From the NCBI GenBank assembly GCA_944383855.1, contig CALWRB010000033.1, forward strand, positions 1-64,000: a stretch of 64,000 bases of DNA, in the 5' to 3' direction. The notes beneath the pieces were generated by a model, which was given only the letters and a program-made list of their open reading frames with translations, was not told the origin of the DNA and made no database searches. Positions 1 through 64,000 of this stretch are shown here, piece by piece (the first letter of the stretch is position 1; each line of letters opens with the position of its first letter). Position numbers and translations under genes: made by a program. The stretch comes from an uncultured Lachnospiraceae bacterium. GTDB taxonomy: Bacteria > Bacillota > Clostridia > Lachnospirales > Anaerotignaceae.

Positions 1-730
1 GGGCATTGGGTTATCTGCATTATACTGTGGCAAAAGGTTCGCCCACTCGGTTTTGCCGGCCTTTTTTTGGGAAAGTGCTTCGAGCCGGGGGAGTGGAGGT
101 GGCGTGCCGCAGGAAAAAATCCCCTACAATGGGGTGGAATACCGGCGGGTAAGCAATGCCTGTCACATGCTGCATCTCGGGCAAATGTTTATGTATCTGT
201 GTCAGACCGTACTGTCTGGGGCTTTCTAACGCGATCGGTCTGTCATAATTCTCGTAATCTGCGATCATGCTTTTGCCGCCGCCGCTGTAGCCGGTCACAC
301 TATGCACAGTAAAAGGATATGCCGCATCGGTAATGCCCAGTGCCATCAAAGGATATGCCGCCGCAATAAAGCCTGTGGCATGGCAGCCGGGGTTAGCGAT
401 GCGTTTGGAGCAGGCGATTCTTTCCCGATGTGCTTTGGAAAGCTCGGGAAAACCGTAATCCCAACCGGCAGCGGTACGGTGCGCAGTGCTGGCGTCAATG
501 ACGCGAACAGCGGGATTCTCAATCAATGCCACCGATTCTTTCGCCGCCTGATCGGGCAGACAAAGAAAGACGACGTCTACGCTGTTCATCAGCTCTTTTT
601 TTGCCACCGGATCTTTTCTTTTCGCCTCAGAGATCAGTATGATCTCCACATCGGGGTGTTTTTCCAATTTTTGTCTTAACTGCAGACCTGTCGTACCTGC
701 CTGCCCGTCAATAAAAACCTGATACTTCAT
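1..730 (-). CDS. argC: N-acetyl-gamma-glutamyl-phosphate reductase (ArgC), partial and apparently frameshifted
   Basis: Third step of arginine synthesis: NADPH-dependent reduction of N-acetylglutamyl phosphate to the semialdehyde, in the cytoplasm. The start at 730 gives the family's N-terminal nucleotide-binding motif GQAGTTG (residues 9-15). The catalytic cysteine is C116 in NPGCHATG, with a conserved histidine cluster at H180/H182. Homology in this frame ends near residue 206. The frame then runs through unrelated residues to a stop at 20. Skipping one base of the six-A run at 114-119 restores a frame with a plausible ArgC tail (LEALSQKKAGKTEWANLLPQ) that stays open to the left edge. The length suggests the short (about 310 aa) ArgC type. 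The shift may be a real mutation or a homopolymer base-call error. The gene probably heads an arginine operon continuing off the left side. Confidence 0.88.
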
Positions 731-785
731 TGTATTCTCCTTAATTTATGTAAAACCGTTTTGTCTAAGAGTGTCAATATACATA

Positions 786-813
786 ATTATACGCAGATGT
801 TTTGTAAAGTCAA
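786..813 (-). promoter_or_regulatory. argC promoter (sigma-A type)
   Basis: Read on the minus strand: -35 TTGACT (808-813), 16-bp spacer, -10 TATAAT (786-791), about 55 bp upstream of the argC start. Confidence 0.75.
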
Positions 814-819
814 TATTTC

Positions 820-837
820 CATGTATAAATATTCAAC
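820..837 (-). promoter_or_regulatory. ARG box (ArgR/AhrC operator) upstream of argC
   Basis: CATGTATAAATATTCAAC fits the known 18-bp ARG box pattern (TGAATWWWWATTCA core) at almost every position. It lies directly upstream of the argC -35, where an arginine-bound ArgR hexamer would repress. No arginine repressor gene is in this window. Confidence 0.7.
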
Positions 838-840
838 TTC

Positions 841-1309
841 GCTGTTTTTTAAAAAAACGTCCTCGTTTTTTCTTTTCTTCCTGTCTGTTTGCACAAAAAA
901 GCGTCCTTTTGCCGTAAAACGATAGGCGTAAGTGCGTGAAACTTCTTTGTATTCTGTCTATATTTCCTGCCGTTTGCGCAAAATCGGAATGTATTCGACA
1001 GAGCAGTCGTATCCTCTGTATCGTTGGCTGCATTCTTTCGCACAATGACCGATGCAGTGCCGTCTTTCCTCTTTTTTTCCGAGAAAACGACGCATGGCAG
1101 GTCTTTTTTCCGTCTGCCGCAGTTGTATTTTTTCGTTTTAAATGCATATTATTCACCCTTTCTCTTATCTGATACATTACCGGAAACGATTCCCCTTCGG
1201 TTTGATTTATGGTATGCTGAAAAAAAATTTTGCATTTCACTGACTTTTTTCTTTCTTTTTTTGTCTATACAGTACAAGGCAAAACAAAGTTTATCTCGGA
1301 GGAATCCCT
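841..1309. other. 469-bp gap, no gene recognised
   Basis: A T-rich stretch between divergent argC and the sigma factor gene. Minus-strand frames here lack a plausible ribosome-binding site, are very rich in Lys and Arg, and match nothing I know. The promoter of the sigma operon must lie here. I found only weak candidates, such as a TATACA hexamer at 1266-1271 with no good -35. Confidence 0.4.
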
Positions 1310-1810
1310 ATGCAAACGGAACGCAAACAAGAATTATCTGCTTACCTGACGCAGCACCAAAACGCATTTTACCGCCTGGCGTATTCCTACACCGCCAATC
1401 GGGAAGCGGCATTAGATGTCGTGCAAAATGCCGCCCTGAAGGCGTTGCTTTACTGCGACACGCTGCGTCAGCAGGCATCTATGAAGACATGGTTTTACCG
1501 CATTCTGGTCAATGAAAGCCTGTCTTACCTTAAAAAGAATAGCCGTGAAATACTGTGGGAAATGGAAGACCTCAAAGAGATCCCGGACACAACAAAGGAG
1601 GAGTGGCACGAAGAAACCCTGACCTATGCCGCATTGATGCAGCTGCCGGAGGAGATGAAAACCGTCATTATTCTGCGGTTTTATGAAGACATGACACTTT
1701 CGGAAATATCCGATGTATTGGGTATCAGCCTCAGCAATGTCAAATACAGACTCTACGGCGGGCTGAAGAAAATGCGCAGCATACTGGAAATGGAGGCGAA
1801 TGATCAGTGA
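1310..1810 (+). CDS. ECF-type RNA polymerase sigma factor, SigV-like
   Basis: A 166-aa extracytoplasmic-function sigma factor. Region 2 (about residues 12-75) holds the DVVQNA and TWFYRIL motifs. Region 4 (about 105-158) holds the helix-turn-helix LSEISDVLGISLSNVKYRLYGGLKKMR. The start follows GGAGGAATCCCT. The gene is immediately followed, with a 4-bp overlap, by an RsiV-type membrane anti-sigma factor. This pairs it with the SigV/RsiV branch, which in Bacillus and Clostridioides responds to lysozyme and switches on cell-wall modification. By analogy it would be released when the anti-sigma factor is cleaved. That response is inferred from the pairing, not visible in the sequence. Confidence 0.88.
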   Translation: MQTERKQELSAYLTQHQNAFYRLAYSYTANREAALDVVQNAALKALLYCDTLRQQASMKTWFYRILVNESLSYLKKNSREILWEMEDLKEIPDTTKEEWHEETLTYAALMQLPEEMKTVIILRFYEDMTLSEISDVLGISLSNVKYRLYGGLKKMRSILEMEANDQ

Positions 1811-2754
1811 CAGAACAAAATATAACGGAAAAAATCAAATCTTCCCGCGCGGTATATGAACAGATCGAAATACCCGATGCGTTAGCAGAGCGTATGGCAG
1901 CCGTACTGGCGGAAGAAACAACCGACGAAACCGAAAGCAGACAAGCAGACAGACGAGAACAGACAAGACGAGAACAGATAAGACGAGAACAGAAAGAAGG
2001 ACTGCATATGAAAATGAAAAGAAAACATTTTTGGAGAACTTGCGGCATTGCCGCCGCGTGTGCCGTATTTTGCTTTACGGCAGGGCTAAACGCAAGCCCC
2101 GCTTTTGCGCAGGAAATGAGTAAACTCCCGCTGATCGGCAGCATTTCCAAAGTACTGACTTTCCGCGTTTACGACTATACGCTTTCAGAAGATGGCGAAA
2201 GCATTACCGTCACCATGCCGCAGATCGATGATACCGCAGAGAGCGCACAAACGGCTAACGATGCGATCCAAAAAATCGTTGCCGAGTATGAAGCGCAGGC
2301 GCAGGAGGATATCGCTGCATATAAAGAAGCGTTTCTGGCAACCGGCGGAACAGAAGAAGAATTTGCAGCCAAACAAATCACCGCGGATATTTTCTATGAC
2401 ATCAAATCCGAAACAGAAGACAGAGTATCCTTTGTCCTCTATGCACAGCAAAACTGGAACAGCTCCACCGCGCAACAGTATTATTACAACATCGATTTAC
2501 AGCAGGATCGTGAGATCACATTACAAGATCTGCTGGGCGAGGATTATATCGCCATTGCCAATGAACAGATCGAAGCAGCTATTGCAGCCGATAGCAGCGG
2601 GTTATTCTTCTCCAAAGAAGAAGGCGGCTTTGACACCGTGACAGACGAAAGTCACTTCTATATCAACGAGGCAGGCAATCCCGTGATTGTATTCGATCAA
2701 TACGAGATCGCCGCAGGCGCTGCCGGAATGCCCGAATTTGAAATTCTTCCTTAA
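1807..2754 (+). CDS. rsiV: RsiV-like membrane anti-sigma factor (DUF3298 ectodomain)
   Basis: A 315-aa single-pass protein that would hold the upstream sigma factor inactive at the membrane. The start is GTG, overlapping the sigma stop as GTGA. Residues 1-35 (EIPDALAERMAAVLAEE) resemble the sigma-binding N-terminus of RsiV. Residues 49-63 are three copies of RREQ plus one residue, encoded by a 15-bp tandem repeat. The membrane segment is about 77-95. The extracellular part ends with the DUF3298 signature (about 215-305, with DESHFYINEAGNPVIVF), the lysozyme-binding domain in characterised RsiV. A second start with its own ribosome-binding site lies at 2008. Gene order sigma-anti-sigma supports the call. 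Confidence 0.87.
   Translation: MTEQNITEKIKSSRAVYEQIEIPDALAERMAAVLAEETTDETESRQADRREQTRREQIRREQKEGLHMKMKRKHFWRTCGIAAACAVFCFTAGLNASPAFAQEMSKLPLIGSISKVLTFRVYDYTLSEDGESITVTMPQIDDTAESAQTANDAIQKIVAEYEAQAQEDIAAYKEAFLATGGTEEEFAAKQITADIFYDIKSETEDRVSFVLYAQQNWNSSTAQQYYYNIDLQQDREITLQDLLGEDYIAIANEQIEAAIAADSSGLFFSKEEGGFDTVTDESHFYINEAGNPVIVFDQYEIAAGAAGMPEFEILP
1951..1995 (+). repeat. 15-bp tandem repeat x3 inside rsiV
   Basis: Three direct units of 15 bp (1951-1965, 1966-1980, 1981-1995) share the first 13 bases, AGACGAGAACAGA, and differ at position 14 (C, T or A). Each encodes RREQ plus T, I or K. The unit length keeps the frame, so copy number could vary without breaking the protein. Confidence 0.9.
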
Positions 2755-2772
2755 AAGAAAGAAGGGGTCAGT

Positions 2773-3264
2773 ATGAAACGAAAATATGTAGGTTTACTCC
2801 TCGGTCTGCTTGTTTTCCTAAGCGGCTGCACCACACATGCCGAAGCGGAACGCAGCTTGCTGCAGACCACACTGCGCGCCAATGATACGGATTACCAAGT
2901 CAGTCTGGAGATCCCGTCTGATCTGGAAGAATACCTTTCTTTGGAAGCTTTGGAGGAACAAGAAGGCTTTGCACTGATTCACTTTGCATCGGGAAACAGC
3001 GTCGCAAACATTGGAACCCTCGCTTTGTATCCGGCAGAGGAGTATGACGCATTGAAAAAAGAAGAACTGCCGTTAGAAGATGAGGTTTTGCGCGATGAGC
3101 AAAACCAGGTCGTGCTGGCGTTTCAAGGCATACAGGACTCCGTTTTTGAACCCGGCAGCGAAGAAGCGGAACTTGTTTTGCAATATCATGATGCATTGGA
3201 AGAAATCTTAAGCAGCCTTACACTGCAAAAAGTCAGCGACGAAACGAATGCTTCCGCAGCGTAA
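2773..3264 (+). CDS. Predicted lipoprotein, third gene of the sigma operon
   Basis: A 163-aa protein with a lipoprotein signal peptide: charged start, hydrophobic core, lipobox LSGC with the modified cysteine at residue 19. The mature part is acidic and has no domain I recognise. It begins 18 bp after rsiV on the same strand with no terminator between, so it is probably cotranscribed with the sigma and anti-sigma genes. A role in the envelope stress response or in modulating sensing is a guess from position only. Confidence 0.75.
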   Translation: MKRKYVGLLLGLLVFLSGCTTHAEAERSLLQTTLRANDTDYQVSLEIPSDLEEYLSLEALEEQEGFALIHFASGNSVANIGTLALYPAEEYDALKKEELPLEDEVLRDEQNQVVLAFQGIQDSVFEPGSEEAELVLQYHDALEEILSSLTLQKVSDETNASAA

Positions 3265-3358
3265 CCGTTTCTTTGCGGCTATGGCTATAAAATTTGGCAC
3301 GATGCGGCGTCCCTATTTCGGAAGAAATTGACGTTTCTTGCCGATCGCATACAAAAAA

Positions 3359-3400
3359 CAGGAGTTACAAGGCTTTTTGCCTGTAAAACTCCTGTTTTTT
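3359..3400. terminator. Bidirectional terminator between the sigma operon and the glucokinase gene
   Basis: Inverted repeat CAGGAGTT (3359-3366) / AACTCCTG (3387-3394) with an inner AGGC/GCCT stem. It is followed by a T-run at 3395-3400 and preceded by an A-run, so it can serve both converging transcripts. Confidence 0.85.
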
Positions 3401-3442
3401 TCTGTTTGCCGATTTTATTTTGAAACATCATCTTACATTTCA

Positions 3443-4369
3443 TCAGCAAAGCACAGCTCTTGCCGCGCCGTAAATACCGGCTTTGTTCCCCAGCTTTGCC
3501 AATACAAGCGGTGTATGTTTCTGAGAATGAAACGCATAACGGCGATAATACTCTCGAATCTGTTCCAAAAAAACCTCTCCCGCCTGCATCACACCGCCGC
3601 CCAGTACGATCCTTTCGGCGTCACAGACTGTATTGGCAGCGGCGATGCCTCTGCCTAATGCCTCTGCCGCCCTTGCCACACAGCGGCAAGCCAAAGCATC
3701 CCCCTGCTTGGCACAGGCAAATATCTCAATCGCGTCACAGCCTTCTTGCAACAGGCTCTTTTGCCCTGCCGCCAATGCTTTTTGCACAAAAGCCACCATG
3801 CCGCGTTCCGAGGCGATCTGCTCCAGACAGCCGTGGTTGCCGCAGCTACAGGCTTCTTCCATTTGCGGCTCGATACAGATATGCCCGATCTCCCCGCTGC
3901 TGCCGATGGCACCGCTCCATGGCTTTCCGCCAAGCCAAACGCCCGCGCCAATACCCGTACCGACCGTCACCATCAAAAGGCTGTCTGCGCCGATACCGCT
4001 GCCTTGCCATACTTCTCCCGCCGCCGCTGCAGTTGCGTCATTAAAAGCGACCACTCTCCTGCCGCAGAGTTTAGAAAATGTATCCGCTAACGGAAATTTT
4101 CCCCAACCAAGATTCGTACAGCCGTCCACCATACCGTCTGCCATCACAGAACCCGGTACCGCAAGCCCAACGCCCAATACATCGTCTTTGGCGATGCCGA
4201 ATGCCGCTTCTTTCTTTTGCAGTTCATCTGCCGCTTCCTCTAAAATCCTGCTGCCGTTTTCTGTCAGATTAGTCGGGATCTTCCAGAAATCCAACAGCTT
4301 TCCTTCCGTATCAAACAGACCGAATTTGACGGCTGTGCCGCCTATGTCGATGCCAAATACCGTTTTCAT
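3443..4369 (-). CDS. glk: ROK-family glucokinase
   Basis: Phosphorylates glucose to glucose-6-phosphate with ATP in the cytoplasm. ROK features: phosphate-binding DIGGTAVKFG near the N-terminus, the sugar-site ENGSR/FNDATAAA region, and the zinc-binding CSCGNHGCLEQIAS motif at about residues 170-183. I chose the ATG at 4369 rather than 4387 because it sits 5 bp after the galE stop with GGAAGGTG correctly spaced. The usual 308-aa length results. It follows galE in one transcript, so the pair may feed galactose- and glucose-derived sugar. The precise hexose specificity is not proven by sequence. Confidence 0.88.
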   Translation of the reverse strand: MKTVFGIDIGGTAVKFGLFDTEGKLLDFWKIPTNLTENGSRILEEAADELQKKEAAFGIAKDDVLGVGLAVPGSVMADGMVDGCTNLGWGKFPLADTFSKLCGRRVVAFNDATAAAAGEVWQGSGIGADSLLMVTVGTGIGAGVWLGGKPWSGAIGSSGEIGHICIEPQMEEACSCGNHGCLEQIASERGMVAFVQKALAAGQKSLLQEGCDAIEIFACAKQGDALACRCVARAAEALGRGIAAANTVCDAERIVLGGGVMQAGEVFLEQIREYYRRYAFHSQKHTPLVLAKLGNKAGIYGAARAVLC

Positions 4370-4373
4370 CGCT

Positions 4374-5366
4374 TCACCTTCCGTCAAAGCCGTGCGGGTG
4401 GTGCTGATGCCACACCCAGGCAGTCTGTATCATCTCTTGGATTTTCGTATATTTCGGCTCCCAGCCGAGAATTTCTTTCGCCTTTTGGCTGGAGGCGATC
4501 AATACCGCGGGGTCGCCCGCCCTTCTTTCGGCTTCTTGTGCCAAAATCGGTCTGCCGGTCACTTCTCTTGCCGCTTCCACGATCTCCCGCACGGAAAACC
4601 CTGTGCCGTTGCCAAGGTTAAAGACCTCGCTCTTTCCGCCGCCAAGCAGGTATTTTACCGCCAAAATATGCGCCTGCGCCAAATCACTGACATGGATATA
4701 ATCTCGGATACAAGTACCGTCTTTGGTAGGATAATCCGTACCGAAAATGGAAATCTTTTCCCGCTTGCCGCTTGCCGCCTCTAACACCAGCGGAATCAGA
4801 TGTGTTTCCGGGTCATGGTCTTCGCCGATCTTCCCCTCCGCGTGCGCACCGCAGGCATTGAAATAACGTAAAGAAACATAAGTGATCCCTTCCGCCTGCG
4901 CAGTCCAGTGGAACATTCTTTCCATCGCAAGCTTTGTTTCCCCGTAGGGGTTTTCGGGCTGCGTCGGCGCGTCTTCCGTAATTGGCACTTCCTTTGGCTC
5001 GCCGTACACCGCAGCCGTGGAGGAAAAGACAATATGCTTGATACCGGCCTTGACCATTTCTTCCAACATCGTTCTGGTTTTGACCAGATTATTCTCATAA
5101 TACGCAAGCGGTTTTTTGACACTTTCGCCCACCTGCGAAAATGCAGCAAAATGAATCACAGCCTCTACCTTTTCTTTCAGAAACACCTGCCGCAAAAATG
5201 CCGCGTCCCCGATATCGCCCTCATAAAACCTCGCCTGCGGACGCAATGAGGCGCGATGTCCCGTCACCAGATTATCCACCACCGCCACATCATAACCCGC
5301 TTCGCAAAGCGCGCAGACGGTATGTGAACCGATATATCCTGCACCGCCCAAAACCAAAATGGACAT
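4374..5366 (-). CDS. galE: UDP-glucose 4-epimerase
   Basis: Interconverts UDP-glucose and UDP-galactose using bound NAD. This is a short-chain dehydrogenase fold of normal family length (330 aa), with the Rossmann motif GGAGYIGSH at residues 7-15, a catalytic STAAVYG serine region and the YGETK tyrosine-lysine pair at about residues 140-150. The C-terminal substrate region includes NLGNGTGFSV. The ribosome-binding site AAAAGGAG precedes the ATG. It is cotranscribed with the downstream glucokinase (5-bp gap). No galK or galT is near, so the role may be supply of UDP-galactose for surface polymers as much as Leloir catabolism. Confidence 0.95.
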   Translation of the reverse strand: MSILVLGGAGYIGSHTVCALCEAGYDVAVVDNLVTGHRASLRPQARFYEGDIGDAAFLRQVFLKEKVEAVIHFAAFSQVGESVKKPLAYYENNLVKTRTMLEEMVKAGIKHIVFSSTAAVYGEPKEVPITEDAPTQPENPYGETKLAMERMFHWTAQAEGITYVSLRYFNACGAHAEGKIGEDHDPETHLIPLVLEAASGKREKISIFGTDYPTKDGTCIRDYIHVSDLAQAHILAVKYLLGGGKSEVFNLGNGTGFSVREIVEAAREVTGRPILAQEAERRAGDPAVLIASSQKAKEILGWEPKYTKIQEMIQTAWVWHQHHPHGFDGR

Positions 5367-5395
5367 TTTTTTCCACTCCTTTTCTCAAATCGAAT

Positions 5396-5444
5396 AAAAA
5401 ACGTGCTTTCCTGCCGCCGCTTGAGCAAAAAAAGCACGTTTTTT
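5396..5444 (-). terminator. Terminator after lysC
   Basis: Stem ACGTGCTTT (5401-5409) / AAAGCACGT (5431-5439). On the minus strand it is followed by a T-run (the A-run at 5396-5400), which ends the hom-thrB-lysC transcript. T-rich sequence on the other side may make it bidirectional. Confidence 0.8.
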
Positions 5445-5481
5445 TGCGGCATACTTCTTCAAAGATGCCGGATTCGTTTTA

Positions 5482-6708
5482 TCAATCCATACGCATGCGT
5501 ACGGAAGCCAATTTGAATTTATCGTGAACGGACTGCATTGCAGCGTCAATATCCTTTTCATCGATCAAAACGGTAATTTTGATCTCGGAGGTGGAAATCA
5601 TCTGGATATTTACACCCGCGTCGTACATCGCTTCAAAGAACATGGCGGCAATACCGGGATTGGTCGCCATACCTGCGCCAACGATGGACAGTTTCGCAAC
5701 GCTCTCGTCGTGGCGGATTTCTTCTGCTGTCAAACGCTCTTTATTGTTTTCCAGTGCCTTCAGCGCAACATCCAAATCGTCCTGTCCGATGGTGAAGGAG
5801 ATGTTCTGTCTGCCGTTTGCACCGGTAGACTGCAGGATAATATCGACACTGACTTTCTCCTGTGCCATCAACTGGAAAATTTCAAAAGCCTTACCGGGTT
5901 CATCTTTGATTCCCATAATCGAAAGACGGGATACATTTTTATCTGTTGCAACGCCGCTGACCAGCATTCTTTCCATTTTACATTCCTCCTTGACTTCTGT
6001 ACCTTTATCATCAGACATGCTGTTTTTGACCACCAGCTTCACGTTGTATTTCTTCGCCAGCTCAACCGAACGGCAGTGCAGCACCTTTGCACCCAAAGAT
6101 GCCAGCTCCAGCATTTCATCATAACTGATCTCGTCTAATTTTCTTGCATCTTTTACCACTCTGGGGTCTGCGGTATAAACCCCGTCCACATCGGTGTAAA
6201 TTTCACAGATATCCGCATTCAAAGCAGCAGCCAGCGCCACTGCGGAAGTGTCGGAACCGCCTCTGCCCAGTGTTGTGACATCGTAAGAAGCTGTCACACC
6301 CTGGAAACCTGTCACCAGTACCACATTCTTGCGCTCTAACTCCAGCATGATACGCTCGGTATGGATCGTGCGGATTCGTGCATTGCTGAAGTTCTGTGTG
6401 GTTTCGATCCCTACCTGTGTTCCGTTTAAGGAAACGGCTCTGCCGCCCAGATAATTGATAGCCATTGCCATCAATGCCACAGACTGCTGTTCACCGGTTG
6501 CCAAAAGCATATCCATCTCTCTGCGGCTGGGGTGCGGATTGATCTCCTTTGCTTTCGCGATCAAACCGTCTGTCGTCTTTCCCTGTGCGGAAAGCACAAC
6601 GACTACATCGTTGCCCGCCTGCTGTGCCGCCATGATTCTTCTGGCTACATTAAATACACGTTCCGCATTGGCAACGGAACTGCCGCCATATTTTTGTACG
6701 ATCAACAT
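5482..6708 (-). CDS. lysC: Aspartate kinase
   Basis: First step of the aspartate pathway to lysine, threonine and methionine: phosphorylation of aspartate. Residues 1-8 carry the KYGGSSV kinase signature. The catalytic domain extends to about residue 250 (GRGGSDTSAVALAAAL, then YTDVDGVYTADPR). Two ACT domains follow (about 265-335 and 345-400, with the VGAGMATNPGIAA loop), which normally bind lysine and/or threonine. Length 408 aa is typical of the monofunctional class. It is last in the ACT-hom-thrB-lysC operon, so feedback by threonine is likely, though the effector cannot be read from sequence. Confidence 0.96.
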   Translation of the reverse strand: MLIVQKYGGSSVANAERVFNVARRIMAAQQAGNDVVVVLSAQGKTTDGLIAKAKEINPHPSRREMDMLLATGEQQSVALMAMAINYLGGRAVSLNGTQVGIETTQNFSNARIRTIHTERIMLELERKNVVLVTGFQGVTASYDVTTLGRGGSDTSAVALAAALNADICEIYTDVDGVYTADPRVVKDARKLDEISYDEMLELASLGAKVLHCRSVELAKKYNVKLVVKNSMSDDKGTEVKEECKMERMLVSGVATDKNVSRLSIMGIKDEPGKAFEIFQLMAQEKVSVDIILQSTGANGRQNISFTIGQDDLDVALKALENNKERLTAEEIRHDESVAKLSIVGAGMATNPGIAAMFFEAMYDAGVNIQMISTSEIKITVLIDEKDIDAAMQSVHDKFKLASVRMRMD

Positions 6709-6727
6709 ATTCCTTTTTCTCCCTCCG

Positions 6728-7627
6728 TCATTCTATCGTCACACGCGCACCGTCCATATCCGCCTCCAACAGCTGTAAATGCCAGTGATTCGGCAGTGTC
6801 TGCAAGTATGCGGACATCTCTTGTTCAAACGTCTGTGCGTGATCCTTTGTCAAAACCGCCATCAGCGTGGAGCCTGCGCCGCTCAGGTATGCACCCAAAG
6901 CGCCGCATTCCTTTGCCTTGGCAAAAATATCTTCCATATGCGGAATCAGCGCGCTGCGATACGGCTGATGCACACAATCGTCCATCGCCATTGCCAGATT
7001 TTCATAGTTCTTCGCCAAAACAGATGCCACTAACAGCGCCGCTCTGGAAGCATTGAATACCATATCCTTTCTGGAATAAGAATCCGGCAGTACGGATCTT
7101 GCTTTTTCCGTAGAAACCGGAAAATCAGGTACCATTATAGCAAACAGAAGATCGTCTGGCAACTCCAATCTGACATGATACATTTTATCCCCGATCGCCC
7201 CCACAACCATACTGCCAAACAGCGCCGGATTGGAATTATCGGGGTGTCCTTCCAAACCTGCCGCGATCTGCGAAAGTTCTTCCCTGCTGCAAGGTTCTCC
7301 TGCCAATGCATTTGCCGCCAACAGTCCGCCGACAATGCAGGCTGCACTGCTGCCAAGACCTCTGACCATCGGGATATCGTCTTCTTGATACAGCCGAACA
7401 CCCGGCATCGTCAGCCCCATTCTGTCGTAAAAATAGCGCATGGTCTGGATAATCAAATTATTTTCATCTTTCGGGATCGGGATCGGCTGTTCTTTTTTGA
7501 CGATCACTTCCACACCTTCCGGAATTTCTTCCACCCAAATATGGTTATACAGCTTTACGGCAATGCCGATACTGTCAAAACCGGGGCCCATATTTGCCGA
7601 AGTCGCCGGCACCGCAATATGAATCAT
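6728..7627 (-). CDS. thrB: Homoserine kinase
   Basis: GHMP-family kinase making O-phosphohomoserine, the substrate of threonine synthase. The N-terminal VPATSANMGPGFDS motif (residues 5-18) and the phosphate-binding loop VRGLGSSAA at about residues 88-96 are intact. The late GAYLSGAGSTLMA motif closes the active site. Length 299 aa is normal. The ATG overlaps the hom stop as ATGA and lysC follows after 19 bp. Threonine synthase (thrC) itself is not in the window. Confidence 0.95.
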   Translation of the reverse strand: MIHIAVPATSANMGPGFDSIGIAVKLYNHIWVEEIPEGVEVIVKKEQPIPIPKDENNLIIQTMRYFYDRMGLTMPGVRLYQEDDIPMVRGLGSSAACIVGGLLAANALAGEPCSREELSQIAAGLEGHPDNSNPALFGSMVVGAIGDKMYHVRLELPDDLLFAIMVPDFPVSTEKARSVLPDSYSRKDMVFNASRAALLVASVLAKNYENLAMAMDDCVHQPYRSALIPHMEDIFAKAKECGALGAYLSGAGSTLMAVLTKDHAQTFEQEMSAYLQTLPNHWHLQLLEADMDGARVTIE

Positions 7628-8859
7628 GCCTTTGCCTCCATTCTGATCCTGTTTCTGATTTCGTATTTCTGACCCAAAGCAGCAATCTTTTCCGCCAGGG
7701 ACGCTTCTGTTTCTTCTCCTGTCAAAACAGCAAACTCATCGTCCGCTTCCGCAAGATCCATGATTCTGCCGCCGCTAAAAATCTCCAACGCCTCTTTTTC
7801 CGCTTCCGTCTGATTCTGTGCGGCAATACGCACCATCGCTCTGACAGGCACTTCGTCCAACGGCAGGATATCCAGCTTCTGTGTGGTATCCCAATCCATC
7901 GGAATATGCTCGTTTTTATGGCGGACGATATCCACAATATCGCTGACCACAGCGCTTGCTGTCGGCAAGGAGCCTGCACCGCTGCCATAGTACATCGTGT
8001 CGCCCAACATATTGCCTTTCACAAAAATTGCGTTAAACGCACCGCTTACACCGCTTAACGGATGCACATTCGGCAGAATCATAGGATACACCATAGCGGA
8101 AATACCCTCCGGCAGACTGCGGCTGACGCCCACCAGCTTGATGGAGCAGTCCATTTCCTTGCTGTAAGCAATATCCTTTTGTGTGATGCTTGTGATGCCC
8201 TCTGTCGGGATTTCCTCAAAATGAGCGGTTTTTCCGTATGCCAAAGTGGAAAGAATGGCAATCTTACGGCAGGCATCATGTCCTTCAATATCCGCTGTGG
8301 GGTCTGCTTCCGCATAGCCCAACTGCTGTGCCTGTTTCAGCACCACATCAAATGCCGTCTGTTTCTGTGTCATCTCTGTTAAAATATAGTTTGTGGTACC
8401 GTTTAAAATACCCATAATCTCCAAAATACGATCTGCGGTCAGGCAGACATTGAGCGGACGCAGTATCGGGATACCGCCGCCGACACTTGCCTCAAAGAGA
8501 AGACTAACCTGATGCGCCTTCGCAATCTCCATCAGCTCCGCGCCCTTTGCCGCGATCAGTGCCTTATTGGAAGTAGCAACATGCTTGCCCGCTTCCAAAG
8601 CCGCTTTCGCGAAAGTATACGCTGCACCTGTACCACCCATCACTTCTACCACAGCGCCGACTTCGTCATCGTTGAGGATATCCTGAATATCATGTGTCAG
8701 TACCTTTTCCACGGGCTGCCCCGGAAATTCTCTCAAATCCAGCACATATTTGATGCTGATCTCCTCTCCTGCCTTTTTGGCGATCAGCTCTTTATTTTCT
8801 TCCAACACGCGATATACACCGGAACCTACCGTTCCAAATCCCATGACTGCGATCTTCAT
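7624..8859 (-). CDS. hom: Homoserine dehydrogenase
   Basis: NAD(P)H-dependent reduction of aspartate semialdehyde to homoserine. Rossmann motif GFGTVGSGVYRVL at residues 7-19, catalytic region with NGTTNYILTEM and the Lys/Glu-containing EADPTADIEGHDACRK (about residues 185-210), and a C-terminal ACT domain (about residues 330-405) as in most Firmicutes enzymes. Length 411 aa is slightly short of the family's 425-435 but complete. It lies between the ACT regulator and thrB. Confidence 0.95.
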   Translation of the reverse strand: MKIAVMGFGTVGSGVYRVLEENKELIAKKAGEEISIKYVLDLREFPGQPVEKVLTHDIQDILNDDEVGAVVEVMGGTGAAYTFAKAALEAGKHVATSNKALIAAKGAELMEIAKAHQVSLLFEASVGGGIPILRPLNVCLTADRILEIMGILNGTTNYILTEMTQKQTAFDVVLKQAQQLGYAEADPTADIEGHDACRKIAILSTLAYGKTAHFEEIPTEGITSITQKDIAYSKEMDCSIKLVGVSRSLPEGISAMVYPMILPNVHPLSGVSGAFNAIFVKGNMLGDTMYYGSGAGSLPTASAVVSDIVDIVRHKNEHIPMDWDTTQKLDILPLDEVPVRAMVRIAAQNQTEAEKEALEIFSGGRIMDLAEADDEFAVLTGEETEASLAEKIAALGQKYEIRNRIRMEAKA

Positions 8860-8904
8860 AACTTTTTCATCTCCGTATCTTTTTTTGTTTTTTGGTCGGG
8901 TTAT

Positions 8905-9348
8905 TTATTCTCTTGCGATGATCTTCAGGCTTTGCACGCCGTTTAGCATTTCGATCTTTTTCATCAGCTGCGCAAGTTCGCCTTTCATCTCATTGGTTTC
9001 AATCGTAATGGTCACGTTTGCCACACCGTTAATCGGAATATTCTGATTGATCGTCAAAATATTCGCGCCTTCCTCTGCAATGCTGTTGAGCGTTGCAGAA
9101 AGCAGCCCCGGCGTATGGTCCAAATTCACCGCCAGCGTCACAGTGCGCCCTCTTGTGTTTTCATACAGCGGGTATACCGCGTCCCTGTATTTATAAAAGG
9201 CACTGCGGCTGATCCCTACACGGCTGACAGCATCTTGTACCGTCTTTTCTTTCTTGCTTTCCAAAAGCTTTTTGACTTCCATGACTTTCAAGAAAATCTC
9301 CGGCAAAACGCTTTTGTCCACAATATAGAAATTCTTATCTTCCTTCAT
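8905..9348 (-). CDS. ACT domain-containing protein (UPF0735 / PheB-like)
   Basis: A 147-aa protein with an N-terminal region containing a short helix-turn-helix-like stretch (VQDAVSRVGISRSAFYKYRDAVYP, about residues 35-58) and a C-terminal ACT domain (about 70-145, HTPGLLSATLNSIAEEGANILTINQ in part). ACT domains bind amino acids. Members of this family commonly precede hom and thrB, as here, and are thought to be regulatory. I chose the ATG at 9348 because AGAGGTGG sits 4 bp upstream; an ORF extension to 9384 lacks a ribosome-binding site. First gene of the operon. Confidence 0.85.
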   Translation of the reverse strand: MKEDKNFYIVDKSVLPEIFLKVMEVKKLLESKKEKTVQDAVSRVGISRSAFYKYRDAVYPLYENTRGRTVTLAVNLDHTPGLLSATLNSIAEEGANILTINQNIPINGVANVTITIETNEMKGELAQLMKKIEMLNGVQSLKIIARE

Positions 9349-9401
9349 AGGTCCACCTCTCGTTTGTTCGCCATATAAATACATATGTTTTCACATGAAA
9401 G

Positions 9402-9430
9402 AATGTATCACACTTCTTTCCATTTTTCAA
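9402..9430 (-). promoter_or_regulatory. Promoter of the ACT-hom-thrB-lysC operon
   Basis: Minus strand: -35 TTGAAA (9425-9430), 17-bp spacer, -10 TACATT (9402-9407), about 55 bp before the ACT gene start. Confidence 0.6.
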
Positions 9431-9571
9431 CCGAAAAGTTATGGAATATGTCAAAAAAATCTCGTTTCTGTCTTTTGCACAAAAACACTTGTCTTTTTTG
9501 CAGACAAGCATGTCAAAATGCCTATGCTCCCGACAAAAAACAAGAAATGTCGTTTTTTTCTGCCGTTTCTG

Positions 9572-9600
9572 TTTCACTTCACCCAAAAATCTGCTACAAT
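9572..9600 (+). promoter_or_regulatory. Candidate promoter of the 522-aa protein gene
   Basis: -10 TACAAT (9595-9600) with a weak -35 TTTCAC (9572-9577) at 17 bp, 58 bp before the ATG at 9658. Confidence 0.4.
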
Positions 9601-9657
9601 ATGATGGAATAAGGCGCGGTCTGTGCTGTCAGGCAGACTGCGCGAAGGAGTCGAATC

Positions 9658-11226
9658 ATGGAATCGTATTTTCAGCATAGCGCAGAACATCATTTGCTGT
9701 TAGAGCATTTTGCAGATGAGTTCTCGCCTATTTTTACACATATGGAAGCTTCCTGTCAGGACAAGCTGTTGGAGTATGCGCCGATATTGTTTGAAAAATG
9801 GTGTCACGCGGCGCTGGTTGCCGACACTTTGCTGACTCCCGCCAATTTGTTTCGCTGGGACAAAACGGAAGCCTTTCGCCAAGAAGCGCTTGCCTACAGT
9901 ATGGAGCTGCCGCAGCGGGACAAGAACGGAAATCCTGTATTTTCTTACCGGGTATTACGCTACAGCCTTTCCGCGCACCCGTTGTTGGAAGATCTGAAAA
10001 CCTTGGTGGATTTTTGCCGCCCCGCGCGCCCGACAGATGCTGCCGGCATGCTCTCCAAAGAAGATCAGGCTGACTTGCTTGCGTTACTGAGCAGAAAAGA
10101 TACATTTTATCCCGAATACCTGATGCTGTTGGCAAGGGAAAGCGGTCTGATCCAAGATATGCCCTCCATTTACAGTCGTCAGGTGCAGCCGGGCGATCTT
10201 TCGCTTCTGTCAGCCCCTCTGCCGCAAGCGCTGCGCACACTCACAAAAGCAGCCTTCCGCCTTACCGTACGCCGCATGACAAATGCCATGGAGTTGGAAG
10301 TCGGATTATTAAAGGAAGATTTCTTCCGTCCGTACCTTGCTGACCATTGTGAGATCGACCGGATCTTTATTGATTTTTACCGTCTTTTGGATATTGAGGT
10401 AGAGGAGATCTGGCAAAAAAACCCGGAAGAATTGGACGAATATGACCAAGGCATCGTTTCCTCATTTTTGTTTACGGGTATGATGTTAGATAAGTGGTTT
10501 TTGACGCCTTTTAGCGCATACTTTTGCTTCATAGAGCCGATTTACTATACCCCCTACCGTTTTTTGCAGGTGCTCAATAACCTGACTGCCATGCTGTTAA
10601 TGAAGCACCATACAGATGCGGAAGTTTATTCCCCCTGCTCTTATTACAGCCTGAACGCACTGGGCAAGGCATTGTTTGCCAAAGAGCCTCTGTCGGAAGA
10701 TCGTCAGGCTTTGGAAGGCGGCTATACTTTGCCAAAGCTTTTGGAAATGCTGGAAGGGGAGCTGCAGCTGACCACTTTTCGAAGAATGCTGCTGCAAAGC
10801 AGAAAAGAAGAGATCTTCGTGCTGCATATTGCTTTGGAACAGCGGCAGGAACTTTGGAAAACCATCGAAAGCACCGGCAGTATGCGCTTAAACGAATTTT
10901 GCGAGGATATCTGCGCAGCTTTCGATATTCCATGCGGACAAGATTATCAGCTTGCGCTCTATCCGCCAAACGGTCTGCCGATCTATTACGCACCCGCCGT
11001 ATCCAAACGCGCGATCAATCGTATCGACGGAATGATTTTTGAGGATCTTTCTTTACAGGTCGGCGACAGTATGCGCCTACAGCCGTTTTCCGCAAAAGGC
11101 AAAACTTTGCGCCTGACACTGACCGAAAAAAAGCAGGCGGATCCGTTTGTGATCTATCCCAGGATCAAAGCGCAAAGCCACGCCATGACAGCAGAAGAAC
11201 AAGCGGAAGAATATGACAGGATCTAA
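9658..11226 (+). CDS. Uncharacterised 522-aa protein with a pRiA4b Orf3-like C-terminal region
   Basis: Unknown function. The first 360 residues are a helical, largely acidic region without a motif I recognise. From about residue 378 (VLHIALEQRQELWKTIE, then MRLNEFCEDICAAFDI) the pattern resembles the plasmid pRiA4b ORF-3-like fold: a strand of substrate-like residues, a buried Trp, then a helix ending in an aromatic. That resemblance is by eye and needs a profile search. GAAGGAG precedes the ATG. It is soluble, with no signal peptide or membrane segment. The CobD/HisC-like aminotransferase follows 55 bp later on the same strand. Confidence 0.7.
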   Translation: MESYFQHSAEHHLLLEHFADEFSPIFTHMEASCQDKLLEYAPILFEKWCHAALVADTLLTPANLFRWDKTEAFRQEALAYSMELPQRDKNGNPVFSYRVLRYSLSAHPLLEDLKTLVDFCRPARPTDAAGMLSKEDQADLLALLSRKDTFYPEYLMLLARESGLIQDMPSIYSRQVQPGDLSLLSAPLPQALRTLTKAAFRLTVRRMTNAMELEVGLLKEDFFRPYLADHCEIDRIFIDFYRLLDIEVEEIWQKNPEELDEYDQGIVSSFLFTGMMLDKWFLTPFSAYFCFIEPIYYTPYRFLQVLNNLTAMLLMKHHTDAEVYSPCSYYSLNALGKALFAKEPLSEDRQALEGGYTLPKLLEMLEGELQLTTFRRMLLQSRKEEIFVLHIALEQRQELWKTIESTGSMRLNEFCEDICAAFDIPCGQDYQLALYPPNGLPIYYAPAVSKRAINRIDGMIFEDLSLQVGDSMRLQPFSAKGKTLRLTLTEKKQADPFVIYPRIKAQSHAMTAEEQAEEYDRI

Positions 11227-11281
11227 TTTACGAACAAGCATATAACGATAACAGAAAAATAGAGAAAAGAAGGGATTTGTT

Positions 11282-12382
11282 ATGACTGAACAGCTGATGC
11301 ATACGCACGGCGGCGATTTGGACGCCATTGAAAAAAAATACGGCATTCCCAAAGAGGAAATTTCCGATTTCAGCGGAAATATCAACCCGCTTGGCTTCCC
11401 GCCCGCTGTACTGCGGGAAATGGCGGAGCATCTGGATATCGTGACCACCTATCCCGATAAACGTTACACCGCTTTGCGGCAAGCCATTGCCGCCTATACC
11501 GGTGCCGATAAGGAGCATATCGTAGTAGGAAACGGTTCCACCGAGCTCATCTCCACCTTTATCCAAACGGCATATGCCAAAAACAGCCTGATTTTAGGGC
11601 CCGCTTATTCCGAATACGAAAGGGAAATTTCTCTTTCCGGCAGCGCATTTTCCTACTTCCCGCTGAAAGAAGAAGACGATTTTCAGTTGGATACGGAAGC
11701 ACTGCTTGCGGCATTGAGCGATAACATCGATCTGTTTGTTGCCTGCAATCCCAATAATCCCACCGGTACGGCAATCGGCAAAGAAGATCTGGAACGCATC
11801 TTCCGCCATTGCCAGAGGCATCATATTGCGGTCATGATCGATGAAACGTATATCGAGTTTGCCAAGGACCCGCAAGAGATCTGCGCGATCCCGTTTACGA
11901 AACAATTCGATAATCTGTTTGTCATTCGCGGCACTTCCAAATTTTTTGCCGCACCCGGTCTGCGTCTGGGTTACGGCATCAGCAGCAGCCAAGCGTTCCA
12001 CACCGCGCTTGCCAAAAAGCAAGACCCTTGGAACGTGAACAGTTTGGCAGCTTTTGCCGGAGAACGTCTTTTCAGCCAGACGGAATTTCATCACCAAAGC
12101 AGACAACTGATCCTCAGCGAACGGGAAAAAGCGCTGCAGGAGCTTTCCACCTGGAAAAATCTGAAGGCTTACCCTTCTTCGTCTAATTTTATTTTACTGC
12201 ATCTTTTGACAGACAAAATCACTGCCGCGGAAATATTCGAAGTGCTGATCCGCAAAAAACTGCTGATCCGCGATGCGGCAAGCTTTACTTTCCTGGACGA
12301 AAGCTATCTGCGTTTTTGTATCCGCACCCCGCAAGAAAACGAAACACTGTTGAAAGAATTAAAAGAGTTAGTTGAAAAATAG
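11282..12382 (+). CDS. PLP-dependent aminotransferase, CobD/HisC-like
   Basis: A 366-aa fold-type I PLP enzyme. The N-terminal HGGD plus DFSGNINPLG is typical of threonine-phosphate decarboxylase (CobD) and its relatives. The CNPNNPTGT motif, the DETYIEF aspartate and the PLP lysine in RGTSKFFAAPGLRLGY (about residue 218) are intact, as is a C-terminal arginine in YLRFCIRTP. CobD supplies aminopropanol phosphate for cobalamin, while HisC makes histidinol phosphate. Neither cobalamin nor histidine genes are nearby, so the substrate stays open. GAAGGGATTTGTT precedes the ATG. Confidence 0.82.
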   Translation: MTEQLMHTHGGDLDAIEKKYGIPKEEISDFSGNINPLGFPPAVLREMAEHLDIVTTYPDKRYTALRQAIAAYTGADKEHIVVGNGSTELISTFIQTAYAKNSLILGPAYSEYEREISLSGSAFSYFPLKEEDDFQLDTEALLAALSDNIDLFVACNPNNPTGTAIGKEDLERIFRHCQRHHIAVMIDETYIEFAKDPQEICAIPFTKQFDNLFVIRGTSKFFAAPGLRLGYGISSSQAFHTALAKKQDPWNVNSLAAFAGERLFSQTEFHHQSRQLILSEREKALQELSTWKNLKAYPSSSNFILLHLLTDKITAAEIFEVLIRKKLLIRDAASFTFLDESYLRFCIRTPQENETLLKELKELVEK

Positions 12383-12474
12383 GAAAAACTGACAATGTAA
12401 AGCGCTTGGAATACGCATATATTATACCCGTGATTTTTTTCTTGCAAAACCGTTTTTTTATGAGGTGATACAAA

Positions 12475-12873
12475 ATGCCCGCACAGCTTAGCAGCAAGGA
12501 ATTGGAACATGGTCTGCAGGAGATTCTCGATTCTTTGCGGCATACCCAACAAACATTGCCCCCGCAGGTAGTTTTTTTGCATGATTATGCCTTATACCGC
12601 TTTTTATGCACTCGTCCATGTGATGGGCGCACCATCGGCGAGGTTTTGACAGATATCGAGCATTGTATTCCGATGTCGGTTTCCGGGCGGAATCTGCCGC
12701 TATTCCTATCGCTTTTGGAAGAAGGAGAAGACAGTACGGAGCATCTTTCTTTTTTGGAAAGCAGTAAAACCGAATTTCTCCTGATGCTTTACCGCGCGCT
12801 GTCAGATGAAACCCGACTGCGTTCCATTTGCAAACTGTGCGAACAACTGCGGCGCGGTGCGCATTTTTTATAA
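12475..12873 (+). CDS. Small uncharacterised protein (132 aa)
   Basis: I do not recognise this protein. It is predicted soluble and mostly helical. The start has a good ribosome-binding site (GAGGTGATACAAA-ATG). It ends 19 bp before the radical SAM gene, so the two are likely cotranscribed and perhaps functionally linked. Confidence 0.65.
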   Translation: MPAQLSSKELEHGLQEILDSLRHTQQTLPPQVVFLHDYALYRFLCTRPCDGRTIGEVLTDIEHCIPMSVSGRNLPLFLSLLEEGEDSTEHLSFLESSKTEFLLMLYRALSDETRLRSICKLCEQLRRGAHFL

Positions 12874-12892
12874 GGAAATAAAGGAGTCTGCC

Positions 12893-13822
12893 ATGGAACC
12901 ATACTATCGCAGCAATAACGACGATTACCGTGCCCTCTTTGGCGGAAAAGTCGCTAAAATCTCTTTAGACGGCGGCTTTACCTGTCCCAACCGCGATGGT
13001 ACCATCGCCACCGGCGGCTGTATTTTTTGCAGTGCGGCAGGCAGCGGTGACTTTGCCGCAAGCCGCAGTCTTTCCATTGCCGAACAGATTCGCCAAGGAA
13101 AGGCACAAAGTGCAAAAAAATGGAACCCCGTCGGCTATATCGCCTATTTTCAGGCATTCACCAACACATACGCACCTGTCGATGTGTTACGCAAACGCTA
13201 TGAGGAAGCTTTGGCACAAGAAGATGTTGTCGGGCTTTCCATTGCCACAAGACCCGATTGCCTCGGGGAAGATGTACTTGCCCTGTTGGAAGAACTAAAC
13301 CAGCGCACTGCGCTTTGGGTGGAACTGGGGCTGCAAAGCGCCAATGACGACACCGCAAAGCGCATTCACCGCGGATACAAAACCGCTGTGTTCGATGAAG
13401 CTGTAGCCGCGCTTGCCAAGCGAAATATCCGCACCGTTGTGCATGTAATACTGGGGCTTCCGGGGGAAAGCAAAGCAGATATGCTCGCTACCATACAGCA
13501 CATCAACCGCCTGCCCGTGCACGGCATTAAGCTGCAGCTATTGCATATCTTAAAAGGTACCGCCTTGGAAACACTTTGGAAAAGAGGCGAAGTCACGGCA
13601 ATGGAGCAGGAAACCTACATAAATATGCTCTGTCTTTTGTTAGCGCATCTGCGAAAGGATATCGTGATCCACCGCCTGACGGGAGATGCACCGAGAGATT
13701 TGCTGTGTGCCCCTCTTTGGAGTCTGGATAAAAAACGTGTCCGTAATGCCCTGCATCAAAAACTACGAAACGAGCATATTTTTCAAGGCATGGCACTGGA
13801 CGACGCAACTATGTCCAAATGA
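12893..13822 (+). CDS. TIGR01212-family radical SAM protein (YtqA/YhcC-like)
   Basis: A 309-aa radical S-adenosylmethionine enzyme. The iron-sulfur cysteines are in CPNRDGTIATGGCIFC: first Cys, 11 residues, second Cys, 2 residues, third Cys, the elongated spacing of this family. Further family motifs are ARPDCL-like TRPDCL, ELGLQSAND and LGLPGES. The ATG at 12893 follows AAAGGAGTCTGCC; the longer frame from 12806 lacks a ribosome-binding site. The Bacillus homologue YtqA has been linked to wobble-uridine (mnm5s2U) tRNA modification. I apply that only as a hypothesis, because no YtqB-type methyltransferase is adjacent. Confidence 0.88.
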   Translation: MEPYYRSNNDDYRALFGGKVAKISLDGGFTCPNRDGTIATGGCIFCSAAGSGDFAASRSLSIAEQIRQGKAQSAKKWNPVGYIAYFQAFTNTYAPVDVLRKRYEEALAQEDVVGLSIATRPDCLGEDVLALLEELNQRTALWVELGLQSANDDTAKRIHRGYKTAVFDEAVAALAKRNIRTVVHVILGLPGESKADMLATIQHINRLPVHGIKLQLLHILKGTALETLWKRGEVTAMEQETYINMLCLLLAHLRKDIVIHRLTGDAPRDLLCAPLWSLDKKRVRNALHQKLRNEHIFQGMALDDATMSK

Positions 13823-13896
13823 TCCTTTCTATTTGTTTTTTTCGCCGAAAATATGGATTTTTTCGCTTTCTGACTGTTTCTTTCCGCAAATTATGA

Positions 13897-13902
13897 TATA
13901 AT
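13897..13902 (+). promoter_or_regulatory. -10 element upstream of the DUF4364 gene
   Basis: Consensus TATAAT in an AT-rich stretch with no clear -35 at 17 bp. It implies a leader of roughly 155 nt before the gene at 14062. Confidence 0.4.
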
Positions 13903-13942
13903 AGCGAAAAATACGTTTTTACAGAGCCAATCATCTGCACAT

Positions 13943-13985
13943 TTTTTTACGGTTTGGCATTTTTTTCTTCCTATGCCGTAAAAAA
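13943..13985 (+). other. Leader hairpin upstream of the DUF4364 gene
   Basis: Outer stem TTTTTTAC (13943-13950) / GTAAAAAA (13978-13985) enclosing GGCAT (13956-13960) / ATGCC (13973-13977). It lies in the predicted leader. No T-run follows the stem, so it is not an ordinary terminator. Confidence 0.45.
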
Positions 13986-14061
13986 AGCAGACTGCACGGC
14001 ATTTTTTTCTGTCACTGCCGCTCATGCAAAGACAGAAAAACGCAAAGGAAGTGATTTACGA

Positions 14062-14676
14062 ATGAAAGACGCTATCCATCAATTAGCGGAACATAAACTG
14101 ATTATACTTTATTTAGTGAAAAAAATGGGGATCGCCCTTTCCAACAGCGAAATCTGCCAGTTTTTATTGGAAAAAAATTATATGGACTACTTCACCGTGC
14201 AGCAATATCTGGCAGAGCTGGTCAGCGCTGGTTGGTTGGATAAAGTCAGAGAGCAGAACAGCACGCGCTATACCCTTACGGAAGATGGGGAAGATGTGCT
14301 GATGTATTTTATGAATCACATTAGTGAGCAGGCAAAGAATGAGATCTATGTCTATGTGCAGGAAAATCAAAATCGTATCCGTGCGGAATACGCCGTAACG
14401 GCGAATTATTTTTTGGAGTTAAATGATGATTATTTGGTCAAATGCGGTCTATGTGACCAAAACGGCGCCACGTTAATGGAAATCAGTGTAACCGTTGCCA
14501 CCAAAAAACAGGCGCAGACCATCTGCCAAAACTGGCGTAAAAATGTCAGCGCGCTTTACGGCAACATCATGACCTCTCTGATCAAAGCAGAGCAAACACC
14601 GCCCTGCACCAATCATTTCAAAGCAGACCCCGACTGTTTCCCCAAAGACAGCGCGGAAGGTACAGAGAAAATCTGA
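14062..14676 (+). CDS. DUF4364 family protein with winged-helix N-terminus
   Basis: A 204-aa member of a family widespread in Clostridia. Residues 1-85 look like a winged helix (EICQFLLEKNYMDYFTVQQYLAEL, then DGEDVLMYF), followed by a mixed alpha/beta C-terminal half that may sense a ligand. The start at 14062 follows AAAGGAAGTGATTTACGA. Its function is not established; a transcriptional regulator is the usual guess. It is transcribed alone toward engB, with a shared terminator between. Confidence 0.8.
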   Translation: MKDAIHQLAEHKLIILYLVKKMGIALSNSEICQFLLEKNYMDYFTVQQYLAELVSAGWLDKVREQNSTRYTLTEDGEDVLMYFMNHISEQAKNEIYVYVQENQNRIRAEYAVTANYFLELNDDYLVKCGLCDQNGATLMEISVTVATKKQAQTICQNWRKNVSALYGNIMTSLIKAEQTPPCTNHFKADPDCFPKDSAEGTEKI

Positions 14677-14697
14677 TCAAATTCTTTCCAAAATAAA

Positions 14698-14740
14698 ACA
14701 GCGGTACCGTTTTTTTCATTCGGTTTCGCTGTCTTTTTTT
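14698..14740. terminator. Bidirectional terminator between the DUF4364 gene and engB
   Basis: Stem ACAGCG...ACCG (from 14698) / CGGT...CGCTGT (to 14732), then a T-run at 14734-14740, with A-rich sequence on the other side. Confidence 0.8.
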
Positions 14741-14744
14741 GTGG

Positions 14745-15344
14745 TTATTGTTCTGTTTCTTCCGTCAGATAGCGTTCCAACACCTGCCAAAGCTCCTCCA
14801 CACCGGTTTTCTTTTCCCCGGAAAAGGGTATCAGAATATCTTTTTCCGACATCGCAAGGCTCTTTCGAATCACAGAAAGCTGCTTCGGTATCTGACTGCG
14901 ATTGATTTTATCCGATTTGGTTGCGGCAATGATGATATCGTATCCGTAATGCCGCAGCCAATCATACATCATCTTATCATTTGCGCCCGGTTCATGCCGA
15001 ATATCGATCAGCAGCACGATAGCGCGCAATGTTTCCCTGTTTTGCAGATAGTCCTCGATCATTTTGCCCCATTTGGCGATCTCCGTTTTCGCCGCCTTGG
15101 CATAGCCGTACCCCGGCAGATCGACCACATAAAACGACTCATTGACACCATAAAAATTGATGGTGCGCGTTTTTCCCGGCTGGGAACTGGTGCGTGCCAG
15201 CGCACGTCTGCCAAGCATGGCATTGATCAGCGTGGACTTGCCGACATTGGACTTGCCGGCAAATGCGATCTCCGCTTTCCCGTCAGTGGGATAATGCGAA
15301 AAATTTGTCCCGATGGCACTCAATTCGGATTTTTTGATTTCCAT
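14745..15344 (-). CDS. engB: Ribosome biogenesis GTPase YsxC/EngB
   Basis: Essential GTPase for large-subunit assembly. G1 GKSNVGKS, the G2 threonine region, G3 DLPGYGYAKA (the EngB-specific form of DxxG) and G4 TKSDK are all present in 199 aa, the normal length. AAAGGAGAAAGCGT precedes the ATG. The gene starts inside the 3' end of lon (25-bp overlap), and lon-engB order is common in Firmicutes, so the two are cotranscribed and possibly translationally coupled. Confidence 0.95.
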   Translation of the reverse strand: MEIKKSELSAIGTNFSHYPTDGKAEIAFAGKSNVGKSTLINAMLGRRALARTSSQPGKTRTINFYGVNESFYVVDLPGYGYAKAAKTEIAKWGKMIEDYLQNRETLRAIVLLIDIRHEPGANDKMMYDWLRHYGYDIIIAATKSDKINRSQIPKQLSVIRKSLAMSEKDILIPFSGEKKTGVEELWQVLERYLTEETEQ

Positions 15345-17677
15345 ACGCTTTCTCCTTTCGCCAATGCTTTTTGCAGCGCTTCTTCCAGTGTCGAGATCGG
15401 GATCAGTTCCAGCCCTTCTTTGATCTCCGCATGAATTTCTGCCACTTGCTTCTCGTTTTCTTTCGGGAACAAGATGGTCGTAACCCCCGCTTTTTTCGCC
15501 GCAAGGAATTTTTCCGTCAAACCGCCCACCGCAAGCACTCTGCCGCGTATCGTGATCTCCCCTGTCATCGCAACATCATGGCGCACTTTTGCCCCTGTCA
15601 GCGCGGACAGCATCGCCACCGCCATCGTAACGCCTGCGGAAGGTCCGTCTTTCGGTACTGCCCCCTCCGGGATATGGATATGGATTTCGGTTTTTTGATA
15701 AAAATCTTCCTCCAGCTGATAACTCTGCGCGCCTGCACGAATGGCACTGAACGCCGCTTCTGCGGATTCTTTCATCACTTTGCCGAGGTTTCCGGTCAGG
15801 CGGAGCTTGCCTTCTCCCGGCATCACATTCACCTCAACAGAAAGCGTATCGCCGCCAAATCTCGTCCACGCCAGCCCGCGTACAACACCTACCTGCGGCA
15901 CGGCATAAATATGGTCTGTTTCAAATGGAGCCACACCAAGGTACTGTTCCAGATTCTTGGTACCGACAGTGATTTTTTTCTTTTCGCCCATCAAAATCTC
16001 TTTGACCGCTTTACGGCAGATCGCTGCAATATTCTGCTCCAGCTTGCGCACGCCCGCTTCTCTGGTATATCCTTCGATGATCTTCTCCAGCGCTTCTGTT
16101 TTTAACTGCAGCTGAGAAGCTTTCAACCCATGTTTTTTCCTTTGCTTCGGCACCAAATGCTCTGCCGCGATATGGTATTTTTCCTGCGCGGTATAGCTGT
16201 TTAGAGAGATCACTTCCATTCTGTCCAACAACGGCTGAGAAATCGTTTCCGTTGTATTGGCGGTACAGATAAACAGCACTTGGGATAAATCATACGGCAA
16301 TTCCACAAAATGATCGCGGAATGTATGGTTCTGCTCCCCGTCCAACACTTCCAAAAGCGCAGCCGCAGGGTCACCGTTAAAAGAAGTGCAGAGCTTGTCC
16401 ACCTCGTCCAATAAAATCAGCGGATTGATGCTACCCGCCTGTTTCATGGCATTTATGATGCGTCCGGGCATCGCGCCGATATAGGTTCTTCTGTGTCCTC
16501 TGATCTCCGCTTCGTCTTTGATGCCGCCAAGGCTCATGCGTACATAATTCCTACCCATTGCGCGTGCCACAGAGCGAGCGACGGAAGTTTTCCCCACACC
16601 GGGCGGTCCCACCAGACAAAGAATGGAAGCACTGCCCTCTGCCGCGTTTTTACGCACTGCAAGAAACTCCAGTATCCGCTCTTTCACCTTTTCCAGACCG
16701 TAATGGTCTTCCTGCAAAATCTGTTCCGCCAAATGCAGATCTTCATTATCCTCTGTTTTTTCCTGCCAAGGCAGCTGCAGCAAGGTATCAATGTAATTTC
16801 TGGCTACATTCGCCTCGGGAGATGTTACAGGGATACGTTTCATACGCTCGATCTCTTTTTCCAAAACAGTTCTGACCGCTTCCGGCGGCTGTTTTTGTTC
16901 CAGTTTCTCCAAAAACGCTGCCGCGTCTGCCGCAACACCGTCTTTATCCCCCAGTTCCTCCTGGATCACCTTCATCTGCTCCCGCAGGTAATACTCTCTT
17001 TGCTGGCGATCCATTTCTTTTTTCGTCTTTGCTTCGATTTCCCGCTTCAGGCGCAAAATTTCGATTTCTTCCTCCATCAGCGCGCAAACCTGCTGCAAAC
17101 GGACCAAAGGGTGCAGCTGTTCCAATAACTGTTGTCTTGTGTCAGGATACACGTCCAATACCGCACAGATGACATCTGCCAACAGCCCCGGTTTTTTCGC
17201 CGCGACCGCATTGGAAAGCGCATCGGGAAATAGATTGCTGTTGATGAGCTTCCCATACTGTTCAAAGCGTTCAAGTGCAATTTTCATCAACGCCCGCGCT
17301 TCCACATCTACCTCCTGCGGCAGATCTTGTTCCAGCGTGATCAGTTCCGCACCGTCATATGCACCCAGATGCAGCATCTGCTCCATACGTCCGCGTTCCA
17401 ATCCTTCCACGATCACATGTGTTATATTCCCCGGCAGATGCAGTACCTGCCGCAGTTTGACCACTGTGCCGATGGCGCAAAGATCCTTTCTTTTGGGGAC
17501 CTCTACGGAAGGGTCCCTCTGTGCAGTCAAAAATAAAAGTTCATCGTTTTTCTCCGCTTGCTCTACCGCAGCCAAAGAGCGTTCTCTGCCCACGGGAAAG
17601 CTCACGACCATATTGGGAAATACCGTCATATTGCGCAGCGCAATCAACGGCATTCGAATCGGTTCTTTTTTTTCCAT
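15320..17677 (-). CDS. lon: ATP-dependent protease La (LonA)
   Basis: Cytosolic AAA+ protease for misfolded and regulatory proteins. A 785-aa enzyme in usual order: N-terminal substrate domain (about 10-200), coiled region, AAA+ module with Walker A GPPGVGKTS and Walker B LILLDEVDK, then the protease domain with catalytic Ser680 in PKDGPSAG and Lys723 in GGLTEKFLAA. These positions match the classical Lon dyad. It has a strong sigma-A promoter of its own. I see no clear HrcA or CtsR operator upstream. Confidence 0.97.
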   Translation of the reverse strand: MEKKEPIRMPLIALRNMTVFPNMVVSFPVGRERSLAAVEQAEKNDELLFLTAQRDPSVEVPKRKDLCAIGTVVKLRQVLHLPGNITHVIVEGLERGRMEQMLHLGAYDGAELITLEQDLPQEVDVEARALMKIALERFEQYGKLINSNLFPDALSNAVAAKKPGLLADVICAVLDVYPDTRQQLLEQLHPLVRLQQVCALMEEEIEILRLKREIEAKTKKEMDRQQREYYLREQMKVIQEELGDKDGVAADAAAFLEKLEQKQPPEAVRTVLEKEIERMKRIPVTSPEANVARNYIDTLLQLPWQEKTEDNEDLHLAEQILQEDHYGLEKVKERILEFLAVRKNAAEGSASILCLVGPPGVGKTSVARSVARAMGRNYVRMSLGGIKDEAEIRGHRRTYIGAMPGRIINAMKQAGSINPLILLDEVDKLCTSFNGDPAAALLEVLDGEQNHTFRDHFVELPYDLSQVLFICTANTTETISQPLLDRMEVISLNSYTAQEKYHIAAEHLVPKQRKKHGLKASQLQLKTEALEKIIEGYTREAGVRKLEQNIAAICRKAVKEILMGEKKKITVGTKNLEQYLGVAPFETDHIYAVPQVGVVRGLAWTRFGGDTLSVEVNVMPGEGKLRLTGNLGKVMKESAEAAFSAIRAGAQSYQLEEDFYQKTEIHIHIPEGAVPKDGPSAGVTMAVAMLSALTGAKVRHDVAMTGEITIRGRVLAVGGLTEKFLAAKKAGVTTILFPKENEKQVAEIHAEIKEGLELIPISTLEEALQKALAKGESVWKSKNPN

Positions 17678-17784
17678 TTTTCTTAAAAATCCTTCCTTTC
17701 GATGCGGTATCGTTTCGTATTACCGCCAAACCCCGGATACAGCGATCGAATGAACGCCTGCTATGTTTGTTCTCATACTTTTTG

Positions 17785-17813
17785 AGTATACTATAAAACG
17801 CCGTTTCGGTCAA
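17785..17813 (-). promoter_or_regulatory. lon promoter
   Basis: Minus strand: -35 TTGACC (17808-17813), 17-bp spacer, -10 TATACT (17785-17790). The leader to the lon ATG is about 100 nt. Confidence 0.75.
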
Positions 17814-17843
17814 TTTTCTCTCCGCAGAAACGACAAAACAAAA

Positions 17844-17878
17844 AAAATACCCGTTCCGTTTTTGGGAATGGGTATTTT
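17844..17878 (-). terminator. Terminator after the second Lon-family protease gene
   Basis: A 14-bp stem (17844-17857 / 17865-17878) built on AATACCCGTTCC and its complement with a 7-nt loop. On the minus strand it runs into a T-run. It separates the upstream protease operon from the lon promoter. Confidence 0.85.
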
Positions 17879-17932
17879 CTGTTTTTTTGCCGTATATCGA
17901 TTCTTTCACCGCTTGCCAAAGCAGGAAAAAAA

Positions 17933-20332
17933 TCACTCTTTTCCTTCCGCGCAAAGGCAGAATTTCCGCAGTTTCTTCATGACTCTGCCGTGGATCGTAT
18001 CCTCGGGGAAAACCCCCACCGCGTCCGGTTTTCCGGCAGGCACGCCCATCAAAAGCTCAATGCCTTCTTCAATCCTTGAGATCGGATAGATATGGAACAT
18101 GCCTTCTTTCACGGCTTCGACCACTTCTTCCTTCAACACCAGATCGCGCACATTCGCCGTCGGAATGATCACGCCCTGCGTGCCGGTTAGCCCACGTTTT
18201 TTACAAAGATCAAAGAACCCTTCGATTTTATAAATGACACCGCCGATTGCCTGAATCTCCCCTTTTTGGTTGACAGAACCTGTCACCGCCAAATCCTGTC
18301 TGATCGGTGCTTCCGCCAGGGAAGAAAGTATGCAGTATAACTCCGTACTGGACGCGCTGTCGCCGTCGATACCGTTATAATTCTGCTCAAAACAGATGCG
18401 GCAGGAAAGCGAAAGCGGGAATTGCTGGGCATACGTCTGACCCAAGAAACCGTTGATGATCTGCACACCTTTGTCATGCGTCTGTCCGCTCATACGCGCT
18501 TCTTTTTCGATATTGACAATGCCGGATTTTCCGACATACGTTGTTGCTGTAATACGGGTCGGGTTGCCGAAAGCATAGCTGTCTAAATCCAAAACCGCAA
18601 GACCATTGATCTGTCCGATCTGACTGCCTTCGGTATCGATCATGATGACTTCTTCTTCCAGCATCTCATCTAATTTATCTTCATACATACGCAGGCGTTC
18701 TTCTTTTTCCGCCACTGCTTTTTTGACATGCTCCTCCGTGATCAAATCGGCGCCGGCAAGCTTTGCCCAAGTTGCCGCTTCACCCAACAGCTCTGCCAGC
18801 TGGTTGAAGCGTGTTGTCAATTTATCCTGTCTTTCGGCAAGCCTTGCACCATAATGCAGCACTTCGCAAACGGCGCCGGCGGAAAAGTCCGCAGTTTTTT
18901 CCCGTATCGTAAAGCCTTTGATAAACTGTGCCAGCTTCATCGCATTTTCCGCTGTAAATGCCATTTCATAATCGAACTCCGCTTTAATTTTAAAGAATTT
19001 ATGGAATTCCTCATCATATGCGCTGAGCAGTTCATAGTAATAGTTGCTGCCGATCATAATGATCTTGATATCGGCAGGAATCGGTTCCGGCTTTAATGTG
19101 GGTGCCACAACATTGCCCGCCTGCTCTCTGATGACGTCCATGCTGATCTCTTTTGTCTTGATCACACGGCGCAGTGCCTCCCAGCCTTGCGGCGCACTGA
19201 GCAGATCCTGTGCCTGCACGATCAGATATCCGCCGTTTGCACGATGCAGCAGCCCTGCTTTGATCTTCATAAAGTCCGTCGTCAGGTTACCGAACTCGCT
19301 GTCATACTCCACTTCCCCCAACAGGTTGTAATAAGTCGGGTTAAACGTAACGATGACAGGCGCGCCCTCTGTTTCGCTGTGGTCTACCATCAGATTGACC
19401 TTATACTTTAACGTCACATCTTCCGTCGTTTTTTTGGAAAGCATCGGCAGCAAAGCGGAAAGACCTTCCTCGCTTTCTTCTTCCTCGTCCAAAAACTGAC
19501 TGATGTTTTCCAGCACGTCTTCCTGCACCGCATTCAGATACGCAATGACCCGTTCATAGGACTGGTAGCGTTCCTGCACGGCATTGACGTGGTGTCCGAT
19601 GGCAAACATACCGACCTTATAGTCCAATTCGTCCACTTTTTTCTGCGATTCTTTATCCAGATCCCGAATATCCCGCATGATACTGCCGGCTTTTTCCTGT
19701 ACCTGCTGAGAGTTTTTTTCAATCTCGGCTTTCTGCTCCTCCGACAGCGCTTCGTATTCTTCCTCCCCGATCGCTTTTCCGTCCACCACAGGCATAAAAT
19801 AAATTCCCGAATTGGTGGTCTTTACCTGAAATTGGAAGGTTTCCGCCATACGGCTCATGGTGTCCATCATTTCTTCCCGCTGCTGGTCAAAACCGCGTAA
19901 AAGCTCATTCTTCTGCTGTTCATAATCTTCCGTGCGAAATGCCTTGGCAAGTTCTGTGCGAAACAGCTGTACCAGTTCGCTCATATCTTCCTGAAATTTT
20001 TTACCGTCACCCGGCTGAAAACGCAGTGCCAAGGGACATCTGGGGTTCTTGAAGTTATAAACATAGCACCAATCATAAGGGACAGGCTCCGTCTGCGCCT
20101 GCCGTTTCGCACCTTCCTTGGCATATGTTGTCTTTCCCGTACCGGACGGACCGGACATATAAATGTTGTAACCTTTCATTTTGACCGCCAGACCGAAATC
20201 AAAAGCTTTGACTGCCCGCTCCTGCCCGATGATGCCTTCCAGCTCATCTATTTCAGCTGTCGTGCGAAAAGGCAGACTTTCCTGCAAGTATCTGCTTCCC
20301 AAACGGGTATGATCCAATTCAGTATGGTGCAT
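17933..20332 (-). CDS. Lon-family ATP-dependent protease (AAA_32 type, LonB-like)
   Basis: A 799-aa protein distinct from the lon product. It lacks the N-terminal Lon substrate domain and starts directly with an ATPase region: Walker A GPSGTGKTT at about residue 60, then a long helical insertion (about 130-290), Walker B-like ANGGYLIVQAQDLL, and the C-terminal Lon protease domain with the dyad region GDSASSTE and VIYKIEGF. AAGGAGGGAAGAAGATC precedes the ATG. It is 48 bp downstream of rimI and may belong to the tsaE-tsaB-rimI transcript. Its substrates are unknown. Confidence 0.9.
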   Translation of the reverse strand: MHHTELDHTRLGSRYLQESLPFRTTAEIDELEGIIGQERAVKAFDFGLAVKMKGYNIYMSGPSGTGKTTYAKEGAKRQAQTEPVPYDWCYVYNFKNPRCPLALRFQPGDGKKFQEDMSELVQLFRTELAKAFRTEDYEQQKNELLRGFDQQREEMMDTMSRMAETFQFQVKTTNSGIYFMPVVDGKAIGEEEYEALSEEQKAEIEKNSQQVQEKAGSIMRDIRDLDKESQKKVDELDYKVGMFAIGHHVNAVQERYQSYERVIAYLNAVQEDVLENISQFLDEEEESEEGLSALLPMLSKKTTEDVTLKYKVNLMVDHSETEGAPVIVTFNPTYYNLLGEVEYDSEFGNLTTDFMKIKAGLLHRANGGYLIVQAQDLLSAPQGWEALRRVIKTKEISMDVIREQAGNVVAPTLKPEPIPADIKIIMIGSNYYYELLSAYDEEFHKFFKIKAEFDYEMAFTAENAMKLAQFIKGFTIREKTADFSAGAVCEVLHYGARLAERQDKLTTRFNQLAELLGEAATWAKLAGADLITEEHVKKAVAEKEERLRMYEDKLDEMLEEEVIMIDTEGSQIGQINGLAVLDLDSYAFGNPTRITATTYVGKSGIVNIEKEARMSGQTHDKGVQIINGFLGQTYAQQFPLSLSCRICFEQNYNGIDGDSASSTELYCILSSLAEAPIRQDLAVTGSVNQKGEIQAIGGVIYKIEGFFDLCKKRGLTGTQGVIIPTANVRDLVLKEEVVEAVKEGMFHIYPISRIEEGIELLMGVPAGKPDAVGVFPEDTIHGRVMKKLRKFCLCAEGKE

Positions 20333-20379
20333 GATCTTCTTCCCTCCTTGCTGTTGCGGCTCTGAAAATGCCGCTTTTT

Positions 20380-20853
20380 TTAATCCTTTACTTCGTCATA
20401 ATGTTCGTAATTAGGGAAATATTTCCACATGATCACAGCGTCCTCATGGGTATCGGGATAATAATTTTTCCGAAACCCTTCCGGACGAAAGCCGTATTTG
20501 TGGTAAAGCTTTTGGGCAGGCGCATTGCCGATACGCACCTCTAATGTCATACCGATCATTTCTTTTTCCTCTGCCGCGCCGATCAGCGCCTCCATCAGCT
20601 GCGCACCCACGCCGCGTCCGCGGTACTCTTCCGCCACCGCGACATTCGTGATGTGCCCTTCGGTGACGACATGCCACATACCGGCATACCCGATCACCTT
20701 TTCCCCTTCCATTGCCACAAAATAAATCGCCATTTTATTTTCATTGACCTCACGCTCAAAATCCGCGCGTGTCCAGGGGATCGGAAAAGTTGCTTCCTCC
20801 ACCGCAAGCACGCCCAAAATATGTGCCTGTGTCATTTTTTTGATCTCTATCAT
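20380..20853 (-). CDS. rimI: Ribosomal protein S18 alanine N-acetyltransferase
   Basis: GNAT-fold enzyme of 157 aa. The acetyl-CoA loop is the RGRGVG region (VAEEYRGRGVGAQLMEAL, about residues 75-92). The family's N-terminal VEEATFPIPWTRADF and C-terminal LYHKYGFRPEGFRKNYY are clear. Its start overlaps the tsaB stop by 4 bp. The neighbours TsaB and TsaE make the t6A tRNA modification; RimI commonly travels with them in Firmicutes. Confidence 0.9.
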   Translation of the reverse strand: MIEIKKMTQAHILGVLAVEEATFPIPWTRADFEREVNENKMAIYFVAMEGEKVIGYAGMWHVVTEGHITNVAVAEEYRGRGVGAQLMEALIGAAEEKEMIGMTLEVRIGNAPAQKLYHKYGFRPEGFRKNYYPDTHEDAVIMWKYFPNYEHYDEVKD

Positions 20854-21566
20854 GATTTGCTTTCCTCCCGCAGTGCTGCCTCCCGTTCCCGTTCCGCCTG
20901 CGGCTTGCGCAGATAATCCGGTACAAAGGCATGCGGCGGTATCGCCTTTTTCTCTGCCGCCATACGTTTTGCGACGACTGCCACAGAAGATGCCCGCTGT
21001 AAATTACAATGCGGCGGACAAAAACGGAACCGCCCTTGCGAAACTTCTTCCAGATATTGCCGATATACCGGCACGCCGTCCCCGAGAAACATCACCCGTT
21101 TTTCAAACGACTTCGCCTGCAGCGCAACATCTTGGATACTCATGGCAGCATGTTCTGTCAAGCGCACCAAAAACCCGTTTTCCCACAGATAAAACGCCGT
21201 ATACACCTGCTGTCTTCTGGCATCCATAATCGGGCAGATCACATCATCCGTTTCACAGATATTATATGCCAAAGCGTCTAATGTGGGAACGGGAAGCACC
21301 GTAATGCCTAAGCCGTGTGCCAATCCTTTTGCGGTCGCCGCACCGATGCGAAGCCCCGTAAATGAACCGGGACCCGCCGCGCAGGCAATATAGTCCAGCT
21401 CTTTTGGCGAAATCTCCGCTCTGCGGCAGATCTCATCGATCATCGGCATGATCGTCTGGCTGTGCGTCAGCTTATGATGCAGCGAAAATTCCGCTTTTAT
21501 GATATCGTCTTCCAAAATCGCGGCACTTGCCGTCTGTCCGGAAGTATCCAATGCCAATATTTTCAT
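20850..21566 (-). CDS. tsaB: tRNA threonylcarbamoyladenosine synthesis protein TsaB
   Basis: Partner of TsaD and TsaE in adding threonylcarbamoyl to A37 of ANN-decoding tRNAs. An ASKHA-fold pseudo-enzyme of 238 aa with LALDTSGQTASAAI at the N-terminus and the AAGPGSFTGLRIGAATAKGLA signature at about residues 64-84. GAAGGAGGCTGAAAC precedes the ATG, which overlaps tsaE. TsaD, the catalytic subunit, is not in the window. Confidence 0.93.
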   Translation of the reverse strand: MKILALDTSGQTASAAILEDDIIKAEFSLHHKLTHSQTIMPMIDEICRRAEISPKELDYIACAAGPGSFTGLRIGAATAKGLAHGLGITVLPVPTLDALAYNICETDDVICPIMDARRQQVYTAFYLWENGFLVRLTEHAAMSIQDVALQAKSFEKRVMFLGDGVPVYRQYLEEVSQGRFRFCPPHCNLQRASSVAVVAKRMAAEKKAIPPHAFVPDYLRKPQAEREREAALREESKS

Positions 21567-22000
21567 GTTTCAGCCTCCTTCAGCACGATCCTGCGGTAAT
21601 CCAAGCCTTTTTGCAGGTCTTTTTCGACAGTGATCCAAACTGCATGTGCAGGGATCAGTTCTCGGATCAGTTCCGCCCACTCCACCAGAGAAACACCTTC
21701 GCCATAAAAGTATTCCTCATAGCCAATCTCATACATCTCCTCCGGATCGGCGATACGGTATACATCAAAGTGATAGAGCGGCAGCCGCCCTTCGTATTCA
21801 TTCACAATCGTAAAGGTAGGGCTTGTCACATGCTCCGTCACACCCAGTCCCGCAGCAAATCCCTTGGAAAAAACCGTCTTCCCCGTGCCGAGATCTCCGT
21901 CAAGGCAGTAAATATCCCCCGCCTTCGCTTTTTCGGCAATGCTTTTTCCCAAAGCAAATGTTTCCTGTTCAGACCATGTTTCAAACTCCATCTGTTTCAT
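21563..22000 (-). CDS. tsaE: tRNA threonylcarbamoyladenosine synthesis ATPase TsaE
   Basis: P-loop ATPase that resets the TsaBD complex. Walker A is [13 protein letters not shown]; the [17 protein letters not shown] and EWAEL motifs follow. The open frame extends to a TTG at 22018 overlapping the upstream stop. I prefer an ATG at 22000 behind AAGAAGGAAGG; another in-frame ATG at 21991 is possible. Length is about 145 aa. It overlaps tsaB by 4 bp. Confidence 0.9.
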
Positions 22001-22014
22001 CCTTCCTTCTTGCC

Positions 22015-23994
22015 TCAATCCAAAAACAGCGCTGTAACGCCGCTGTCGACTGCGACCGCTTCTTTCCCGTTATAATACGACAAATCGCCCAGCCCCGTAA
22101 TATAGTCATATCCTTTCAGATACGCCAGGGTACCGTTATTTTTATACTGCAAACAGAATACGTTACTGTCCAAAACAGTCGCTTTTCCGTTTCTGAAGCA
22201 GAGCAGATCGCCGTTTCCGGTCGTTTCGTCCGCATTTTCGATATAATACAGCGCCTCCATATCTTCCGCGAAGTACACACCGCTTGCACTTTCGCTAAGC
22301 AGTTGTGCATCACGCCCCTGGTATATCCCCAAAGCGCCAATGCCGGAAACATAGTCGTAATAGTATGCCAATGTTTTGCCATGTCCCAAGAACGCTGCCG
22401 TTTCCACATTTTCTGCCACACCGATCACATTTTGCAGACCGGACGATGTCAAATCCGCACACATCAGTGTTTTTGTTCCGTCTGTCAGGGATACATCAAA
22501 ATACGCGACTTTGCTTGCGTTATCACACAGTATCACACCCGTTGCGGATACATTCTCACCTTCCAACAGCACTGTATTACCGGTCGCGTCCGCTAACAGA
22601 ACCTGCGGTTTTGCGGACTGTGTCAACTGCATATAATAGTAGTACACAATCTCCTCTTCATTTGTCACTTGAGAAAGCGGCACCTGCTCCGCCTCCGCTG
22701 TATTTAAAGTATAGCAGATCACATACGGCTGCTCGGAATCCGCACCTGTAGCGGAAAGCACGTCTTTGGCAAGCAATACTGCCTCTCCCGCAGACCAAAG
22801 ATAGCACTCCTGCAGGATCGGATCCATGCCTTCTCCTTCTTCTATCAATTCGCGTAGTTTGTCCCGCTGCTGTTTTTGTTCATACCCTTCCTCATTGGCA
22901 GATAAATCGGCATCGCTTTGTGCCACATCGTCTAACAGGATCTGGCTGTAAGGAATTTTTTCCTCTCCTGTCTTGCAGTACAGCACATCTTTGCCGTTTG
23001 GCAGGATCTCCAGATAAGTGATTCCCTCCGCCACTAAAGTCGGCTTGTTGCCGTAGGCATATTCATACAACGCATAGCCGTCTGACTGCTGCAATATATA
23101 ATAAACCGTGTTGCTTTCTTCCGCCATTGCGTAAGTTTCCAATGCTTCCTCCGTCAGAACAGTTTCCTGCCCATCGTGTATGCCGTAAACATGCAAGCTA
23201 TCACTGCCATCGGTTTGCGGGAGTTGGTATACCACATAATTTCCGTCCGGACTCAACGTATAACAGCCTTCCACCAATTCCAGTCCTTCTGCCACCTGTG
23301 CCACGGCAACGCCGTTATAAACAGACAGGTCATAGCCATTTTCGCCCTCTGTCAGGTATGCCACAACACTTCCGTCATTACTTAACGTATAATCAAAGAC
23401 CTGTTCCGCCAACAGAGTACCGCCCGCTTCCGCATCTTCCAGATCCACCGAATACAGATCCATTAAGCCTGCCTCAGAAAGCCCCACACCGTAGTAAAGC
23501 TGATCTCCTGCTTCAGAAAAAGCGGTCCCCCATGCCGAATAGTAATAATGATAATTACCGCCATTGCTGATCTGGTCGGTCAGCTGCTGTGGCTGCTGGT
23601 CCGGCTGCATCACATACAACGCATTATCCTTGGCATACACCACAGGGAAAGAAGCACGCTGTTCGTAGCCTGTATTTCCGCTGATCGCCTTAGCCGCCAC
23701 CGCGATCAAAGAGAACAAAACAATCAGCCCCAGCACAATCTCCACTAAGGAAAATTCATGCTTCATTTTCTTATTTTCTGTTTTCTGCGTCGTATCTGTC
23801 TGAGAGATAGCCGCACCCTCCTGCAAAGTTTCCGGCGGTGTAACGGGAGAGTCCGCCTCTGCAAAATGTTCCTTCTCGCCCTTTTCTTCCTGCACAGTTG
23901 CTTCCTCCTCTTGTGTCAAAGGGTTCTGCTCACTTAGCTGTTCTTCTGTTTCCTCCCCCTGCTGTATCGAAAGTGCTTTCTTTTCTTCGTCCAA
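22015..23994 (-). CDS. Membrane-anchored protein with a predicted beta-propeller-like ectodomain
   Basis: A 659-aa single-pass protein I cannot name. An acidic, disordered cytoplasmic tail (residues 1-78, many Glu and Gln), one membrane segment (about 82-103), then a large outside part with repeated Y/V-x-SPDG-like and L-Y-V-x blocks (for example YTLSPDGNYVVYQL) suggestive of TolB/WD40-type propeller blades. The start is a TTG at 23994 because a perfect AAGGAGG lies 8 bp upstream; the longer ATG frame from 24084 has none. It shares a 4-bp junction with tsaE, but a role in tRNA modification is unlikely. Confidence 0.72.
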   Translation of the reverse strand: MDEEKKALSIQQGEETEEQLSEQNPLTQEEEATVQEEKGEKEHFAEADSPVTPPETLQEGAAISQTDTTQKTENKKMKHEFSLVEIVLGLIVLFSLIAVAAKAISGNTGYEQRASFPVVYAKDNALYVMQPDQQPQQLTDQISNGGNYHYYYSAWGTAFSEAGDQLYYGVGLSEAGLMDLYSVDLEDAEAGGTLLAEQVFDYTLSNDGSVVAYLTEGENGYDLSVYNGVAVAQVAEGLELVEGCYTLSPDGNYVVYQLPQTDGSDSLHVYGIHDGQETVLTEEALETYAMAEESNTVYYILQQSDGYALYEYAYGNKPTLVAEGITYLEILPNGKDVLYCKTGEEKIPYSQILLDDVAQSDADLSANEEGYEQKQQRDKLRELIEEGEGMDPILQECYLWSAGEAVLLAKDVLSATGADSEQPYVICYTLNTAEAEQVPLSQVTNEEEIVYYYYMQLTQSAKPQVLLADATGNTVLLEGENVSATGVILCDNASKVAYFDVSLTDGTKTLMCADLTSSGLQNVIGVAENVETAAFLGHGKTLAYYYDYVSGIGALGIYQGRDAQLLSESASGVYFAEDMEALYYIENADETTGNGDLLCFRNGKATVLDSNVFCLQYKNNGTLAYLKGYDYITGLGDLSYYNGKEAVAVDSGVTALFLD

Positions 23995-24400
23995 TATGAT
24001 TTCCTCCTTATAAATAGCGTTCTGCCAATATTTTTGCCAGACGCCCCATATATGACAAGTGCTTTCTGCGTTTTTGACCGTCATCTCGCCTCTGCTTTAC
24101 ACAAAGCACCGCCTGTTCTCCCCTCTCGCGCCGCAGACGGACGGAATGCACCTTTTTCCCGCGAAAAAAACTCGTTTCATGTTCCATACACGTTTTGCTT
24201 GCTGCACAGCAAACATGCCCTTTCCAAGCAGTGCCATGGTTTCCTTCCAACTTTTTTCCACCGAAAAGACTCCTTTCCTTTCTGAGAAATACGCGATAAA
24301 AATGCAGTTCGAGTATACCACATTCCCGCCGATTACGAAAGTATTTCCCATAATTATTAACGAATTGTTACAATTATTTTTCTTCTTAGTTAAAAAACTA
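23995..24400. other. Gap between divergent membrane-protein genes, no gene recognised
   Basis: Frames cross this stretch on both strands but lack ribosome-binding sites and recognisable content. The promoter for the minus-strand operon should be here. TTGTCA at about 24055 is a possible -35 without a convincing -10. Confidence 0.4.
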
Positions 24401-24429
24401 TTTACAAATACTTCCTTTTCCGTTATAAT
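24401..24429 (+). promoter_or_regulatory. Promoter of the M23 peptidase gene
   Basis: -35 TTTACA (24401-24406), 17-bp spacer, consensus -10 TATAAT (24424-24429), about 30 nt leader before the TTG start. Confidence 0.8.
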
Positions 24430-24464
24430 GGAACAAGATTTTACAGAAAGAAAGGTGATTTCCT

Positions 24465-25427
24465 TTGGAACAAACCAATTCCACCGTGGAAGAACAGGAA
24501 AATGCAAAGAAACCCAAAACATCTTCCGTTACCATGAAAAAACCGATTCTTTACGGCATCTGTGCTGCACTGGCAGTCAGCCTTGGCTGCAGCGGTTACT
24601 TTGCAAACTCCTATCTGAATACCAAAAATGAACTGGATATGGCTTCTGCCGGCTTAGAGCAAGCGCAGACAGAAAACAGCCAACTGGAAAAACAAAGAAC
24701 CACACTTCTTCAGGAATCCGAGGATTATTCGGAGCATATCGAAACCCTGCAGCAGCAGGCAGAAAGCCTGGAAGAAAAAGTACTGATTCTCAACGAGGAA
24801 AAAGAACAGCTTAACGACCGTCTTAGCACACTGGAAGATTCCGTTGCTACACCGCAGTCCTATACCATACAAACTGACGGCGACACCGCAACTTTTCTTT
24901 CCGATGTGACCATCAAAGGCGGTAACCGCGTTTCCGATTTGATGATTCGTCTGACACAACTGGAAAATGATCTTTCTCAGATCGACGCTTCCTTTACCAC
25001 CGCTTCCGCAGAGGTGGACGAAGCCTTGGCAACTTATAATATCCCTTCCGGCACACCGGTCGAAGGCGGTATCTTCTCCTCCGGTTTTAACCTGACAGGT
25101 GACAGTTCCATCGGTGATGGCAGAGTGCATAAAGGTGTGGATTTTTCCACTTCCAGCCGCCTGCTTCCGATTCAGGCTACTGCGGCAGGTACAGTTGTGA
25201 CAGCGACTTTCCATCCCGATTTTGGATATTATGTAGTAATCGATCATCTGAACGGCTATACCACATTATACGCACATTGCTCTGAGTTAACCGTTTCTGC
25301 TGGTGATAAAGTAAAAGCCGGCGATATCATTGGTATCACAGGCTCTACAGGGATCTCTACCGGCATTCACTGCCACTATGAAATTCAGTATAACGGCAGT
25401 TATGTCGATCCCGCAGATTATTTATAA
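24465..25427 (+). CDS. M23-family peptidoglycan endopeptidase, membrane-anchored
   Basis: A 320-aa cell-wall enzyme. Short charged cytoplasmic tail, membrane segment (about 27-47), coiled coil (about 52-120) and a C-terminal LytM/M23 zinc peptidase domain (about 205-320). Zinc ligands are in HKGVDF (H-x3-D) and in the later YAH and GIHCHYEI motifs. All M23 ligands appear present, so it is probably active rather than an EnvC-like degenerate domain. The start is a TTG at 24465 behind AAAGGTGATTTCC. It is monocistronic, with its own promoter and terminator. Confidence 0.88.
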   Translation: MEQTNSTVEEQENAKKPKTSSVTMKKPILYGICAALAVSLGCSGYFANSYLNTKNELDMASAGLEQAQTENSQLEKQRTTLLQESEDYSEHIETLQQQAESLEEKVLILNEEKEQLNDRLSTLEDSVATPQSYTIQTDGDTATFLSDVTIKGGNRVSDLMIRLTQLENDLSQIDASFTTASAEVDEALATYNIPSGTPVEGGIFSSGFNLTGDSSIGDGRVHKGVDFSTSSRLLPIQATAAGTVVTATFHPDFGYYVVIDHLNGYTTLYAHCSELTVSAGDKVKAGDIIGITGSTGISTGIHCHYEIQYNGSYVDPADYL

Positions 25428-25456
25428 AACAACAAAAAAATACGCAGTATCTACGG

Positions 25457-25488
25457 ACGGTGCCCTTCTTTACGGCACCGTTTTTTTT
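25457..25488 (+). terminator. Terminator after the M23 peptidase gene
   Basis: Stem ACGGTGCC (25457-25464) / GGCACCGT (25474-25481) followed by eight T. Confidence 0.9.
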
Positions 25489-25627
25489 GCGCCTTTTTCG
25501 CTTTTTTGCATTCATTGATTTTGCCCCACTGCTTTTGGGGAATCCTTTTCGATTTCCTTTCCGGATAATAGTGCCGTATTACATCATATCAAAATAGCGC
25601 CTTGCCGCTCTTTTTTTCCCAAAAAGA

Positions 25628-25656
25628 TTGCTTTTCTATCGAAACTGTGCTATGTT
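25628..25656 (+). promoter_or_regulatory. Promoter of the csoR-EamA operon
   Basis: -35 TTGCTT (25628-25633), 17-bp spacer, -10 TATGTT (25651-25656). The operator at 25661-25681 covers the expected transcription start. Confidence 0.6.
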
Positions 25657-25660
25657 TTCT

Positions 25661-25681
25661 ATATCCCCCCACAGGGGATAT
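25661..25681 (+). promoter_or_regulatory. CsoR-type operator
   Basis: Inverted repeat ATATCCCC (25661-25668), 5-bp centre, GGGGATAT (25674-25681). A C-run facing a G-run flanked by AT is the recognised shape of CsoR-family operators. It is 15 bp upstream of the repressor start, which suggests autorepression relieved by metal. Confidence 0.75.
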
Positions 25682-25696
25682 GAAGGAGGAATGGAT

Positions 25697-25963
25697 ATGT
25701 CACATCATCAAGAAACCAAACAAGTTCTTCACCGTCTTTCCAGAGCAATCGGGCACTTGGAAGCGGTGAAAAAAATGGTAGAAGAAGAACAGGACTGCTG
25801 CGAAATTTTAATTCAGCTTGCCGCCGTCAGATCCGCGATCCATAATACAGGAAAAGTCATTTTAAAAGACCATATTCAGCACTGTATCGCGGAAGCAGTA
25901 GAAAACCAAGACCAAAAAGCGCTTGATGACCTTTCTGTCGCGATCGATCGATTTATGAAATGA
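25697..25963 (+). CDS. CsoR-family metal-sensing repressor
   Basis: An 88-aa all-helical DNA-binding repressor (DUF156). Cys34, His59 and Cys63 have the exact spacing (25 and 4) of the copper(I) ligands in Bacillus CsoR, so copper is the best guess among copper, nickel and sulfide sensors. An extra Cys35 lies beside Cys34. I chose the ATG at 25697, 7 bp from GGAGG; the ATG at 25691 is too close. A palindromic operator lies upstream and an EamA transporter starts 9 bp downstream, so the pair forms an operon. Confidence 0.88.
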   Translation: MSHHQETKQVLHRLSRAIGHLEAVKKMVEEEQDCCEILIQLAAVRSAIHNTGKVILKDHIQHCIAEAVENQDQKALDDLSVAIDRFMK

Positions 25964-25972
25964 GGGATTTCT

Positions 25973-26848
25973 ATGCTATCGAAACAAACTGCAATTTTAT
26001 GCGCCATACTTGCCGCGGCATTATACGCGCTCAACTCTCCCCTCTCCAAACTGCTGTTAGAACAGATCCCGCCAACCTTGATGGCTGCGTTTTTATATCT
26101 TGGCGCAGGGATCGGTCTTAGTTTGCTGCGTTTCGTGCAGCGTGCCATGAAACAAGAACGAAACGAAGCGCCTTTAACCAAGCGGGAACTGCCTTACACC
26201 GCCGCTATGGTGCTGTTAGATATTGCCGCGCCGATTTTTCTGATGGTCGGGCTTACCATGACGACAGCGGCAAACGCTTCTTTACTGAATAACTTTGAAA
26301 TTGTTGCCACTTCCGTGATCGCGCTTTGTATCTTCCACGAAGCCATTTCCAAACGGCTTTGGGCAGCAATCGTATTAGTCACCATTTCCAGCATCGTTCT
26401 TTCTGTAGAAGACATGAGCAGTTTTTCCTTTTCCTTTGGCTCTGTTTTTGTATTGGCTGCCTGCGTCTGCTGGGGGCTGGAAAACAACTGCACGCGAATG
26501 CTTTCGCAAAAAGATCCTCTTGAAATCGTTGTCATCAAAGGCTTTGGCTCAGGCACCGGCTCTCTCCTGCTGGCATGGCTGCAAAACGAAACGGTGACCT
26601 CGGTCGGCTATGTCCTGCTTGCACTTCTGCTTGGATTTGTCGCATACGGCTTAAGTATCGTCTTTTATATCTATGCCCAACGCGGTCTTGGCGCCGCAAA
26701 AACCAGCACCTATTACGCTCTGGCGCCATTTATCGGTGTCGCTCTGTCGTTATTGATCTTTCGGGAGAAACCGACACTGTCTTTTACCATCGCACTGCTG
26801 ATCATGATTGCCGGCACTTATCTGGCGTCTACCGATACCGCAGATTAG
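25973..26848 (+). CDS. EamA/DMT-family transporter
   Basis: A 291-aa polytopic membrane protein with about ten hydrophobic segments arranged as two EamA repeats (LAAALYALNSPLSKLLL at the start of the first, VLAACVCWGLENNCTR at the start of the second). The family moves metabolites or, less often, metals. Placement directly behind a CsoR-type repressor suggests an exporter or importer controlled by a metal; the substrate is unknown. Confidence 0.87.
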   Translation: MLSKQTAILCAILAAALYALNSPLSKLLLEQIPPTLMAAFLYLGAGIGLSLLRFVQRAMKQERNEAPLTKRELPYTAAMVLLDIAAPIFLMVGLTMTTAANASLLNNFEIVATSVIALCIFHEAISKRLWAAIVLVTISSIVLSVEDMSSFSFSFGSVFVLAACVCWGLENNCTRMLSQKDPLEIVVIKGFGSGTGSLLLAWLQNETVTSVGYVLLALLLGFVAYGLSIVFYIYAQRGLGAAKTSTYYALAPFIGVALSLLIFREKPTLSFTIALLIMIAGTYLASTDTAD

Positions 26849-26873
26849 CGTCTTTTTTTCGCCTCAAACAAAA

Positions 26874-26929
26874 CAGCACCTTCCAAGTCGGTATTTTTTA
26901 CTACCTTTATTAGAAGATGCTGTTTTTTT
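26874..26929. terminator. Terminator between the EamA gene and trmL
   Basis: CAGCA-C-CTTC (from 26874) pairs with GAAG-A-TGCTG (to 26922) across a long loop, followed by a T-run. A-rich sequence on the left allows use by trmL as well. Confidence 0.65.
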
Positions 26930-26931
26930 GA

Positions 26932-27420
26932 TTACCAATGATGATGGTGCAGCTGCCCTTGCTGGTTCAATCCCGCAAAGCCCTGTTGGCGCAGTGCCTC
27001 ATATAAAATGATCGCCACAGAATTGGATAAATTCAGACTTCTGGATGCCGCAAACATCGGGATACGAATACAGCCTTCCCGATACGCAAGCAAAATCTCC
27101 TCCGGAATGCCGGCACTCTCCTTGCCAAACATGATATAGTCCTCCGCCTCATAGGCAACATCACTGTATACCTTCTGCGCTTTCGTCGTCGCAAGCCACA
27201 GACGGATCCCCTGATTTTTGCGCAGAAAATCCTGGAAATCATCGTAATATCTCACGTCCAGCTGATCCCAATAATCTAATCCCGCTCTTTTCAAATATTT
27301 ATCCTCCACCGAAAAGCCAAAAGGGCGGATCATATGCAGTGTCGACTGTGTGACCGCACAGGTTCTGGAGATATTCCCCGCGTTTTGCGGGATCTCAGGC
27401 TCCAATAATACAATATGCAT
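26932..27420 (-). CDS. trmL: tRNA (cytidine/uridine-34-2'-O)-methyltransferase TrmL
   Basis: SPOUT methyltransferase of 162 aa that methylates the wobble ribose of tRNA-Leu isoacceptors. N-terminal PEIPQNAGNISRTCA, the FGKESAGIPEE knot loop and the SLNLSNSVAIILYEALRQ helix are typical. Full length. It stands alone on its strand. Confidence 0.93.
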   Translation of the reverse strand: MHIVLLEPEIPQNAGNISRTCAVTQSTLHMIRPFGFSVEDKYLKRAGLDYWDQLDVRYYDDFQDFLRKNQGIRLWLATTKAQKVYSDVAYEAEDYIMFGKESAGIPEEILLAYREGCIRIPMFAASRSLNLSNSVAIILYEALRQQGFAGLNQQGQLHHHHW

Positions 27421-27571
27421 TTGCTCACTCTCTTTCCCTCTGTCGTTCTGATTTCTCTATCCCCCACAGCATATCAAAAACAGCGTGCCGCTTCAACCCT
27501 CTTTTTTCTAAAAAACCCCCTCTTGCCGCCTTTTCCTTCGGCGATACCTTCCGAACTGGAAAAAATAACCA

Positions 27572-27600
27572 TTGACGAATCGCGATTTTTGTATTATTAT
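27572..27600 (+). promoter_or_regulatory. perR promoter
   Basis: -35 TTGACG (27572-27577), 17-bp spacer, -10 TATTAT (27595-27600). Confidence 0.7.
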
Positions 27601-27607
27601 TAAATAA

Positions 27608-27619
27608 CAATAATTATTG
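27608..27619 (+). promoter_or_regulatory. Candidate PerR/Fur-type operator
   Basis: Perfect 12-bp palindrome CAATAATTATTG in an AT-rich dyad just downstream of the -10, close to the PerR box pattern TTATAATNATTATAA. The placement suggests autoregulation. Confidence 0.5.
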
Positions 27620-27635
27620 ATTGAGGAGTGTTCTT

Positions 27636-28055
27636 ATGAAGGAGATTACGCAAACCTTACGTGAAAACGGTTTAAAGGTAACGCCGCAGCGTATTGCGAT
27701 TTATAATATGCTGTTGGAAACGCATGCGCATCCCACTGCAGAAACCATCTATAAAACGCTTTCTCCGCAGCACCCTGCCATGAGTCTTGCGACCATTTAC
27801 AAGACATTGGATTTCTTTAAACAAGTCGGTTTGGTGCAGGAGTTGAATGTCGGAGAATCCAGTTCGCGTTATGATGCTATGGTAACTCCCCACCCGCACT
27901 TGATTTGTACGCATTGCGGCAAAGTGGAAGATCTGATGATAGACGAGCTTTCGCATCTGCATCAAAAGCTGCCGCAGGATATCGGGTTTGATATCACCTT
28001 TGAGCAGCTGCTGTTCTACGGCATCTGCCACAGCTGTAAAGAAAAAGAAGCGTAA
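27636..28055 (+). CDS. perR: Fur-family regulator, PerR-like peroxide sensor
   Basis: A 139-aa Fur-fold repressor. Winged-helix N-terminus (residues 1-80: KVTPQRIAIYNML, then LATIYKTLDFF), the regulatory metal site with His in HAHPTAETIY and the SSRYD motif whose Asp marks PerR rather than Fur, and the structural zinc site CTHC...CHSC. The start at 27636 follows GAGGAGTGTTCTT. An operator-like palindrome overlaps its promoter. No peroxidase genes are adjacent, so it would act on distant targets. Confidence 0.88.
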   Translation: MKEITQTLRENGLKVTPQRIAIYNMLLETHAHPTAETIYKTLSPQHPAMSLATIYKTLDFFKQVGLVQELNVGESSSRYDAMVTPHPHLICTHCGKVEDLMIDELSHLHQKLPQDIGFDITFEQLLFYGICHSCKEKEA

Positions 28056-28227
28056 GTGCTTGTTTGCATCACTGCGGTACGGGATCGCGCAGAAACCTGC
28101 CCGTTTTATGTTCGCACAGAACAAAAAAAGGATCCGTTTCGGATCCATTTCAGGGTATTCCCCAACAACGATGCCCGATCGTCAAAGCCGCTTTCCTACA
28201 AGCCTTTGACGAATAGACAAAAGCAGA
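28056..28227. other. Region after perR, no gene recognised
   Basis: Contains a short GC-rich hairpin (GGATCCG/CGGATCC around 28139-28156) with an A-run on its left, so it could terminate minus-strand transcripts. No coding frame of merit. Confidence 0.4.
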
Positions 28228-28273
28228 AAGCAGAAATTTCGTTGGCAAAAAAGTCTTGAAATTTCTGCTTTTT
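28228..28273 (+). terminator. Terminator after perR
   Basis: A 13-bp perfect stem AAGCAGAAATTTC (28228-28240) / GAAATTTCTGCTT (28258-28270) leading into T's. Confidence 0.8.
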
Positions 28274-28424
28274 CTTTGTTGTAAATGGTTAATAAACGGA
28301 TAACGACCGCAAATGAACGCATTTTGAAAACTTTTTCTTCTCCTGCCCCGTTTTCCTGAAAAAAAACAGATTTTTTCTGTTTTACGGCAAAAAAGAAAAC
28401 CGCCTTGCCGTTTTCACGAAAAAA

Positions 28425-28473
28425 ACCGATGCACACGCATTTTTCTTCTGTGCATCGGTCGTTTTTTTTTTTT
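28425..28473. terminator. Strong terminator downstream of the YccF gene
   Basis: Stem ACCGATGCACA (28425-28435) / TGTGCATCGGT (28449-28459), A-run on the left and a 12-T run on the right, so it works on both strands. It ends the minus-strand pepP-DUF2161-yccF transcript. Confidence 0.85.
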
Positions 28474-28494
28474 GATTTTCAGGGAAAGCGCACA

Positions 28495-28857
28495 TCATCG
28501 AATCCTTGCGCCAAATGGCGTCAATGCCAACTGCGCAAATTTAAAATGCTGCAATCCAAACGGTATCCCGATGATCGTCAGGCAGGAAACAGCCCCCATC
28601 ACCACAAACAGTAATGTCAGTTCCAACCCGCAAAGCAACACCCAGACCACATTTAACAAGATAGACCCGGAACCCATGCTGCCGTAATCGATCTCATGTC
28701 CAAACGGCCACAATGCCAATTTTGCGAATTTAAAGCACTGCAAGCCGATCGGGATCCCTATGATGGTAATGCAGATGATACAGCCTGCCAAAAACCAGCC
28801 GATCGCCGCAATCAATCCCCCAAAAATCAGCCACAGGATATTTCCCAGTACGGTCAT
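28495..28857 (-). CDS. YccF domain-containing membrane protein
   Basis: A 120-aa inner-membrane protein with two copies of the YccF block (W-x-I/L-x-x-G ... TIIGIPxGLQxFKxAxLxLxPFG): one in each half, with hydrophobic stretches between. Function unknown; family members are found across bacteria. It overlaps the DUF2161 gene by 4 bp, so the two are translationally coupled. Confidence 0.88.
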   Translation of the reverse strand: MTVLGNILWLIFGGLIAAIGWFLAGCIICITIIGIPIGLQCFKFAKLALWPFGHEIDYGSMGSGSILLNVVWVLLCGLELTLLFVVMGAVSCLTIIGIPFGLQHFKFAQLALTPFGARIR

Positions 28858-29579
28858 GTCTTCTCACTTCCTTCCCGATCCGCATAGTACGCACGATAAT
28901 ATGCCGTTACTTTTTCATAATACACATCTTCCATTGCTTCCTTTCCTGCCGCGGAAAGTCGGTAAACGCCTTTTGCCGCCCGTTCGTACCAATGGTTATA
29001 ATTAGAAGAAAGCAGCCGCAGGCGGTCCTCCTCCACACCCATCTTACGAAGCTCCGCAAGAGAGATCTCTCCCGTTTTTTCCAACAGGCAGCATAGTGCG
29101 ATGCTTTTTTCTTTATACGCCGTCATAATTTTCCTGCGCGTGATACCGCCCTCATTCAAATCCAACAGGCGATCTCTCGCCTCTTTGCAGATACGCGCCC
29201 GTGCCTTTTTGTTTTTTTGAAAAATCGGGCTGTCCAAGGGGGAAAGCACCACTTCCGCCGTTTGCAGCGGACTGTCCAGCGCGACTGTGATCAGCCCCGC
29301 GCCCAAACGCTTCATCAGCTGCAGCATATCCCGATACGCACGACCCTTCTGCTCCTTCGGTCGGGGTATTGCCGCAAATACATACTCCGCTGTCTGCTGG
29401 CGTTGAATGATCTGATACACCAATTTCAGACTGAAAGCGCGTTTTAGCTCTACGATCACCAAGGTATCGTCCCGTATCGCTGCAATATCGCAATCCTTCA
29501 CTTCCGCCCGCACCGTATACCCCGCCTCTTGCAGCAGCGCACAGACGGGTGCATACAGATCCGCTTCCTGCAATGTCAT
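28854..29579 (-). CDS. DUF2161 family protein, putative PD-(D/E)XK nuclease fold
   Basis: A 241-aa protein. Its first 110 residues carry the nuclease-like pattern: Glu in AEVKDCDIAAI, the Asp of the same block, and ELK in VIVELKRAF (about residues 45-52). The rest is helical and may bind nucleic acid (ITRRKIMTAYKEKSIALCCLLE). The second ATG (29579) is better spaced from GGGAGA than the first (29585). It overlaps pepP upstream and yccF downstream. Biological role unknown. Confidence 0.75.
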   Translation of the reverse strand: MTLQEADLYAPVCALLQEAGYTVRAEVKDCDIAAIRDDTLVIVELKRAFSLKLVYQIIQRQQTAEYVFAAIPRPKEQKGRAYRDMLQLMKRLGAGLITVALDSPLQTAEVVLSPLDSPIFQKNKKARARICKEARDRLLDLNEGGITRRKIMTAYKEKSIALCCLLEKTGEISLAELRKMGVEEDRLRLLSSNYNHWYERAAKGVYRLSAAGKEAMEDVYYEKVTAYYRAYYADREGSEKT

Positions 29580-30835
29580 ATGCATTCTCCCTTAGTTGCC
29601 ATAAATGCTTCGATCTCCTCTGTCGTACGGATCATTTTCTCTGTCAGCACACGGCAGCCGTCCTCTGTCACCAGTACATCGTCCTCAATGCGAATGCCGA
29701 TCTCCCACTGCGCAATATACAGCCCCGGTTCTACCGTCAGCACCATTCCCGGCACCAGATCTCTTGCGATATACCTGCCGATATCGTGTGTTTCCGCTCC
29801 CAAGTAATGGCTCACGCCATGGTAATAATATTCCGATACTTCTTTTTTGCTGCGCACCAAACCGATGGAAGAAAGCGCCTCAAAATAATAATCCTTCAAT
29901 ATCTCATTGAGCGATGCAAACGGCACACCCGGACGAATCGCTTCGATCACCCGTCTTTGTCCTTCCAGCACGATATCATAGACCATTTTCTGTCTGGGGG
30001 TAAATTTCCCATTGACGGGAAATGTTCTTGTAATATCGCCGTTATACCACTCCACCTGCGCGCCCGCGTCCACCAAAAGCAGATCGCCGTCTTTCGTACG
30101 GCAATTATTTTTGCTGTAATGCAGTATCGTTCCTCTGGGTCCCGATGCCGCAATGGTCTGAAACGCTTTTTCTCTGGCGCCGTGCCGCATCAGTGTAAAA
30201 TCAAAATACGCTTCTATCTCGTACTCCATCATACCGGGTTTTGCGTGCGCCATCATCGCAAGCAGACCCTGCCTTGTGATCTCCATAGCTTTTTCCATTC
30301 GTTCCAGTTCATAAGGCTCTTTTTGCAGCCGAAGATCGCCGAAAATCGGATACAAGTCCACCAAAGTCACAGCGGGATACTGCGCCCTTACCTCCTGCGC
30401 AAACATCACACCCTGCACAGGAGAAGCGTTCCAGTCACGATTTTCCAGATCCAACGCAACCGTGGTAAGATTCTTGCGTAATATCGTTTCCGCCAGGTCC
30501 TGACGAAATTCGTCTATATAGCTTATCTGTGCAATACCGCTTCTTTCCTGCGCCTGCAAAGGGGTGATCACCGCACCCACCCACTTGGCAAGATATCCGT
30601 TATCCCGCGGGATATACAGCACTTCGCTGACCTCTCCCGCCTGTTTAGTCATCATAAAAATACACTTTTCTTCCTCTATTCCCGTCACATAATAAAAATT
30701 TCTGTCCGGTGAAAACGGATACACCTCATCGCCGCGTTTATACGGCGCCTGCCCCGCAAATAATACGGCTGCTGTGCCGTCTTGCAGACGGTCTGCCAAT
30801 TTTTCACGATTCCGAATAAAAAACTGTTCTGCCAT
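29576..30835 (-). CDS. pepP: Xaa-Pro aminopeptidase family protein (M24B)
   Basis: A 419-aa dinuclear-metal peptidase that removes N-terminal residues ahead of proline. N-terminal creatinase-like domain (1-170), then the pita-bread catalytic domain with metal ligands in LLVDAGAQ (Asp), NGDITRTF (Asp), GVSHYLGAETHD (His), VEPGLY (Glu) and IRIEDDVLV (Glu). All five ligands are present. Cytoplasmic, no signal peptide. First gene of a three-gene overlapping operon. Confidence 0.9.
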   Translation of the reverse strand: MAEQFFIRNREKLADRLQDGTAAVLFAGQAPYKRGDEVYPFSPDRNFYYVTGIEEEKCIFMMTKQAGEVSEVLYIPRDNGYLAKWVGAVITPLQAQERSGIAQISYIDEFRQDLAETILRKNLTTVALDLENRDWNASPVQGVMFAQEVRAQYPAVTLVDLYPIFGDLRLQKEPYELERMEKAMEITRQGLLAMMAHAKPGMMEYEIEAYFDFTLMRHGAREKAFQTIAASGPRGTILHYSKNNCRTKDGDLLLVDAGAQVEWYNGDITRTFPVNGKFTPRQKMVYDIVLEGQRRVIEAIRPGVPFASLNEILKDYYFEALSSIGLVRSKKEVSEYYYHGVSHYLGAETHDIGRYIARDLVPGMVLTVEPGLYIAQWEIGIRIEDDVLVTEDGCRVLTEKMIRTTEEIEAFMATKGECI

Positions 30836-31021
30836 GACACTCCCTCACTTTCTGTTTCTGGAAGAAGTATAACACAAATGCCCCGCAAATACATGAATTT
30901 CCCGAAGGTTTTACAAAGTTTCGATCTCACTTGAATTCTTTTTCGCAAGATTTGTGCAAATAATACATTATTTTTAAAAATATTTAGTTATTTTACACTT
31001 TTCACGAACTTATTTTTCCTG

Positions 31022-31027
31022 TATAAT
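31022..31027 (+). promoter_or_regulatory. -10 element upstream of azlC
   Basis: Consensus TATAAT (31022-31027) with a weak TTTTCA -35 17 bp upstream. It implies a leader of about 135 nt before azlC. Confidence 0.5.
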
Positions 31028-31165
31028 AACATCACTGCGAAAAAAAACAAACTGCCGCCCGTCCCGTTTTTTTGAGGAGATGGATTCTCACTTCATAAAA
31101 CGAATCACAGGCAGTATGATTTTCAAAAGTTCTGCTATCTGATTATTTTGGGAGGGACCTATTTT

Positions 31166-31864
31166 ATGAAACAGGAATTTCGCTATGCCTTTCGACAGAC
31201 GATCCCGATTATGGCGGGGTATCTTTCCATGGGCATTGCTTATGGACTTTTACTGCAAAATATGGGTTATAATGTTTGGTGGTCAGGGCTGAGCAGCCTG
31301 TTTATCTATGCCGGCGCCATGCAATTTGTGATGTTGAACTTTCTGAAAGGTGGTTTTTCTCTCATCAGTGTCGCAGTTATGACACTTTTAGTCAACAGCA
31401 GACATATGTTCTACGGGCTTTCTTTTTTAGAGGTCTTTCCCAAAATGGGGAAAAAACAAGCATATATGATTCAAGGTCTGACCGATGAAACCTACTCCCT
31501 GCTCTGTTCCCAACAAGAGCAGCCCGATTTAGATATGAAAAAAGTCTTTTTCTTCATTACGCTTCTGGATCACAATTGGTGGACACTTGGCTCTGTTCTG
31601 GGCAGTCTTGTAGGCAGCCTGATCACATTTGATACCACAGGTCTGGATTTTGCGATGACTGCGCTGTTTGTCGTTATTTTTACGGAACAATGGCTTTCAG
31701 CAAAAAGCCATCTGCCTGCCCTCATCGGTGGCATCACCGCATTGATCTGCCTGCCGCTGTTTGGTCCGTCTAATTTTATCCTGCCGACATTGATCTTCTG
31801 TGTTGCTATACTTCTGGCGCTGAAACCCATCATTTCCGCAAAAACCGAGGAGGAGAAAGCATGA
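31166..31864 (+). CDS. azlC: AzlC-family branched-chain amino acid exporter, large subunit
   Basis: A 232-aa membrane protein with the family N-terminus FRYAFRQTIPIMAGYLSMGIAYG and several hydrophobic segments. With AzlD it exports branched-chain or other hydrophobic amino acids. The ATG at 31166 follows GGGAGGG. Start of a two-gene operon with 4-bp overlap to azlD. A long leader is present, but I see no T-box or Lrp-type site in it. Confidence 0.9.
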   Translation: MKQEFRYAFRQTIPIMAGYLSMGIAYGLLLQNMGYNVWWSGLSSLFIYAGAMQFVMLNFLKGGFSLISVAVMTLLVNSRHMFYGLSFLEVFPKMGKKQAYMIQGLTDETYSLLCSQQEQPDLDMKKVFFFITLLDHNWWTLGSVLGSLVGSLITFDTTGLDFAMTALFVVIFTEQWLSAKSHLPALIGGITALICLPLFGPSNFILPTLIFCVAILLALKPIISAKTEEEKA

Positions 31865-32193
31865 CGATATCTTTTGCACAATCTGCTGCGATCATCGCGA
31901 TTGTCGCTGTTTGCACTTATATTACACGCGCGGTGCCCTTTTTGCTTTTTCGCGGGCGTCAACTGCCGCGTTCCATCATTTATCTGGGCAATATCCTGCC
32001 TACCACAATTATGGCGGTACTGGTCGTTTATTGTCTGAAAAGCACGACCTTCTCCTCTCTTGCCGGCTTTATGCCGCAGCTGATCTCGGTAGCGGTAGTC
32101 GTTTTACTGCACGTTTGGAAACGGAAAACACTCATCAGCATTGTAGGCGGCACATTGTGCTATATGTACTGTGTGCAAGTGCTGTTTCTTTAA
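31861..32193 (+). CDS. azlD: AzlD domain protein, exporter small subunit
   Basis: A 110-aa protein with three to four membrane segments and the family motif YITRAVPFLLFRGR near the N-terminus. It pairs with AzlC; the start overlaps the azlC stop (ATGA). Confidence 0.9.
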   Translation: MTISFAQSAAIIAIVAVCTYITRAVPFLLFRGRQLPRSIIYLGNILPTTIMAVLVVYCLKSTTFSSLAGFMPQLISVAVVVLLHVWKRKTLISIVGGTLCYMYCVQVLFL

Positions 32194-32209
32194 AAAAAGC
32201 AAAAAAAGG

Positions 32210-32248
32210 CCCTTTGTTTCGGAAAAATTCCGTTCCAAAGGGTTTTTT
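32210..32248. terminator. Terminator between azlD and the Mrp-type ATPase gene
   Basis: CCCTTTG (32210-32216) / CAAAGGG (32236-32242) with inner CGGAA/TTCCG pairing, T-run right and A-run left: bidirectional between convergent genes. Confidence 0.85.
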
Positions 32249-32256
32249 CATGTCTT

Positions 32257-33093
32257 TTATTCCGCGCTTTCCAGCTTTTCTGTCAGCAGCTTTGCCAACG
32301 GTTCCAACGCTTCACAGGAAAGCACTTCCGCGTTGCCGGCGTCAACCAGTGCCGCGATCTCGGGGTCGATCGGCAATTTGCAGACGGTGGTGATATGATG
32401 TTTTGCCGCGATCTCATCAATGCCGCTGCTGCCGAAAATCTCATGCCGATTGCCGCAGTCAGGACAAACAAAATACGACATATTTTCCACAATGCCCAAA
32501 ATCGGCACATTCATTTTTTCCGCCATCTTCACCGCTTTATCCACGATCATGGATACCAGCTCCTGCGGGGAGGTCACAATGATGATCCCATCGATCGGCA
32601 GAGATTGAAACACAGTCAACGGCACATCGCCTGTTCCGGGCGGCATATCGATAAACAGAAAATCCTCCTGCCACACGGCATCTTTCCAAAACTGTTTTAC
32701 CACTTCGGAAATCATTGCACCGCGCCAAATCACAGGATCCGTTTCATCCTGCAACAGCAGATTGACGGAAACCACATCAATACCTGTTTGGGTTTTGCAA
32801 GGTATCATGCCGTCCTCACTGCCGTACAGCTTGCCTTTCAAGCCAAACGCTTTCGGAATGGAAGGTCCTGTGATATCCGCATCCAAAATACCGCACTGAT
32901 AGCCTTTTCTTTGCATCATCACCGCCAAAGAGGAGGAAACCATGGATTTTCCCACACCGCCTTTTCCGCTGACAATACCGATTACTTTTTTGACGCTGCT
33001 CTTTTCATTCAACGCTACCGCAAAATCCGCCGGACGACGGCTGTTGCAGCCGGAAGCGCAGCTGCTGCAATTATGTGTGCATTGTTCACTCAT
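32257..33093 (-). CDS. Mrp/NBP35-family iron-sulfur carrier ATPase
   Basis: A 278-aa ParA-like ATPase that carries or assembles iron-sulfur clusters. Deviant Walker A GKGGVGKS near residue 37, Walker B FLFIDMPPGTGD, and the C-terminal cluster-binding CPDC. It also has an N-terminal Cys-rich patch (CTHNCSSCASGC) as in NBP35-type proteins. The ATG at 33093 is the first good start; the TTG at 33126 precedes the likely ribosome-binding site. Confidence 0.9.
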   Translation of the reverse strand: MSEQCTHNCSSCASGCNSRRPADFAVALNEKSSVKKVIGIVSGKGGVGKSMVSSSLAVMMQRKGYQCGILDADITGPSIPKAFGLKGKLYGSEDGMIPCKTQTGIDVVSVNLLLQDETDPVIWRGAMISEVVKQFWKDAVWQEDFLFIDMPPGTGDVPLTVFQSLPIDGIIIVTSPQELVSMIVDKAVKMAEKMNVPILGIVENMSYFVCPDCGNRHEIFGSSGIDEIAAKHHITTVCKLPIDPEIAALVDAGNAEVLSCEALEPLAKLLTEKLESAE

Positions 33094-33189
33094 ATCGATT
33101 TGACATCTCCTTATTTCGTGTTTCAAAAATCACTGCTTTCATTATACCTGTTTCTTTCCCATACGCAAGCCTTTGCGAAAAAAACTTTT

Positions 33190-33942
33190 TTACAGCTGAT
33201 AGCGTTTGATTGCTTTTTCCAGCGCGCTGTCAAAAAATTTCCAATCATGCGTGCCTTCCAGTTCTTCATAATATAACGCTAACCCCATTTCCTGCGCCTC
33301 TGCCGCAAAGCGGCGATGTTCCGGCAAAAGCAGATCACGCGTTCCGCAGGAAAGATAAATCGGCACCTGCACTTCGCGCTTCGCGCTTTTCGCGGCAAGA
33401 AAAGAGATCTCCTGCTCTGCCTTGCAGACAAGACCTTCCCCAAACAACAGCGGAAAATCCGGTATTTCCAACTCTTTCTGCCCTCTTTGGCTCTCCAGAT
33501 ATTCCCCCAGATACAGTGCCGCAGAGGCAAACGCGCAGCAAAGTCCGTACCTTTCCGGCAGCAAAAGCGCACAGCGCAGTGCGCCATATCCGCCCATGGA
33601 ACCGCCCATGATGATCGTATCCTCTCTTTTGGCGGAAATACGGAATAACTGCCGCACCATTTCCGGCAATTCTTCCGTCAAATAGGTAAAATACGGATAC
33701 CCTTTTTCCATATCCACATAAAAACTGCGTCCGCCTTCCGGCAAAATATAAACCGTACTGCCTTTTTCCGCATAATATGGCAGCATGGTCTGCTCCGCCC
33801 AACTGGCATTGGAGCCGCAGAGTCCATGCAGAAGATACGCTACTTGATACGGTGCGCCTTCTATAATTTTCCTTGGGGTCACCACTGTGATACCTACATC
33901 TGTCCCTAATACACGAGAAAATACGTTTCCTTTTAACACCAT
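33190..33942 (-). CDS. Alpha/beta-hydrolase esterase
   Basis: A 250-aa cytoplasmic esterase of the esterase-D/feruloyl-esterase type. Oxyanion region LLHGLCGSNASW, nucleophile Ser in GGSMGGYGA (about residue 121), acid Asp in CGTRDLLLPE, and catalytic His in EGTHDWKFF. All three catalytic residues are in place. Probably an acetyl or short-acyl esterase; substrate unknown. Monocistronic. Confidence 0.87.
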   Translation of the reverse strand: MVLKGNVFSRVLGTDVGITVVTPRKIIEGAPYQVAYLLHGLCGSNASWAEQTMLPYYAEKGSTVYILPEGGRSFYVDMEKGYPYFTYLTEELPEMVRQLFRISAKREDTIIMGGSMGGYGALRCALLLPERYGLCCAFASAALYLGEYLESQRGQKELEIPDFPLLFGEGLVCKAEQEISFLAAKSAKREVQVPIYLSCGTRDLLLPEHRRFAAEAQEMGLALYYEELEGTHDWKFFDSALEKAIKRYQL

Positions 33943-34053
33943 ATTTTCTGCCTCCCCATTTTTCTCATCGTGCTTTTTTACACATTGTAAGCCTTGTTTT
34001 TACTGCTATCATATCATAAAGTAAGGCATTCTAACAATCCTGCGTGGAAAAAT

Positions 34054-34093
34054 AAAAAATGCCCTTCCGCTTTGGGGCAGAAAGGCATTTTGC
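34054..34093 (-). terminator. Terminator after dctM
   Basis: Stem AAAATGCC (34056-34063) / GGCATTTT (34084-34091) with AT-rich flanks that give a T-run on the minus strand. Confidence 0.7.
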
Positions 34094-34124
34094 TCTGTTT
34101 TTACATCATAAGCGACCGGTCACA

Positions 34125-35402
34125 TCAGTTGCTCAGGAAAGTAGGCAGCCATGTGGTAGCTGCAGGGATATAAGTGATGACCATCAGCACGATGAAGCCG
34201 ATTATGATCATCGGTGCTACAGACTTCAAGGTCTTCACAAAACTCGATCCCGCGATCTGGTTCGTCATCAGCAAGCAGATACCAACCGGAGGTGTGACCA
34301 GACCGATACACAAGTTGAAGCTCATTACGATACCGAACTGCAAAGTGTCGATACCGAACGCGCCCAACAAAGGCAGCAGAATAGGTGTCATCATAATGAT
34401 CGCCGCATTTGCTTCCATCAGCATACCGATGACCAAGAACAGAAGGTTCAGCAGCAGCAAAACGACGATCTTGCTGTCTGTTACGGAGCTGAATACTTCC
34501 AGAACCTGCTGCGGCAGACCGGATGTAGTAACAACATAGCTGGAGGATTTGGAGATACCAACCAGCATCATAATCGTTGCTGTACCGATACAGCTATCTA
34601 CCAATACGCCATACAGCTCTTTGATCTTCATATCGCGATATACAAAGAAGCTGATGATCAAAGCGTACACTACAGCTACCGCTGCGGATTCGGTAGGGGT
34701 AAAGATACCGCCGAAAATACCGCCCAGAATGATGACGGGCATCAGCAGTGCCCAGATACCGTCTGCAAAAGTATGTACAATCTGTTTCGGTTTCTGTCTG
34801 GGATGCGCAGGCAGGCTATGCTTTTTACCATAGAGCAGTGCGTACAGAATCAAACCGGCTGCCATCAGGATACCGGGAATCACGGAACCGATGAACAGTT
34901 TGGATACGGAAAGGTCTGTGATACTTGCATATACAATCAGTGTTACGGAAGGCGGAATGATCGGTCCCAAAATGGAAGCCATTCCTGCAATCGCTGCCGC
35001 AAAATGATCAGGATATTTTTCTTCCTTCATTGCGGGGATCGTGATACCGCCGACTGCGGAAGCTGTCGCAACACCGGAACCGGAGATTGCGCCAAACAGT
35101 GCGGAAGCCAATACGGTTACCACCGCAAGGCTGCCTTGTATCCAGCCTATGAGGGCATTGGATATATCGATCAGCTTCGCTGTGATACTGCGTGACATGA
35201 TATTACCTGCCAAGATAAAGAAAGGGATTGCCAACAGGGAACTGGAATTCATGCCGGCAAATAATTTCTGCGGCAGAACGATCAGCGGCATATCCGCTAC
35301 GTTCAAGGCAACCAATGTACCGATACCCAAAGCCAGATAAATCGGGATACCCAGGAAAGAAAGGATCAACAACAATACAATTACAATCAAACCTGCATTC
35401 AT
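34125..35402 (-). CDS. dctM: TRAP transporter large permease (DctM)
   Basis: A 425-aa membrane protein with about 12 segments, the transport channel of a sodium- or proton-driven TRAP system. Family motifs: LLAIPFFILAGNIM near residue 60, the SGSGVATASAVGGITIPAM region, and PILLPLL in the second half. The start overlaps the dctQ stop (ATGA). It works with the DctQ and DctP proteins encoded upstream. Confidence 0.95.
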   Translation of the reverse strand: MNAGLIVIVLLLILSFLGIPIYLALGIGTLVALNVADMPLIVLPQKLFAGMNSSSLLAIPFFILAGNIMSRSITAKLIDISNALIGWIQGSLAVVTVLASALFGAISGSGVATASAVGGITIPAMKEEKYPDHFAAAIAGMASILGPIIPPSVTLIVYASITDLSVSKLFIGSVIPGILMAAGLILYALLYGKKHSLPAHPRQKPKQIVHTFADGIWALLMPVIILGGIFGGIFTPTESAAVAVVYALIISFFVYRDMKIKELYGVLVDSCIGTATIMMLVGISKSSSYVVTTSGLPQQVLEVFSSVTDSKIVVLLLLNLLFLVIGMLMEANAAIIMMTPILLPLLGAFGIDTLQFGIVMSFNLCIGLVTPPVGICLLMTNQIAGSSFVKTLKSVAPMIIIGFIVLMVITYIPAATTWLPTFLSN

Positions 35403-35908
35403 GCGCCCTTCACCTCCTCACGACCCATTTTTCGGATAGCGTCTATATTTTTCAAAATCACTTCAATCGATGTTAAAATCATCAAAACCGCACCGATCGG
35501 CATACATGCATAAGGAATTGCCATGGAAACCTTTACGCCTGCGGAAATATTATTTGCAGATGTTTCGCAAAGTGTTAATGAATAAGAGAATAAAAAGACT
35601 AAAAAGATAATACCGACTATTGTTGCACCAATCGTAAACATCGCTTTTACTTTCGGTTTGAACAGATTGATCAAAAAGTCTACCTGCAGATGGCTGTTTC
35701 TTCTGGTTGCGATCGCCGCTGCCAGCATCACATCATAAATAAACAGATATCTTGCCAATTCTTCGCTCCATGCGTTAGATGCCGCAAAGCAGTAACGCAG
35801 AATCACCTGATATACAATGACGATTACCATAATGGCGGAAGTGACTGCCAAAATCACTTTCTCCAGTGTTTCTAATTTATCCAGAAACTTGGAATACATT
35901 GTCAACAT
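35399..35908 (-). CDS. dctQ: TRAP transporter small permease (DctQ)
   Basis: A 169-aa protein with four membrane segments and the family motif NAWSEELARYLFIYDVMLAAAIATRR. It couples the binding protein to DctM. AGGGGTGATAAG precedes the ATG. Confidence 0.94.
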   Translation of the reverse strand: MLTMYSKFLDKLETLEKVILAVTSAIMVIVIVYQVILRYCFAASNAWSEELARYLFIYDVMLAAAIATRRNSHLQVDFLINLFKPKVKAMFTIGATIVGIIFLVFLFSYSLTLCETSANNISAGVKVSMAIPYACMPIGAVLMILTSIEVILKNIDAIRKMGREEVKGA

Positions 35909-35983
35909 CTTATCACCCCTCTGTTTGCTCGGTTAAAAGTCCTTTTTGCATGATGAAAAACAACCGTGTTTCTCCTGAAAAAC

Positions 35984-36013
35984 AACCCGGCATGTCTGAA
36001 GACATGCCGGGTT
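35984..36013 (-). other. Intercistronic hairpin between dctP and dctQ
   Basis: Perfect 13-bp stem AACCCGGCATGTC (35984-35996) / GACATGCCGGGTT (36001-36013) with a 4-nt loop, followed on the minus strand by TTGTTTTT. It could be a partial terminator or a 3' stabiliser that keeps binding-protein mRNA above permease mRNA. Confidence 0.8.
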
Positions 36014-36066
36014 ATTCTTCATGCCTTGCAAGGCTCTTTTCTTTTGTGGAATAGTTTCTACTATTA

Positions 36067-37101
36067 TTATGCTGCTGTGTCAGCTTCTTTGATTCTGTTT
36101 ACCCAATCAGCCAGATCAGGGAATTTTTCTTCTGCAAAGCCGTCAAAGTGTGCTGCGAATGCGTCCTGATCTACTTCGATGATGGTGCAGCCTTTTTCGA
36201 TCAATTCAGCCTCTGCAGCTGCTTCTTTATCCAGCTGGCTTTCACTGATTGTCTGGCTTGCATAGTCAGCAGCTTCTTCTACCATTGCCTGAATTTCTGC
36301 GGGCAGGCTGTTGAAATAGTCGTCATCCATGATAACTACGTTTGCACTGTATACATGGTTTGTCTTGATCCAGTATTTACATACTTCGTCAAATGCGTAG
36401 TTCAAAGAGTCTGCCATCGGGTTTTCCTGACCTTCAACGGTACCCTGCTGCAAAGCGGTGTAAGTTTCTGTTACAGCGATCGGAGTAGGCGCTGCGCCCA
36501 TCCAGTTCCATGTTTCCAGATAGATCTCCAGGTTCGGTGCTCTCAGTTTAAAGCCTTTGAAGTCATCGATGGTAGACATCTCTTTGGTTGCGGATACGAT
36601 TCTGGGTCCTCTGAATGTTGCGCCCAACAGTTTGAAGCCTGCTGCCTCACCGATGGTGGTCTTCATTTCATCACCCAGTTCGCTGTTCCAAACACTCATA
36701 AAGTGATCATATCCACTGTAAACATAAGGCATTGCATCGATGTTTGCCAGAGGAGAGAATGTGGAAAGTGTACCGATGGATTCTACCATCAGGTCTGCTA
36801 CGCCGTAGCTCATGCCTTCCAATACCTCGGAAGTGGTACCCAAGCTGCCGCCGCCGTACAGCTCTACTGTGATCTGACCGCCGGAAATCTCCTCGATCTT
36901 TTCTTTGAAGGCAGCACCCATATCATATGCATTGTCGCCTTCTGTGGAGTTCAGTGCCATCTTCCAAGAATATGTAGTGTCCGCGCTGTCGCCGCCGTTT
37001 GCATTGCCGCCGTTTGCGTCACCGCTGTCGCTGCTGCCGCAGCCTGCCAATACGCCTGCCGCAAGAACTGCTGTCAAGGTCATTGCAAGAAATTTTTTCA
37101 T
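36067..37101 (-). CDS. dctP: TRAP transporter substrate-binding lipoprotein (DctP)
   Basis: A 344-aa extracytoplasmic binding protein. Signal peptide with lipobox LAGC (Cys about residue 21), a Gly/Asn/Asp linker, then the DctP fold: YSWKMALNSTEGD, AAGFKLLGATFRGPR, the substrate arginine region DDFKGFKLRAPN and the TALQQGTVEGQENP helix. The family binds organic acids through a conserved arginine. A nearby dehydrogenase suggests a hydroxy- or sugar-type acid, but the ligand cannot be read. GGGAGG precedes the ATG. Confidence 0.95.
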   Translation of the reverse strand: MKKFLAMTLTAVLAAGVLAGCGSSDSGDANGGNANGGDSADTTYSWKMALNSTEGDNAYDMGAAFKEKIEEISGGQITVELYGGGSLGTTSEVLEGMSYGVADLMVESIGTLSTFSPLANIDAMPYVYSGYDHFMSVWNSELGDEMKTTIGEAAGFKLLGATFRGPRIVSATKEMSTIDDFKGFKLRAPNLEIYLETWNWMGAAPTPIAVTETYTALQQGTVEGQENPMADSLNYAFDEVCKYWIKTNHVYSANVVIMDDDYFNSLPAEIQAMVEEAADYASQTISESQLDKEAAAEAELIEKGCTIIEVDQDAFAAHFDGFAEEKFPDLADWVNRIKEADTAA

Positions 37102-37163
37102 ACTTTTTCCTCCCTTTTTGTTCGCTTACTTTTAGTTGCATCCCCACCGGGATCACACACAAC

Positions 37164-37202
37164 TATTTTAAATTTAATTTTATCTTTCAAAAATTAAATT
37201 TA
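37164..37202 (-). promoter_or_regulatory. Operator-like inverted repeat at the dctP promoter
   Basis: TAAATTTAATTTT (37169-37181), 8-bp centre, AAAATTAAATTTA (37190-37202): a perfect 13-bp inverted repeat placed 8 bp downstream of the dctP -10, across the expected transcription start. The 18 bp at 37164-37181 recur exactly upstream of the short-chain dehydrogenase gene. A related AATTTAATTTTT lies inside the promoter spacer (37219-37230). Probably the GntR regulator's binding site. Confidence 0.65.
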
Positions 37203-37210
37203 TTTTCTAA

Positions 37211-37240
37211 ATAGTACAATTTAATTTTTGATTGTGTCAA
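37211..37240 (-). promoter_or_regulatory. dctP promoter
   Basis: Minus strand: consensus -35 TTGACA (37235-37240), 18-bp spacer, -10 TACTAT (37211-37216). Confidence 0.75.
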
Positions 37241-37492
37241 TGTTATTTCCTACAAATCAAATTCTTCATCAGAATGACAATGATATGTAAGAAAACCTCT
37301 GTCTATCTTCTCTTTTTTTATATGTTTTGCACAAAAACTCTGTATCTTTGTGAAATTCAAAACACTCTATATTCGAAACATTTCTACCGCTCTTGTTATT
37401 TTGCGAATGTTCGATTTTAAAACACCCTATTTTCTTTATAAATTTTCAACTAATTTCGAATGATTTTTTTATCTGTTTCCCCTGAGTTTTTG

Positions 37493-37521
37493 TTGATTTT
37501 CCGCTTTTCTTTCGATATAAT
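37493..37521 (+). promoter_or_regulatory. Promoter of the GntR/FCD regulator gene
   Basis: -35 TTGATT (37493-37498), 17-bp spacer, -10 TATAAT (37516-37521). Confidence 0.75.
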
Positions 37522-37564
37522 AGAAAGAAGTTGGGAAAATCGAGAAAAAAAAGGAGTATGTCTT

Positions 37565-38233
37565 ATGGATCAAAACGAACCTTTATTAGAATACGCCTTA
37601 AAGGAAATCCGTAATGGTATCCAGAACGGGACATATCCACCGGGTACCAAACTGGTCACACAAAAGATCGCTGCTTCTTTGGGGATCAGCAGCACACCGG
37701 TCGTTGCCGCGATCAATCGTTTGGTTACGCAAGGTTTGCTGGAAACGATCCCGAGAAAAGGAGCTATTGTCAAATCCTTTACGGCACAGGATATTAAAAA
37801 CTACCTGGAAATGCGTTTAATGATGGAAACCTATGCGGTGGATTATGCCATTCAGAATGTGGACTTCTGTCCGGAGATCATACAGGAGATGGAAAGCATC
37901 GCAGAGGACTTCCAGACTGTTTATAAAACAGATTTTAACGCCGTTATGGAGTTGGAACTGCGCTTTCACTCGCTGTTTGTCAGCTTAGTAGGCAACAAAC
38001 AACTCAATAATCTGTATGAGTTTAACTGGAGTATCGGCAGTATCTATCATATGCATAACCTGCAGAATATCCCTCTGCAAAACTTAAGCACTTCCTTCTA
38101 CGAGCACAAGCTGATCGTAGAATATCTGAAGGCAAAAGACAGAGTGCATTTGTTGGATCTGGTACGCAGCCACCTGAAATTCTTAATGGAAACTCTGGAC
38201 TGGTTCATCAAAAACGGAAAGCGTTTTTATTGA
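37565..38233 (+). CDS. GntR-family (FadR/FCD subfamily) transcriptional regulator
   Basis: A 222-aa repressor-type protein. Winged helix at residues 5-72 (KIAASLGISSTPVVAAINRLVTQG in part; recognition helix around 38-58), then an all-helical FCD ligand domain (about 85-210). The ATG at 37565 follows AAAGGAG. It is divergent from the TRAP operon and upstream of a short-chain dehydrogenase; all three sets are tied by shared AT-rich repeats. The effector is probably the transported organic acid or its product. Confidence 0.87.
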   Translation: MDQNEPLLEYALKEIRNGIQNGTYPPGTKLVTQKIAASLGISSTPVVAAINRLVTQGLLETIPRKGAIVKSFTAQDIKNYLEMRLMMETYAVDYAIQNVDFCPEIIQEMESIAEDFQTVYKTDFNAVMELELRFHSLFVSLVGNKQLNNLYEFNWSIGSIYHMHNLQNIPLQNLSTSFYEHKLIVEYLKAKDRVHLLDLVRSHLKFLMETLDWFIKNGKRFY

Positions 38234-38251
38234 TGAGATACGATATACCAA

Positions 38252-38275
38252 CCCGCCTGCCGGCGGGTTTTTTTT
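38252..38275 (+). terminator. Terminator after the GntR gene
   Basis: Stem CCCGCC (38252-38257) / GGCGGG (38262-38267) followed by eight T. Confidence 0.88.
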
Positions 38276-38298
38276 ATGCCCTTGCTCCGCCCTACATC

Positions 38299-38348
38299 AA
38301 AAAAGCAGCACGCTCCGAAACGATACTTCGTATCGGAACGCGCTGCTT
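38299..38348 (-). terminator. Terminator after the short-chain dehydrogenase gene
   Basis: AAGCAGC (38303-38309) / GCTGCTT (38342-38348) with inner CGATAC/GTATCG; on the minus strand it runs into six T. Confidence 0.75.
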
Positions 38349-38416
38349 ATTTTGGGTACTTGAAAAGTTTGTATGATAAATTTAGGTCAAAAAACACCTT
38401 TGGCCCACTGCTATCA

Positions 38417-39160
38417 TTAGTCCATGGTAATGCCGCCGTCAACATCGGCAACCTCACCTGTCACAAAGCTTGCCAAGTCAGATGCATAGAACAATACCAC
38501 ATTGGCGATCTCTCTGGGTTCTGCCCCACGTTTCATAGGGATCCCGGCAATGATCTGATTGCGCTTTTCTTCCGGCATGGTAGCAGTCATAGGGGTAATG
38601 GTCAAGCTGGGGCATACCGCATTGCAAGCGATGCCGTATTTCGCGCCTTCTTTTGCCACGGCTTTGCTCAAACCGATCACGCCTGCTTTGGAAGCTGCAT
38701 ATGCGCAGGTGCCCAACAGACCACCGCCGATCTTTCCTGCAACGGAAGCGATATTGACGATACGTCCGCCGCCCGCCTTTTGCATTGCCGGATAAATCAC
38801 GCTCAGCGTCGCATAAACGCCTGTTAAATTGATCGCGATGGTACGGTCCCACTCAGCCTGCGAAATTTCTTCAAAAGGCACCTTGCTGACGATACCAGCG
38901 TTATTGATCAGCACATCGATTTTCTGCTGTTCTTCCAGAATGCGACCAAACACCGCACGAATCTCATCACAGTTACTCAAATCTGCCTTATACACAGCTG
39001 CTTTGTCTGCGCCCAATTCCTGACGAACTGCCTCCGCCGCAGCTTCATTCAAATCCACTATAATTGCAAACCCGCCGCCTGCAACCACTCCCTGCACGAT
39101 GGCTTTGCCAATACCACTTGCTCCGCCTGTGACAATGATCTTTTTGCCGGTAAAATCCAT
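38417..39160 (-). CDS. Short-chain dehydrogenase/reductase (FabG/gluconate-5-dehydrogenase type)
   Basis: A 247-aa classical SDR oxidoreductase. Cofactor motif TGGASGIG at residues 11-18, NNAG at about 86-89, catalytic Ser in NIASVAGKIG, and Tyr-Lys in YAASK (about residues 151-155). The Asp after the second strand (IIVDLNEA) predicts NAD(H). Its promoter carries the same repeats as the TRAP promoter, so it likely oxidises or reduces the imported acid. It is not placed among fatty-acid genes, which argues against a housekeeping FabG. Confidence 0.88.
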   Translation of the reverse strand: MDFTGKKIIVTGGASGIGKAIVQGVVAGGGFAIIVDLNEAAAEAVRQELGADKAAVYKADLSNCDEIRAVFGRILEEQQKIDVLINNAGIVSKVPFEEISQAEWDRTIAINLTGVYATLSVIYPAMQKAGGGRIVNIASVAGKIGGGLLGTCAYAASKAGVIGLSKAVAKEGAKYGIACNAVCPSLTITPMTATMPEEKRNQIIAGIPMKRGAEPREIANVVLFYASDLASFVTGEVADVDGGITMD

Positions 39161-39379
39161 ACGTCTCTCCTTCTTTCTTATTAAAATTGAAACAAAACAA
39201 TTCCTTCGTTTTTTCCTCTCTCAAAAATGAGGGAGCTATCTTTTGTAGTTCTCTGATTGCCGATTGGTCATCTTTAGTAAAAAATGTAAAAACAAGATGC
39301 TGTATTTGAGTTTTGAGGCAACAGCATTTGTTTTCTTTTTGATTTGTTTGTCTTTTGCTTGTTTTAAGTTTTGTTTTTT

Positions 39380-39409
39380 TATTTTAAATTTAATTTTTTA
39401 AATTTAAAA
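39380..39409 (-). promoter_or_regulatory. Operator-like inverted repeat at the dehydrogenase promoter
   Basis: TTTTAAATTTAA (39382-39393), 4-bp centre, TTAAATTTAAAA (39398-39409): a perfect 12-bp inverted repeat just downstream of the -10. The 18 bp at 39380-39397 are identical to 37164-37181 at the dctP promoter and sit at a similar place relative to the -10. Confidence 0.65.
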
Positions 39410-39423
39410 TTTTATTTGATTCA

Positions 39424-39452
39424 AAGATAACACTCTGATTCTCATTTGTCAA
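39424..39452 (-). promoter_or_regulatory. Promoter of the short-chain dehydrogenase gene
   Basis: Minus strand: consensus -35 TTGACA (39447-39452), 17-bp spacer, -10 TATCTT (39424-39429). It implies a leader of about 255 nt before the ATG at 39160. Confidence 0.7.
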
Positions 39453-39664
39453 TTATGCAATTTCACATTTTTATTTCCTACCGGTTTTTATATATTTTAT
39501 CTAAAAATTTCCCGTTTTTTTCTACAAATAAAAAATTTTTCCGGTCTAAAAGAGGGTTTTGCCGTCATCATCGCATTCTTTCGAGCAAAAAACAGTTTTA
39601 TCTTCCCTTCCTGCGTAAAATCTGTTACACTGGAAACGAAAAAAAGTAACAGGAGAGAATCGTT

Positions 39665-40297
39665 ATGAAACACATCATTTTTGATTTAGATGGGACATTG
39701 ATCGACTCCATGCCCGTCTGGAAAAACACCGGACGCGCCTTTTTGGAAAAATACGGCTACCCTGTCCCGCCGGATTTACAAAATACGGTAAAATCCATGA
39801 CGCTGCCGCAGACAGCGCAATATTTTCGCAGCTGCCTCGGCGTCACGCATACACCGCAGGAGATCGTTTCGGAAATCGCTTCCTATGTCGAGGAGCAATA
39901 CCGCACAAGCATTCCGCTTAAACCGTTCGCCAGAGAATTTTTGCAAAAGCAAAAAGAAAAAGGCGTCAATATGTGTATATTGACAGCCTCAGAGGCGGAA
40001 TACATCATGCCTGCCATAGAGCGGCTGGAGATCCTGCCTTATTTTGATTTTATTATGACCTGCACACAGGTTGGTGCTTTTAAAGAAGAAGCAACGCCTT
40101 TTTTGGCGGCAATGCAGCGTTTGGGCGGCACGGTGAAAGACACTGCCGTATTTGAAGATGCTTTATACGCGATGCGCGGTGCCAAAAAAGCCGGTTTGGA
40201 AGTGATCGCCGTTGCAGATCCGGTGACGGAATCGGATACGGCAGCAGTCAGATCTGTCGCAGACCGCTACATACAAAGCTTTGCAGAGCTGCTTTGA
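39665..40297 (+). CDS. HAD-superfamily hydrolase (beta-phosphoglucomutase-like phosphatase)
   Basis: A 210-aa cytoplasmic phosphatase. Motif I FDLDGTLIDS at residues 5-14 with both catalytic Asp, motif II Thr in ILTASEAEY, the motif III Lys in FKEEATPF, and motif IV VFEDALYAMRGA. The cap between residues 15 and 85 is the alpha-helical C1 type. Substrate unknown. AACAGGAGAG precedes the ATG. Monocistronic. Confidence 0.87.
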   Translation: MKHIIFDLDGTLIDSMPVWKNTGRAFLEKYGYPVPPDLQNTVKSMTLPQTAQYFRSCLGVTHTPQEIVSEIASYVEEQYRTSIPLKPFAREFLQKQKEKGVNMCILTASEAEYIMPAIERLEILPYFDFIMTCTQVGAFKEEATPFLAAMQRLGGTVKDTAVFEDALYAMRGAKKAGLEVIAVADPVTESDTAAVRSVADRYIQSFAELL

Positions 40298-40321
40298 TGT
40301 TGTTTGAATACATTTTGACAT

Positions 40322-40368
40322 AAAAAAACGGTATGATCTGCTTCAGTTCAAATCATACCGTCTTTTTT
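40322..40368. terminator. Bidirectional terminator between the HAD and P-loop genes
   Basis: Ten-bp perfect stem ACGGTATGAT (40328-40337) / ATCATACCGT (40352-40361), A-run left, T-run right. Confidence 0.9.
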
Positions 40369-40427
40369 TATTCTGTTTTTCATGTCGATTGATCCGCCGG
40401 GAAAAACCGCCTGTCAAAGCTTTCGCA

Positions 40428-40841
40428 TTACATTTCGTATTTTGCGATCTCCGCAGGGAGCAATTCCTTTTTGCGGCTGACGATTAAGGTAAGGTCAGTC
40501 TCAGCTTCTTCACAAATGGCGTTCAGGTCATTCAAGAATACCGCGAATTCTTCATCCGTCACTGTGTCGATCAAGTGATTCAATCCATCTACATAAATCT
40601 TTTCAATATCACTATTTTGAGAAAGTATACCACAGATAAAACCTTTGAACACAGTGGGATCTTCCATGATAAATTTCTTCGTTTCCACAAAACGGACACT
40701 GTAATGCAGGTTATACATCTGTTTATTGTCATCGTCTACGAAAACCACTGTTCCGTTTGCGTTTTTGCTGGCCTCGTTCGCCATGTCAATGAGTCTTTTT
40801 GTTTTTCCTTCACCTTTTTCGCCTGCAAGAATTTGAACCAT
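40428..40841 (-). CDS. Small P-loop protein of unknown function
   Basis: A 137-aa protein with an N-terminal Walker A motif (GEKGEGKTKR at about residues 7-16), a candidate Walker B (KIYVDGLNHL near 85-94) and a final TLIVSRKKELLP strand. This looks like a minimal ATPase core with no added domain. I do not recognise a named family. The second ATG (40841) is better spaced from GGGGGAG than the first (40847). Transcribed alone. Possible relatives are small nucleotide-binding adaptor proteins, but I make no functional claim. Confidence 0.75.
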   Translation of the reverse strand: MVQILAGEKGEGKTKRLIDMANEASKNANGTVVFVDDDNKQMYNLHYSVRFVETKKFIMEDPTVFKGFICGILSQNSDIEKIYVDGLNHLIDTVTDEEFAVFLNDLNAICEEAETDLTLIVSRKKELLPAEIAKYEM

Positions 40842-40847
40842 TGCCAT

Positions 40848-41185
40848 CTCCCCCTTACCTTGAAATTTTGGTGATATACTTTTCGAAATTTTTTAAAATC
40901 ATCTATCAGATGTTTACTCTATATATTCTCGTTTCCATTCGGAAATCCTCTTTTTTTTCCGTACTTTTTCCGAAAAACTATGCTTTTATCTGTTTTTCAC
41001 AAAAAAGCAGGCAAAAGACGCCGAACGAGTCCGTCAATAATGTATAAAGCCTTCATTTGTGCAGTTCGGATACTTTTTCGGGGAAAATAAAACATTTCGG
41101 CAGGGAGAAATGTGTCTTTTCCTTCCTTTTTTCAGAAAGTGCACGGCTTTACGCGGCTTGTCCGATTTCGTCAATTTTTCCAACA
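40848..41185. other. 338-bp gap, nothing recognised
   Basis: AT-rich between two minus-strand genes. I see no convincing hairpin, promoter pair or coding frame. Confidence 0.4.
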
Positions 41186-41737
41186 TCAAATCCCGTCCTC
41201 TGCCTTCGCTTGGCTTGGCAGACGGTAGCGATAAACCTTTTCATACAGACAATTTCTGCGGTGCAAATACGTTTTTTCGTCTATCTTCTCCGGATAAGTC
41301 ATCAAGCGCAGCGGAAACATCGGCTGCCCCGCTCTCATCGGCGGCTGCAAATAATCATACGGATTCAGCTGAAATCCGTTTCTTTCGTAAAACCCGATCC
41401 TTCTGCGGCTGATCTCATTTTCCGGCAGTTCCACTTCCAACAGCACCGCCTTTTGCTTCGCCGCGATCAGCGCCTGCAAGATCTTCGAGCCCATACCGCC
41501 GTTTCTTTTTTGCGGCGCGACTGCCAAATGCTCGACATATACAAAATCGTCCCATTCCCATATGCCGCAAATACCGCAACAGCTTTCTTCTTCATAAAAC
41601 GCATATAATCGATACTGGCTTTGCGCCAACAGCGCCTCCTGCCCTTCCTGTGTACGCAGTTCGGAAGGCGGAAAGGCTTCTTCCATGATAGCATATGCCA
41701 TCGGGAAAGTTTCTTTTGTGATCTTCTCCCATCGCAT
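41186..41737 (-). CDS. GNAT-family N-acetyltransferase
   Basis: A 183-aa acetyltransferase. The acetyl-CoA loop is QKRNGGMGSKILQAL (about residues 76-90), preceded by the strand VYVEHLAVAP and followed by FYERNGFQLNPYDYLQPP. The last 40 residues are a basic extension. Substrate unknown. CAGAAGGAGGTGTCAGT precedes the ATG. Confidence 0.82.
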   Translation of the reverse strand: MRWEKITKETFPMAYAIMEEAFPPSELRTQEGQEALLAQSQYRLYAFYEEESCCGICGIWEWDDFVYVEHLAVAPQKRNGGMGSKILQALIAAKQKAVLLEVELPENEISRRRIGFYERNGFQLNPYDYLQPPMRAGQPMFPLRLMTYPEKIDEKTYLHRRNCLYEKVYRYRLPSQAKAEDGI

Positions 41738-42004
41738 ACTGACACCTCCTTCTGCAACAGCATACTATAGCGTCCGACAAAATGCAAGACGGGCACTACT
41801 CCCTTTTTTATCCAAATTTTAAGAAAAATCCAAAGGAAATCTTCTTTTTTTGCGGTATAATATGGTAATAAGATTTTTTTGGTACCCTCTTTTTTTCCGA
41901 CCAAGCGAGCGGTACCAAATGATCGGCATCATCAATTTTGAAATTCTTCTACATTATATAATGAAACTATCTGTTACCGTTATTTTTTCCGAAAGGGTGG
42001 TACT

Positions 42005-43285
42005 ATGAAACGGCTTCGTCTTTTATTCTGCAGTATTCTGTTTTTATTCGCACTGCCGCTCAGCATTTTTGCGGCAGATATTTCGATACATACCGCCGAG
42101 GGGGAACTTGCCTGCGATATCCCGCCCGAAATACAAAACGACCGCGTCTTTCTTCCCGCACGTTCTCTGCTTTCCTATCTGGGCAGTGAAGTCACTTGGC
42201 AGGACGAAACGCGCTCCGCTACATTCACTTATGAAGATACGGATTTTCTGCTGACCATCGGCAGCCGCCAAGCGATCGTCAACGGTGAAGCTTACACGTT
42301 AGACGCCGCACCCTATCTATCGCATGACCGCGTGATGCTGCCGCTTTCTTTTATCACGGAAAAATGCGGTATCTCTGCCCTTTGGGACGCGGAAAGCCGC
42401 ACTGTACTTTTGCAGGAAGAAAGTATTTCCGAAGAAAAGCTGAAAGATTCCGTTGTCATGATACGAACCAACCTGATGCAGGGAAGCGGTATCATTCTTT
42501 CTGCCGATGGCATCATCGCGACGAATTATCATGTGATCGAAGGCGCCTCACAGCTGCGTGTCTACTTAAATGACGGGGAATGCTATATCGGTCCCGTTAC
42601 GGTGATCGGATTGGATAGTGCCAGAGATATTGCGATTTTGCAGATCGAACAGACAGGCTTGACCCCCGCTGTCATCGGAGATGACCAAGCGGCATCTGCC
42701 GGTGATGAGGTCATCGTCATCGGCTCCCCGGAAGGAAAGTTCAATCAGGTTTCTTACGGTACCATTTCCGGCAAAACAACAGGTCTGTTGGCAAGCAATG
42801 CCTATGTTTACCATGGCAGCAGCGGCGGCGCGCTGTTTGATAAAAACGGAACGCTGTTGGGCATGACCTGTGCTTACAGCGGAAAACTCTCTTTGTTTAT
42901 CCCCGTTTCGTATCTGCTGCAAACGGACCGTTCCTTAGATATGCCGATCTCGCAAATGGCAGAGCTGACCTCCAAGGTGGAGCAGCCTTTGGACTTGACT
43001 TATACGGAAGATGCGCAAAATTACTATATTTCCTGGACCCCCGCGCGAAATGCGGATCATTATGAACTTTACATTTCCGATGCGGAACACGGTTCTTACC
43101 AGCCTTTGGAAAATTCTCTGCGTAACCGTTTTTACTGGTCCTTCCCGTATGTGCTGTCCATCTCCAAAGAAGCAAAGGGCGGATTCTATCTTCGTGTGGT
43201 CGCAGTCAATGACGGGGTATCTTCCTCTCCGAGCAATGCCATCTATATCCCGCCCACTTCCAGCGCAGACACAACCGCAGAATAA
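42005..43285 (+). CDS. Secreted trypsin-like (S1C) serine protease with copper-amine-oxidase-N and Fn3-like domains
   Basis: A 426-aa exported protein. Signal peptide (1-23), then a copper amine oxidase N-terminal-type domain (about 24-138: PARSLLSYLG, MLPLSFITEKCG), then a DegP-like protease core with His in TNYHVIEGA, Asp in LDSARDIAIL and Ser in GSSGGALF (about residues 275-280). The C-terminal 90 residues resemble a fibronectin type III fold (ISWTPARNADHYELYIS). There is no PDZ domain. The first domain is known to anchor or dimerise cell-surface proteins of Clostridia. A lone TATAAT at 41957-41962 may be its -10. Confidence 0.85.
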   Translation: MKRLRLLFCSILFLFALPLSIFAADISIHTAEGELACDIPPEIQNDRVFLPARSLLSYLGSEVTWQDETRSATFTYEDTDFLLTIGSRQAIVNGEAYTLDAAPYLSHDRVMLPLSFITEKCGISALWDAESRTVLLQEESISEEKLKDSVVMIRTNLMQGSGIILSADGIIATNYHVIEGASQLRVYLNDGECYIGPVTVIGLDSARDIAILQIEQTGLTPAVIGDDQAASAGDEVIVIGSPEGKFNQVSYGTISGKTTGLLASNAYVYHGSSGGALFDKNGTLLGMTCAYSGKLSLFIPVSYLLQTDRSLDMPISQMAELTSKVEQPLDLTYTEDAQNYYISWTPARNADHYELYISDAEHGSYQPLENSLRNRFYWSFPYVLSISKEAKGGFYLRVVAVNDGVSSSPSNAIYIPPTSSADTTAE

Positions 43286-43304
43286 AAACAAAAACGCATG
43301 AAAA

Positions 43305-43334
43305 AAGCGGAAAGCTTATTGCTTTCCGCTTTTG
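43305..43334. terminator. Terminator between the S1C protease gene and rpsT
   Basis: AAGCGGAAAGC (43305-43315) / GCTTTCCGCTT (43321-43331), A-run left and T's right; serves both converging genes. Confidence 0.88.
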
Positions 43335-43347
43335 TTTGCCTTTCGGA

Positions 43348-43608
43348 TCAGATTTTGTTGATCAGTTTTGCAAGAGAAGATTTCTTTCTTGCTACTGTGT
43401 TCTGATGATATACGCCTTTGGAGTATGCGCTGTCGATCACGCTTGCTGCTGCTTTGTAAGCTGCTGCTGCTGCGTCCTTATCTCCTGCATTGATCGCAGC
43501 CAGAACTTTCTTGGTTGCAGTCTTAACCTGAGATTTGATCATTTTATTTCTCAATGTTTTTTTGTTGATGACTTTGATTCTCTTTTTTGCAGATTTGATA
43601 TTTGCCAA
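43348..43608 (-). CDS. rpsT: 30S ribosomal protein S20
   Basis: An 86-aa very basic primary 16S-binding protein. I chose a TTG start at 43608: it gives the canonical N-terminus [11 protein letters not shown] and is 7 bp from AGGAGG. The ATG at 43614 is only 2 bp from the site. The E. coli rpsT start is also a UUG and is part of its autoregulation. A leader of about 160 nt with alternative pairings precedes the gene. Confidence 0.95.
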
Positions 43609-43640
43609 TGTCATTTCCTCCTAAATTCATTTCTTTTTTT

Positions 43641-43762
43641 GTGGTTACACTTCGGATATTTGGGGAATATCGCTTTTTTACTACTTCCATTAACCACTTT
43701 AGACTGAACTTGTCTTAGACACGAATGGGATATTTTTTGACGCAAAACACCCCGTGGTTAAT
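43641..43762 (-). promoter_or_regulatory. Structured rpsT leader with alternative base-pairing
   Basis: In the transcript, GTGGTTAAT (from 43697 down to 43689) can pair with an upstream ATTAACCAC (43762 down to 43754, perfect 9 bp) or with a downstream TAACCAC (43647 down to 43641, 7 bp) close to the ribosome-binding site. The two pairings exclude each other. Confidence 0.55.
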
Positions 43763-43774
43763 TCAACATCATCT

Positions 43775-43803
43775 ATTTTACCCGATGAACGCAGAGAAGT
43801 CAA
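43775..43803 (-). promoter_or_regulatory. rpsT promoter
   Basis: Minus strand: -35 TTGACT (43798-43803), 17-bp spacer, -10 TAAAAT (43775-43780). Confidence 0.75.
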
Positions 43804-43804
43804 T

Positions 43805-43833
43805 GAATATATTTGAAATCTACAGGGAAAATT
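43805..43833 (+). promoter_or_regulatory. Sigma-F/G-type sporulation promoter of gpr
   Basis: -35 GAATA (43805-43809), 15-bp spacer, -10 GGGAAAATT (43825-43833), matching the forespore sigma-F pattern GHATR-N15-GGNNANNHT. gpr is a known forespore gene in Bacillus. The element abuts the divergent rpsT -35. Confidence 0.6.
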
Positions 43834-43877
43834 AAGAAAAAATTTGTCAATCGCAAAAAAAACAGGAGATGAATCAG

Positions 43878-44888
43878 ATGAAACAGCAGATACCCGCCCG
43901 CAAAAAACCGAATTTCGGCATTCGTACCGACCTTGCCGTAGAAGCAAGGGAGCTGTTTGCGCATTCGAATGCTTCTTCCGAAACAGATGGAATAGAAACA
44001 CAAGAGGAAAAAACAAAAACCTATCTTTTCACCAAAGTGCGTATCACACAGGAAGACGCTGCAAAAAAATTAGGCAAGCCGCTGGGAAGCTATCTTACCA
44101 TCGAATCCCCTCTGCTGCGGCAAAATGATACCGAATGCCGCAATGACGTAATAAAACTGCTTTCCCAAGAGCTGCGCACGCTTGCAAATCTAAAGGAACA
44201 CGCCTGTGTTTTGGTCGTGGGTCTTGGCAACTGGAACATTACCCCCGACGCCTTGGGTCCCAAAGTAGTCAAACGTCTGTTGGTCACAAGACATCTGCAG
44301 GATACACTGCCGGAGGAACTTTCTGCATCGGTCCGTCCGGTCGCCGCCATCAGCCCCGGCGTGATGGGTCTGACCGGTATCGAAAGCGGCGAGATCATTC
44401 AGGGGGTCGTGGAAAAAATGCACCCCGATCTGGTCATCGCGATAGATGCCTTAGCAGCCAGACGTTTCCACCGCATCAATGCCGCCATTCAGATGTCAGA
44501 TACCGGAATCTGCCCCGGCGCAGGTGTCGGCAACCGCCGTATGACGCTGAACCACGATTCGCTCGGCGTACCTGTCATTGCCATCGGCGTTCCCACGGTA
44601 GTCGGCGCGGCCACTTTGGTACACGATACCATGGATCGGCTGTTAGAAGAATTACAGCGCCACACCGACCAAAGCAGTCCGTTTTATGAAATGCTTCGCA
44701 GCATGAATCCCGATGAAAAATACGACCTGATCGAGGAATTGCTCACACCCGACGGAGAGAATATGTTTGTCACTCCCAAAGAAGTGGACGCTGTGATCGA
44801 TCACCTGGCGGATATCATTGCCAATGCCATCAACACCGCACTGCACCCGGGTATTACATTGGAAGATATTCAACAACTGGCATTTTAA
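43878..44888 (+). CDS. gpr: Germination protease (GPR endopeptidase)
   Basis: Made in the forespore as a zymogen, it degrades small acid-soluble spore proteins during germination. A 336-aa protein with the family N-terminus NFGIRTDLAVEARE (pro-region and cleavage zone), VVGLGNWNITPDALGPKVV, and the conserved IAIDALAARRFHRINAAIQMSDTGI core region. The ATG at 43878 is well spaced from AGGAG; the one at 43869 is too close. Shows that this organism forms endospores. Monocistronic with terminator. Confidence 0.95.
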   Translation: MKQQIPARKKPNFGIRTDLAVEARELFAHSNASSETDGIETQEEKTKTYLFTKVRITQEDAAKKLGKPLGSYLTIESPLLRQNDTECRNDVIKLLSQELRTLANLKEHACVLVVGLGNWNITPDALGPKVVKRLLVTRHLQDTLPEELSASVRPVAAISPGVMGLTGIESGEIIQGVVEKMHPDLVIAIDALAARRFHRINAAIQMSDTGICPGAGVGNRRMTLNHDSLGVPVIAIGVPTVVGAATLVHDTMDRLLEELQRHTDQSSPFYEMLRSMNPDEKYDLIEELLTPDGENMFVTPKEVDAVIDHLADIIANAINTALHPGITLEDIQQLAF

Positions 44889-44944
44889 GCGCATTTTTGT
44901 CAAATAAACTAAATTCTTTCAATTTTCTGAAGAAAACCAAAAAA

Positions 44945-45000
44945 AACGGAACTTTCCTGCATCTTTTTTCGTCTGTTTGCTTGAAAGTATCCGTTTTTTT
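44945..45000 (+). terminator. Terminator after gpr
   Basis: AACGGA-ACTTTC (44945-44956) pairs with GAAAGT-A-TCCGTT (44983-44995), followed by a T-run. Confidence 0.75.
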
Positions 45001-45029
45001 CATCCTGAAATTCCCATCCGCCTCGAAGG

Positions 45030-45058
45030 TTGCATTGTACTTTAAAGCATTGTATAAT
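45030..45058 (+). promoter_or_regulatory. Promoter of the 45122-47279 operon
   Basis: -35 TTGCAT (45030-45035), 17-bp spacer, consensus -10 TATAAT (45053-45058). Confidence 0.75.
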
Positions 45059-45121
45059 AAAGTATCAGATTATGCGTATTTCTGCCAAACGGCAGTCAGA
45101 AAAAAAGGAGCGTTTTGTTTT

Positions 45122-45544
45122 ATGCAGGAAGAAACCACTTTTGTGCTGATGCAGAAAAATTCGGATACAGGATTTTTAGAAAAAGAATTGGGCGCATACA
45201 CCATTGCCTCCGGCAGTGAGCTGTTTTTGCGCGGCTTCATGCAGGAGCAGGACGGTACTGCCCTGGTACATTTGTGGCTTGGCTGTCCCAGAGAAACCGA
45301 GGACTGGGAATTTGAAGCCGTTTATGACTATTACGACGAAACCGCGCTTTCGCCTTTTGTTTCCTCCTTTGCGGAGGAAGACGGACATTACGATCCTGTC
45401 TGGCATATCACATTGCCCTACTTAGAAAATCCCGCTGAAATGTCCAAGCTTTTAAACGATATCGCGGCGGCACACGAAGCAGAAATTGCCTCTGTTTTCG
45501 AAGCGATCGCGGATAAAAAGGATGATTATCGTGAAGAAATCTAA
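45122..45544 (+). CDS. Uncharacterised acidic 140-aa protein
   Basis: I do not recognise a family by name. A small soluble, strongly acidic alpha/beta protein (LVHLWLGCPRETEDWEFEAVYDYYD region). The frame runs further upstream, but the ATG at 45122 has AAAGGAG 11 bp before it. Its 3' end overlaps the next gene by 14 bp, so the two are coupled. Confidence 0.7.
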   Translation: MQEETTFVLMQKNSDTGFLEKELGAYTIASGSELFLRGFMQEQDGTALVHLWLGCPRETEDWEFEAVYDYYDETALSPFVSSFAEEDGHYDPVWHITLPYLENPAEMSKLLNDIAAAHEAEIASVFEAIADKKDDYREEI

Positions 45545-46784
45545 ATCAATTCAATTTTTTTGCATATTGTTCGCACTGCTGTTGGGATTGAGCGCTTGCA
45601 TTCACAGCGCTTCCGAACCGATCGCGCAAGATCAGCCGGAATTGACCGATGACCCGAATGCAGAGCAGCCGTCTTTACCGCAAGACATCACGGAAGAAAA
45701 CAATCCCCCTGAGATCGATGAGCAGGCTCCTAATGAAATGCTGCCGGAAGTGAACGCTTCCACAGAACCGGTTTCCTCTGAGAATAAAGGCGGTATCAGC
45801 AGTATCTTTGTCAGTGAAACCACACAATATTGGAATAAACTCAAAGCTGTGGCTTCCGCCGCACAAAGCTACTACGACAGCAAGGGGGCGGAAAAAGAGC
45901 TGATCAGCCGCACCGGGAAAATGTACTGCAACACCAGCGGCGAATACATAAGCGTATCTTCCCTGATCCAACTGGGTTATCTGGACAGCAGTTACAGCTC
46001 GTTTTCCTGTGATATTACACTCTTAAAAAGCTCCGATGTGGCAACACTTTCCGGTGTATCCGTATCGGCAAGCGGTTTTCGCGTTTATACCGCGACAAGA
46101 CAGCCAAACGGAAACAAATACATGATTTCCGACGCAAGCGGGAAAGTCGGCACAGTGGAAGAATCCGATTTTAAAATCCTTCTGACCCGTTACAACCAAA
46201 ACCACGGCACGGTCGGCAGGCTTTCTCCTTCTTCCACGGAATACAGCCGTATCGTCAGCTTCCTGAGTATGTATGAAGGAAAATTTACCGATTATTATAT
46301 CCGCGAGATCAAAAAAGACAATAAGTACGCGGTTGTGACATTTTCTCCCGCGACTAATGTGTCCAACCTGAAACAATACATCATGGTCAATGATAACGGT
46401 TTCTGGGAAGTGGTCTATACGGATATTCAAAAAGATTATTACCGTGTGCAGACGATCAATCAGGTTCTGCCCGATTTCAATATGAATCTTTTGACCAATT
46501 ATAATCTTGCCACATGGAAAAATCAGGTGGTGGCGGACCAAAGAAGTGCCATTGCGCTTTTGATCAACTACGGTCTGGTCGATTATGTGGAAAATATCGC
46601 ATATCAGTGCGGTACCGCGGATTATTGCTATTTCATCGATATTTACGGCAACCGCTTTATCACCTATAAAGACCCCGCTAACGGCAATTACTTTGCGCGT
46701 GCCGTTTCCAGCGATTCCGAAGCGCAGAATTATCTGATAAATCTGACGGGTGTAGATTACGGCTTCCTGTTGTTAGACGAGTAA
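45531..46784 (+). CDS. Lipoprotein with a type IV pilin-like globular region
   Basis: A 417-aa surface lipoprotein. The start is a GTG at 45531 (AAAAAGG 9 bp upstream), not the ATG at 45522, which sits directly on the site. Signal peptide ends at lipobox LSAC. An acidic Pro/Glu linker follows (about 25-95). Then a segment (TQYWNKLKAVASAAQSYYDSK ... SVSSLIQLGYLD) like the outer helix and first strands of pilin or pseudopilin globular domains, including paired cysteines. The last 200 residues are a separate alpha/beta region. Role unknown. Confidence 0.7.
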   Translation: MKKSKSIQFFCILFALLLGLSACIHSASEPIAQDQPELTDDPNAEQPSLPQDITEENNPPEIDEQAPNEMLPEVNASTEPVSSENKGGISSIFVSETTQYWNKLKAVASAAQSYYDSKGAEKELISRTGKMYCNTSGEYISVSSLIQLGYLDSSYSSFSCDITLLKSSDVATLSGVSVSASGFRVYTATRQPNGNKYMISDASGKVGTVEESDFKILLTRYNQNHGTVGRLSPSSTEYSRIVSFLSMYEGKFTDYYIREIKKDNKYAVVTFSPATNVSNLKQYIMVNDNGFWEVVYTDIQKDYYRVQTINQVLPDFNMNLLTNYNLATWKNQVVADQRSAIALLINYGLVDYVENIAYQCGTADYCYFIDIYGNRFITYKDPANGNYFARAVSSDSEAQNYLINLTGVDYGFLLLDE

Positions 46785-46799
46785 GGAGGCATCGAAAGT

Positions 46800-47279
46800 A
46801 TGACAAAAACGAACGCGATGCGTCTGTTAGAACAGGCGGAGATCCCTTACCGCACCGCGGCATACGAGTTTGACGAAAATAACCTCAGCGGTATCCATGC
46901 CGCTGCGCAAATCGGTATTCCCGCCGAGCAGGTGTTTAAAACATTGGTCACCCGAGGAGATAAAACGGGTATTTTGGTTTTCTGTATTCCTGTGGATATG
47001 GAATTGGATCTGAAAAAAGCCGCTGCCGTTTCCGCAAATAAAAAAGTGGAGATGACGCATGTCAAAGAATTGCTTTCCCTGACAGGCTATATCCGAGGCG
47101 GCTGCTCTCCCATCGGCATGAAGAAAAAATATCCGACTTTCTTAGACGAAACAGCGATCTTGTTTGACGAAATCGCCGTCAGCGCCGGTATGCGCGGAGA
47201 GCAGATCATTCTTTCCCCTACCGACCTTGCGGACTACACAGATGCCCATTTTGCAGATGTGACAAAAGAAATGTCTTAA
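46800..47279 (+). CDS. ybaK: Cys-tRNA(Pro)/Cys-tRNA deacylase YbaK
   Basis: A 159-aa trans-editing enzyme that hydrolyses Cys-tRNA(Pro). Family motifs: TNAMRLLEQAEIPYR, then VFKTLVTRGD with the catalytic Lys, and GYIRGGCSPIGMKKKYPTF. It starts 15 bp after the lipoprotein gene on the same strand. Confidence 0.93.
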   Translation: MTKTNAMRLLEQAEIPYRTAAYEFDENNLSGIHAAAQIGIPAEQVFKTLVTRGDKTGILVFCIPVDMELDLKKAAAVSANKKVEMTHVKELLSLTGYIRGGCSPIGMKKKYPTFLDETAILFDEIAVSAGMRGEQIILSPTDLADYTDAHFADVTKEMS

Positions 47280-47293
47280 GCAGAAACAATAAA

Positions 47294-47349
47294 AAGAACT
47301 TACTGCCCGAGTAAAAACAGACAGTAAGTTCTTTTTTTATTCTTCCGTT
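47294..47349. terminator. Bidirectional terminator between ybaK and the SpoIID-domain gene
   Basis: Twelve-bp perfect stem AAGAACTTACTG (47294-47305) / CAGTAAGTTCTT (47332-47343), T-run on the right, A-run on the left. Confidence 0.9.
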
Positions 47350-49655
47350 TCGTAAACCTTTGCCGTTTCGGTCCCGTAAAAATAATGCGAAAGGATTTCC
47401 CGATAATCCATTCCCTGATCCGCCATTGCCTTCGCCCCGTATTGACTCATTCCGACACCGTGACCGTAACCGCCGCCATATACGGAAAGCCCCGTAGCCG
47501 CACCGCTTTCCTCTTTTTGTATCTGCAGTGAGAAAAAGTCGCTTGGCAGCATACTTTGATCTTCCAGTTTGCTTCCGTCCGCCAAAACGAGAGGCACGGG
47601 ATTGCCCAATGTTTTCCTGCAAGGGGATAAGAGCTGACGGATCGCATTTTCCGTCTGCACACGCACCGTCCCCTGTGCAAAATGCAGTTCCACTTCTCTG
47701 ACTACGCCCCCCGCCGCACGGTCGGAAACAGAAATATCTTGCAGCTGCCCCAATCCGCTTGGCTGCTGCATGGCAAACGTACCATCTTTCTGCTCCATCA
47801 TCACCGTATACGGCTTTTCTTTCCAAATTTGTTCCAAATTGGAAGTGGTAATTTCCGAAAGCGCGTCCCAACGGAAGTATACCTTCCATCTGCTCCAAGG
47901 GGAATCTTGATCGTAGCCTTCCGTCATCGGCGCCTTCCAATATGCCAGCCATTCTTCTTCCGTCTGCGGCATCTGCTGTGTCACACCATGCGCTTGGCTG
48001 GTCAGATAAGGCTTGCTTTCCACCGGGAACACCCCGTCTTTCGCCCAGACATCTCCCGAAGCGGCACCCCAGCCGCCCGAAGTCGAGTAAAAATATGTGT
48101 GGCAGACCACATTTTCCCAAACCACGCATTCCCCTGCCGTGCTTTCTACCGCCTCTCTTGCCTCCTCGGCACGCTGCATACCGCCGTAGGCCTGGGAAGC
48201 AACAGTATCTGTCATATGCGCGCCATAAGCGCAATATGCGTTCCCAAACACCGCGTTATACGCATAGCTTCTCGCAACGACCGCCTGCGCCTGCAATGCG
48301 CACAGTCCGAAGGAAGTCGGCATCTCATACGGCACAACCCCCAGCAGATAGGTTTCCATATCCAAGTCATTGACCAAACACAGCCCTTCCTGTGTGTATT
48401 CCGCTTCCAATACGCCTGCGTAGCTTTTTTGGCTTTCCACGATCTCCACACTGCCGCCGTCTTTTGCGCGAACGGTATAAACACCGCTGCCGTCTTTTGT
48501 AAGTGTCAGGCTTTCCTGTTCCGTTTCCTCTGCCCCATCTTTCGAAACAAGCAAACCGCCCTCTGCGCAAAGCGTAACGGTATCGGTATGCGTAAAGCTT
48601 CCGTCCGATGCGGATAACAGCACGCGCACCTCTTGTCCGTCTGCGTAGCCTTTTAACACCGCGGCGCAAACCGTACCGTCTTTTTCATAAAACTCCGCCG
48701 TATCATATCCACAGATCAAATCTGTTTTCTCGGCACGGGCAATGCTGTCGCCCCGCAAATCATAAATCTGTGCATTCTCCGCCCAAGTCATCGCGGGCAG
48801 ATTTCCCAAACGAATCTCGGTATCGCTGACACGTTTGACTGTCGTTTCTTCCATCTGCAAAGCGGCAGATGCCGTCGCCTTCCCTGCCGCAAACGAAATA
48901 TCTCCCACCGTACGGCTCTGATCGGGGTCTTCTGTCGCAAACGTATACTCTCTTTCAGGTGTATACAGATACAGTGTGCCGTTTTCTACCGCATACAGCA
49001 TATTTTCCGCCGTTGGCTCGCTCTGCGTCACTTCTAACAGCGCAAGGATCTCCCCTTCTTTCTCCAAAACCGATAGTTTGGTGTATAGATACGGCGTCAT
49101 ATCATATCCGTCCGCATGGAAACTGCCTTCCGCGCAATAAACCGTTCCTTCCTGCAGCGCAAGCACCACCAGCTCCCTTTGCGAAATGCCGTATGACCAA
49201 AGGCTGTCCTCTGCTCTGCGTTCTTTGAGCGCTTCTTGGTATAGCTCCGTCCATAAACTGTAGGAAACAGGCTGATCTCCGGTTTCTTCCGTCACAACGA
49301 TCTCTTTGGACGCATCGGGATTGATCTGTTCTAACAAACTTCGCATCTGCCGCAAAGAAAGCTCCTCCTCCGGCAAAAAACCTTCCTCTGTCCCGACCAT
49401 CATCTGTAATGACGCTGCCTGCGCGATATACGGCGCGTACCATGCCTTTTCCTCGACATCTGAAAAATCCTGCTCTGCCGCTTCCACTTCTTCCATCGAA
49501 GAAAAAGCCGCCGCGACCATTTTGGCTGCCATCGCTCTTGTCACGGGAAAATCCCCGCCGATCGGACCTTCCTGTGCTTGTACGACTGCCTGCTTGGCGA
49601 AACAGCCGCATAAAAGCAGCATCAACAACACCACCACATATATCAAACGCTTCAT
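47337..49655 (-). CDS. SpoIID/LytB-domain lipoprotein with an SLH-like N-terminal region
   Basis: A 772-aa exported protein. Signal peptide with a lipobox-like LCGC, then a region like one to two S-layer homology motifs (about 35-120: VTRAMAAKMVAAAF, DVEEKAWYAPYIAQAASLQMM), a long middle part, and a C-terminal SpoIID domain (about 440-770: YLLGVVPYEMPTSFGLCALQAQAVVARSYA in part; GYGHGVGMSQYGAKAMADQG). SpoIID-type domains cut glycan strands lacking stem peptides. True SpoIID is about 340 aa with one membrane helix, so this is a larger relative whose sporulation role is unproven. Confidence 0.87.
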   Translation of the reverse strand: MKRLIYVVVLLMLLLCGCFAKQAVVQAQEGPIGGDFPVTRAMAAKMVAAAFSSMEEVEAAEQDFSDVEEKAWYAPYIAQAASLQMMVGTEEGFLPEEELSLRQMRSLLEQINPDASKEIVVTEETGDQPVSYSLWTELYQEALKERRAEDSLWSYGISQRELVVLALQEGTVYCAEGSFHADGYDMTPYLYTKLSVLEKEGEILALLEVTQSEPTAENMLYAVENGTLYLYTPEREYTFATEDPDQSRTVGDISFAAGKATASAALQMEETTVKRVSDTEIRLGNLPAMTWAENAQIYDLRGDSIARAEKTDLICGYDTAEFYEKDGTVCAAVLKGYADGQEVRVLLSASDGSFTHTDTVTLCAEGGLLVSKDGAEETEQESLTLTKDGSGVYTVRAKDGGSVEIVESQKSYAGVLEAEYTQEGLCLVNDLDMETYLLGVVPYEMPTSFGLCALQAQAVVARSYAYNAVFGNAYCAYGAHMTDTVASQAYGGMQRAEEAREAVESTAGECVVWENVVCHTYFYSTSGGWGAASGDVWAKDGVFPVESKPYLTSQAHGVTQQMPQTEEEWLAYWKAPMTEGYDQDSPWSRWKVYFRWDALSEITTSNLEQIWKEKPYTVMMEQKDGTFAMQQPSGLGQLQDISVSDRAAGGVVREVELHFAQGTVRVQTENAIRQLLSPCRKTLGNPVPLVLADGSKLEDQSMLPSDFFSLQIQKEESGAATGLSVYGGGYGHGVGMSQYGAKAMADQGMDYREILSHYFYGTETAKVYETEE

Positions 49656-49784
49656 GCCTTGTCCTCTCCTTGCTTTTTGTTTGTGTTTTTAACAGTTTAT
49701 GCAAGGATATAAAAAATAGTCGTACAAGCCTGCCTTTTTCCTTTGCCGCTTTATTCTTTATCGGGATATCCTAAAAAAGCGCAC

Positions 49785-49811
49785 GAAAAAAACAGGTGCA
49801 TCACACCTGTT
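49785..49811 (-). terminator. Terminator of the 6S RNA gene
   Basis: AACAGGTG (49791-49798) / CACCTGTT (49804-49811), 5-nt loop, and seven T on the minus strand. Confidence 0.88.
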
Positions 49812-49821
49812 TTTCACAAAA

Positions 49822-50019
49822 TTGGGTACCCCGGAAATGCCGTTCCTGTCTCTTGACACCTAGCCTCAGCCAGGTGGGTCACCGCAGCCGAAGACTCTGC
49901 CTTCCTCCGCCCAAAGGGAATTATGAAGAGGCCTGACATATCTTCCGCTTATAGGAATCCCTTTATTGTCATGTAGGTTCAAATATGACAGGTTCACGAG
50001 CACCCCAGGAAATATCCTA
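49822..50019 (-). ncRNA. ssrS: 6S RNA
   Basis: A structured RNA of about 200 nt with its own promoter and terminator. 6S RNA binds the sigma-A holoenzyme by imitating an open promoter. The 5' strand reads CUGGGGUGCUCGUGAAC, close to E. coli 6S CUGAGAUGUUCGCAAGC. The 3' strand reads CGGCAUUUCCGGGGU, close to E. coli CGGCAUCUCGGAGAU. The two strands pair to form the closing stem, extended by ACCTGTC/GACAGG. Ends are set by the -10 position and the terminator. Recognised by eye; a covariance search against the 6S family would settle it. Confidence 0.82.
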
Positions 50020-50024
50020 CAGAC

Positions 50025-50053
50025 AGTATACCACAGAGATCTTGTATGGGCAA
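50025..50053 (-). promoter_or_regulatory. 6S RNA promoter
   Basis: Minus strand: -35 TTGCCC (50048-50053), 17-bp spacer, -10 TATACT (50025-50030). Predicted first base at about 50018. Confidence 0.75.
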
Positions 50054-50078
50054 GACGAAAAATGGTTGGAAATTTTAT

Positions 50079-50528
50079 TCATTCTTTACAAAAAAATCCA
50101 CTGACTGTATATAAAATGACCCCAAGCAAAATCCACAAATCCGCCAGATTAAAGATCGGCGCGTGCTTTCCGCCTTTGCAATACAAAAAATCGGTCACTT
50201 CCCGTCTGGTAAGCCTTTCCCAGAAATTACCGATACCGCCGCCGATAAATAATGCCAGCCCCAGAGGGCGAAAACCGGTGATCCCTTTTTTACAGCAGTC
50301 AAAAAGCTGCGTCAAAAACAAAGCTAACATACTGCCCGTAACAGTAAGGATCGCGCCTTGTCTGCCGGAAAATTTCTGGTAAGCGATGCCTTTGTTTTTT
50401 ACATGCCAAAGATACAAACAACTCTTTCCGACCCTCTGCTTCCTGCCGATCGGCAAATATTTCCTCACCCAGCGCTTACTGAGCCAATCACTGCCCAAAG
50501 CCGCCAGCAAATAACCGAAATATCTCAC
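50079..50528 (-). CDS. lspA: Signal peptidase II (LspA), divergent
   Basis: Removes signal peptides from prolipoproteins in the membrane. A 149-aa protein with four hydrophobic segments. Both catalytic aspartates are present (VTDFL and FNLADLWI), as are the early Asp of GSDWLSKRWV and the Asn of VKNKG. The usual GNxxDR is GNFWER. Starts at GTG (50528). The sequence is more basic and divergent than most LspA. Several predicted lipoproteins in the window would be its substrates. Confidence 0.8.
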   Translation of the reverse strand: MRYFGYLLAALGSDWLSKRWVRKYLPIGRKQRVGKSCLYLWHVKNKGIAYQKFSGRQGAILTVTGSMLALFLTQLFDCCKKGITGFRPLGLALFIGGGIGNFWERLTRREVTDFLYCKGGKHAPIFNLADLWILLGVILYTVSGFFCKE

Positions 50529-50604
50529 TTTTCTCGCCTCTTTTCCGTATTTTTGAGATGGGGCATTTTCCTTGTCCGAAAACGGCGGAGTTTGCGAAAA
50601 AAAC

Positions 50605-50633
50605 TTGTCACTGCCCCCTTGTCGTATTATAAT
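50605..50633 (+). promoter_or_regulatory. fba promoter
   Basis: -35 TTGTCA (50605-50610), 17-bp spacer, -10 TATAAT (50628-50633). Confidence 0.8.
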
Positions 50634-50683
50634 TTTATTATATACTATTCCTTATATTATGAAAAGAGAGTGAGGTCTTTCCA

Positions 50684-51631
50684 ATGGCTTTAGTAACGAC
50701 TACAAAAATGTTTGAAAAGGCTTTTGCCGGCGGTTATGCCATCGGCGCATTCAATATCAACAACATGGAGATCATTCAGGGCGTTGTGGCGGCTGCGAAA
50801 GCGCAGAACTCCGCTGTGATCCTGCAGGTTTCCAAAAGCGCTTTGAAATACGCGCACCCCAAATACCTCAAAGCAATGGTAGACGCGGCAGTGGAAGAAA
50901 CCGGTCTTGACATCGCTTTGCATCTGGACCACGGCTCTGATTTTCAGATCTGCAAGGACTGTATCGACTACGGCTTCACTTCCGTTATGTACGACGGTTC
51001 TCATCTGGATTATGAGGAAAATGTTGCCACCACAAAAGAAATCGTGGAATATGCGCACAAAAGAGGCGTTGTGGTAGAAGCTGAACTGGGTAAATTGGCA
51101 GGTGTGGAAGACGAAGTCAATGTTTCTGCGGAAAATGCCACCTACACCGACCCTGACCAGGCAGTAGACTTTATCAAACGCACCGGTGTGGATTCCCTTG
51201 CCATTGCCATCGGCACCAGCCATGGCGCTTATAAATTCAAAGGCGAAGCCAAACTGGACTTTGACCGTCTGGAAACCATTACCAAAAAACTGGAAGCAGC
51301 CGGCTTCCATCATTACCCGATCGTGCTGCACGGCGCTTCTTCCGTAGACCAAAGCAGTGTAGAAACCTGCAACGCTTACGGCGGACAGATCGACGGCGCT
51401 AAGGGAATCCCTGCGGAAATGCTGAGAAAAGCAGCTTCCATGGCAGTCTGCAAGATCAATATGGATACTGATATCCGTCTTGCCATGACTGCGGCGATCC
51501 GTAAATCTTTCGGAGAGAATCCTTCCGCTTTTGACCCCAGAGGCTATCTGGGCGCTGCCAGAGAATTGATTCAGGCTTTGGTGGAGGATAAAATCAAAAA
51601 TGTGATCGGCTCTACAGACTCTATGAACTGA
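50684..51631 (+). CDS. fba: Fructose-1,6-bisphosphate aldolase, class II
   Basis: Glycolytic and gluconeogenic aldolase, zinc-dependent. A 315-aa enzyme with zinc ligands in LHLDHGSDF (about residues 85-93), the acid Glu in VVVEAELGKLAG, and His in GTSHGAYKF and VLHGASSV. Family tail ending near DKIKNVIGSTDSM. GTGAGG precedes the ATG. Strong promoter and terminator make it a single-gene unit. Confidence 0.96.
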   Translation: MALVTTTKMFEKAFAGGYAIGAFNINNMEIIQGVVAAAKAQNSAVILQVSKSALKYAHPKYLKAMVDAAVEETGLDIALHLDHGSDFQICKDCIDYGFTSVMYDGSHLDYEENVATTKEIVEYAHKRGVVVEAELGKLAGVEDEVNVSAENATYTDPDQAVDFIKRTGVDSLAIAIGTSHGAYKFKGEAKLDFDRLETITKKLEAAGFHHYPIVLHGASSVDQSSVETCNAYGGQIDGAKGIPAEMLRKAASMAVCKINMDTDIRLAMTAAIRKSFGENPSAFDPRGYLGAARELIQALVEDKIKNVIGSTDSMN

Positions 51632-51650
51632 TCACTTCCATTGCTTTTGG

Positions 51651-51694
51651 ATACCGCCTTTTTGCAATCTAAAAAAGGCGGTATTTTTCTTTTG
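51651..51694 (+). terminator. Terminator after fba
   Basis: ATACCGCCTTTTT (51651-51663) / AAAAAAGGCGGTAT (51671-51684) followed by T's. Confidence 0.88.
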
Positions 51695-51723
51695 GGTACA
51701 AAAAAAGAAGGAGATTTTTATTT

Positions 51724-52185
51724 ATGAACCTGAAAAAGCGGCTGTTTTTTAGCATATGCTTCGGCATTCTGGCAGTTCTTTTGCTGTATCTCAGCTTTTC
51801 ACTGCGCACCCCGCAAAACGATTCGCCTTTTACCGTCAGTGTGGACGATTCCATGTTGATCTACCGCTCCGATAGCGGATACGACCACTTTCTCGTCTAT
51901 CAGATGAATGATCTGGCTGTCGTACACGCGACCAGCGATTCCGCTTTTTTTGACGGCGCAGAGTATCTGATCGAAACCGACACACCACTGCGTGCGGAAG
52001 ATATTTCCGTCACTTGGACCGCTGTTTCCGGTGTGGAAACAGACGATCCGTCCGAGGTAGTCTTTGGCGAAATTTGCATTACACAAAACGGTAAGGAACT
52101 GCTGCGGGAAAAAATCAATTTTGTGCAGAAAGGCACCGATGCGCTCGGCGAAGCCTTATCCGAAAATCAATCTGCAACACCGTGA
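51724..52185 (+). CDS. Small exported or membrane-anchored protein, unknown function
   Basis: A 153-aa protein with one N-terminal hydrophobic segment (about 8-25) and an acidic outside part rich in short strands. No family recognised. GAAGGAGATTTTTATTT precedes the ATG. It is followed 25 bp later by the MBL-fold gene on the same strand, a probable operon. Confidence 0.65.
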   Translation: MNLKKRLFFSICFGILAVLLLYLSFSLRTPQNDSPFTVSVDDSMLIYRSDSGYDHFLVYQMNDLAVVHATSDSAFFDGAEYLIETDTPLRAEDISVTWTAVSGVETDDPSEVVFGEICITQNGKELLREKINFVQKGTDALGEALSENQSATP

Positions 52186-52210
52186 CATAGAAAATAAGGA
52201 GGGTTTGGTC

Positions 52211-53107
52211 ATGTACGAACTCATTCAGGTGGCAAAAAACACCTATTACATCAACTGCCCCGCAAAAATAGGGATCTACCGCGTCAGCGATGACGATGTC
52301 TGGCTGATCGACAGCGGGAATGATAAAGATACCGGCAGAAAAGTGCAAAAAATACTGGAAGCACAGGGTTGGAAACTGACAGCGATACTCAATACCCACT
52401 CCAATGCCGATCATATCGGCGGCAATACACTGCTGCAAAACAGGACAGGCTGCGCCGTTTACTCCACACCGATGGAGTGCGCCGTGATCGAACACCCGAT
52501 TTTGGAACCTTCCTTTTTATACGGCGGCTATCCGTTTCAAAAGCTGCGCAGTAAATTCTTAATGGCGACCCCTTCCGTCGCACAGGATATTGCCCAAGCC
52601 CCTTTGCCGGAAGGTATGGAGATTTTCCCCCTCCCCGGACATTTCTGGGATATGTTTGGTGTAAAAACACCTGATGATGTCTATTTTTTGGCGGATTGCG
52701 TCTTTTCACAGACGGTATTGGAAAAATATCATATTTCTTTTCTTTATGACGTTGCAGGCTATTTCCAAACACTGGAATTTATTTGTCAACTCAAAGGCGC
52801 ACTATTCATTCCTGCCCACGCGGAGCCGACGGAGGATATTCGCCCTCTGGCAGAAGCCAACCGAAAAAAAGCGGAGGAGATCCTATTTCTTTTATGCCGC
52901 CTGTGCGAAACCCCGCTTTGCTTTGAGGAGATCTTACAAAAAGTCTTTCAGCACTATGCGCTTACGATGGACCCGGCACAATATGTACTGGTCGGCAGCA
53001 CCATACGCTCCTATCTGAGCTACCTACTGGATCACGGTAAAATAGAGAGTACCATCGAGGACTGCCGTCTGCTTTGGCACACTGCCTTATCACCAGCAAA
53101 TGATTGA
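52211..53107 (+). CDS. Metallo-beta-lactamase-fold hydrolase
   Basis: A 298-aa MBL-fold protein. The metal motif reads NTHSNADHIGGN: His-x-Asn-x-Asp-His in place of the usual His-x-His-x-Asp-His, so the second ligand is replaced. The distal ligands are in LPGHFWDMF, FLADCVF and FIPAHAEP. An all-helical tail (about 215-298) follows. The ATG at 52211 has GGAGGG upstream. Reaction unknown; glyoxalase II-like or lactonase-like are possible. Confidence 0.82.
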   Translation: MYELIQVAKNTYYINCPAKIGIYRVSDDDVWLIDSGNDKDTGRKVQKILEAQGWKLTAILNTHSNADHIGGNTLLQNRTGCAVYSTPMECAVIEHPILEPSFLYGGYPFQKLRSKFLMATPSVAQDIAQAPLPEGMEIFPLPGHFWDMFGVKTPDDVYFLADCVFSQTVLEKYHISFLYDVAGYFQTLEFICQLKGALFIPAHAEPTEDIRPLAEANRKKAEEILFLLCRLCETPLCFEEILQKVFQHYALTMDPAQYVLVGSTIRSYLSYLLDHGKIESTIEDCRLLWHTALSPAND

Positions 53108-53131
53108 TAAAACACCTTCGCAAAATAGATA

Positions 53132-53159
53132 AAAGGGATACAACCGTATCCCTTTTTTT
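53132..53159 (+). terminator. Terminator after the MBL-fold gene
   Basis: GGGATAC (53135-53141) / GTATCCC (53146-53152) with a T-run. Confidence 0.88.
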
Positions 53160-53184
53160 CGTCTATCTGACAGCGGGACAATTC

Positions 53185-53213
53185 TTGACAATCTTTTCTT
53201 TCCATAGTAGAAT
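53185..53213 (+). promoter_or_regulatory. Promoter of the MATE gene
   Basis: Consensus -35 TTGACA (53185-53190), 17-bp spacer, -10 TAGAAT (53208-53213). The leader is about 125 nt. Confidence 0.75.
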
Positions 53214-53344
53214 GTTAGACAGCTAAATAAAATTCTGTTTTCTGATCGTCAAACTTTTTGAGAATATGAAGACAGCTTTTTTTTATGCTTACATTCAGAT
53301 TTTCTACTTCTATACAGATTCAATATGAGGAGGTTACGTTTTTC

Positions 53345-54703
53345 ATGAGTGAATCGTCTGCTTCTGTTCACGACAATAAAATGGGCACCATGCCCGTCAA
53401 TAAACTGCTGTTTTCCATGGCTGTACCCATGATCATTTCTATGTTGGTACAGGCGTTATATAACGTGGTGGACAGTATCTTCGTTGCACAGATCAGTGAA
53501 GATGCGCTGACCGCAGTTTCTCTTGCCTTTCCGATGCAGAATTTTATGATTGCTGTCGGTACCGGCACCGGCGTCGGTGTCAACGCACTGCTTTCCAAAA
53601 GCCTTGGTGCAAAACATTATCACAATGCCAATAAAACAGCAAATGTCAGCTTATTCCTTGCTGTATGCAACTGGCTCTTATTTGTCATCATCGGTATTTT
53701 CTTTGTAGATCTGTTCTTCCGCGGACAAACAGATATCGAAGCTATCATTAACCACGGAAATACATACTTAAAAATCTGCTGTATCGCATCTTTGGGTGTA
53801 TTTGGTCAGATCACGTTTGAGCGACTTTTGCAATCCACCGGGCGTACCTTGCTGACTATGTGTTCTCAGGGCTTAGGTGCCATTGTCAATATTATTCTGG
53901 ACCCCATTTTGATTTTTGGATTGTTTGGTGTGCCTGCAATGGGCGTTGCCGGTGCTGCGATCGCGACTGTCATCGGTCAGTTCTGCGGCATGACATTGGG
54001 TCTGATTCTCAACATCAAGAAAAACCATGATATTAAGCTGGACATTCGTCAATGCCTTCCTACCGCTTTTATTGTCAAAAGCATTTATGTCGTTGCGATC
54101 CCTTCCATTCTGATGGTATCCATCGGCTCCATCATGACGTTTATGATGAACAAAATATTGATCGCCTTCACCTCTACGGCAGCGGCTGTATTCGGTGTTT
54201 ACTTCAAGCTGCAAAGCTTCGTATTCATGCCTGTCTTTGGTCTGAACAACGGTATGGTACCGATCATTGCTTTCAACTATGGCGCAAGAAACAAAGAACG
54301 TATCGTCAAAACAATGCGCTTGAGTGTGATCTGCGCCTGTGTTATGATGTTATTGGGTCTGGCTGTCTTCCAGTTCTTACCCGAGCAGCTGTTGCTGCTG
54401 TTTGATGCTTCGGATAATATGCTTGCCATTGGCGCGCCCGCATTGCGTACGATTTCCTTGAGCTTCCTGTTGGCCGGTTTCTCCATCGTGTCCAGTTCTG
54501 TATTCCAAGCTTTGGGCAACGGTGTTTACAGCCTGCTGACCTCTGTCGTCAGACAGTTAGTTGTACTGATTCCTTGTGCGTATCTGCTTTCTCGCACAGG
54601 CGTCTTGGAAAATGTATGGTTTTCCTTCCCGATCGCAGAATTAGCGGCTGCGGGAATGTGCGTTTTCTTCTTAAGCAAGATCCTGAAAAAATTAAACTTC
54701 TGA
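53345..54703 (+). CDS. MATE-family efflux transporter
   Basis: A 452-aa membrane exporter with 12 hydrophobic segments in two halves. Family motifs: MAVPMIISMLVQALYNVVDSIFVAQ in the first, and MFMNK-like FMMNKILIAF plus GLNNGMVPIIAFNYGARN in the second. Sodium- or proton-driven export of cationic compounds is usual; the substrate is unknown. The ATG at 53345 has GAGGAGG 11 bp upstream. Followed 34 bp later by a small membrane protein gene. Confidence 0.9.
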   Translation: MSESSASVHDNKMGTMPVNKLLFSMAVPMIISMLVQALYNVVDSIFVAQISEDALTAVSLAFPMQNFMIAVGTGTGVGVNALLSKSLGAKHYHNANKTANVSLFLAVCNWLLFVIIGIFFVDLFFRGQTDIEAIINHGNTYLKICCIASLGVFGQITFERLLQSTGRTLLTMCSQGLGAIVNIILDPILIFGLFGVPAMGVAGAAIATVIGQFCGMTLGLILNIKKNHDIKLDIRQCLPTAFIVKSIYVVAIPSILMVSIGSIMTFMMNKILIAFTSTAAAVFGVYFKLQSFVFMPVFGLNNGMVPIIAFNYGARNKERIVKTMRLSVICACVMMLLGLAVFQFLPEQLLLLFDASDNMLAIGAPALRTISLSFLLAGFSIVSSSVFQALGNGVYSLLTSVVRQLVVLIPCAYLLSRTGVLENVWFSFPIAELAAAGMCVFFLSKILKKLNF

Positions 54704-54737
54704 TGCCCCTGTTTATCCCCATGAAAGGAGCAATCTT

Positions 54738-55019
54738 ATGCTGATCTACACGCTTGTATTAGCTGTATTCGGCGGTTTTTTCGCCTACCAAGCACGGTCT
54801 TTGCGCAGCGAGGAACCGGTCGAGAAAAAACGTGCGGCGCTGCGCCTTGCTGCCATCAGCGCGTTTTGCAGTGCAGTCTTTGCCTTGGGCGCATGGCTGT
54901 GCGGTGTCTTTGCGCTCCCGCTTGTTCAGAAAATCTGCTTTCTTATCTCTGTACTGCTTTACACAGTGGGATTCAGCGTTGCGGTATACCGCATGAAACA
55001 ATGTTTCGATCAGGAATAA
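54738..55019 (+). CDS. Small membrane protein (93 aa)
   Basis: Three hydrophobic segments (about 1-16, 35-58, 64-82) and a short charged tail. No named family recognised. GAAAGGAGCAATCTT precedes the ATG. Probably cotranscribed with the MATE exporter. Confidence 0.7.
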   Translation: MLIYTLVLAVFGGFFAYQARSLRSEEPVEKKRAALRLAAISAFCSAVFALGAWLCGVFALPLVQKICFLISVLLYTVGFSVAVYRMKQCFDQE

Positions 55020-55067
55020 AAAAACAGAGCGATTCTGTTTACAAAACGAAACGCATCATAAGATCAA

Positions 55068-55097
55068 AAAAGGCGTCGGGAAAAACCGACGCCTTTT
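55068..55097 (+). terminator. Terminator after the MATE operon
   Basis: Perfect 12-bp stem AAAAGGCGTCGG (55068-55079) / CCGACGCCTTTT (55086-55097); the T-tail is short. Confidence 0.7.
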
Positions 55098-55405
55098 AAA
55101 ATGTCGAAAAAATCATTTCCTTTCGGATAAAGCATATTCCTCATAAGCCTTTGATCGGCAAAAAAGGGAACTCTTTTTTCCCGCACCGAAAACAAATTCC
55201 CGCTTTTTTTCGGTTGGAAAAAAGCTTCATTTCGCCTCTCTTTCTCGCGTTTGAAACAGAGATATCCTTTCTTTGTTTTGACACTCCGTGACGTCGGTTT
55301 TGCCGGCGCCTTTTTTACTGCACAGAATTTCTTCTCTGTCAAAAAAACAGCCTCTGCCGTATTTTTTCTTTCGGCAGGCGAACTTCTTTGCTTTTTGCGG
55401 CAAAA
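55098..55405. other. Gap between convergent transcripts, nothing recognised
   Basis: T-rich and A-rich tracts; frames here on both strands are low-complexity and lack start signals. Confidence 0.4.
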
Positions 55406-55437
55406 AAAGCCCCGAGAATATAATTTCTCGGAGCTTT
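55402..55437 (-). terminator. Terminator after the class I aminotransferase gene
   Basis: AAAGC-C-CCGAGAA (55406-55418) pairs with TTCTCGG-A-GCTTT (55425-55437); minus-strand T-run follows. Confidence 0.8.
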
Positions 55438-55474
55438 TCTCATTTCTTTCATTTCATACGGTTGATTTTAAAAA

Positions 55475-56653
55475 TTACAGGCAACCGATCTCTTTCATAA
55501 ATGCTTCGATCTTGGCAATACATACTTTCAGTTCTTCCATGCTGTATGCATAGGAGATACGGATAAAGCCTTCGCCGCAATCGCCAAATGCAGTACCGGG
55601 TACTACCGCAACTCTGCCTTCAAACAGCAGTCTGTTGCAGAATTCTTCGGAGGTCAAACCTGTTTTCTGAATGGAAGGGAATACATAGAATGCGCCCTTG
55701 GGTTCAAAGCAAGTCATACCCAGTCTGTTGAACTCGGAAAGCATATATTTTCTTCTTTCATCATAAGCCTCTCTCATCGGTGCAATGTCAGCATCACACT
55801 GTGCGTCATCTTTCAGCGCTTCGATGGCTGCATACTGGCTCATGGTCGGTGCGCACATGATAACATATGCATGCACTTTGTTCATCTGATTGATCAGTTC
55901 CTTAGGACCTGCGGCATAGCCCAATCTCCAACCTGTCATTGCGAAAGATTTTGCAAAACCATTCAGCACCAGTGTTCTTTCATACATACCGGGGATAGAA
56001 GCGATCGATACATGATCTTTTCCGCCATAGGTCAGCTCTGCATAAATCTCATCGGAAATTACCAACAAGTCATGTTTAATGATGATCGGTGCGATCTTTT
56101 CCAGATCTTCTTTTTCCATGATGGCACCTGTGGGGTTGTTAGGGAAAGGCAGGATCAGCGCTTTTGTCTTGGGTGTGATTGCGCTTTCCAGTTCCTCGGG
56201 TGTCAATCTAAACTCATTTTCGACCTTTGTGGTCAAAACAACCGGTACACCATGCTGCAATTTGATAGCAGGCTTATAGGATACATAAGAAGGCTCTACC
56301 AGCAATACTTCATCACCGGGTTCCAGAATGGTTCTCAAAGCGATATCGATCGCTTCGGAAGCGCCGATGGTGCAAAGGATCTGATCTTCGGGGTTATAGG
56401 AGATATGGAATCTTCTTTCCAAGTAATGAGAAATCTTCTCTCTCAGCTCCGGCATACCACGGTTAGAGGAATATCTGGTCTTACCTTCCTCCAAAGATGC
56501 AATCGCTGCTTTTCTGACATGTTCCGGTGTCTTAAAGTCCGGTTCCCCCACGCCCAAAGAAACTACATCCGGCATGGTAGCCGCCACATCGAAAAATTTA
56601 CGAATACCGGAAGGCGGCATTTCTTCAACGTGTTTCGCAACAAAATTTCTCAT
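55475..56653 (-). CDS. Class I/II aminotransferase (aspartate/aromatic type)
   Basis: A 392-aa PLP enzyme. PNNPTGAIMEKEDLE, the ISDEIYAEL aspartate and tyrosine, and the PLP lysine in NGFAKSFAMTGWRLGY (about residue 232) are intact. The ATG at 56653 is well spaced from GGAAAGG; the ATG at 56662 lies on the site. Closest by eye to PatA/AspC-like enzymes of Firmicutes that act on aspartate, aromatic or N-acetyl-diaminopimelate substrates. Own promoter and terminator. Confidence 0.9.
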   Translation of the reverse strand: MRNFVAKHVEEMPPSGIRKFFDVAATMPDVVSLGVGEPDFKTPEHVRKAAIASLEEGKTRYSSNRGMPELREKISHYLERRFHISYNPEDQILCTIGASEAIDIALRTILEPGDEVLLVEPSYVSYKPAIKLQHGVPVVLTTKVENEFRLTPEELESAITPKTKALILPFPNNPTGAIMEKEDLEKIAPIIIKHDLLVISDEIYAELTYGGKDHVSIASIPGMYERTLVLNGFAKSFAMTGWRLGYAAGPKELINQMNKVHAYVIMCAPTMSQYAAIEALKDDAQCDADIAPMREAYDERRKYMLSEFNRLGMTCFEPKGAFYVFPSIQKTGLTSEEFCNRLLFEGRVAVVPGTAFGDCGEGFIRISYAYSMEELKVCIAKIEAFMKEIGCL

Positions 56654-56735
56654 TTTTTTCATCCTTTCCGCGTAATAAATGAATCTACACCCTTTTTAAA
56701 TCTTTGGGGCAGTCTTACCCCTTCTTTCTGGCTTT

Positions 56736-56764
56736 ATCATACTATAAAACACTTTTATTTTCAA
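56736..56764 (-). promoter_or_regulatory. Promoter of the class I aminotransferase gene
   Basis: Minus strand: -35 TTGAAA (56759-56764), 17-bp spacer, -10 TATGAT (56736-56741). Confidence 0.7.
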
Positions 56765-56804
56765 TAGATTTCCCAAAAATTTGCAGGAAAATATTTTTTA
56801 TTTG

Positions 56805-57809
56805 TCATTTTTGCAGTCTGTCAGTTTTTATACGATACAAAGCGTCTTTTTTCGGTTCTTCCAGAGGTCGTTCCACACCGTTTTGCAGTAATGTTCTGCC
56901 GCTCTTTGTGATTTTTCCGATCACCGCTGCTGCAATACCTGCCTCTTTCAGTTTTTTGACCAAGGCTTCCCCCTGCTCCGTTGCCACCACCAGACAGCCG
57001 CTGGAAATCAACTCATACGGGGAAATCGAAAAAATATCGCAGATCTGTCTTGTTTGCGGCGGCACGGGAATCGCTTCCTCAAAAAGCACAACCCCTGTAC
57101 CGGAACAGTCCGCCATCTCCCAAACTGCCCCAAAGATACCGCCTTCCGTTGCGTCATGCATGGCAGTGGCACCGTGCTGCAACGCGATTTTTGCCTCTTT
57201 GCCGACAGAAAAGTAACTTTTCCACTCTTTCGCGGAGGCTGCTGTCTGCACCGGCAAAAGCGAAGAAAGCTCCGCAGCATAAGTATTTGCCAATATCGCC
57301 GTGCCTTCCAGCCCCGCCCATTTGGTCATGACCACATCTTGTCCTTCTTTCGCACCGCCTGTGGAAAGCAGATGTTTCCCGCTGGTTTTACCGATCACCG
57401 CAGCACTGACCAATGGTCTGTTCACCGCGTCCGTTACTTCCGTGTGTCCGCCCAATATTTCGATCCCGACTTCCGCCGCCGCTTCTCTGGCGCCGTCCAT
57501 GATCTCATGCAGCACTTCCATTTGCGCGCTTTGCGGCAGCAAAACCGTCAGCAAAATACCGATCGGCTCTCCGCCACCCGCAAAAATATCGTTGCAGTTG
57601 ACGTGTACCGCCAGATAACCCGCGTCCGCATCTGCCCCGGTGATGGGATCCGTAGAAAGCAGGATATACTCCCCTTGCGGATCAACGGCAGAGCAATCCT
57701 CTCCTGTCTTGGGGCGCAGCACTACATCTTCCCTTTTTTTCTCGTTATAACGGATCGGGCGCAGCACCAATTCCTCCAGTACCTGCGGAGGCAGTTTCCC
57801 AAGTTCCAT
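56805..57809 (-). CDS. AIR synthase-related / HypE-like protein
   Basis: A 334-aa two-domain protein of the PurM superfamily (N-terminal PurM-type ATP-binding half, about 1-150, with VHVNCNDIFAGGGEP and the ILGGHTEVT motif; C-terminal half, about 160-320, with HDATEGGIFGAVWE). HypE relatives make the cyanide ligand of NiFe hydrogenase and end in PRIC, but that tail is absent here and no hyp genes are near. So an uncharacterised AIR-synthase-like ATPase. AAAAGGAGGGG precedes the ATG. Confidence 0.85.
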   Translation of the reverse strand: MELGKLPPQVLEELVLRPIRYNEKKREDVVLRPKTGEDCSAVDPQGEYILLSTDPITGADADAGYLAVHVNCNDIFAGGGEPIGILLTVLLPQSAQMEVLHEIMDGAREAAAEVGIEILGGHTEVTDAVNRPLVSAAVIGKTSGKHLLSTGGAKEGQDVVMTKWAGLEGTAILANTYAAELSSLLPVQTAASAKEWKSYFSVGKEAKIALQHGATAMHDATEGGIFGAVWEMADCSGTGVVLFEEAIPVPPQTRQICDIFSISPYELISSGCLVVATEQGEALVKKLKEAGIAAAVIGKITKSGRTLLQNGVERPLEEPKKDALYRIKTDRLQK

Positions 57810-57833
57810 ATTTTTCCCCTCCTTTTCCTTACA

Positions 57834-57863
57834 AAATATCCCTATCTTTGACAGATAGGGATA
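57834..57863 (-). terminator. Terminator after the VanW-family gene
   Basis: Perfect 11-bp stem TATCCCTATCT (57837-57847) / AGATAGGGATA (57853-57863), then TTTTG on the minus strand. Confidence 0.8.
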
Positions 57864-57910
57864 CCTTCTTTTTTTTCTGCATCGTCCAAAACGGATCCGT
57901 TCTATTTTTC

Positions 57911-59536
57911 TTACTGTGCGTCAGATTCCTGTGCAGATGTGTCTTGAGACGGTACTGTCTGTGACTCTGTATCAGTCGATGTAGAGGGTACGCCCGGCTG
58001 AACGCTCTCTCCGCCCGGCTCTACAGTAGACGAAGCAGGAACTTCCTCTGTCTTCTTCGTTCCTACCGTTACCTCGTCTGCCACCGCGCGGTAACTGGAA
58101 CTGCTAAACCAATCTTTGCTGATCAAAGTACCGTTTTCATACACTTTTTTATACACACTGACCTTACAACCGGTACGTCCTGTATGTGTAACTTCTCTTT
58201 CACCTTCCGGTCTTTCGGGGTCTTCCGTTATGATCTCGGCAGGTTTTGCGATCGTTGCCTCGTATACGGTTTCAAACTCTACGGAACGAGTCGCATCATG
58301 CAGTTCTTTTCCGTAAATATTTACCACCAGCTTGCCGCCGGAAGCATACGACTCAATATAGATCGGATACCCGGTATTGTTTTTGATCTGCAAATCTTTA
58401 TAACCGTCCGCAATGGCGGCATCTCTGCCCAAAGGCACATATCCAACCGTCATGGAATGCGGGTGACGCTCCACGATCTCCAGTTCTGCCATGATCGCCG
58501 CGTTATAAATCGTTGTAGAGATCTGGCAAACACCGCCGCCCATACCGTTTTCCACTTTGCCGTTGACATATACACCGGCACTGCGGTATCCGTTTTCATA
58601 AGTCTGCTCGCCAAGCCCTTCCGAAACGGAAAATACCTCATCGGGCATCACGATCGTTCCGTTGATATAACGGCAGCCGACTTCCAGATTGGTATTTCGG
58701 TTCACATCATATGCGGTATATGTAGTATAGAACGAACCGATCAGATCTGTGATCTGCTCGTTATCTTCTTTTTTGACTTTCGGCTCCGTTTCTTCCAAAA
58801 CAGCCGTCAGCGCACCGCTTTGGCGGGATAAAATAATGGCATCCGCAGCCGCTATGGTTTCTTCCACATTCAGCTTCGTTCCCATTTCTTCCTCTGTAAT
58901 GACAAAAGCACCGTTTTTTCTGCTGATCTGACTGTCTTTCGGTTCCTGATCCAGTTCTTCGGCGATTTTTTCCAGCTCTGCTCGTAACAGTGCTTCATCA
59001 TAGGAATATTCCATCGAAATGTCTTTCCCATCCGTCAGCAGTTCTTTCACGGCATGACGATTTTCTTTGTCTGTGCCGTTTCTGCCGGTTTCATACGCTT
59101 CCCGCACCGCGTCCGCGATATGGAATCCCGCATCGATATCCGCAAAGGAAATGATGCGTTTTTCCTCTCCATACACCAGTGTCAGCTTTTGCGCATCCGT
59201 ATCATCGCCAAATTCTTCTTCTAATTTCTGCGCTGCTTCCGCTTCACTCAGCCCGGAAACATCAATGCCTTCGATCGTGATGCCGCTGTAAATGCCGTCA
59301 GATGCCAAAACCGCATTGATCTTCTGATTCATACTGTAAAAATAGAAACCGCCGCCGCAAAGCGCAATGACGCATACAATCAAAATCGCAATCAGAATCG
59401 GCTTTTTTGATTTCTTAGGCGCTTCCGGTGCAAAACGCCGCCCCACATGTTCCCTGTTTTCCTTCTCGCTTTCCTGCTCGTCTGCACGCTCTTGTTGCAA
59501 ATCAGCAGATTGCTGTTCTTTTTTTTCTTCGTCCAT
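57911..59536 (-). CDS. VanW-family cell-wall protein with G5 domain
   Basis: A 541-aa membrane-anchored protein. Charged, Glu/Gln-rich cytoplasmic start, membrane segment (about 48-68), one or two peptidoglycan-binding-4-like repeats (about 80-265), the VanW domain (about 290-410: MPDEVFSVSEGLG, GVCQISTTIYNAA, ERHPHSM), a G5-like module (about 420-485) and a Ser/Thr/Gln-rich tail. The ATG at 59536 follows GGAGGTTTTCG. VanW is associated with vancomycin clusters but is mostly found, as here, without any resistance genes; its activity is unknown. Confidence 0.88.
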   Translation of the reverse strand: MDEEKKEQQSADLQQERADEQESEKENREHVGRRFAPEAPKKSKKPILIAILIVCVIALCGGGFYFYSMNQKINAVLASDGIYSGITIEGIDVSGLSEAEAAQKLEEEFGDDTDAQKLTLVYGEEKRIISFADIDAGFHIADAVREAYETGRNGTDKENRHAVKELLTDGKDISMEYSYDEALLRAELEKIAEELDQEPKDSQISRKNGAFVITEEEMGTKLNVEETIAAADAIILSRQSGALTAVLEETEPKVKKEDNEQITDLIGSFYTTYTAYDVNRNTNLEVGCRYINGTIVMPDEVFSVSEGLGEQTYENGYRSAGVYVNGKVENGMGGGVCQISTTIYNAAIMAELEIVERHPHSMTVGYVPLGRDAAIADGYKDLQIKNNTGYPIYIESYASGGKLVVNIYGKELHDATRSVEFETVYEATIAKPAEIITEDPERPEGEREVTHTGRTGCKVSVYKKVYENGTLISKDWFSSSSYRAVADEVTVGTKKTEEVPASSTVEPGGESVQPGVPSTSTDTESQTVPSQDTSAQESDAQ

Positions 59537-59610
59537 CGAAAACCTCCATCGGTATTTATAGCCTGTAAAACGACTATTCCCCCAACACTTTTGGGATTTT
59601 TGATACAAAT

Positions 59611-59665
59611 AAAAATACCCCGTTATGATTCTATGATACTACAGTTTCTATCATAACGGAGTATT
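59611..59665 (-). terminator. Terminator after the VWA operon
   Basis: AATACCCCGTTATGAT (59614-59629) pairs with ATCATAACGGAGTATT (59650-59665), one mismatch, minus-strand T-run after it. Confidence 0.85.
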
Positions 59666-59737
59666 CTGCAAATTTCAATAAAAAAACTTTGAATTTTCAG
59701 TTACAATTTTATGAAAGAACAGCAAAATAAAGCATCT

Positions 59738-62491
59738 TCAGCTGCCGCCCCTCCTCTTTTTAGCTGCCGCCAGTTTCTCTGCCGTTGTTTTTTCCGCAGC
59801 TCCTTTCTGTTTCGGTGCGGCATCGGCTTCTTTTTGCATTTGAGGCATCTCCTGCTGTTTTTCCTTCGGTTTTTTCGCGTTTTGTTCTTTCGCCTGCGCT
59901 CTTTTTTGCTGATAAACCTGCTTTCTTTCCGCCCACATCTGCTCCATACGCAGCGGCAAGAAAGAAAATCTGCGTAACGCTACATCTAACAACAGCAACA
60001 ACAATGCCACGATCAAAAGCGCATCGGAAAGATCTTTTCTTTCACTTCTTGCCGCAGGCGCCTGTAAAAAGGTTTCCGCACCGGAAGTCAACAGCCTGCC
60101 GCCTCCCGCCTGCACCAGCTGCTTCAAGAAAGATGCACCCATACCGCGGTAATTGATGTCATATTCCAAAGGATAGGAAATACAAAATCCCGTGCTGCTC
60201 TGTTCTTGTGTCCCATCGTCCAACTCCAACAGGATATTGGCTGTATACGCACCTTCCTCCGCCGTATCTAAAACACCTTCATACACCCCGGGAGAAGATG
60301 CCTGCATACTGACAGTACGCAATGTATTTTCCGCATCTATCACCTGCACCGTAACAGCGCTGACTTCCTCCCGAAACGGCATTTCCAGCCGCAGCAGCGA
60401 GATGCCGTCCTCCGCACGGGCACTTAGACGCATTTCGGTGGAAACGCGGCTTTTCATCACCCAAGAAACACTGTTGCGCAAGATACTGACACCCGCGTCA
60501 TCGGAAAGCCAGCCTGCACTCCACTGCCCCGCCACATCTGCGGTAAATACGGCAGTCCTGCCCAGACCGTATTGCCAAGCCGCCAGAATCGGTTCTTCTT
60601 CATCACTGACTAAAACAGCGTCCGCTCTTGGCTTGATCGTGGTTCCGACATAGCCGTCCAACGCAGGTACGGCAGAAATACCCGATAATATCGCGGACGC
60701 ATCCTGCCCCTGCGGATAGAAAGTACGCTGATTCAGATATTCCTCCCCTGCCAAGACTGTTTCTTTCAGGAAAATCTCCGGCAGGTCCGTAAATTCATTC
60801 GTAAAGTAATATCTGCCGCCGCCCATTTGCGCCAGCCGCTCCATCAGGGTAATATCGGAGCCTGTGCCGACTGCCACAGTGGATAGTGTGATGCCGTCTT
60901 TTTGCATATTCTGCATCAGCGCATCGTACCCACTTTGCTCCGCCTGTCCGTCTGTCAGCAAAATGATATGCTTTTGTTTGGTATCCGCCTTAGAAAGTGT
61001 ATCATATGCCATCTGCAGGGCAGGCAAAATACTGGTACCGCCTGCCGGCTGTATTTTCCCAATGCTTTCCGTGATACTTTCCTCATTTCCTGCCACAAGC
61101 TGAAAGGGCACCGCCCACTCCGCTTGGCTGTCAAATGCCACTACGCCGATTTGGTCGTTGGCACCAAAGCTGTCCAAAGAACGGATCGCGGCTTCTTTTG
61201 CCATCTCCATACGCGTCACGCCATAATTTCCGTCCATCATACTGCCGGAACGGTCAATGACTAATACCATGCCGAGATTCGGTTCTTCTCCTTCTGTTTT
61301 CAGGTCCATGCTGACAGGAAGCATTTCTTCCAAAAGGGTGTTATAATAACCGCCCAATGCGAAGGAATTTTCACCGCCGCTGACCATCAGACCGCCACCC
61401 ACATTTTTCACATACTGCTCCAATGCCGTCAGGCAATCCGCAGGCAGTTCTTCTTTTGACACATCGGCTAAAACCACGGCGTCATATCGGCTGAATTCTT
61501 CCACAGCCGTCGGTGCGGACGCCGCCTCCATTGTGCTGACCCGCACACCGCCTGCCGAAAGAAGCGCCTGCCACTGGCTGCCGCTTCCGTCTTGCTGCAG
61601 CAAAAGAATCTGCGGCACATCGTCGATATAAGTATATGCATATGCCTGATTATTCTGCGGCATGGTATCTTCCGCGGAAGTAATTTCCGCGCGGTATATC
61701 ACCGCACCGCCCTCTTGCGTGCGGTCGGTAAAAGCAATCCGATTCTCTCCTGCGTTCAGCTGTATGCTTTGGTCGGAAATCATTTGATTGTCTTTATATA
61801 ATCTCAGCTGTGCTGTCTGCGATGCGGAAGCGTCAATCCTGACATTGATCTCATATTCTGTATTTTTTTCGATTACTTCCGCCAATTCCAGAGCCGTCAG
61901 CTGCACCTCTGCGCCCTGTGCCTCCTGCAAGAGGTAGGCATCTATCGTAACACCGTTTTTTTGCAATAATTTTGCCTGTTCCAACGCATCTGAGGTAGTT
62001 TCGTTTCCGTCTGTCAAAAGCACAATGCGCTGTGCCGCGTCTGTCGGCAGTAACGCCGCCGCCATCTTCAGCGCGGCAGCAATATCGGTCCCATCACCTG
62101 ACGTATAGGAAACAAACGGACCGTTTAACGACGTATCCGAAGAAACATTCGCTTCCACACTGGGCGTTTTGGCAAACAGAAGCAGTCCTGCGGCATCGTC
62201 TTTTCCCATGGCTTCATCGGCTTCCCGCAAAAAAGCCTCTGCCGCGCCGTCTTTTGCGACACTGTCGGAAACGTCCACCGCAAATACGGTCGCTACCGTA
62301 TCCGAACTTTGCAGGCGCTGCACGCCGACCATAGAAAGCACCAGCACCAAGCAAAGCAAAAGACGCATTCCTGTATGCAGCCGACGGCAAAACGCACTGG
62401 CAAATGCTCCTTTTTTTGCCTGCCAAATCACAAAACCGACAATCGGAATCAGCAGTAAAAACCATATCGGATTTAAAAACTCAATTTGCAC
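59738..62491 (-). CDS. VWA-domain membrane protein with BatA- and glutamine amidotransferase-like regions
   Basis: A 917-aa membrane protein. Two N-terminal membrane segments (about 8-22 and 40-58), a first VWA-like region (DVSDSVAKDG, about 74-83), a middle segment with a class I amidotransferase-like stretch (ISGGENSFALGGY), a second VWA with intact MIDAS DRSGSMMDG (about 413-421) and TDGQAE, then a membrane segment near 815-835 and a Lys/Ala/Gln-rich tail. Starts at GTG overlapping the upstream stop by 11 bp. It is probably the partner of the next protein in a surface complex; function unknown. Confidence 0.82.
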   Translation of the reverse strand: MQIEFLNPIWFLLLIPIVGFVIWQAKKGAFASAFCRRLHTGMRLLLCLVLVLSMVGVQRLQSSDTVATVFAVDVSDSVAKDGAAEAFLREADEAMGKDDAAGLLLFAKTPSVEANVSSDTSLNGPFVSYTSGDGTDIAAALKMAAALLPTDAAQRIVLLTDGNETTSDALEQAKLLQKNGVTIDAYLLQEAQGAEVQLTALELAEVIEKNTEYEINVRIDASASQTAQLRLYKDNQMISDQSIQLNAGENRIAFTDRTQEGGAVIYRAEITSAEDTMPQNNQAYAYTYIDDVPQILLLQQDGSGSQWQALLSAGGVRVSTMEAASAPTAVEEFSRYDAVVLADVSKEELPADCLTALEQYVKNVGGGLMVSGGENSFALGGYYNTLLEEMLPVSMDLKTEGEEPNLGMVLVIDRSGSMMDGNYGVTRMEMAKEAAIRSLDSFGANDQIGVVAFDSQAEWAVPFQLVAGNEESITESIGKIQPAGGTSILPALQMAYDTLSKADTKQKHIILLTDGQAEQSGYDALMQNMQKDGITLSTVAVGTGSDITLMERLAQMGGGRYYFTNEFTDLPEIFLKETVLAGEEYLNQRTFYPQGQDASAILSGISAVPALDGYVGTTIKPRADAVLVSDEEEPILAAWQYGLGRTAVFTADVAGQWSAGWLSDDAGVSILRNSVSWVMKSRVSTEMRLSARAEDGISLLRLEMPFREEVSAVTVQVIDAENTLRTVSMQASSPGVYEGVLDTAEEGAYTANILLELDDGTQEQSSTGFCISYPLEYDINYRGMGASFLKQLVQAGGGRLLTSGAETFLQAPAARSERKDLSDALLIVALLLLLLDVALRRFSFLPLRMEQMWAERKQVYQQKRAQAKEQNAKKPKEKQQEMPQMQKEADAAPKQKGAAEKTTAEKLAAAKKRRGGS

Positions 62492-64000
62492 GACAACTCA
62501 CCCGCCATTCTACCGCCAAAAGGATCAACAGCAGCAACAAACCGATGCTGCGTAAATTTTTTCCTGCCTGCACGGTTTTGGTTTCTCCGCCTGCGTAATC
62601 CGGCGCTTCTTGCTGCAAACGAAGGTCGGATTCTCCCTGTGTTTTCACATTTACGGCAAACGTGCTTTCCATTTTACCGCCTGCACTGTCTGTTTCCTGC
62701 AAGCGATAAACGCCCACCTGCGCCGTATCTGTCAACGCTGCGGCAGGAAACGGCGGTGCAATCGCAACTTCGCTTCCGTCAGGCAGCACCACCGCAGCGG
62801 AAACTGTCTGCGGCTGCAAAGAAAAGGAAATCGCCTCTCCCACCGTACTGTCCGCACTGCCTGCCTGCATTCCCGGAAAATACCACTGATACAGCCGATA
62901 CAGCAAAATCGGGAACTCCGCCTTAAGCGGCAGATCGGACTCGTGCAGGTCAAATCCGATCACCGCAAGCTTTCTGCCGTTTTTCTCGCCGTAAGCGGCA
63001 ATGGTTTTGCCATCGGCGCGTAAAAATGCCGTACCAAAGGCTTCTGTCACTTCCCTTGCCTGCATCAGGTCAAATGAAATGTCCTCGATGCCTTCCAACA
63101 ACTCTGTATTGCCGCCTCTTGCACTGCCTGTGATATCCAGCATCTGACCCATAGAAACGATGCCGTTTTCTGCCGGCGGATTGATCAGAAGCACATAGCC
63201 GTCCTCGGGCATCTGCTCGGGCACACAGCCATCATAAATATACCAAGAATAGCCGTTCAGGCTGTCGGCTTCTTCCGGCGAAGCACGAAAGAGCGAAACA
63301 CCGTCCATTAAGCTGACCGCTTTTTCCAAAAAGATATTTTGCTCCGTTACCAGAAGCACTTTTTGCTCTCCGCTTTCGCCAAAACCGGCATATACCGTAT
63401 TATCCGCTTCCAATGCATCGCTTTGCATGAGGCTTGCTTTCCAAGATGTACCTTGCTTCGGTACCCCCGTAAAGACCACGTCCACCGTACCGTTTTCCGG
63501 CAAAGAAACCGCCGCGGTATCAAATAACGCTCCATCGATAAACAAACCGATCTCTTTTTGTGCCTCGGCACCGTAATGCTCCGCCCGCACCATCACATAC
63601 ATTCCGTCTGTCTGCTCCGTATAAGACAGCAGTGTCAAAGCGGTATTATCCGCACCCGCATTTTGAATTTCCCACAATGCGTCCAGTTTCGCAAAATCGT
63701 AATAATCATCGGAAAAAATGACCACTTCCCCGCCCAGTGTATTTTTTTCGGCAACCAGAAGTTCCTCCGCTTCTGCCCAACGCACACCGCCGCCTGTCAC
63801 TTCCAAACGCGCCAACGCGTCCTTCACTTCCTCTTTTTCCGCCGAGGCGCGCAGTGCTACATACGGTGTATCGCTTAACGCGACCACGGAGAACGTACTG
63901 CCGTAAGGCGCATCGTCAATCCACGTTTCCGCCTTTTGTTTTGCCGTCTCCCAGCGGCTGCCGCTGTCCGACTCCTCCGCCTGCATACTCAACGAGCAAT
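62481..64000 (-). CDS. VWA-domain protein, partial (cut by the right edge)
   Basis: At least 503 residues. Near the edge the frame reads C-S-L-S-M, the end of a VWA MIDAS (D-x-S-x-S) whose Asp is just outside, so the true start is beyond 64000. The VWA runs to about residue 150 of the visible part, followed by repeated beta-rich segments and a C-terminal membrane helix (GLLLLLILLAVEW). It overlaps the 917-aa VWA gene, and the two are translationally coupled. Similar to BatA/BatB-like proteins; the DUF58 and MoxR partners often found beside them would lie outside the window. Confidence 0.8.
   Translation of the reverse strand, partial: CSLSMQAEESDSGSRWETAKQKAETWIDDAPYGSTFSVVALSDTPYVALRASAEKEEVKDALARLEVTGGGVRWAEAEELLVAEKNTLGGEVVIFSDDYYDFAKLDALWEIQNAGADNTALTLLSYTEQTDGMYVMVRAEHYGAEAQKEIGLFIDGALFDTAAVSLPENGTVDVVFTGVPKQGTSWKASLMQSDALEADNTVYAGFGESGEQKVLLVTEQNIFLEKAVSLMDGVSLFRASPEEADSLNGYSWYIYDGCVPEQMPEDGYVLLINPPAENGIVSMGQMLDITGSARGGNTELLEGIEDISFDLMQAREVTEAFGTAFLRADGKTIAAYGEKNGRKLAVIGFDLHESDLPLKAEFPILLYRLYQWYFPGMQAGSADSTVGEAISFSLQPQTVSAAVVLPDGSEVAIAPPFPAAALTDTAQVGVYRLQETDSAGGKMESTFAVNVKTQGESDLRLQQEAPDYAGGETKTVQAGKNLRSIGLLLLLILLAVEWRVSCRAN

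Follow-up and report, generated by a model that had tools for sequence, protein, structure and literature searches.

RsiV of Bacillus subtilis, at once a lysozyme receptor and the anti-sigma-V factor, is the described system closest to the gene considered here. Its residues S169, P259 and Y261 are reported in PMC5014341 to be critical for lysozyme binding, and for the P259A Y261A double mutant the same paper gives a binding that is about 100-fold weaker in the text and 600 +/- 400 nM against 70 +/- 20 nM for the unmutated protein in the table. This double mutant is also described as reduced in lysozyme inhibition, an activity which the ectodomain (59-285) is reported to have on its own (PMC5014341). 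According to PMC6066255, a segment of RsiV protects the protein against signal peptidase; antibodies against the RsiV ectodomain are recorded as used in both papers. The second point of comparison is spa33 of Shigella, described in PMC6925163 as giving, by means of an alternative start codon, both the full-length protein and one shortened at its N-terminus. Term searches of the accessible text of PMC4183432, PMC5014341 and PMC9044953 gave nothing on an internal start in rsiV, although the ectodomain antibodies just mentioned were in use, and none was found reported in the titles and abstract openings of the RsiV literature and that on anti-sigma factors and internal initiation, few subscription papers being among them.

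The rsiV-like gene described here lies in a window of 64,000 nucleotides, by which we mean the whole stretch of DNA that was analysed. As in B. subtilis, it stands behind a sigma-factor gene and encodes a protein with a cytoplasmic N-terminus, one membrane segment, a DUF4179 region and a DUF3298 ectodomain. Unlike B. subtilis RsiV, the protein scores below the equivalog cut-off and has alanine at both the P259 and the Y261 position, and its gene has a repeat-bearing linker and a candidate internal start. The features of the locus are as follows:

1310-1810, + strand: ECF sigma factor gene, SigV-like, 166 aa; Sigma70_r2 and r4 above Pfam cut-offs
1807-2754, + strand: gene for an RsiV-like anti-sigma factor, 315 aa; its GTG start overlaps the stop of the sigma gene
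1861-1884, + strand: conserved motif QIEIPDAL on the sigma-binding side; P23 and L26 invariant in 34 sequences
1935-1951, + strand: 8-bp repeat of 2.1 copies adjoining the 15-bp array (Tandem Repeats Finder, TRF)
1951-1965, + strand: 15-bp unit 1, AGACGAGAACAGACA, RREQT, in frame with the ORF 1807-2754
1966-1980, + strand: 15-bp unit 2, AGACGAGAACAGATA, RREQI, in frame with the same ORF
1981-1995, + strand: 15-bp unit 3, AGACGAGAACAGAAA, RREQK, in frame with the same ORF
1997-2001, + strand: Shine-Dalgarno (SD)-like AAGGA, at the tail of the array, from predicted 16S-tail pairing
2008-2010, + strand: candidate internal start ATG (M68), in frame, 5' of the membrane segment
2008-2754, + strand: predicted short RsiV form, from reading frame and Pfam
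2044-2109, + strand: hydrophobic segment with an AFA signal-peptidase-like site, from hydropathy and alignment
2773-3264, + strand: lipoprotein-like gene with an LSGC lipobox, 3' of the rsiV-like gene

The identification of the gene as encoding an anti-sigma factor in the original prediction holds, with DUF4179 (31.6 bits, cut-off 30.1) and DUF3298 (49.3 bits, cut-off 24.1) both above the Pfam cut-offs and the ECF sigma gene adjoining. The sigma-binding role of the QIEIPDAL motif is inferred from its position. PDB entry 5JEN, which is B. subtilis RsiV, is the top match of the protein both by sequence (E 2.5e-14) and by predicted fold (E 7.3e-11). Nevertheless, because the score of 152.2 bits for the NCBIfam RsiV equivalog stays under the cut-off of 250, the protein is referred to as RsiV-like only; for the sigma gene, the top NCBIfam match is SigV, with 154.8 bits under a cut-off of 190. 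The sigma gene, the rsiV-like gene as the second and the lipoprotein-like gene likely form an operon (1310-3264). The product of the last has no Pfam match above cut-off and no NCBIfam match, and at the corresponding place behind rsiV relatives have comparable ORFs of one or two domains. The nearest relatives of the RsiV-like protein appear to come from Anaerotignum and other Anaerotignaceae and reach at most 59% protein identity. The family search covered 58 genomes, one per species, with no near strain among them; in the sole genome of the same genus no rsiV of the window type turned up at E <= 1e-40, and a single scan using the window protein yielded no relatives.

A response to lysozyme, named as one option in the original prediction, cannot be assumed for this protein, because the positions of P259 and Y261 are both taken by alanine (A303 and A305 in the 5JEN alignment, with the numbering offset inferred). 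Of the 80 genes whose motif could be located, 19 have the same pair of alanines. The S169 position aligns with S220 in a loosely aligned stretch of the 5JEN alignment. Given the two alanines and the score under the RsiV equivalog cut-off, the label "lysozyme" is doubtful for the window protein.

The main candidate feature of the gene, absent from the original prediction, is a possible second translation start between the array and the membrane segment. The 14 bases before M68 have a predicted pairing energy (dG) with the 16S tail of -9.1 kcal/mol, not far from the value of -9.5 calculated for the start of the sigma gene itself. In the sampled part of the organism's own genome, 47% of first-Met starts are as strong as or stronger than M68, and 104 of 2675 internal Mets (3.9%) are as strong. 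The predicted short form would comprise a basic n-region, the hydrophobic segment, an ASPAFA site, the DUF4179 helices and DUF3298. Taken by itself, the site in the window gene is not significant against synonymous shuffles (p 0.596), and the window gene ranks last in strength among the 16 complete genes of its family.

The comparison with relatives is what brings the site out. Those inspected have a Met immediately 5' of the membrane segment, behind SD-like DNA, and the 14 bases preceding such a Met (-17 to -4) were scored for their energy of pairing with the 16S tail and compared with synonymous shuffles of the same residues. All 16 complete window-type family genes, a count that excludes L007 (frameshift) and L019 (contig end), have a pre-membrane in-frame Met with a dG of -9 kcal/mol or lower, a threshold chosen after the first loci had been inspected. 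Against the shuffles, the combined p for these genes is 7e-8, or 5e-5 over 8 site types and 0.003-0.007 with one value per genus (5 genera); the idea of an internal start came from the same loci that display it best. The sequence and position of the site vary by genus (e.g. AAGGTGATNNNATG, AGGAGGAAARMGCTTATG, AAGGAGGAAYTACGCATG), and the surrounding protein sequence hardly aligns within the family, yet the site is kept.

In the whole first set of 79 genes, 21 are without a pre-membrane Met and the other 58 have a combined p of 8e-17, a value that ignores kinship. For the remaining 42 genes the combined p is 6e-11, although some of their sites differ from the family site because they overlap the IPxEL motif itself. 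At the threshold of -9, 38 of 98 pre-membrane Mets stand against 8 of 313 ectodomain Mets in this set, and a control of 9 sigma-factor ORFs gives 2 of 59 Mets. In a second set, 62 genes from named genomes after removal of 23 ORFs that duplicated either first-set genes or one another, 31 genes have no pre-membrane Met; the 31 genes with one give a combined p of 0.0036, with 7 of 31 pre-membrane Mets against 13 of 205 ectodomain Mets below p 0.1. Judged by these comparisons, the putative internal-start feature holds strongly within the family but is scattered outside it, where its replication is weak. With the Met missing in 21 of 79 and 31 of 62 genes, respectively, a universal internal start in RsiV is rejected.

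In L018, L020, L023, L030 and L062, an SD-like sequence is found within the conserved motif on the sigma-binding side, followed by a Met at start-like spacing; the motifs concerned are of the types IPEELxxM and SEELIM.

Twelve DUF4179 anti-sigma factors other than RsiV were picked from 30 loci as looking unlike rsiV. Of these, 2 have a strong site and 7 lack a pre-membrane Met, which does not support the site as a general feature of the DUF4179 anti-sigma group. One such anti-sigma factor, L228, has a pre-membrane Met behind AAAAAAGGAGGAATTTGTTATG (dG -12.2, p 0.037), which may be an internal start in a further anti-sigma family.

Three Anaerotignum genomes (L002, L003, L007) have a second DUF3298 gene behind rsiV which lacks the sigma-binding part. 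This short paralogue starts at AAAGGTGATTGAGATG (dG -13.6), the same kind of block (AAGGTGATNNNATG) as is found within the rsiV of L004-L006, L008 and L009, and its upstream remnant RKIRGKVIEM resembles KRGKVIQM of L004. It resembles the predicted short RsiV form in its ectodomain family, in this kind of start block and in being without the sigma-binding part; it differs in being a separate gene behind rsiV and in the stretch that follows the export signal, which in rsiV forms the DUF4179 helices and in the paralogue is unlike it. As it does not have the segment that protects B. subtilis RsiV from signal peptidase, the sequence suggests that the paralogue is probably secreted. The rsiV of L007 (805-860; also L105) is frameshifted in an A-run just past the internal Met. 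The length of this run differs from that in the close relative L003, and the frameshift could be a sequencing error or mark a slippery tract.

Taken together, we consider it about an even matter that the window gene combines an array of the neutral slippage type with an adjoining internal start that would yield a short RsiV. Ribosomes would also initiate at the in-frame ATG downstream of the sigma-binding motif and ahead of the membrane segment; the product would have no anti-sigma domain while retaining the segment for export and the ectodomain that senses the ligand. A protein of this kind could take up ligand without setting sigma free; it might then serve as a decoy, raising the threshold of the sigma response, and, if lysozyme is the ligand, inhibit the enzyme. 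More tentatively, and with slightly less conviction, we propose that the rsiV-like genes of the Anaerotignaceae are dual-product genes, giving a membrane anti-sigma factor and, from the internal start, a short exported receptor lacking the anti-sigma domain that would titrate the ligand and so set the threshold of the response, and that the short form may have been turned into a separate gene in some Anaerotignum. The parallel to spa33 would be that one gene gives a long and a short product; in Shigella this is experimentally shown, whereas the short form here is predicted, would be without the regulatory domain and would keep the export segment. The support for the candidate dual-start rsiV is comparative. 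If it is correct, a gene for a receptor-type anti-sigma factor would also encode its own decoy, a simple way of setting the threshold of a stress response, and with lysozyme as the ligand an inhibitor would come from the same transcript.

The foremost alternative is that slippage produced a neutral repeat which the linker tolerates, that the SD-like stretch is a by-product of the Lys, Arg and Glu codons placed before the membrane segment by the positive-inside rule, and that one protein only is made. The shuffle result for the window gene itself and the missing pre-membrane Met in half of the named set are on its side. However, the excess in the family persists against shuffles which preserve the amino acids, the Anaerotignum paralogue begins at the same kind of block, and the excess is restricted to Met codons, with a share of 63% among 27 Mets and of 4% among the 401 remaining codons of that stretch. 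We regard this simpler account as quite possible, if clearly short of probable. The Met specificity also argues against a role in pausing: SD-like pausing before the membrane segment was rejected as the main reading, as the excess is found only at Met codons and overlapping neighbours.

The in-frame RREQT/RREQI/RREQK array at 1951-1995 is correctly placed by the original prediction and lies, as that had it, in the part of the protein that links the sigma-binding N-terminus with the membrane segment, its three units being residues 49-63 of the protein. TRF extends it to 1946-1997, with a period of 15, 3.6 copies and a score of 83, the maximum in the window. Its identity at lag 15 is 28/30, far above chance: the best of 60 first-order Markov resamples of the window gives 21 at this lag and 22 over all lags from 5 to 40. 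The RREQ codons are identical in all three copies (chance about 5e-5 given the shared residues and the codon usage of the window), so that the array is a duplication of DNA and not merely a protein motif. In the AlphaFold model of the protein (34 sequences, mean pLDDT 81.5, pTM 0.60), the array falls inside a helix of residues 24-96; block means of pLDDT are 77 and 84 over residues 41-60 and 55 over 61-70, with confidence below 50 at residues 66-72 around the candidate start M68. The linker that carries the array is thus, according to the model, probably helical. We read the array as a young in-frame slippage expansion that is tolerated in the cytoplasmic linker: the 15-bp repeat exists as described but is probably nothing unusual, the number of its copies most likely makes little difference to the protein, and alone it would matter little.

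That the copy number is a tuning device, as the original prediction suggested, stands only in so far as the number of units differs between species: the 14-nt core CAGACAAGACGAGA occurs once each in L002, L003 and L007, against about 3.6 units in the window, and is absent from the other eight relatives checked. In its full form this account has strains vary in unit number, with steps of five residues altering the helical linker and with it the coupling of ligand and sigma release; the unit is in frame, and within the model helix five residues amount to about 1.4 turns and would rotate the ends relative to each other. On the other hand, there are just 3.6 imperfect units, neighbouring full units differ by one base, and the linker, counted from the IP motif up to the membrane segment, varies widely, from 34 to 56 residues in the 16 complete family genes and from 22 to 98 (median 31) over 54 genes. 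With its length so loosely constrained among orthologues, a finely tuned linker is unlikely, and we give the tuning account little credence.

Least probable of all is that the purine-rich array serves the internal start as open mRNA and standby site, its unit number setting the ratio of short to full-length RsiV: the array does continue into the SD-like site and 9% of synonymous shuffles of the region from -45 to +45 fold as weakly or more weakly, but relatives possess the site without the array, and the folding result is that of one gene at the 9% level, with mRNA openness at the internal site mixed in the family.

Elsewhere in the window, TRF finds a second 15-bp tandem repeat at 36988-37025, with 2.5 copies and a score of 55.

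What the first reader, a model, noticed from the sequence alone, without database searches (positions are those of the whole stretch)
25628..26848. Copper-type CsoR repressor controlling an EamA transporter
The repressor has the exact Cys34-His59-Cys63 spacing of copper(I)-binding CsoR, plus an adjacent extra cysteine, and a textbook palindromic operator overlapping the start of its own operon. The controlled gene is a DMT/EamA carrier instead of CopA or CopZ. Either an EamA protein handles copper or a copper chelate, or this repressor senses another ligand.
Basis: partly seen in the sequence, partly recalled or inferred. Interest (0 to 1): 0.6.

Follow-up and report, generated by a model that had tools for sequence, protein, structure and literature searches.

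The report
Nickel-type repressor controlling a nickel exporter
A small metal-sensing repressor and the membrane transporter beside it, read at first as a puzzling copper system, are most probably a nickel (possibly cobalt) alarm and export pump: the transporter is a relative of the known nickel exporter CnrT, and the repressor lacks the residue that marks copper sensors.

Summary
The anatomy reported is real: a PF02583 repressor (CDS 25697-25963, C34-H59-C63), a perfect inverted repeat just upstream (25661-25681) and an EamA gene 9 bp downstream (25973-26848), ending in a terminator. The copper reading does not hold. C-H-C spacing is shared by the nickel sensor InrS; the published marker of Cu(I) sensing is a Tyr before the first Cys. 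It is present in 17/17 CopA-linked paralogues of the same bacterial family and in 0/27 EamA- or nickel-gene-linked members of this subfamily (window: Asp). Relatives of the repressor sit beside NikA, CbiM, [NiFe]-hydrogenase, CODH and HypB genes. The EamA protein groups with CnrT, the nickel exporter of Cupriavidus (100/100 support, 11 own EamA paralogues excluded). The operator, ATCCCC-N5-GGGGAT, occurs once in the genome, matches the published 17-bp site of the nickel repressor NcrB, and is conserved at 11/11 EamA-linked loci but 1/31 other subfamily loci. Best reading: Ni(II), perhaps Co(II), releases the repressor and switches on a CnrT-type exporter. No experiment was possible; the metal is inferred. 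There is no EamA-copper paradox; the pairing is a new variant of known nickel efflux operons.

The parts
25661..25681 (.). Operator: perfect inverted repeat ATATCCCC-CCACA-GGGGATAT (core ATCCCC-N5-GGGGAT)
   Evidence: at most 1 mismatch in 11/11 EamA-linked loci against 1/31 other subfamily loci; same pattern as the footprinted NcrB site ATCCCCCTGGGGGGGAT (PMC3046157)
25684..25689 (+). Shine-Dalgarno AGGAGG, 7 nt before ATG 25697
   Evidence: sequence
25697..25963 (+). CsoR/InrS-family metal-sensing repressor, 88 aa; W candidates H3/H4, X C34, Y H59, Z C63, A position D33, B position D78, C position A75
   Evidence: PF02583 4e-26; alignments; fingerprint
25973..26848 (+). CnrT-type DMT/EamA transporter, 291 aa, without the His-rich C-terminal tail of CnrT
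   Evidence: PF00892; CnrT as query 163.5 bits; tree; tails; DMT fold
26864..26931 (+). Probable operon terminator (long hairpin followed by T-run)
   Evidence: -21.4 kcal/mol, z -6.6

Best explanation
An autoregulated nickel (possibly nickel/cobalt) efflux operon. In low metal the repressor tetramer binds the palindrome at the operon's start and shuts off both genes. When cytoplasmic Ni(II) rises, it binds C34-H59-C63, perhaps with an N-terminal His, the repressor leaves the DNA, and the CnrT-type DMT protein is made and exports the metal across the membrane. Shown here: gene arrangement, operator and its conservation, membership of the transporter in the CnrT clade, absence of the copper-sensor Tyr, nickel-gene company of the repressor's relatives. 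Inferred: the identity of the metal, release on binding, direction of transport, and whether the substrate is the bare ion or a chelate.
For: Transporter: CnrT of C. metallidurans finds the window EamA at 163.5 bits in the own genome, next EamA 26.7 bits; CnrT-type clade 100/100, excluding 11 own paralogues; in C. metallidurans CnrT is listed as a nickel exporter and DMT member (PMC11647595, PMC7019866); 22 of 29 further Clostridial members carry a His-rich tail like CnrT's; a homologue in Azospirillum lies beside a metal-sensing repressor gene and the Co/Ni exporter gene dmeF. Repressor: InrS among the best matches to solved structures; Tyr at the A position 17/17 in CopA-linked and 0/27 in EamA- and nickel-gene-linked proteins; relatives beside NikA (TIGR02294, 603 bits, cut-off 393), CbiM, CODH (TIGR01702), HypB (TIGR00073) and [NiFe]-hydrogenase genes. 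Operator: same ATCCCC-N5-GGGGAT as the nickel repressor NcrB, 11/11 EamA-linked loci.
Against: No biochemical or expression data. The InrS 'C'-position Glu is Ala here, so the InrS fingerprint is not fully met. The operator type is not nickel-specific: two loci of other CsoR types, one beside a P1B-ATPase gene, have it too (L109, L111). Some Proteobacterial CnrT-like genes lie in clusters with RND, CDF and copper-binding genes, others near no metal gene. The own genome shows no [NiFe]-hydrogenase, CODH or CbiM, so its need for nickel handling is unclear. InrS binds Cu(I) and Zn(II) tightly in vitro, so specificity cannot be read from sequence alone.
Confidence: 0.78

Rival explanations
1. Copper(I) sensor: the repressor is a true CsoR and the EamA protein exports copper or a copper chelate.
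For: Cys-His-Cys spacing identical to Mtb and Geobacillus CsoR; it is the only PF02583 protein found in the genome, and the genome's CopA (L184 4665-7199) has no CsoR beside it.
Against: No second-shell Tyr (D33), whereas 17/17 CopA-linked paralogues have it; in close relatives both regulators coexist, one at CopA and one at EamA; no operator of this type elsewhere in the genome, CopA promoter included; transporter belongs to the CnrT clade.
Confidence: 0.07
2. Cobalt or zinc, rather than nickel, is the physiological signal and cargo (cobalt is also allowed for in the best explanation).
For: The cnr system confers cobalt and nickel resistance; the Azospirillum neighbour DmeF is a Co/Ni exporter; CbiM is named a cobalt transporter, though the fused PDGLE domain in L087 is known (from memory) from nickel systems.
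Against: Nickel-specific company of the repressor subfamily: NikA, CODH, HypB, [NiFe]-hydrogenase; CnrT is listed for Ni(II) export, not Co(II).
Confidence: 0.15
3. Not a metal sensor: the thiols sense persulfide or formaldehyde (CstR- or FrmR-like) and the EamA protein exports a metabolite such as a thiol.
For: Vicinal Cys34-Cys35 in the window protein; EamA proteins in general export metabolites (established knowledge).
Against: C35 is not conserved; the Y-position His is invariant in the 18-member alignment; no rhodanese or sulfur-detoxification gene recognised in the neighbourhoods listed; transporter clade is CnrT.
Confidence: 0.04

Closest known systems
NcrB-NcrA/NcrC nickel resistance operon (Leptospirillum; Enterobacterial plasmids)
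   Same: PF02583 repressor, released by Ni(II), bound to a 17-bp ATCCCC-N5-GGGGAT repeat at the operon start; nickel exporters controlled
   Different: On the Enterobacter plasmid NcrA is an MFS protein and NcrC RcnA-like; NcrB itself is only a distant relative of the window repressor (38% over 68 residues)
InrS-NrsD (Synechocystis)
   Same: C-H-C ligands plus His-containing N-terminus, no Tyr at A position; nickel efflux control (PMC4235346)
   Different: The exporter NrsD is of a different family (MFS, from memory); InrS has Glu at the C position, absent here
CnrT (Cupriavidus metallidurans cnrYXHCBAT)
   Same: Transporter of the same DMT clade, 35-36% identity
   Different: CnrT has a tail with more than 20 His, works beside the CnrCBA system, and is controlled by sigma factor CnrH with CnrYX, not by a CsoR-type repressor
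CsoR-CopA copper operons of the same bacterial family
   Same: Same repressor superfamily and C-H-C ligands
   Different: Tyr at A position, CopA P1B-ATPase downstream; separate genes in genomes that also hold the EamA-linked repressor

Membership tests
CsoR/RcnR superfamily (PF02583) | Profile match over the whole domain | tested here: met
   91.5 bits, cut-off 22.8
Cu(I)-sensing CsoR | X-Y-Z ligands Cys-His-Cys | tested here: met
   C34-H59-C63; shared with InrS, so not diagnostic
Cu(I)-sensing CsoR | Second-shell Tyr at A and Glu at B | tested here: not met
   D33 and D78; Tyr in 17/17 CopA-linked paralogues; criterion from PMC4235346
Cu(I)-sensing CsoR | Linked to CopA/CopZ | tested here: not met
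   Next gene is CnrT-type EamA in this and 10 related loci
InrS-like Ni(II) sensor | C-H-C ligands, His N-terminal, no Tyr at A | tested here: met
   H3/H4, C34, D33, H59, C63
InrS-like Ni(II) sensor | Glu/Asp at C position | tested here: not met
   A75 aligned with InrS E95 (alignment, read by eye)
InrS-like Ni(II) sensor | Ni(II) releases the repressor from DNA | not testable with these tools
   needs purified protein
CstR (persulfide sensor) | No His at Y; Cys pair only (recalled, not looked up) | tested here: not met
   H59 invariant in the subfamily alignment
CnrT-type DMT exporter | DMT/EamA fold | tested here: met
   PF00892; AlphaFold model pLDDT 82, matches YddG 5i20 and LicB 7paf
CnrT-type DMT exporter | Groups with CnrT against other EamA proteins | tested here: met
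   100/100 branch; 163.5 against 26.7 bits
CnrT-type DMT exporter | His-rich C-terminal tail (common in the clade, not known to be required) | tested here: not met
   No His in the last 70 residues; other members linked to this repressor subfamily also lack the tail
CnrT-type DMT exporter | Exports Ni(II) | not testable with these tools
   needs transport assay

The most novel reading that the evidence does not exclude
In Clostridia the CnrT-type exporter exists in two forms: with a His-rich tail and usually no repressor beside it, or tail-less and under its own nickel-sensing repressor with a His-containing N-terminus. The gate against needless metal loss may have moved from the transporter's tail to transcriptional control.
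Probability: 0.25. Interest if true: 0.5.

Novelty: new variant of a known kind. Interest (0 to 1): 0.32.

Why it matters
It removes an apparent paradox (copper repressor, EamA cargo) and gives a testable substrate for one branch of the huge, mostly unassigned EamA family. It also warns that the C-H-C spacing alone does not make a copper sensor, and offers a second-shell residue plus gene company as a better guide in gut Clostridia; two plasmid records here already name an ncrB gene 'copper-sensing CsoR'.

Tried and rejected
Copper reading: rejected on the second-shell Tyr, on coexisting CopA-linked CsoR genes, and on the transporter's clade. Adjacent extra cysteine as a persulfide or redox switch: C35 is not conserved. 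CntI-type metallophore export (pseudopaline EamA): considered as a precedent only (papers found, not read); CntI itself was not compared. NcrA as the homologue of the EamA protein: its 10 TM helices suggested it, but on the Enterobacter plasmid NcrA is annotated MFS. Sigma-70 promoter scan: no consensus site at the operator. A first operator count used a wrong anchor for some loci and is replaced. Own-genome searches for [NiFe]-hydrogenase, CODH and CbiM were empty. Tree of the repressors: 89 columns, many forks unresolved; the clade of CopA-linked proteins with the two copper references is the better supported part (98/90).

Full report
What is there. The repeat occurs once in the 1.99-Mb genome. 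The genome is 87% complete in 59 contigs and lies in the family that holds Anaerotignum lactatifermentans: a 179,511-base contig of that species has the same length as the contig of same-family genome G001. The other genome of the same genus lacks both genes (G017), so the operon looks like an accessory trait.

Is the repressor a copper sensor? C34-H59-C63 has the spacing of Mtb CsoR, but InrS, a nickel sensor, has the same three ligands. Foster et al. 2014 (PMC4235346) state that a Tyr just before the first Cys appears to predict Cu(I) selectivity. I tested that in this bacterial family and class. All 17 distinct repressors next to a CopA gene have Tyr there. None of 9 next to EamA and none of 18 next to nickel-type genes do; all have Asp (Fisher 1.5e-12, an overstatement because the sequences are related; 2 of the 18 lie beside an FmdE/FecCD pair whose link to nickel is only presumed). 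Close relatives such as G004 and G005 carry both kinds, one at CopA and one at EamA. The B position is Asp instead of Glu, and the C position Ala instead of the Glu of InrS, so the protein is InrS-like in primary ligands, not an InrS by every criterion. The extra Cys35 is not conserved.

Company of the repressor. Relatives were taken from a scan of named genomes and from a search with the subfamily alignment in 391 Clostridial genomes (scores fall off gradually, loci above about 108 bits were used). Besides EamA, members lie beside CbiM-type ECF transporters (5 loci), nickel/peptide ABC transporters (3 loci, one with a NikA above the curated cut-off), [NiFe]-hydrogenase operons with the RICGIC and DPCxxC motifs, a CODH catalytic subunit and HypB. 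Many have a strongly His-rich N-terminus. None of these partners is a copper gene.

The transporter. tblastn against plasmid records names CnrT, the 'nickel diffusion facilitator', among its homologues. The reverse search with CnrT of strain CH34 in the own genome gives the window EamA at 163.5 bits and the next EamA at 26.7. A tree of 41 proteins puts the window protein, CnrT and their kin on one branch (100/100), apart from 11 other EamA proteins of the same genome. CnrT is described as an inner-membrane exporter acting on Ni(II), with DmeF and CnrCBA (PMC11647595; PMC9045368). The His-rich tail of CnrT is kept by 22 of 29 further Clostridial members but by none of the members linked to this repressor subfamily. 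One locus with a different CsoR type (L196) has both. The AlphaFold model has the DMT fold (pLDDT 82; YddG, LicB). Residues conserved in the CnrT clade but not in the paralogues include E109, C164, N172 and K189.

The operator. ATCCCC-N5-GGGGAT is also the core of the footprinted NcrB site ATCCCCCTGGGGGGGAT, which NcrB leaves when Ni(II) is added (PMC3046157). It lies within 100 bp upstream of the repressor's first conserved helix at 11 of 11 EamA-linked loci (at most one mismatch) and at 1 of 31 other loci of the subfamily; that one precedes a repressor-P-type-ATPase operon. In two Clostridium loci it precedes a MATE gene that lies in front of the repressor gene (L038, L039). So within the subfamily the site goes with efflux-type operons. 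It is not nickel-specific by itself: L109 and L111, of other repressor types, also have it.

How it probably works. Apo-repressor blocks the promoter; Ni(II), or Co(II), fills the C-H-C site and frees the DNA; the CnrT-type protein exports the metal. Arrangement, operator conservation and clade membership are shown; metal, release and transport are inferred. Confidence that nickel or cobalt is the signal and cargo: 0.78. Copper 0.07.

Limits. No own nickel enzyme was found with the families searched; urease and others were not searched. Counts come from related sequences and are not independent events. The own CopA gene has no CsoR beside it, so a second role of the window repressor in copper control is unlikely from the absence of an operator there but not excluded.

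Noticed in passing
L085-L107 (e.g. L087, L091, L094): The same repressor subfamily sits next to nickel uptake and nickel-enzyme genes (CbiMQO, NikABC, [NiFe]-hydrogenase) without the ATCCCC-N5-GGGGAT site. A repressor released by metal is an odd regulator for uptake genes; the operators and logic there are unknown.
   Followed up: partly
L038 2581, L039 2582, L090: In these loci the repressor follows a MATE-family gene; in L038 and L039 (Clostridium) the nickel-type operator lies in front of the MATE gene. A MATE protein may be another metal-related efflux partner.
   Followed up: no
L195-L223: 22 of 29 sampled Clostridial CnrT-type transporters end in a His-rich tail (14-28 His); nearly all have no CsoR-type repressor in the short flanks held, so how they are controlled is open.
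   Followed up: partly
L184 4665-7199 (own genome contig C42): The genome's CopA copper ATPase gene has no CsoR beside it and no CsoR-type operator, unlike CopA genes of many related genomes; its regulator is unknown.
   Followed up: partly
window 27642-28052: A PerR-type Fur protein (NF052545, above its cut-off) lies downstream of trmL with no obvious peroxide-defence gene next to it.
   Followed up: no
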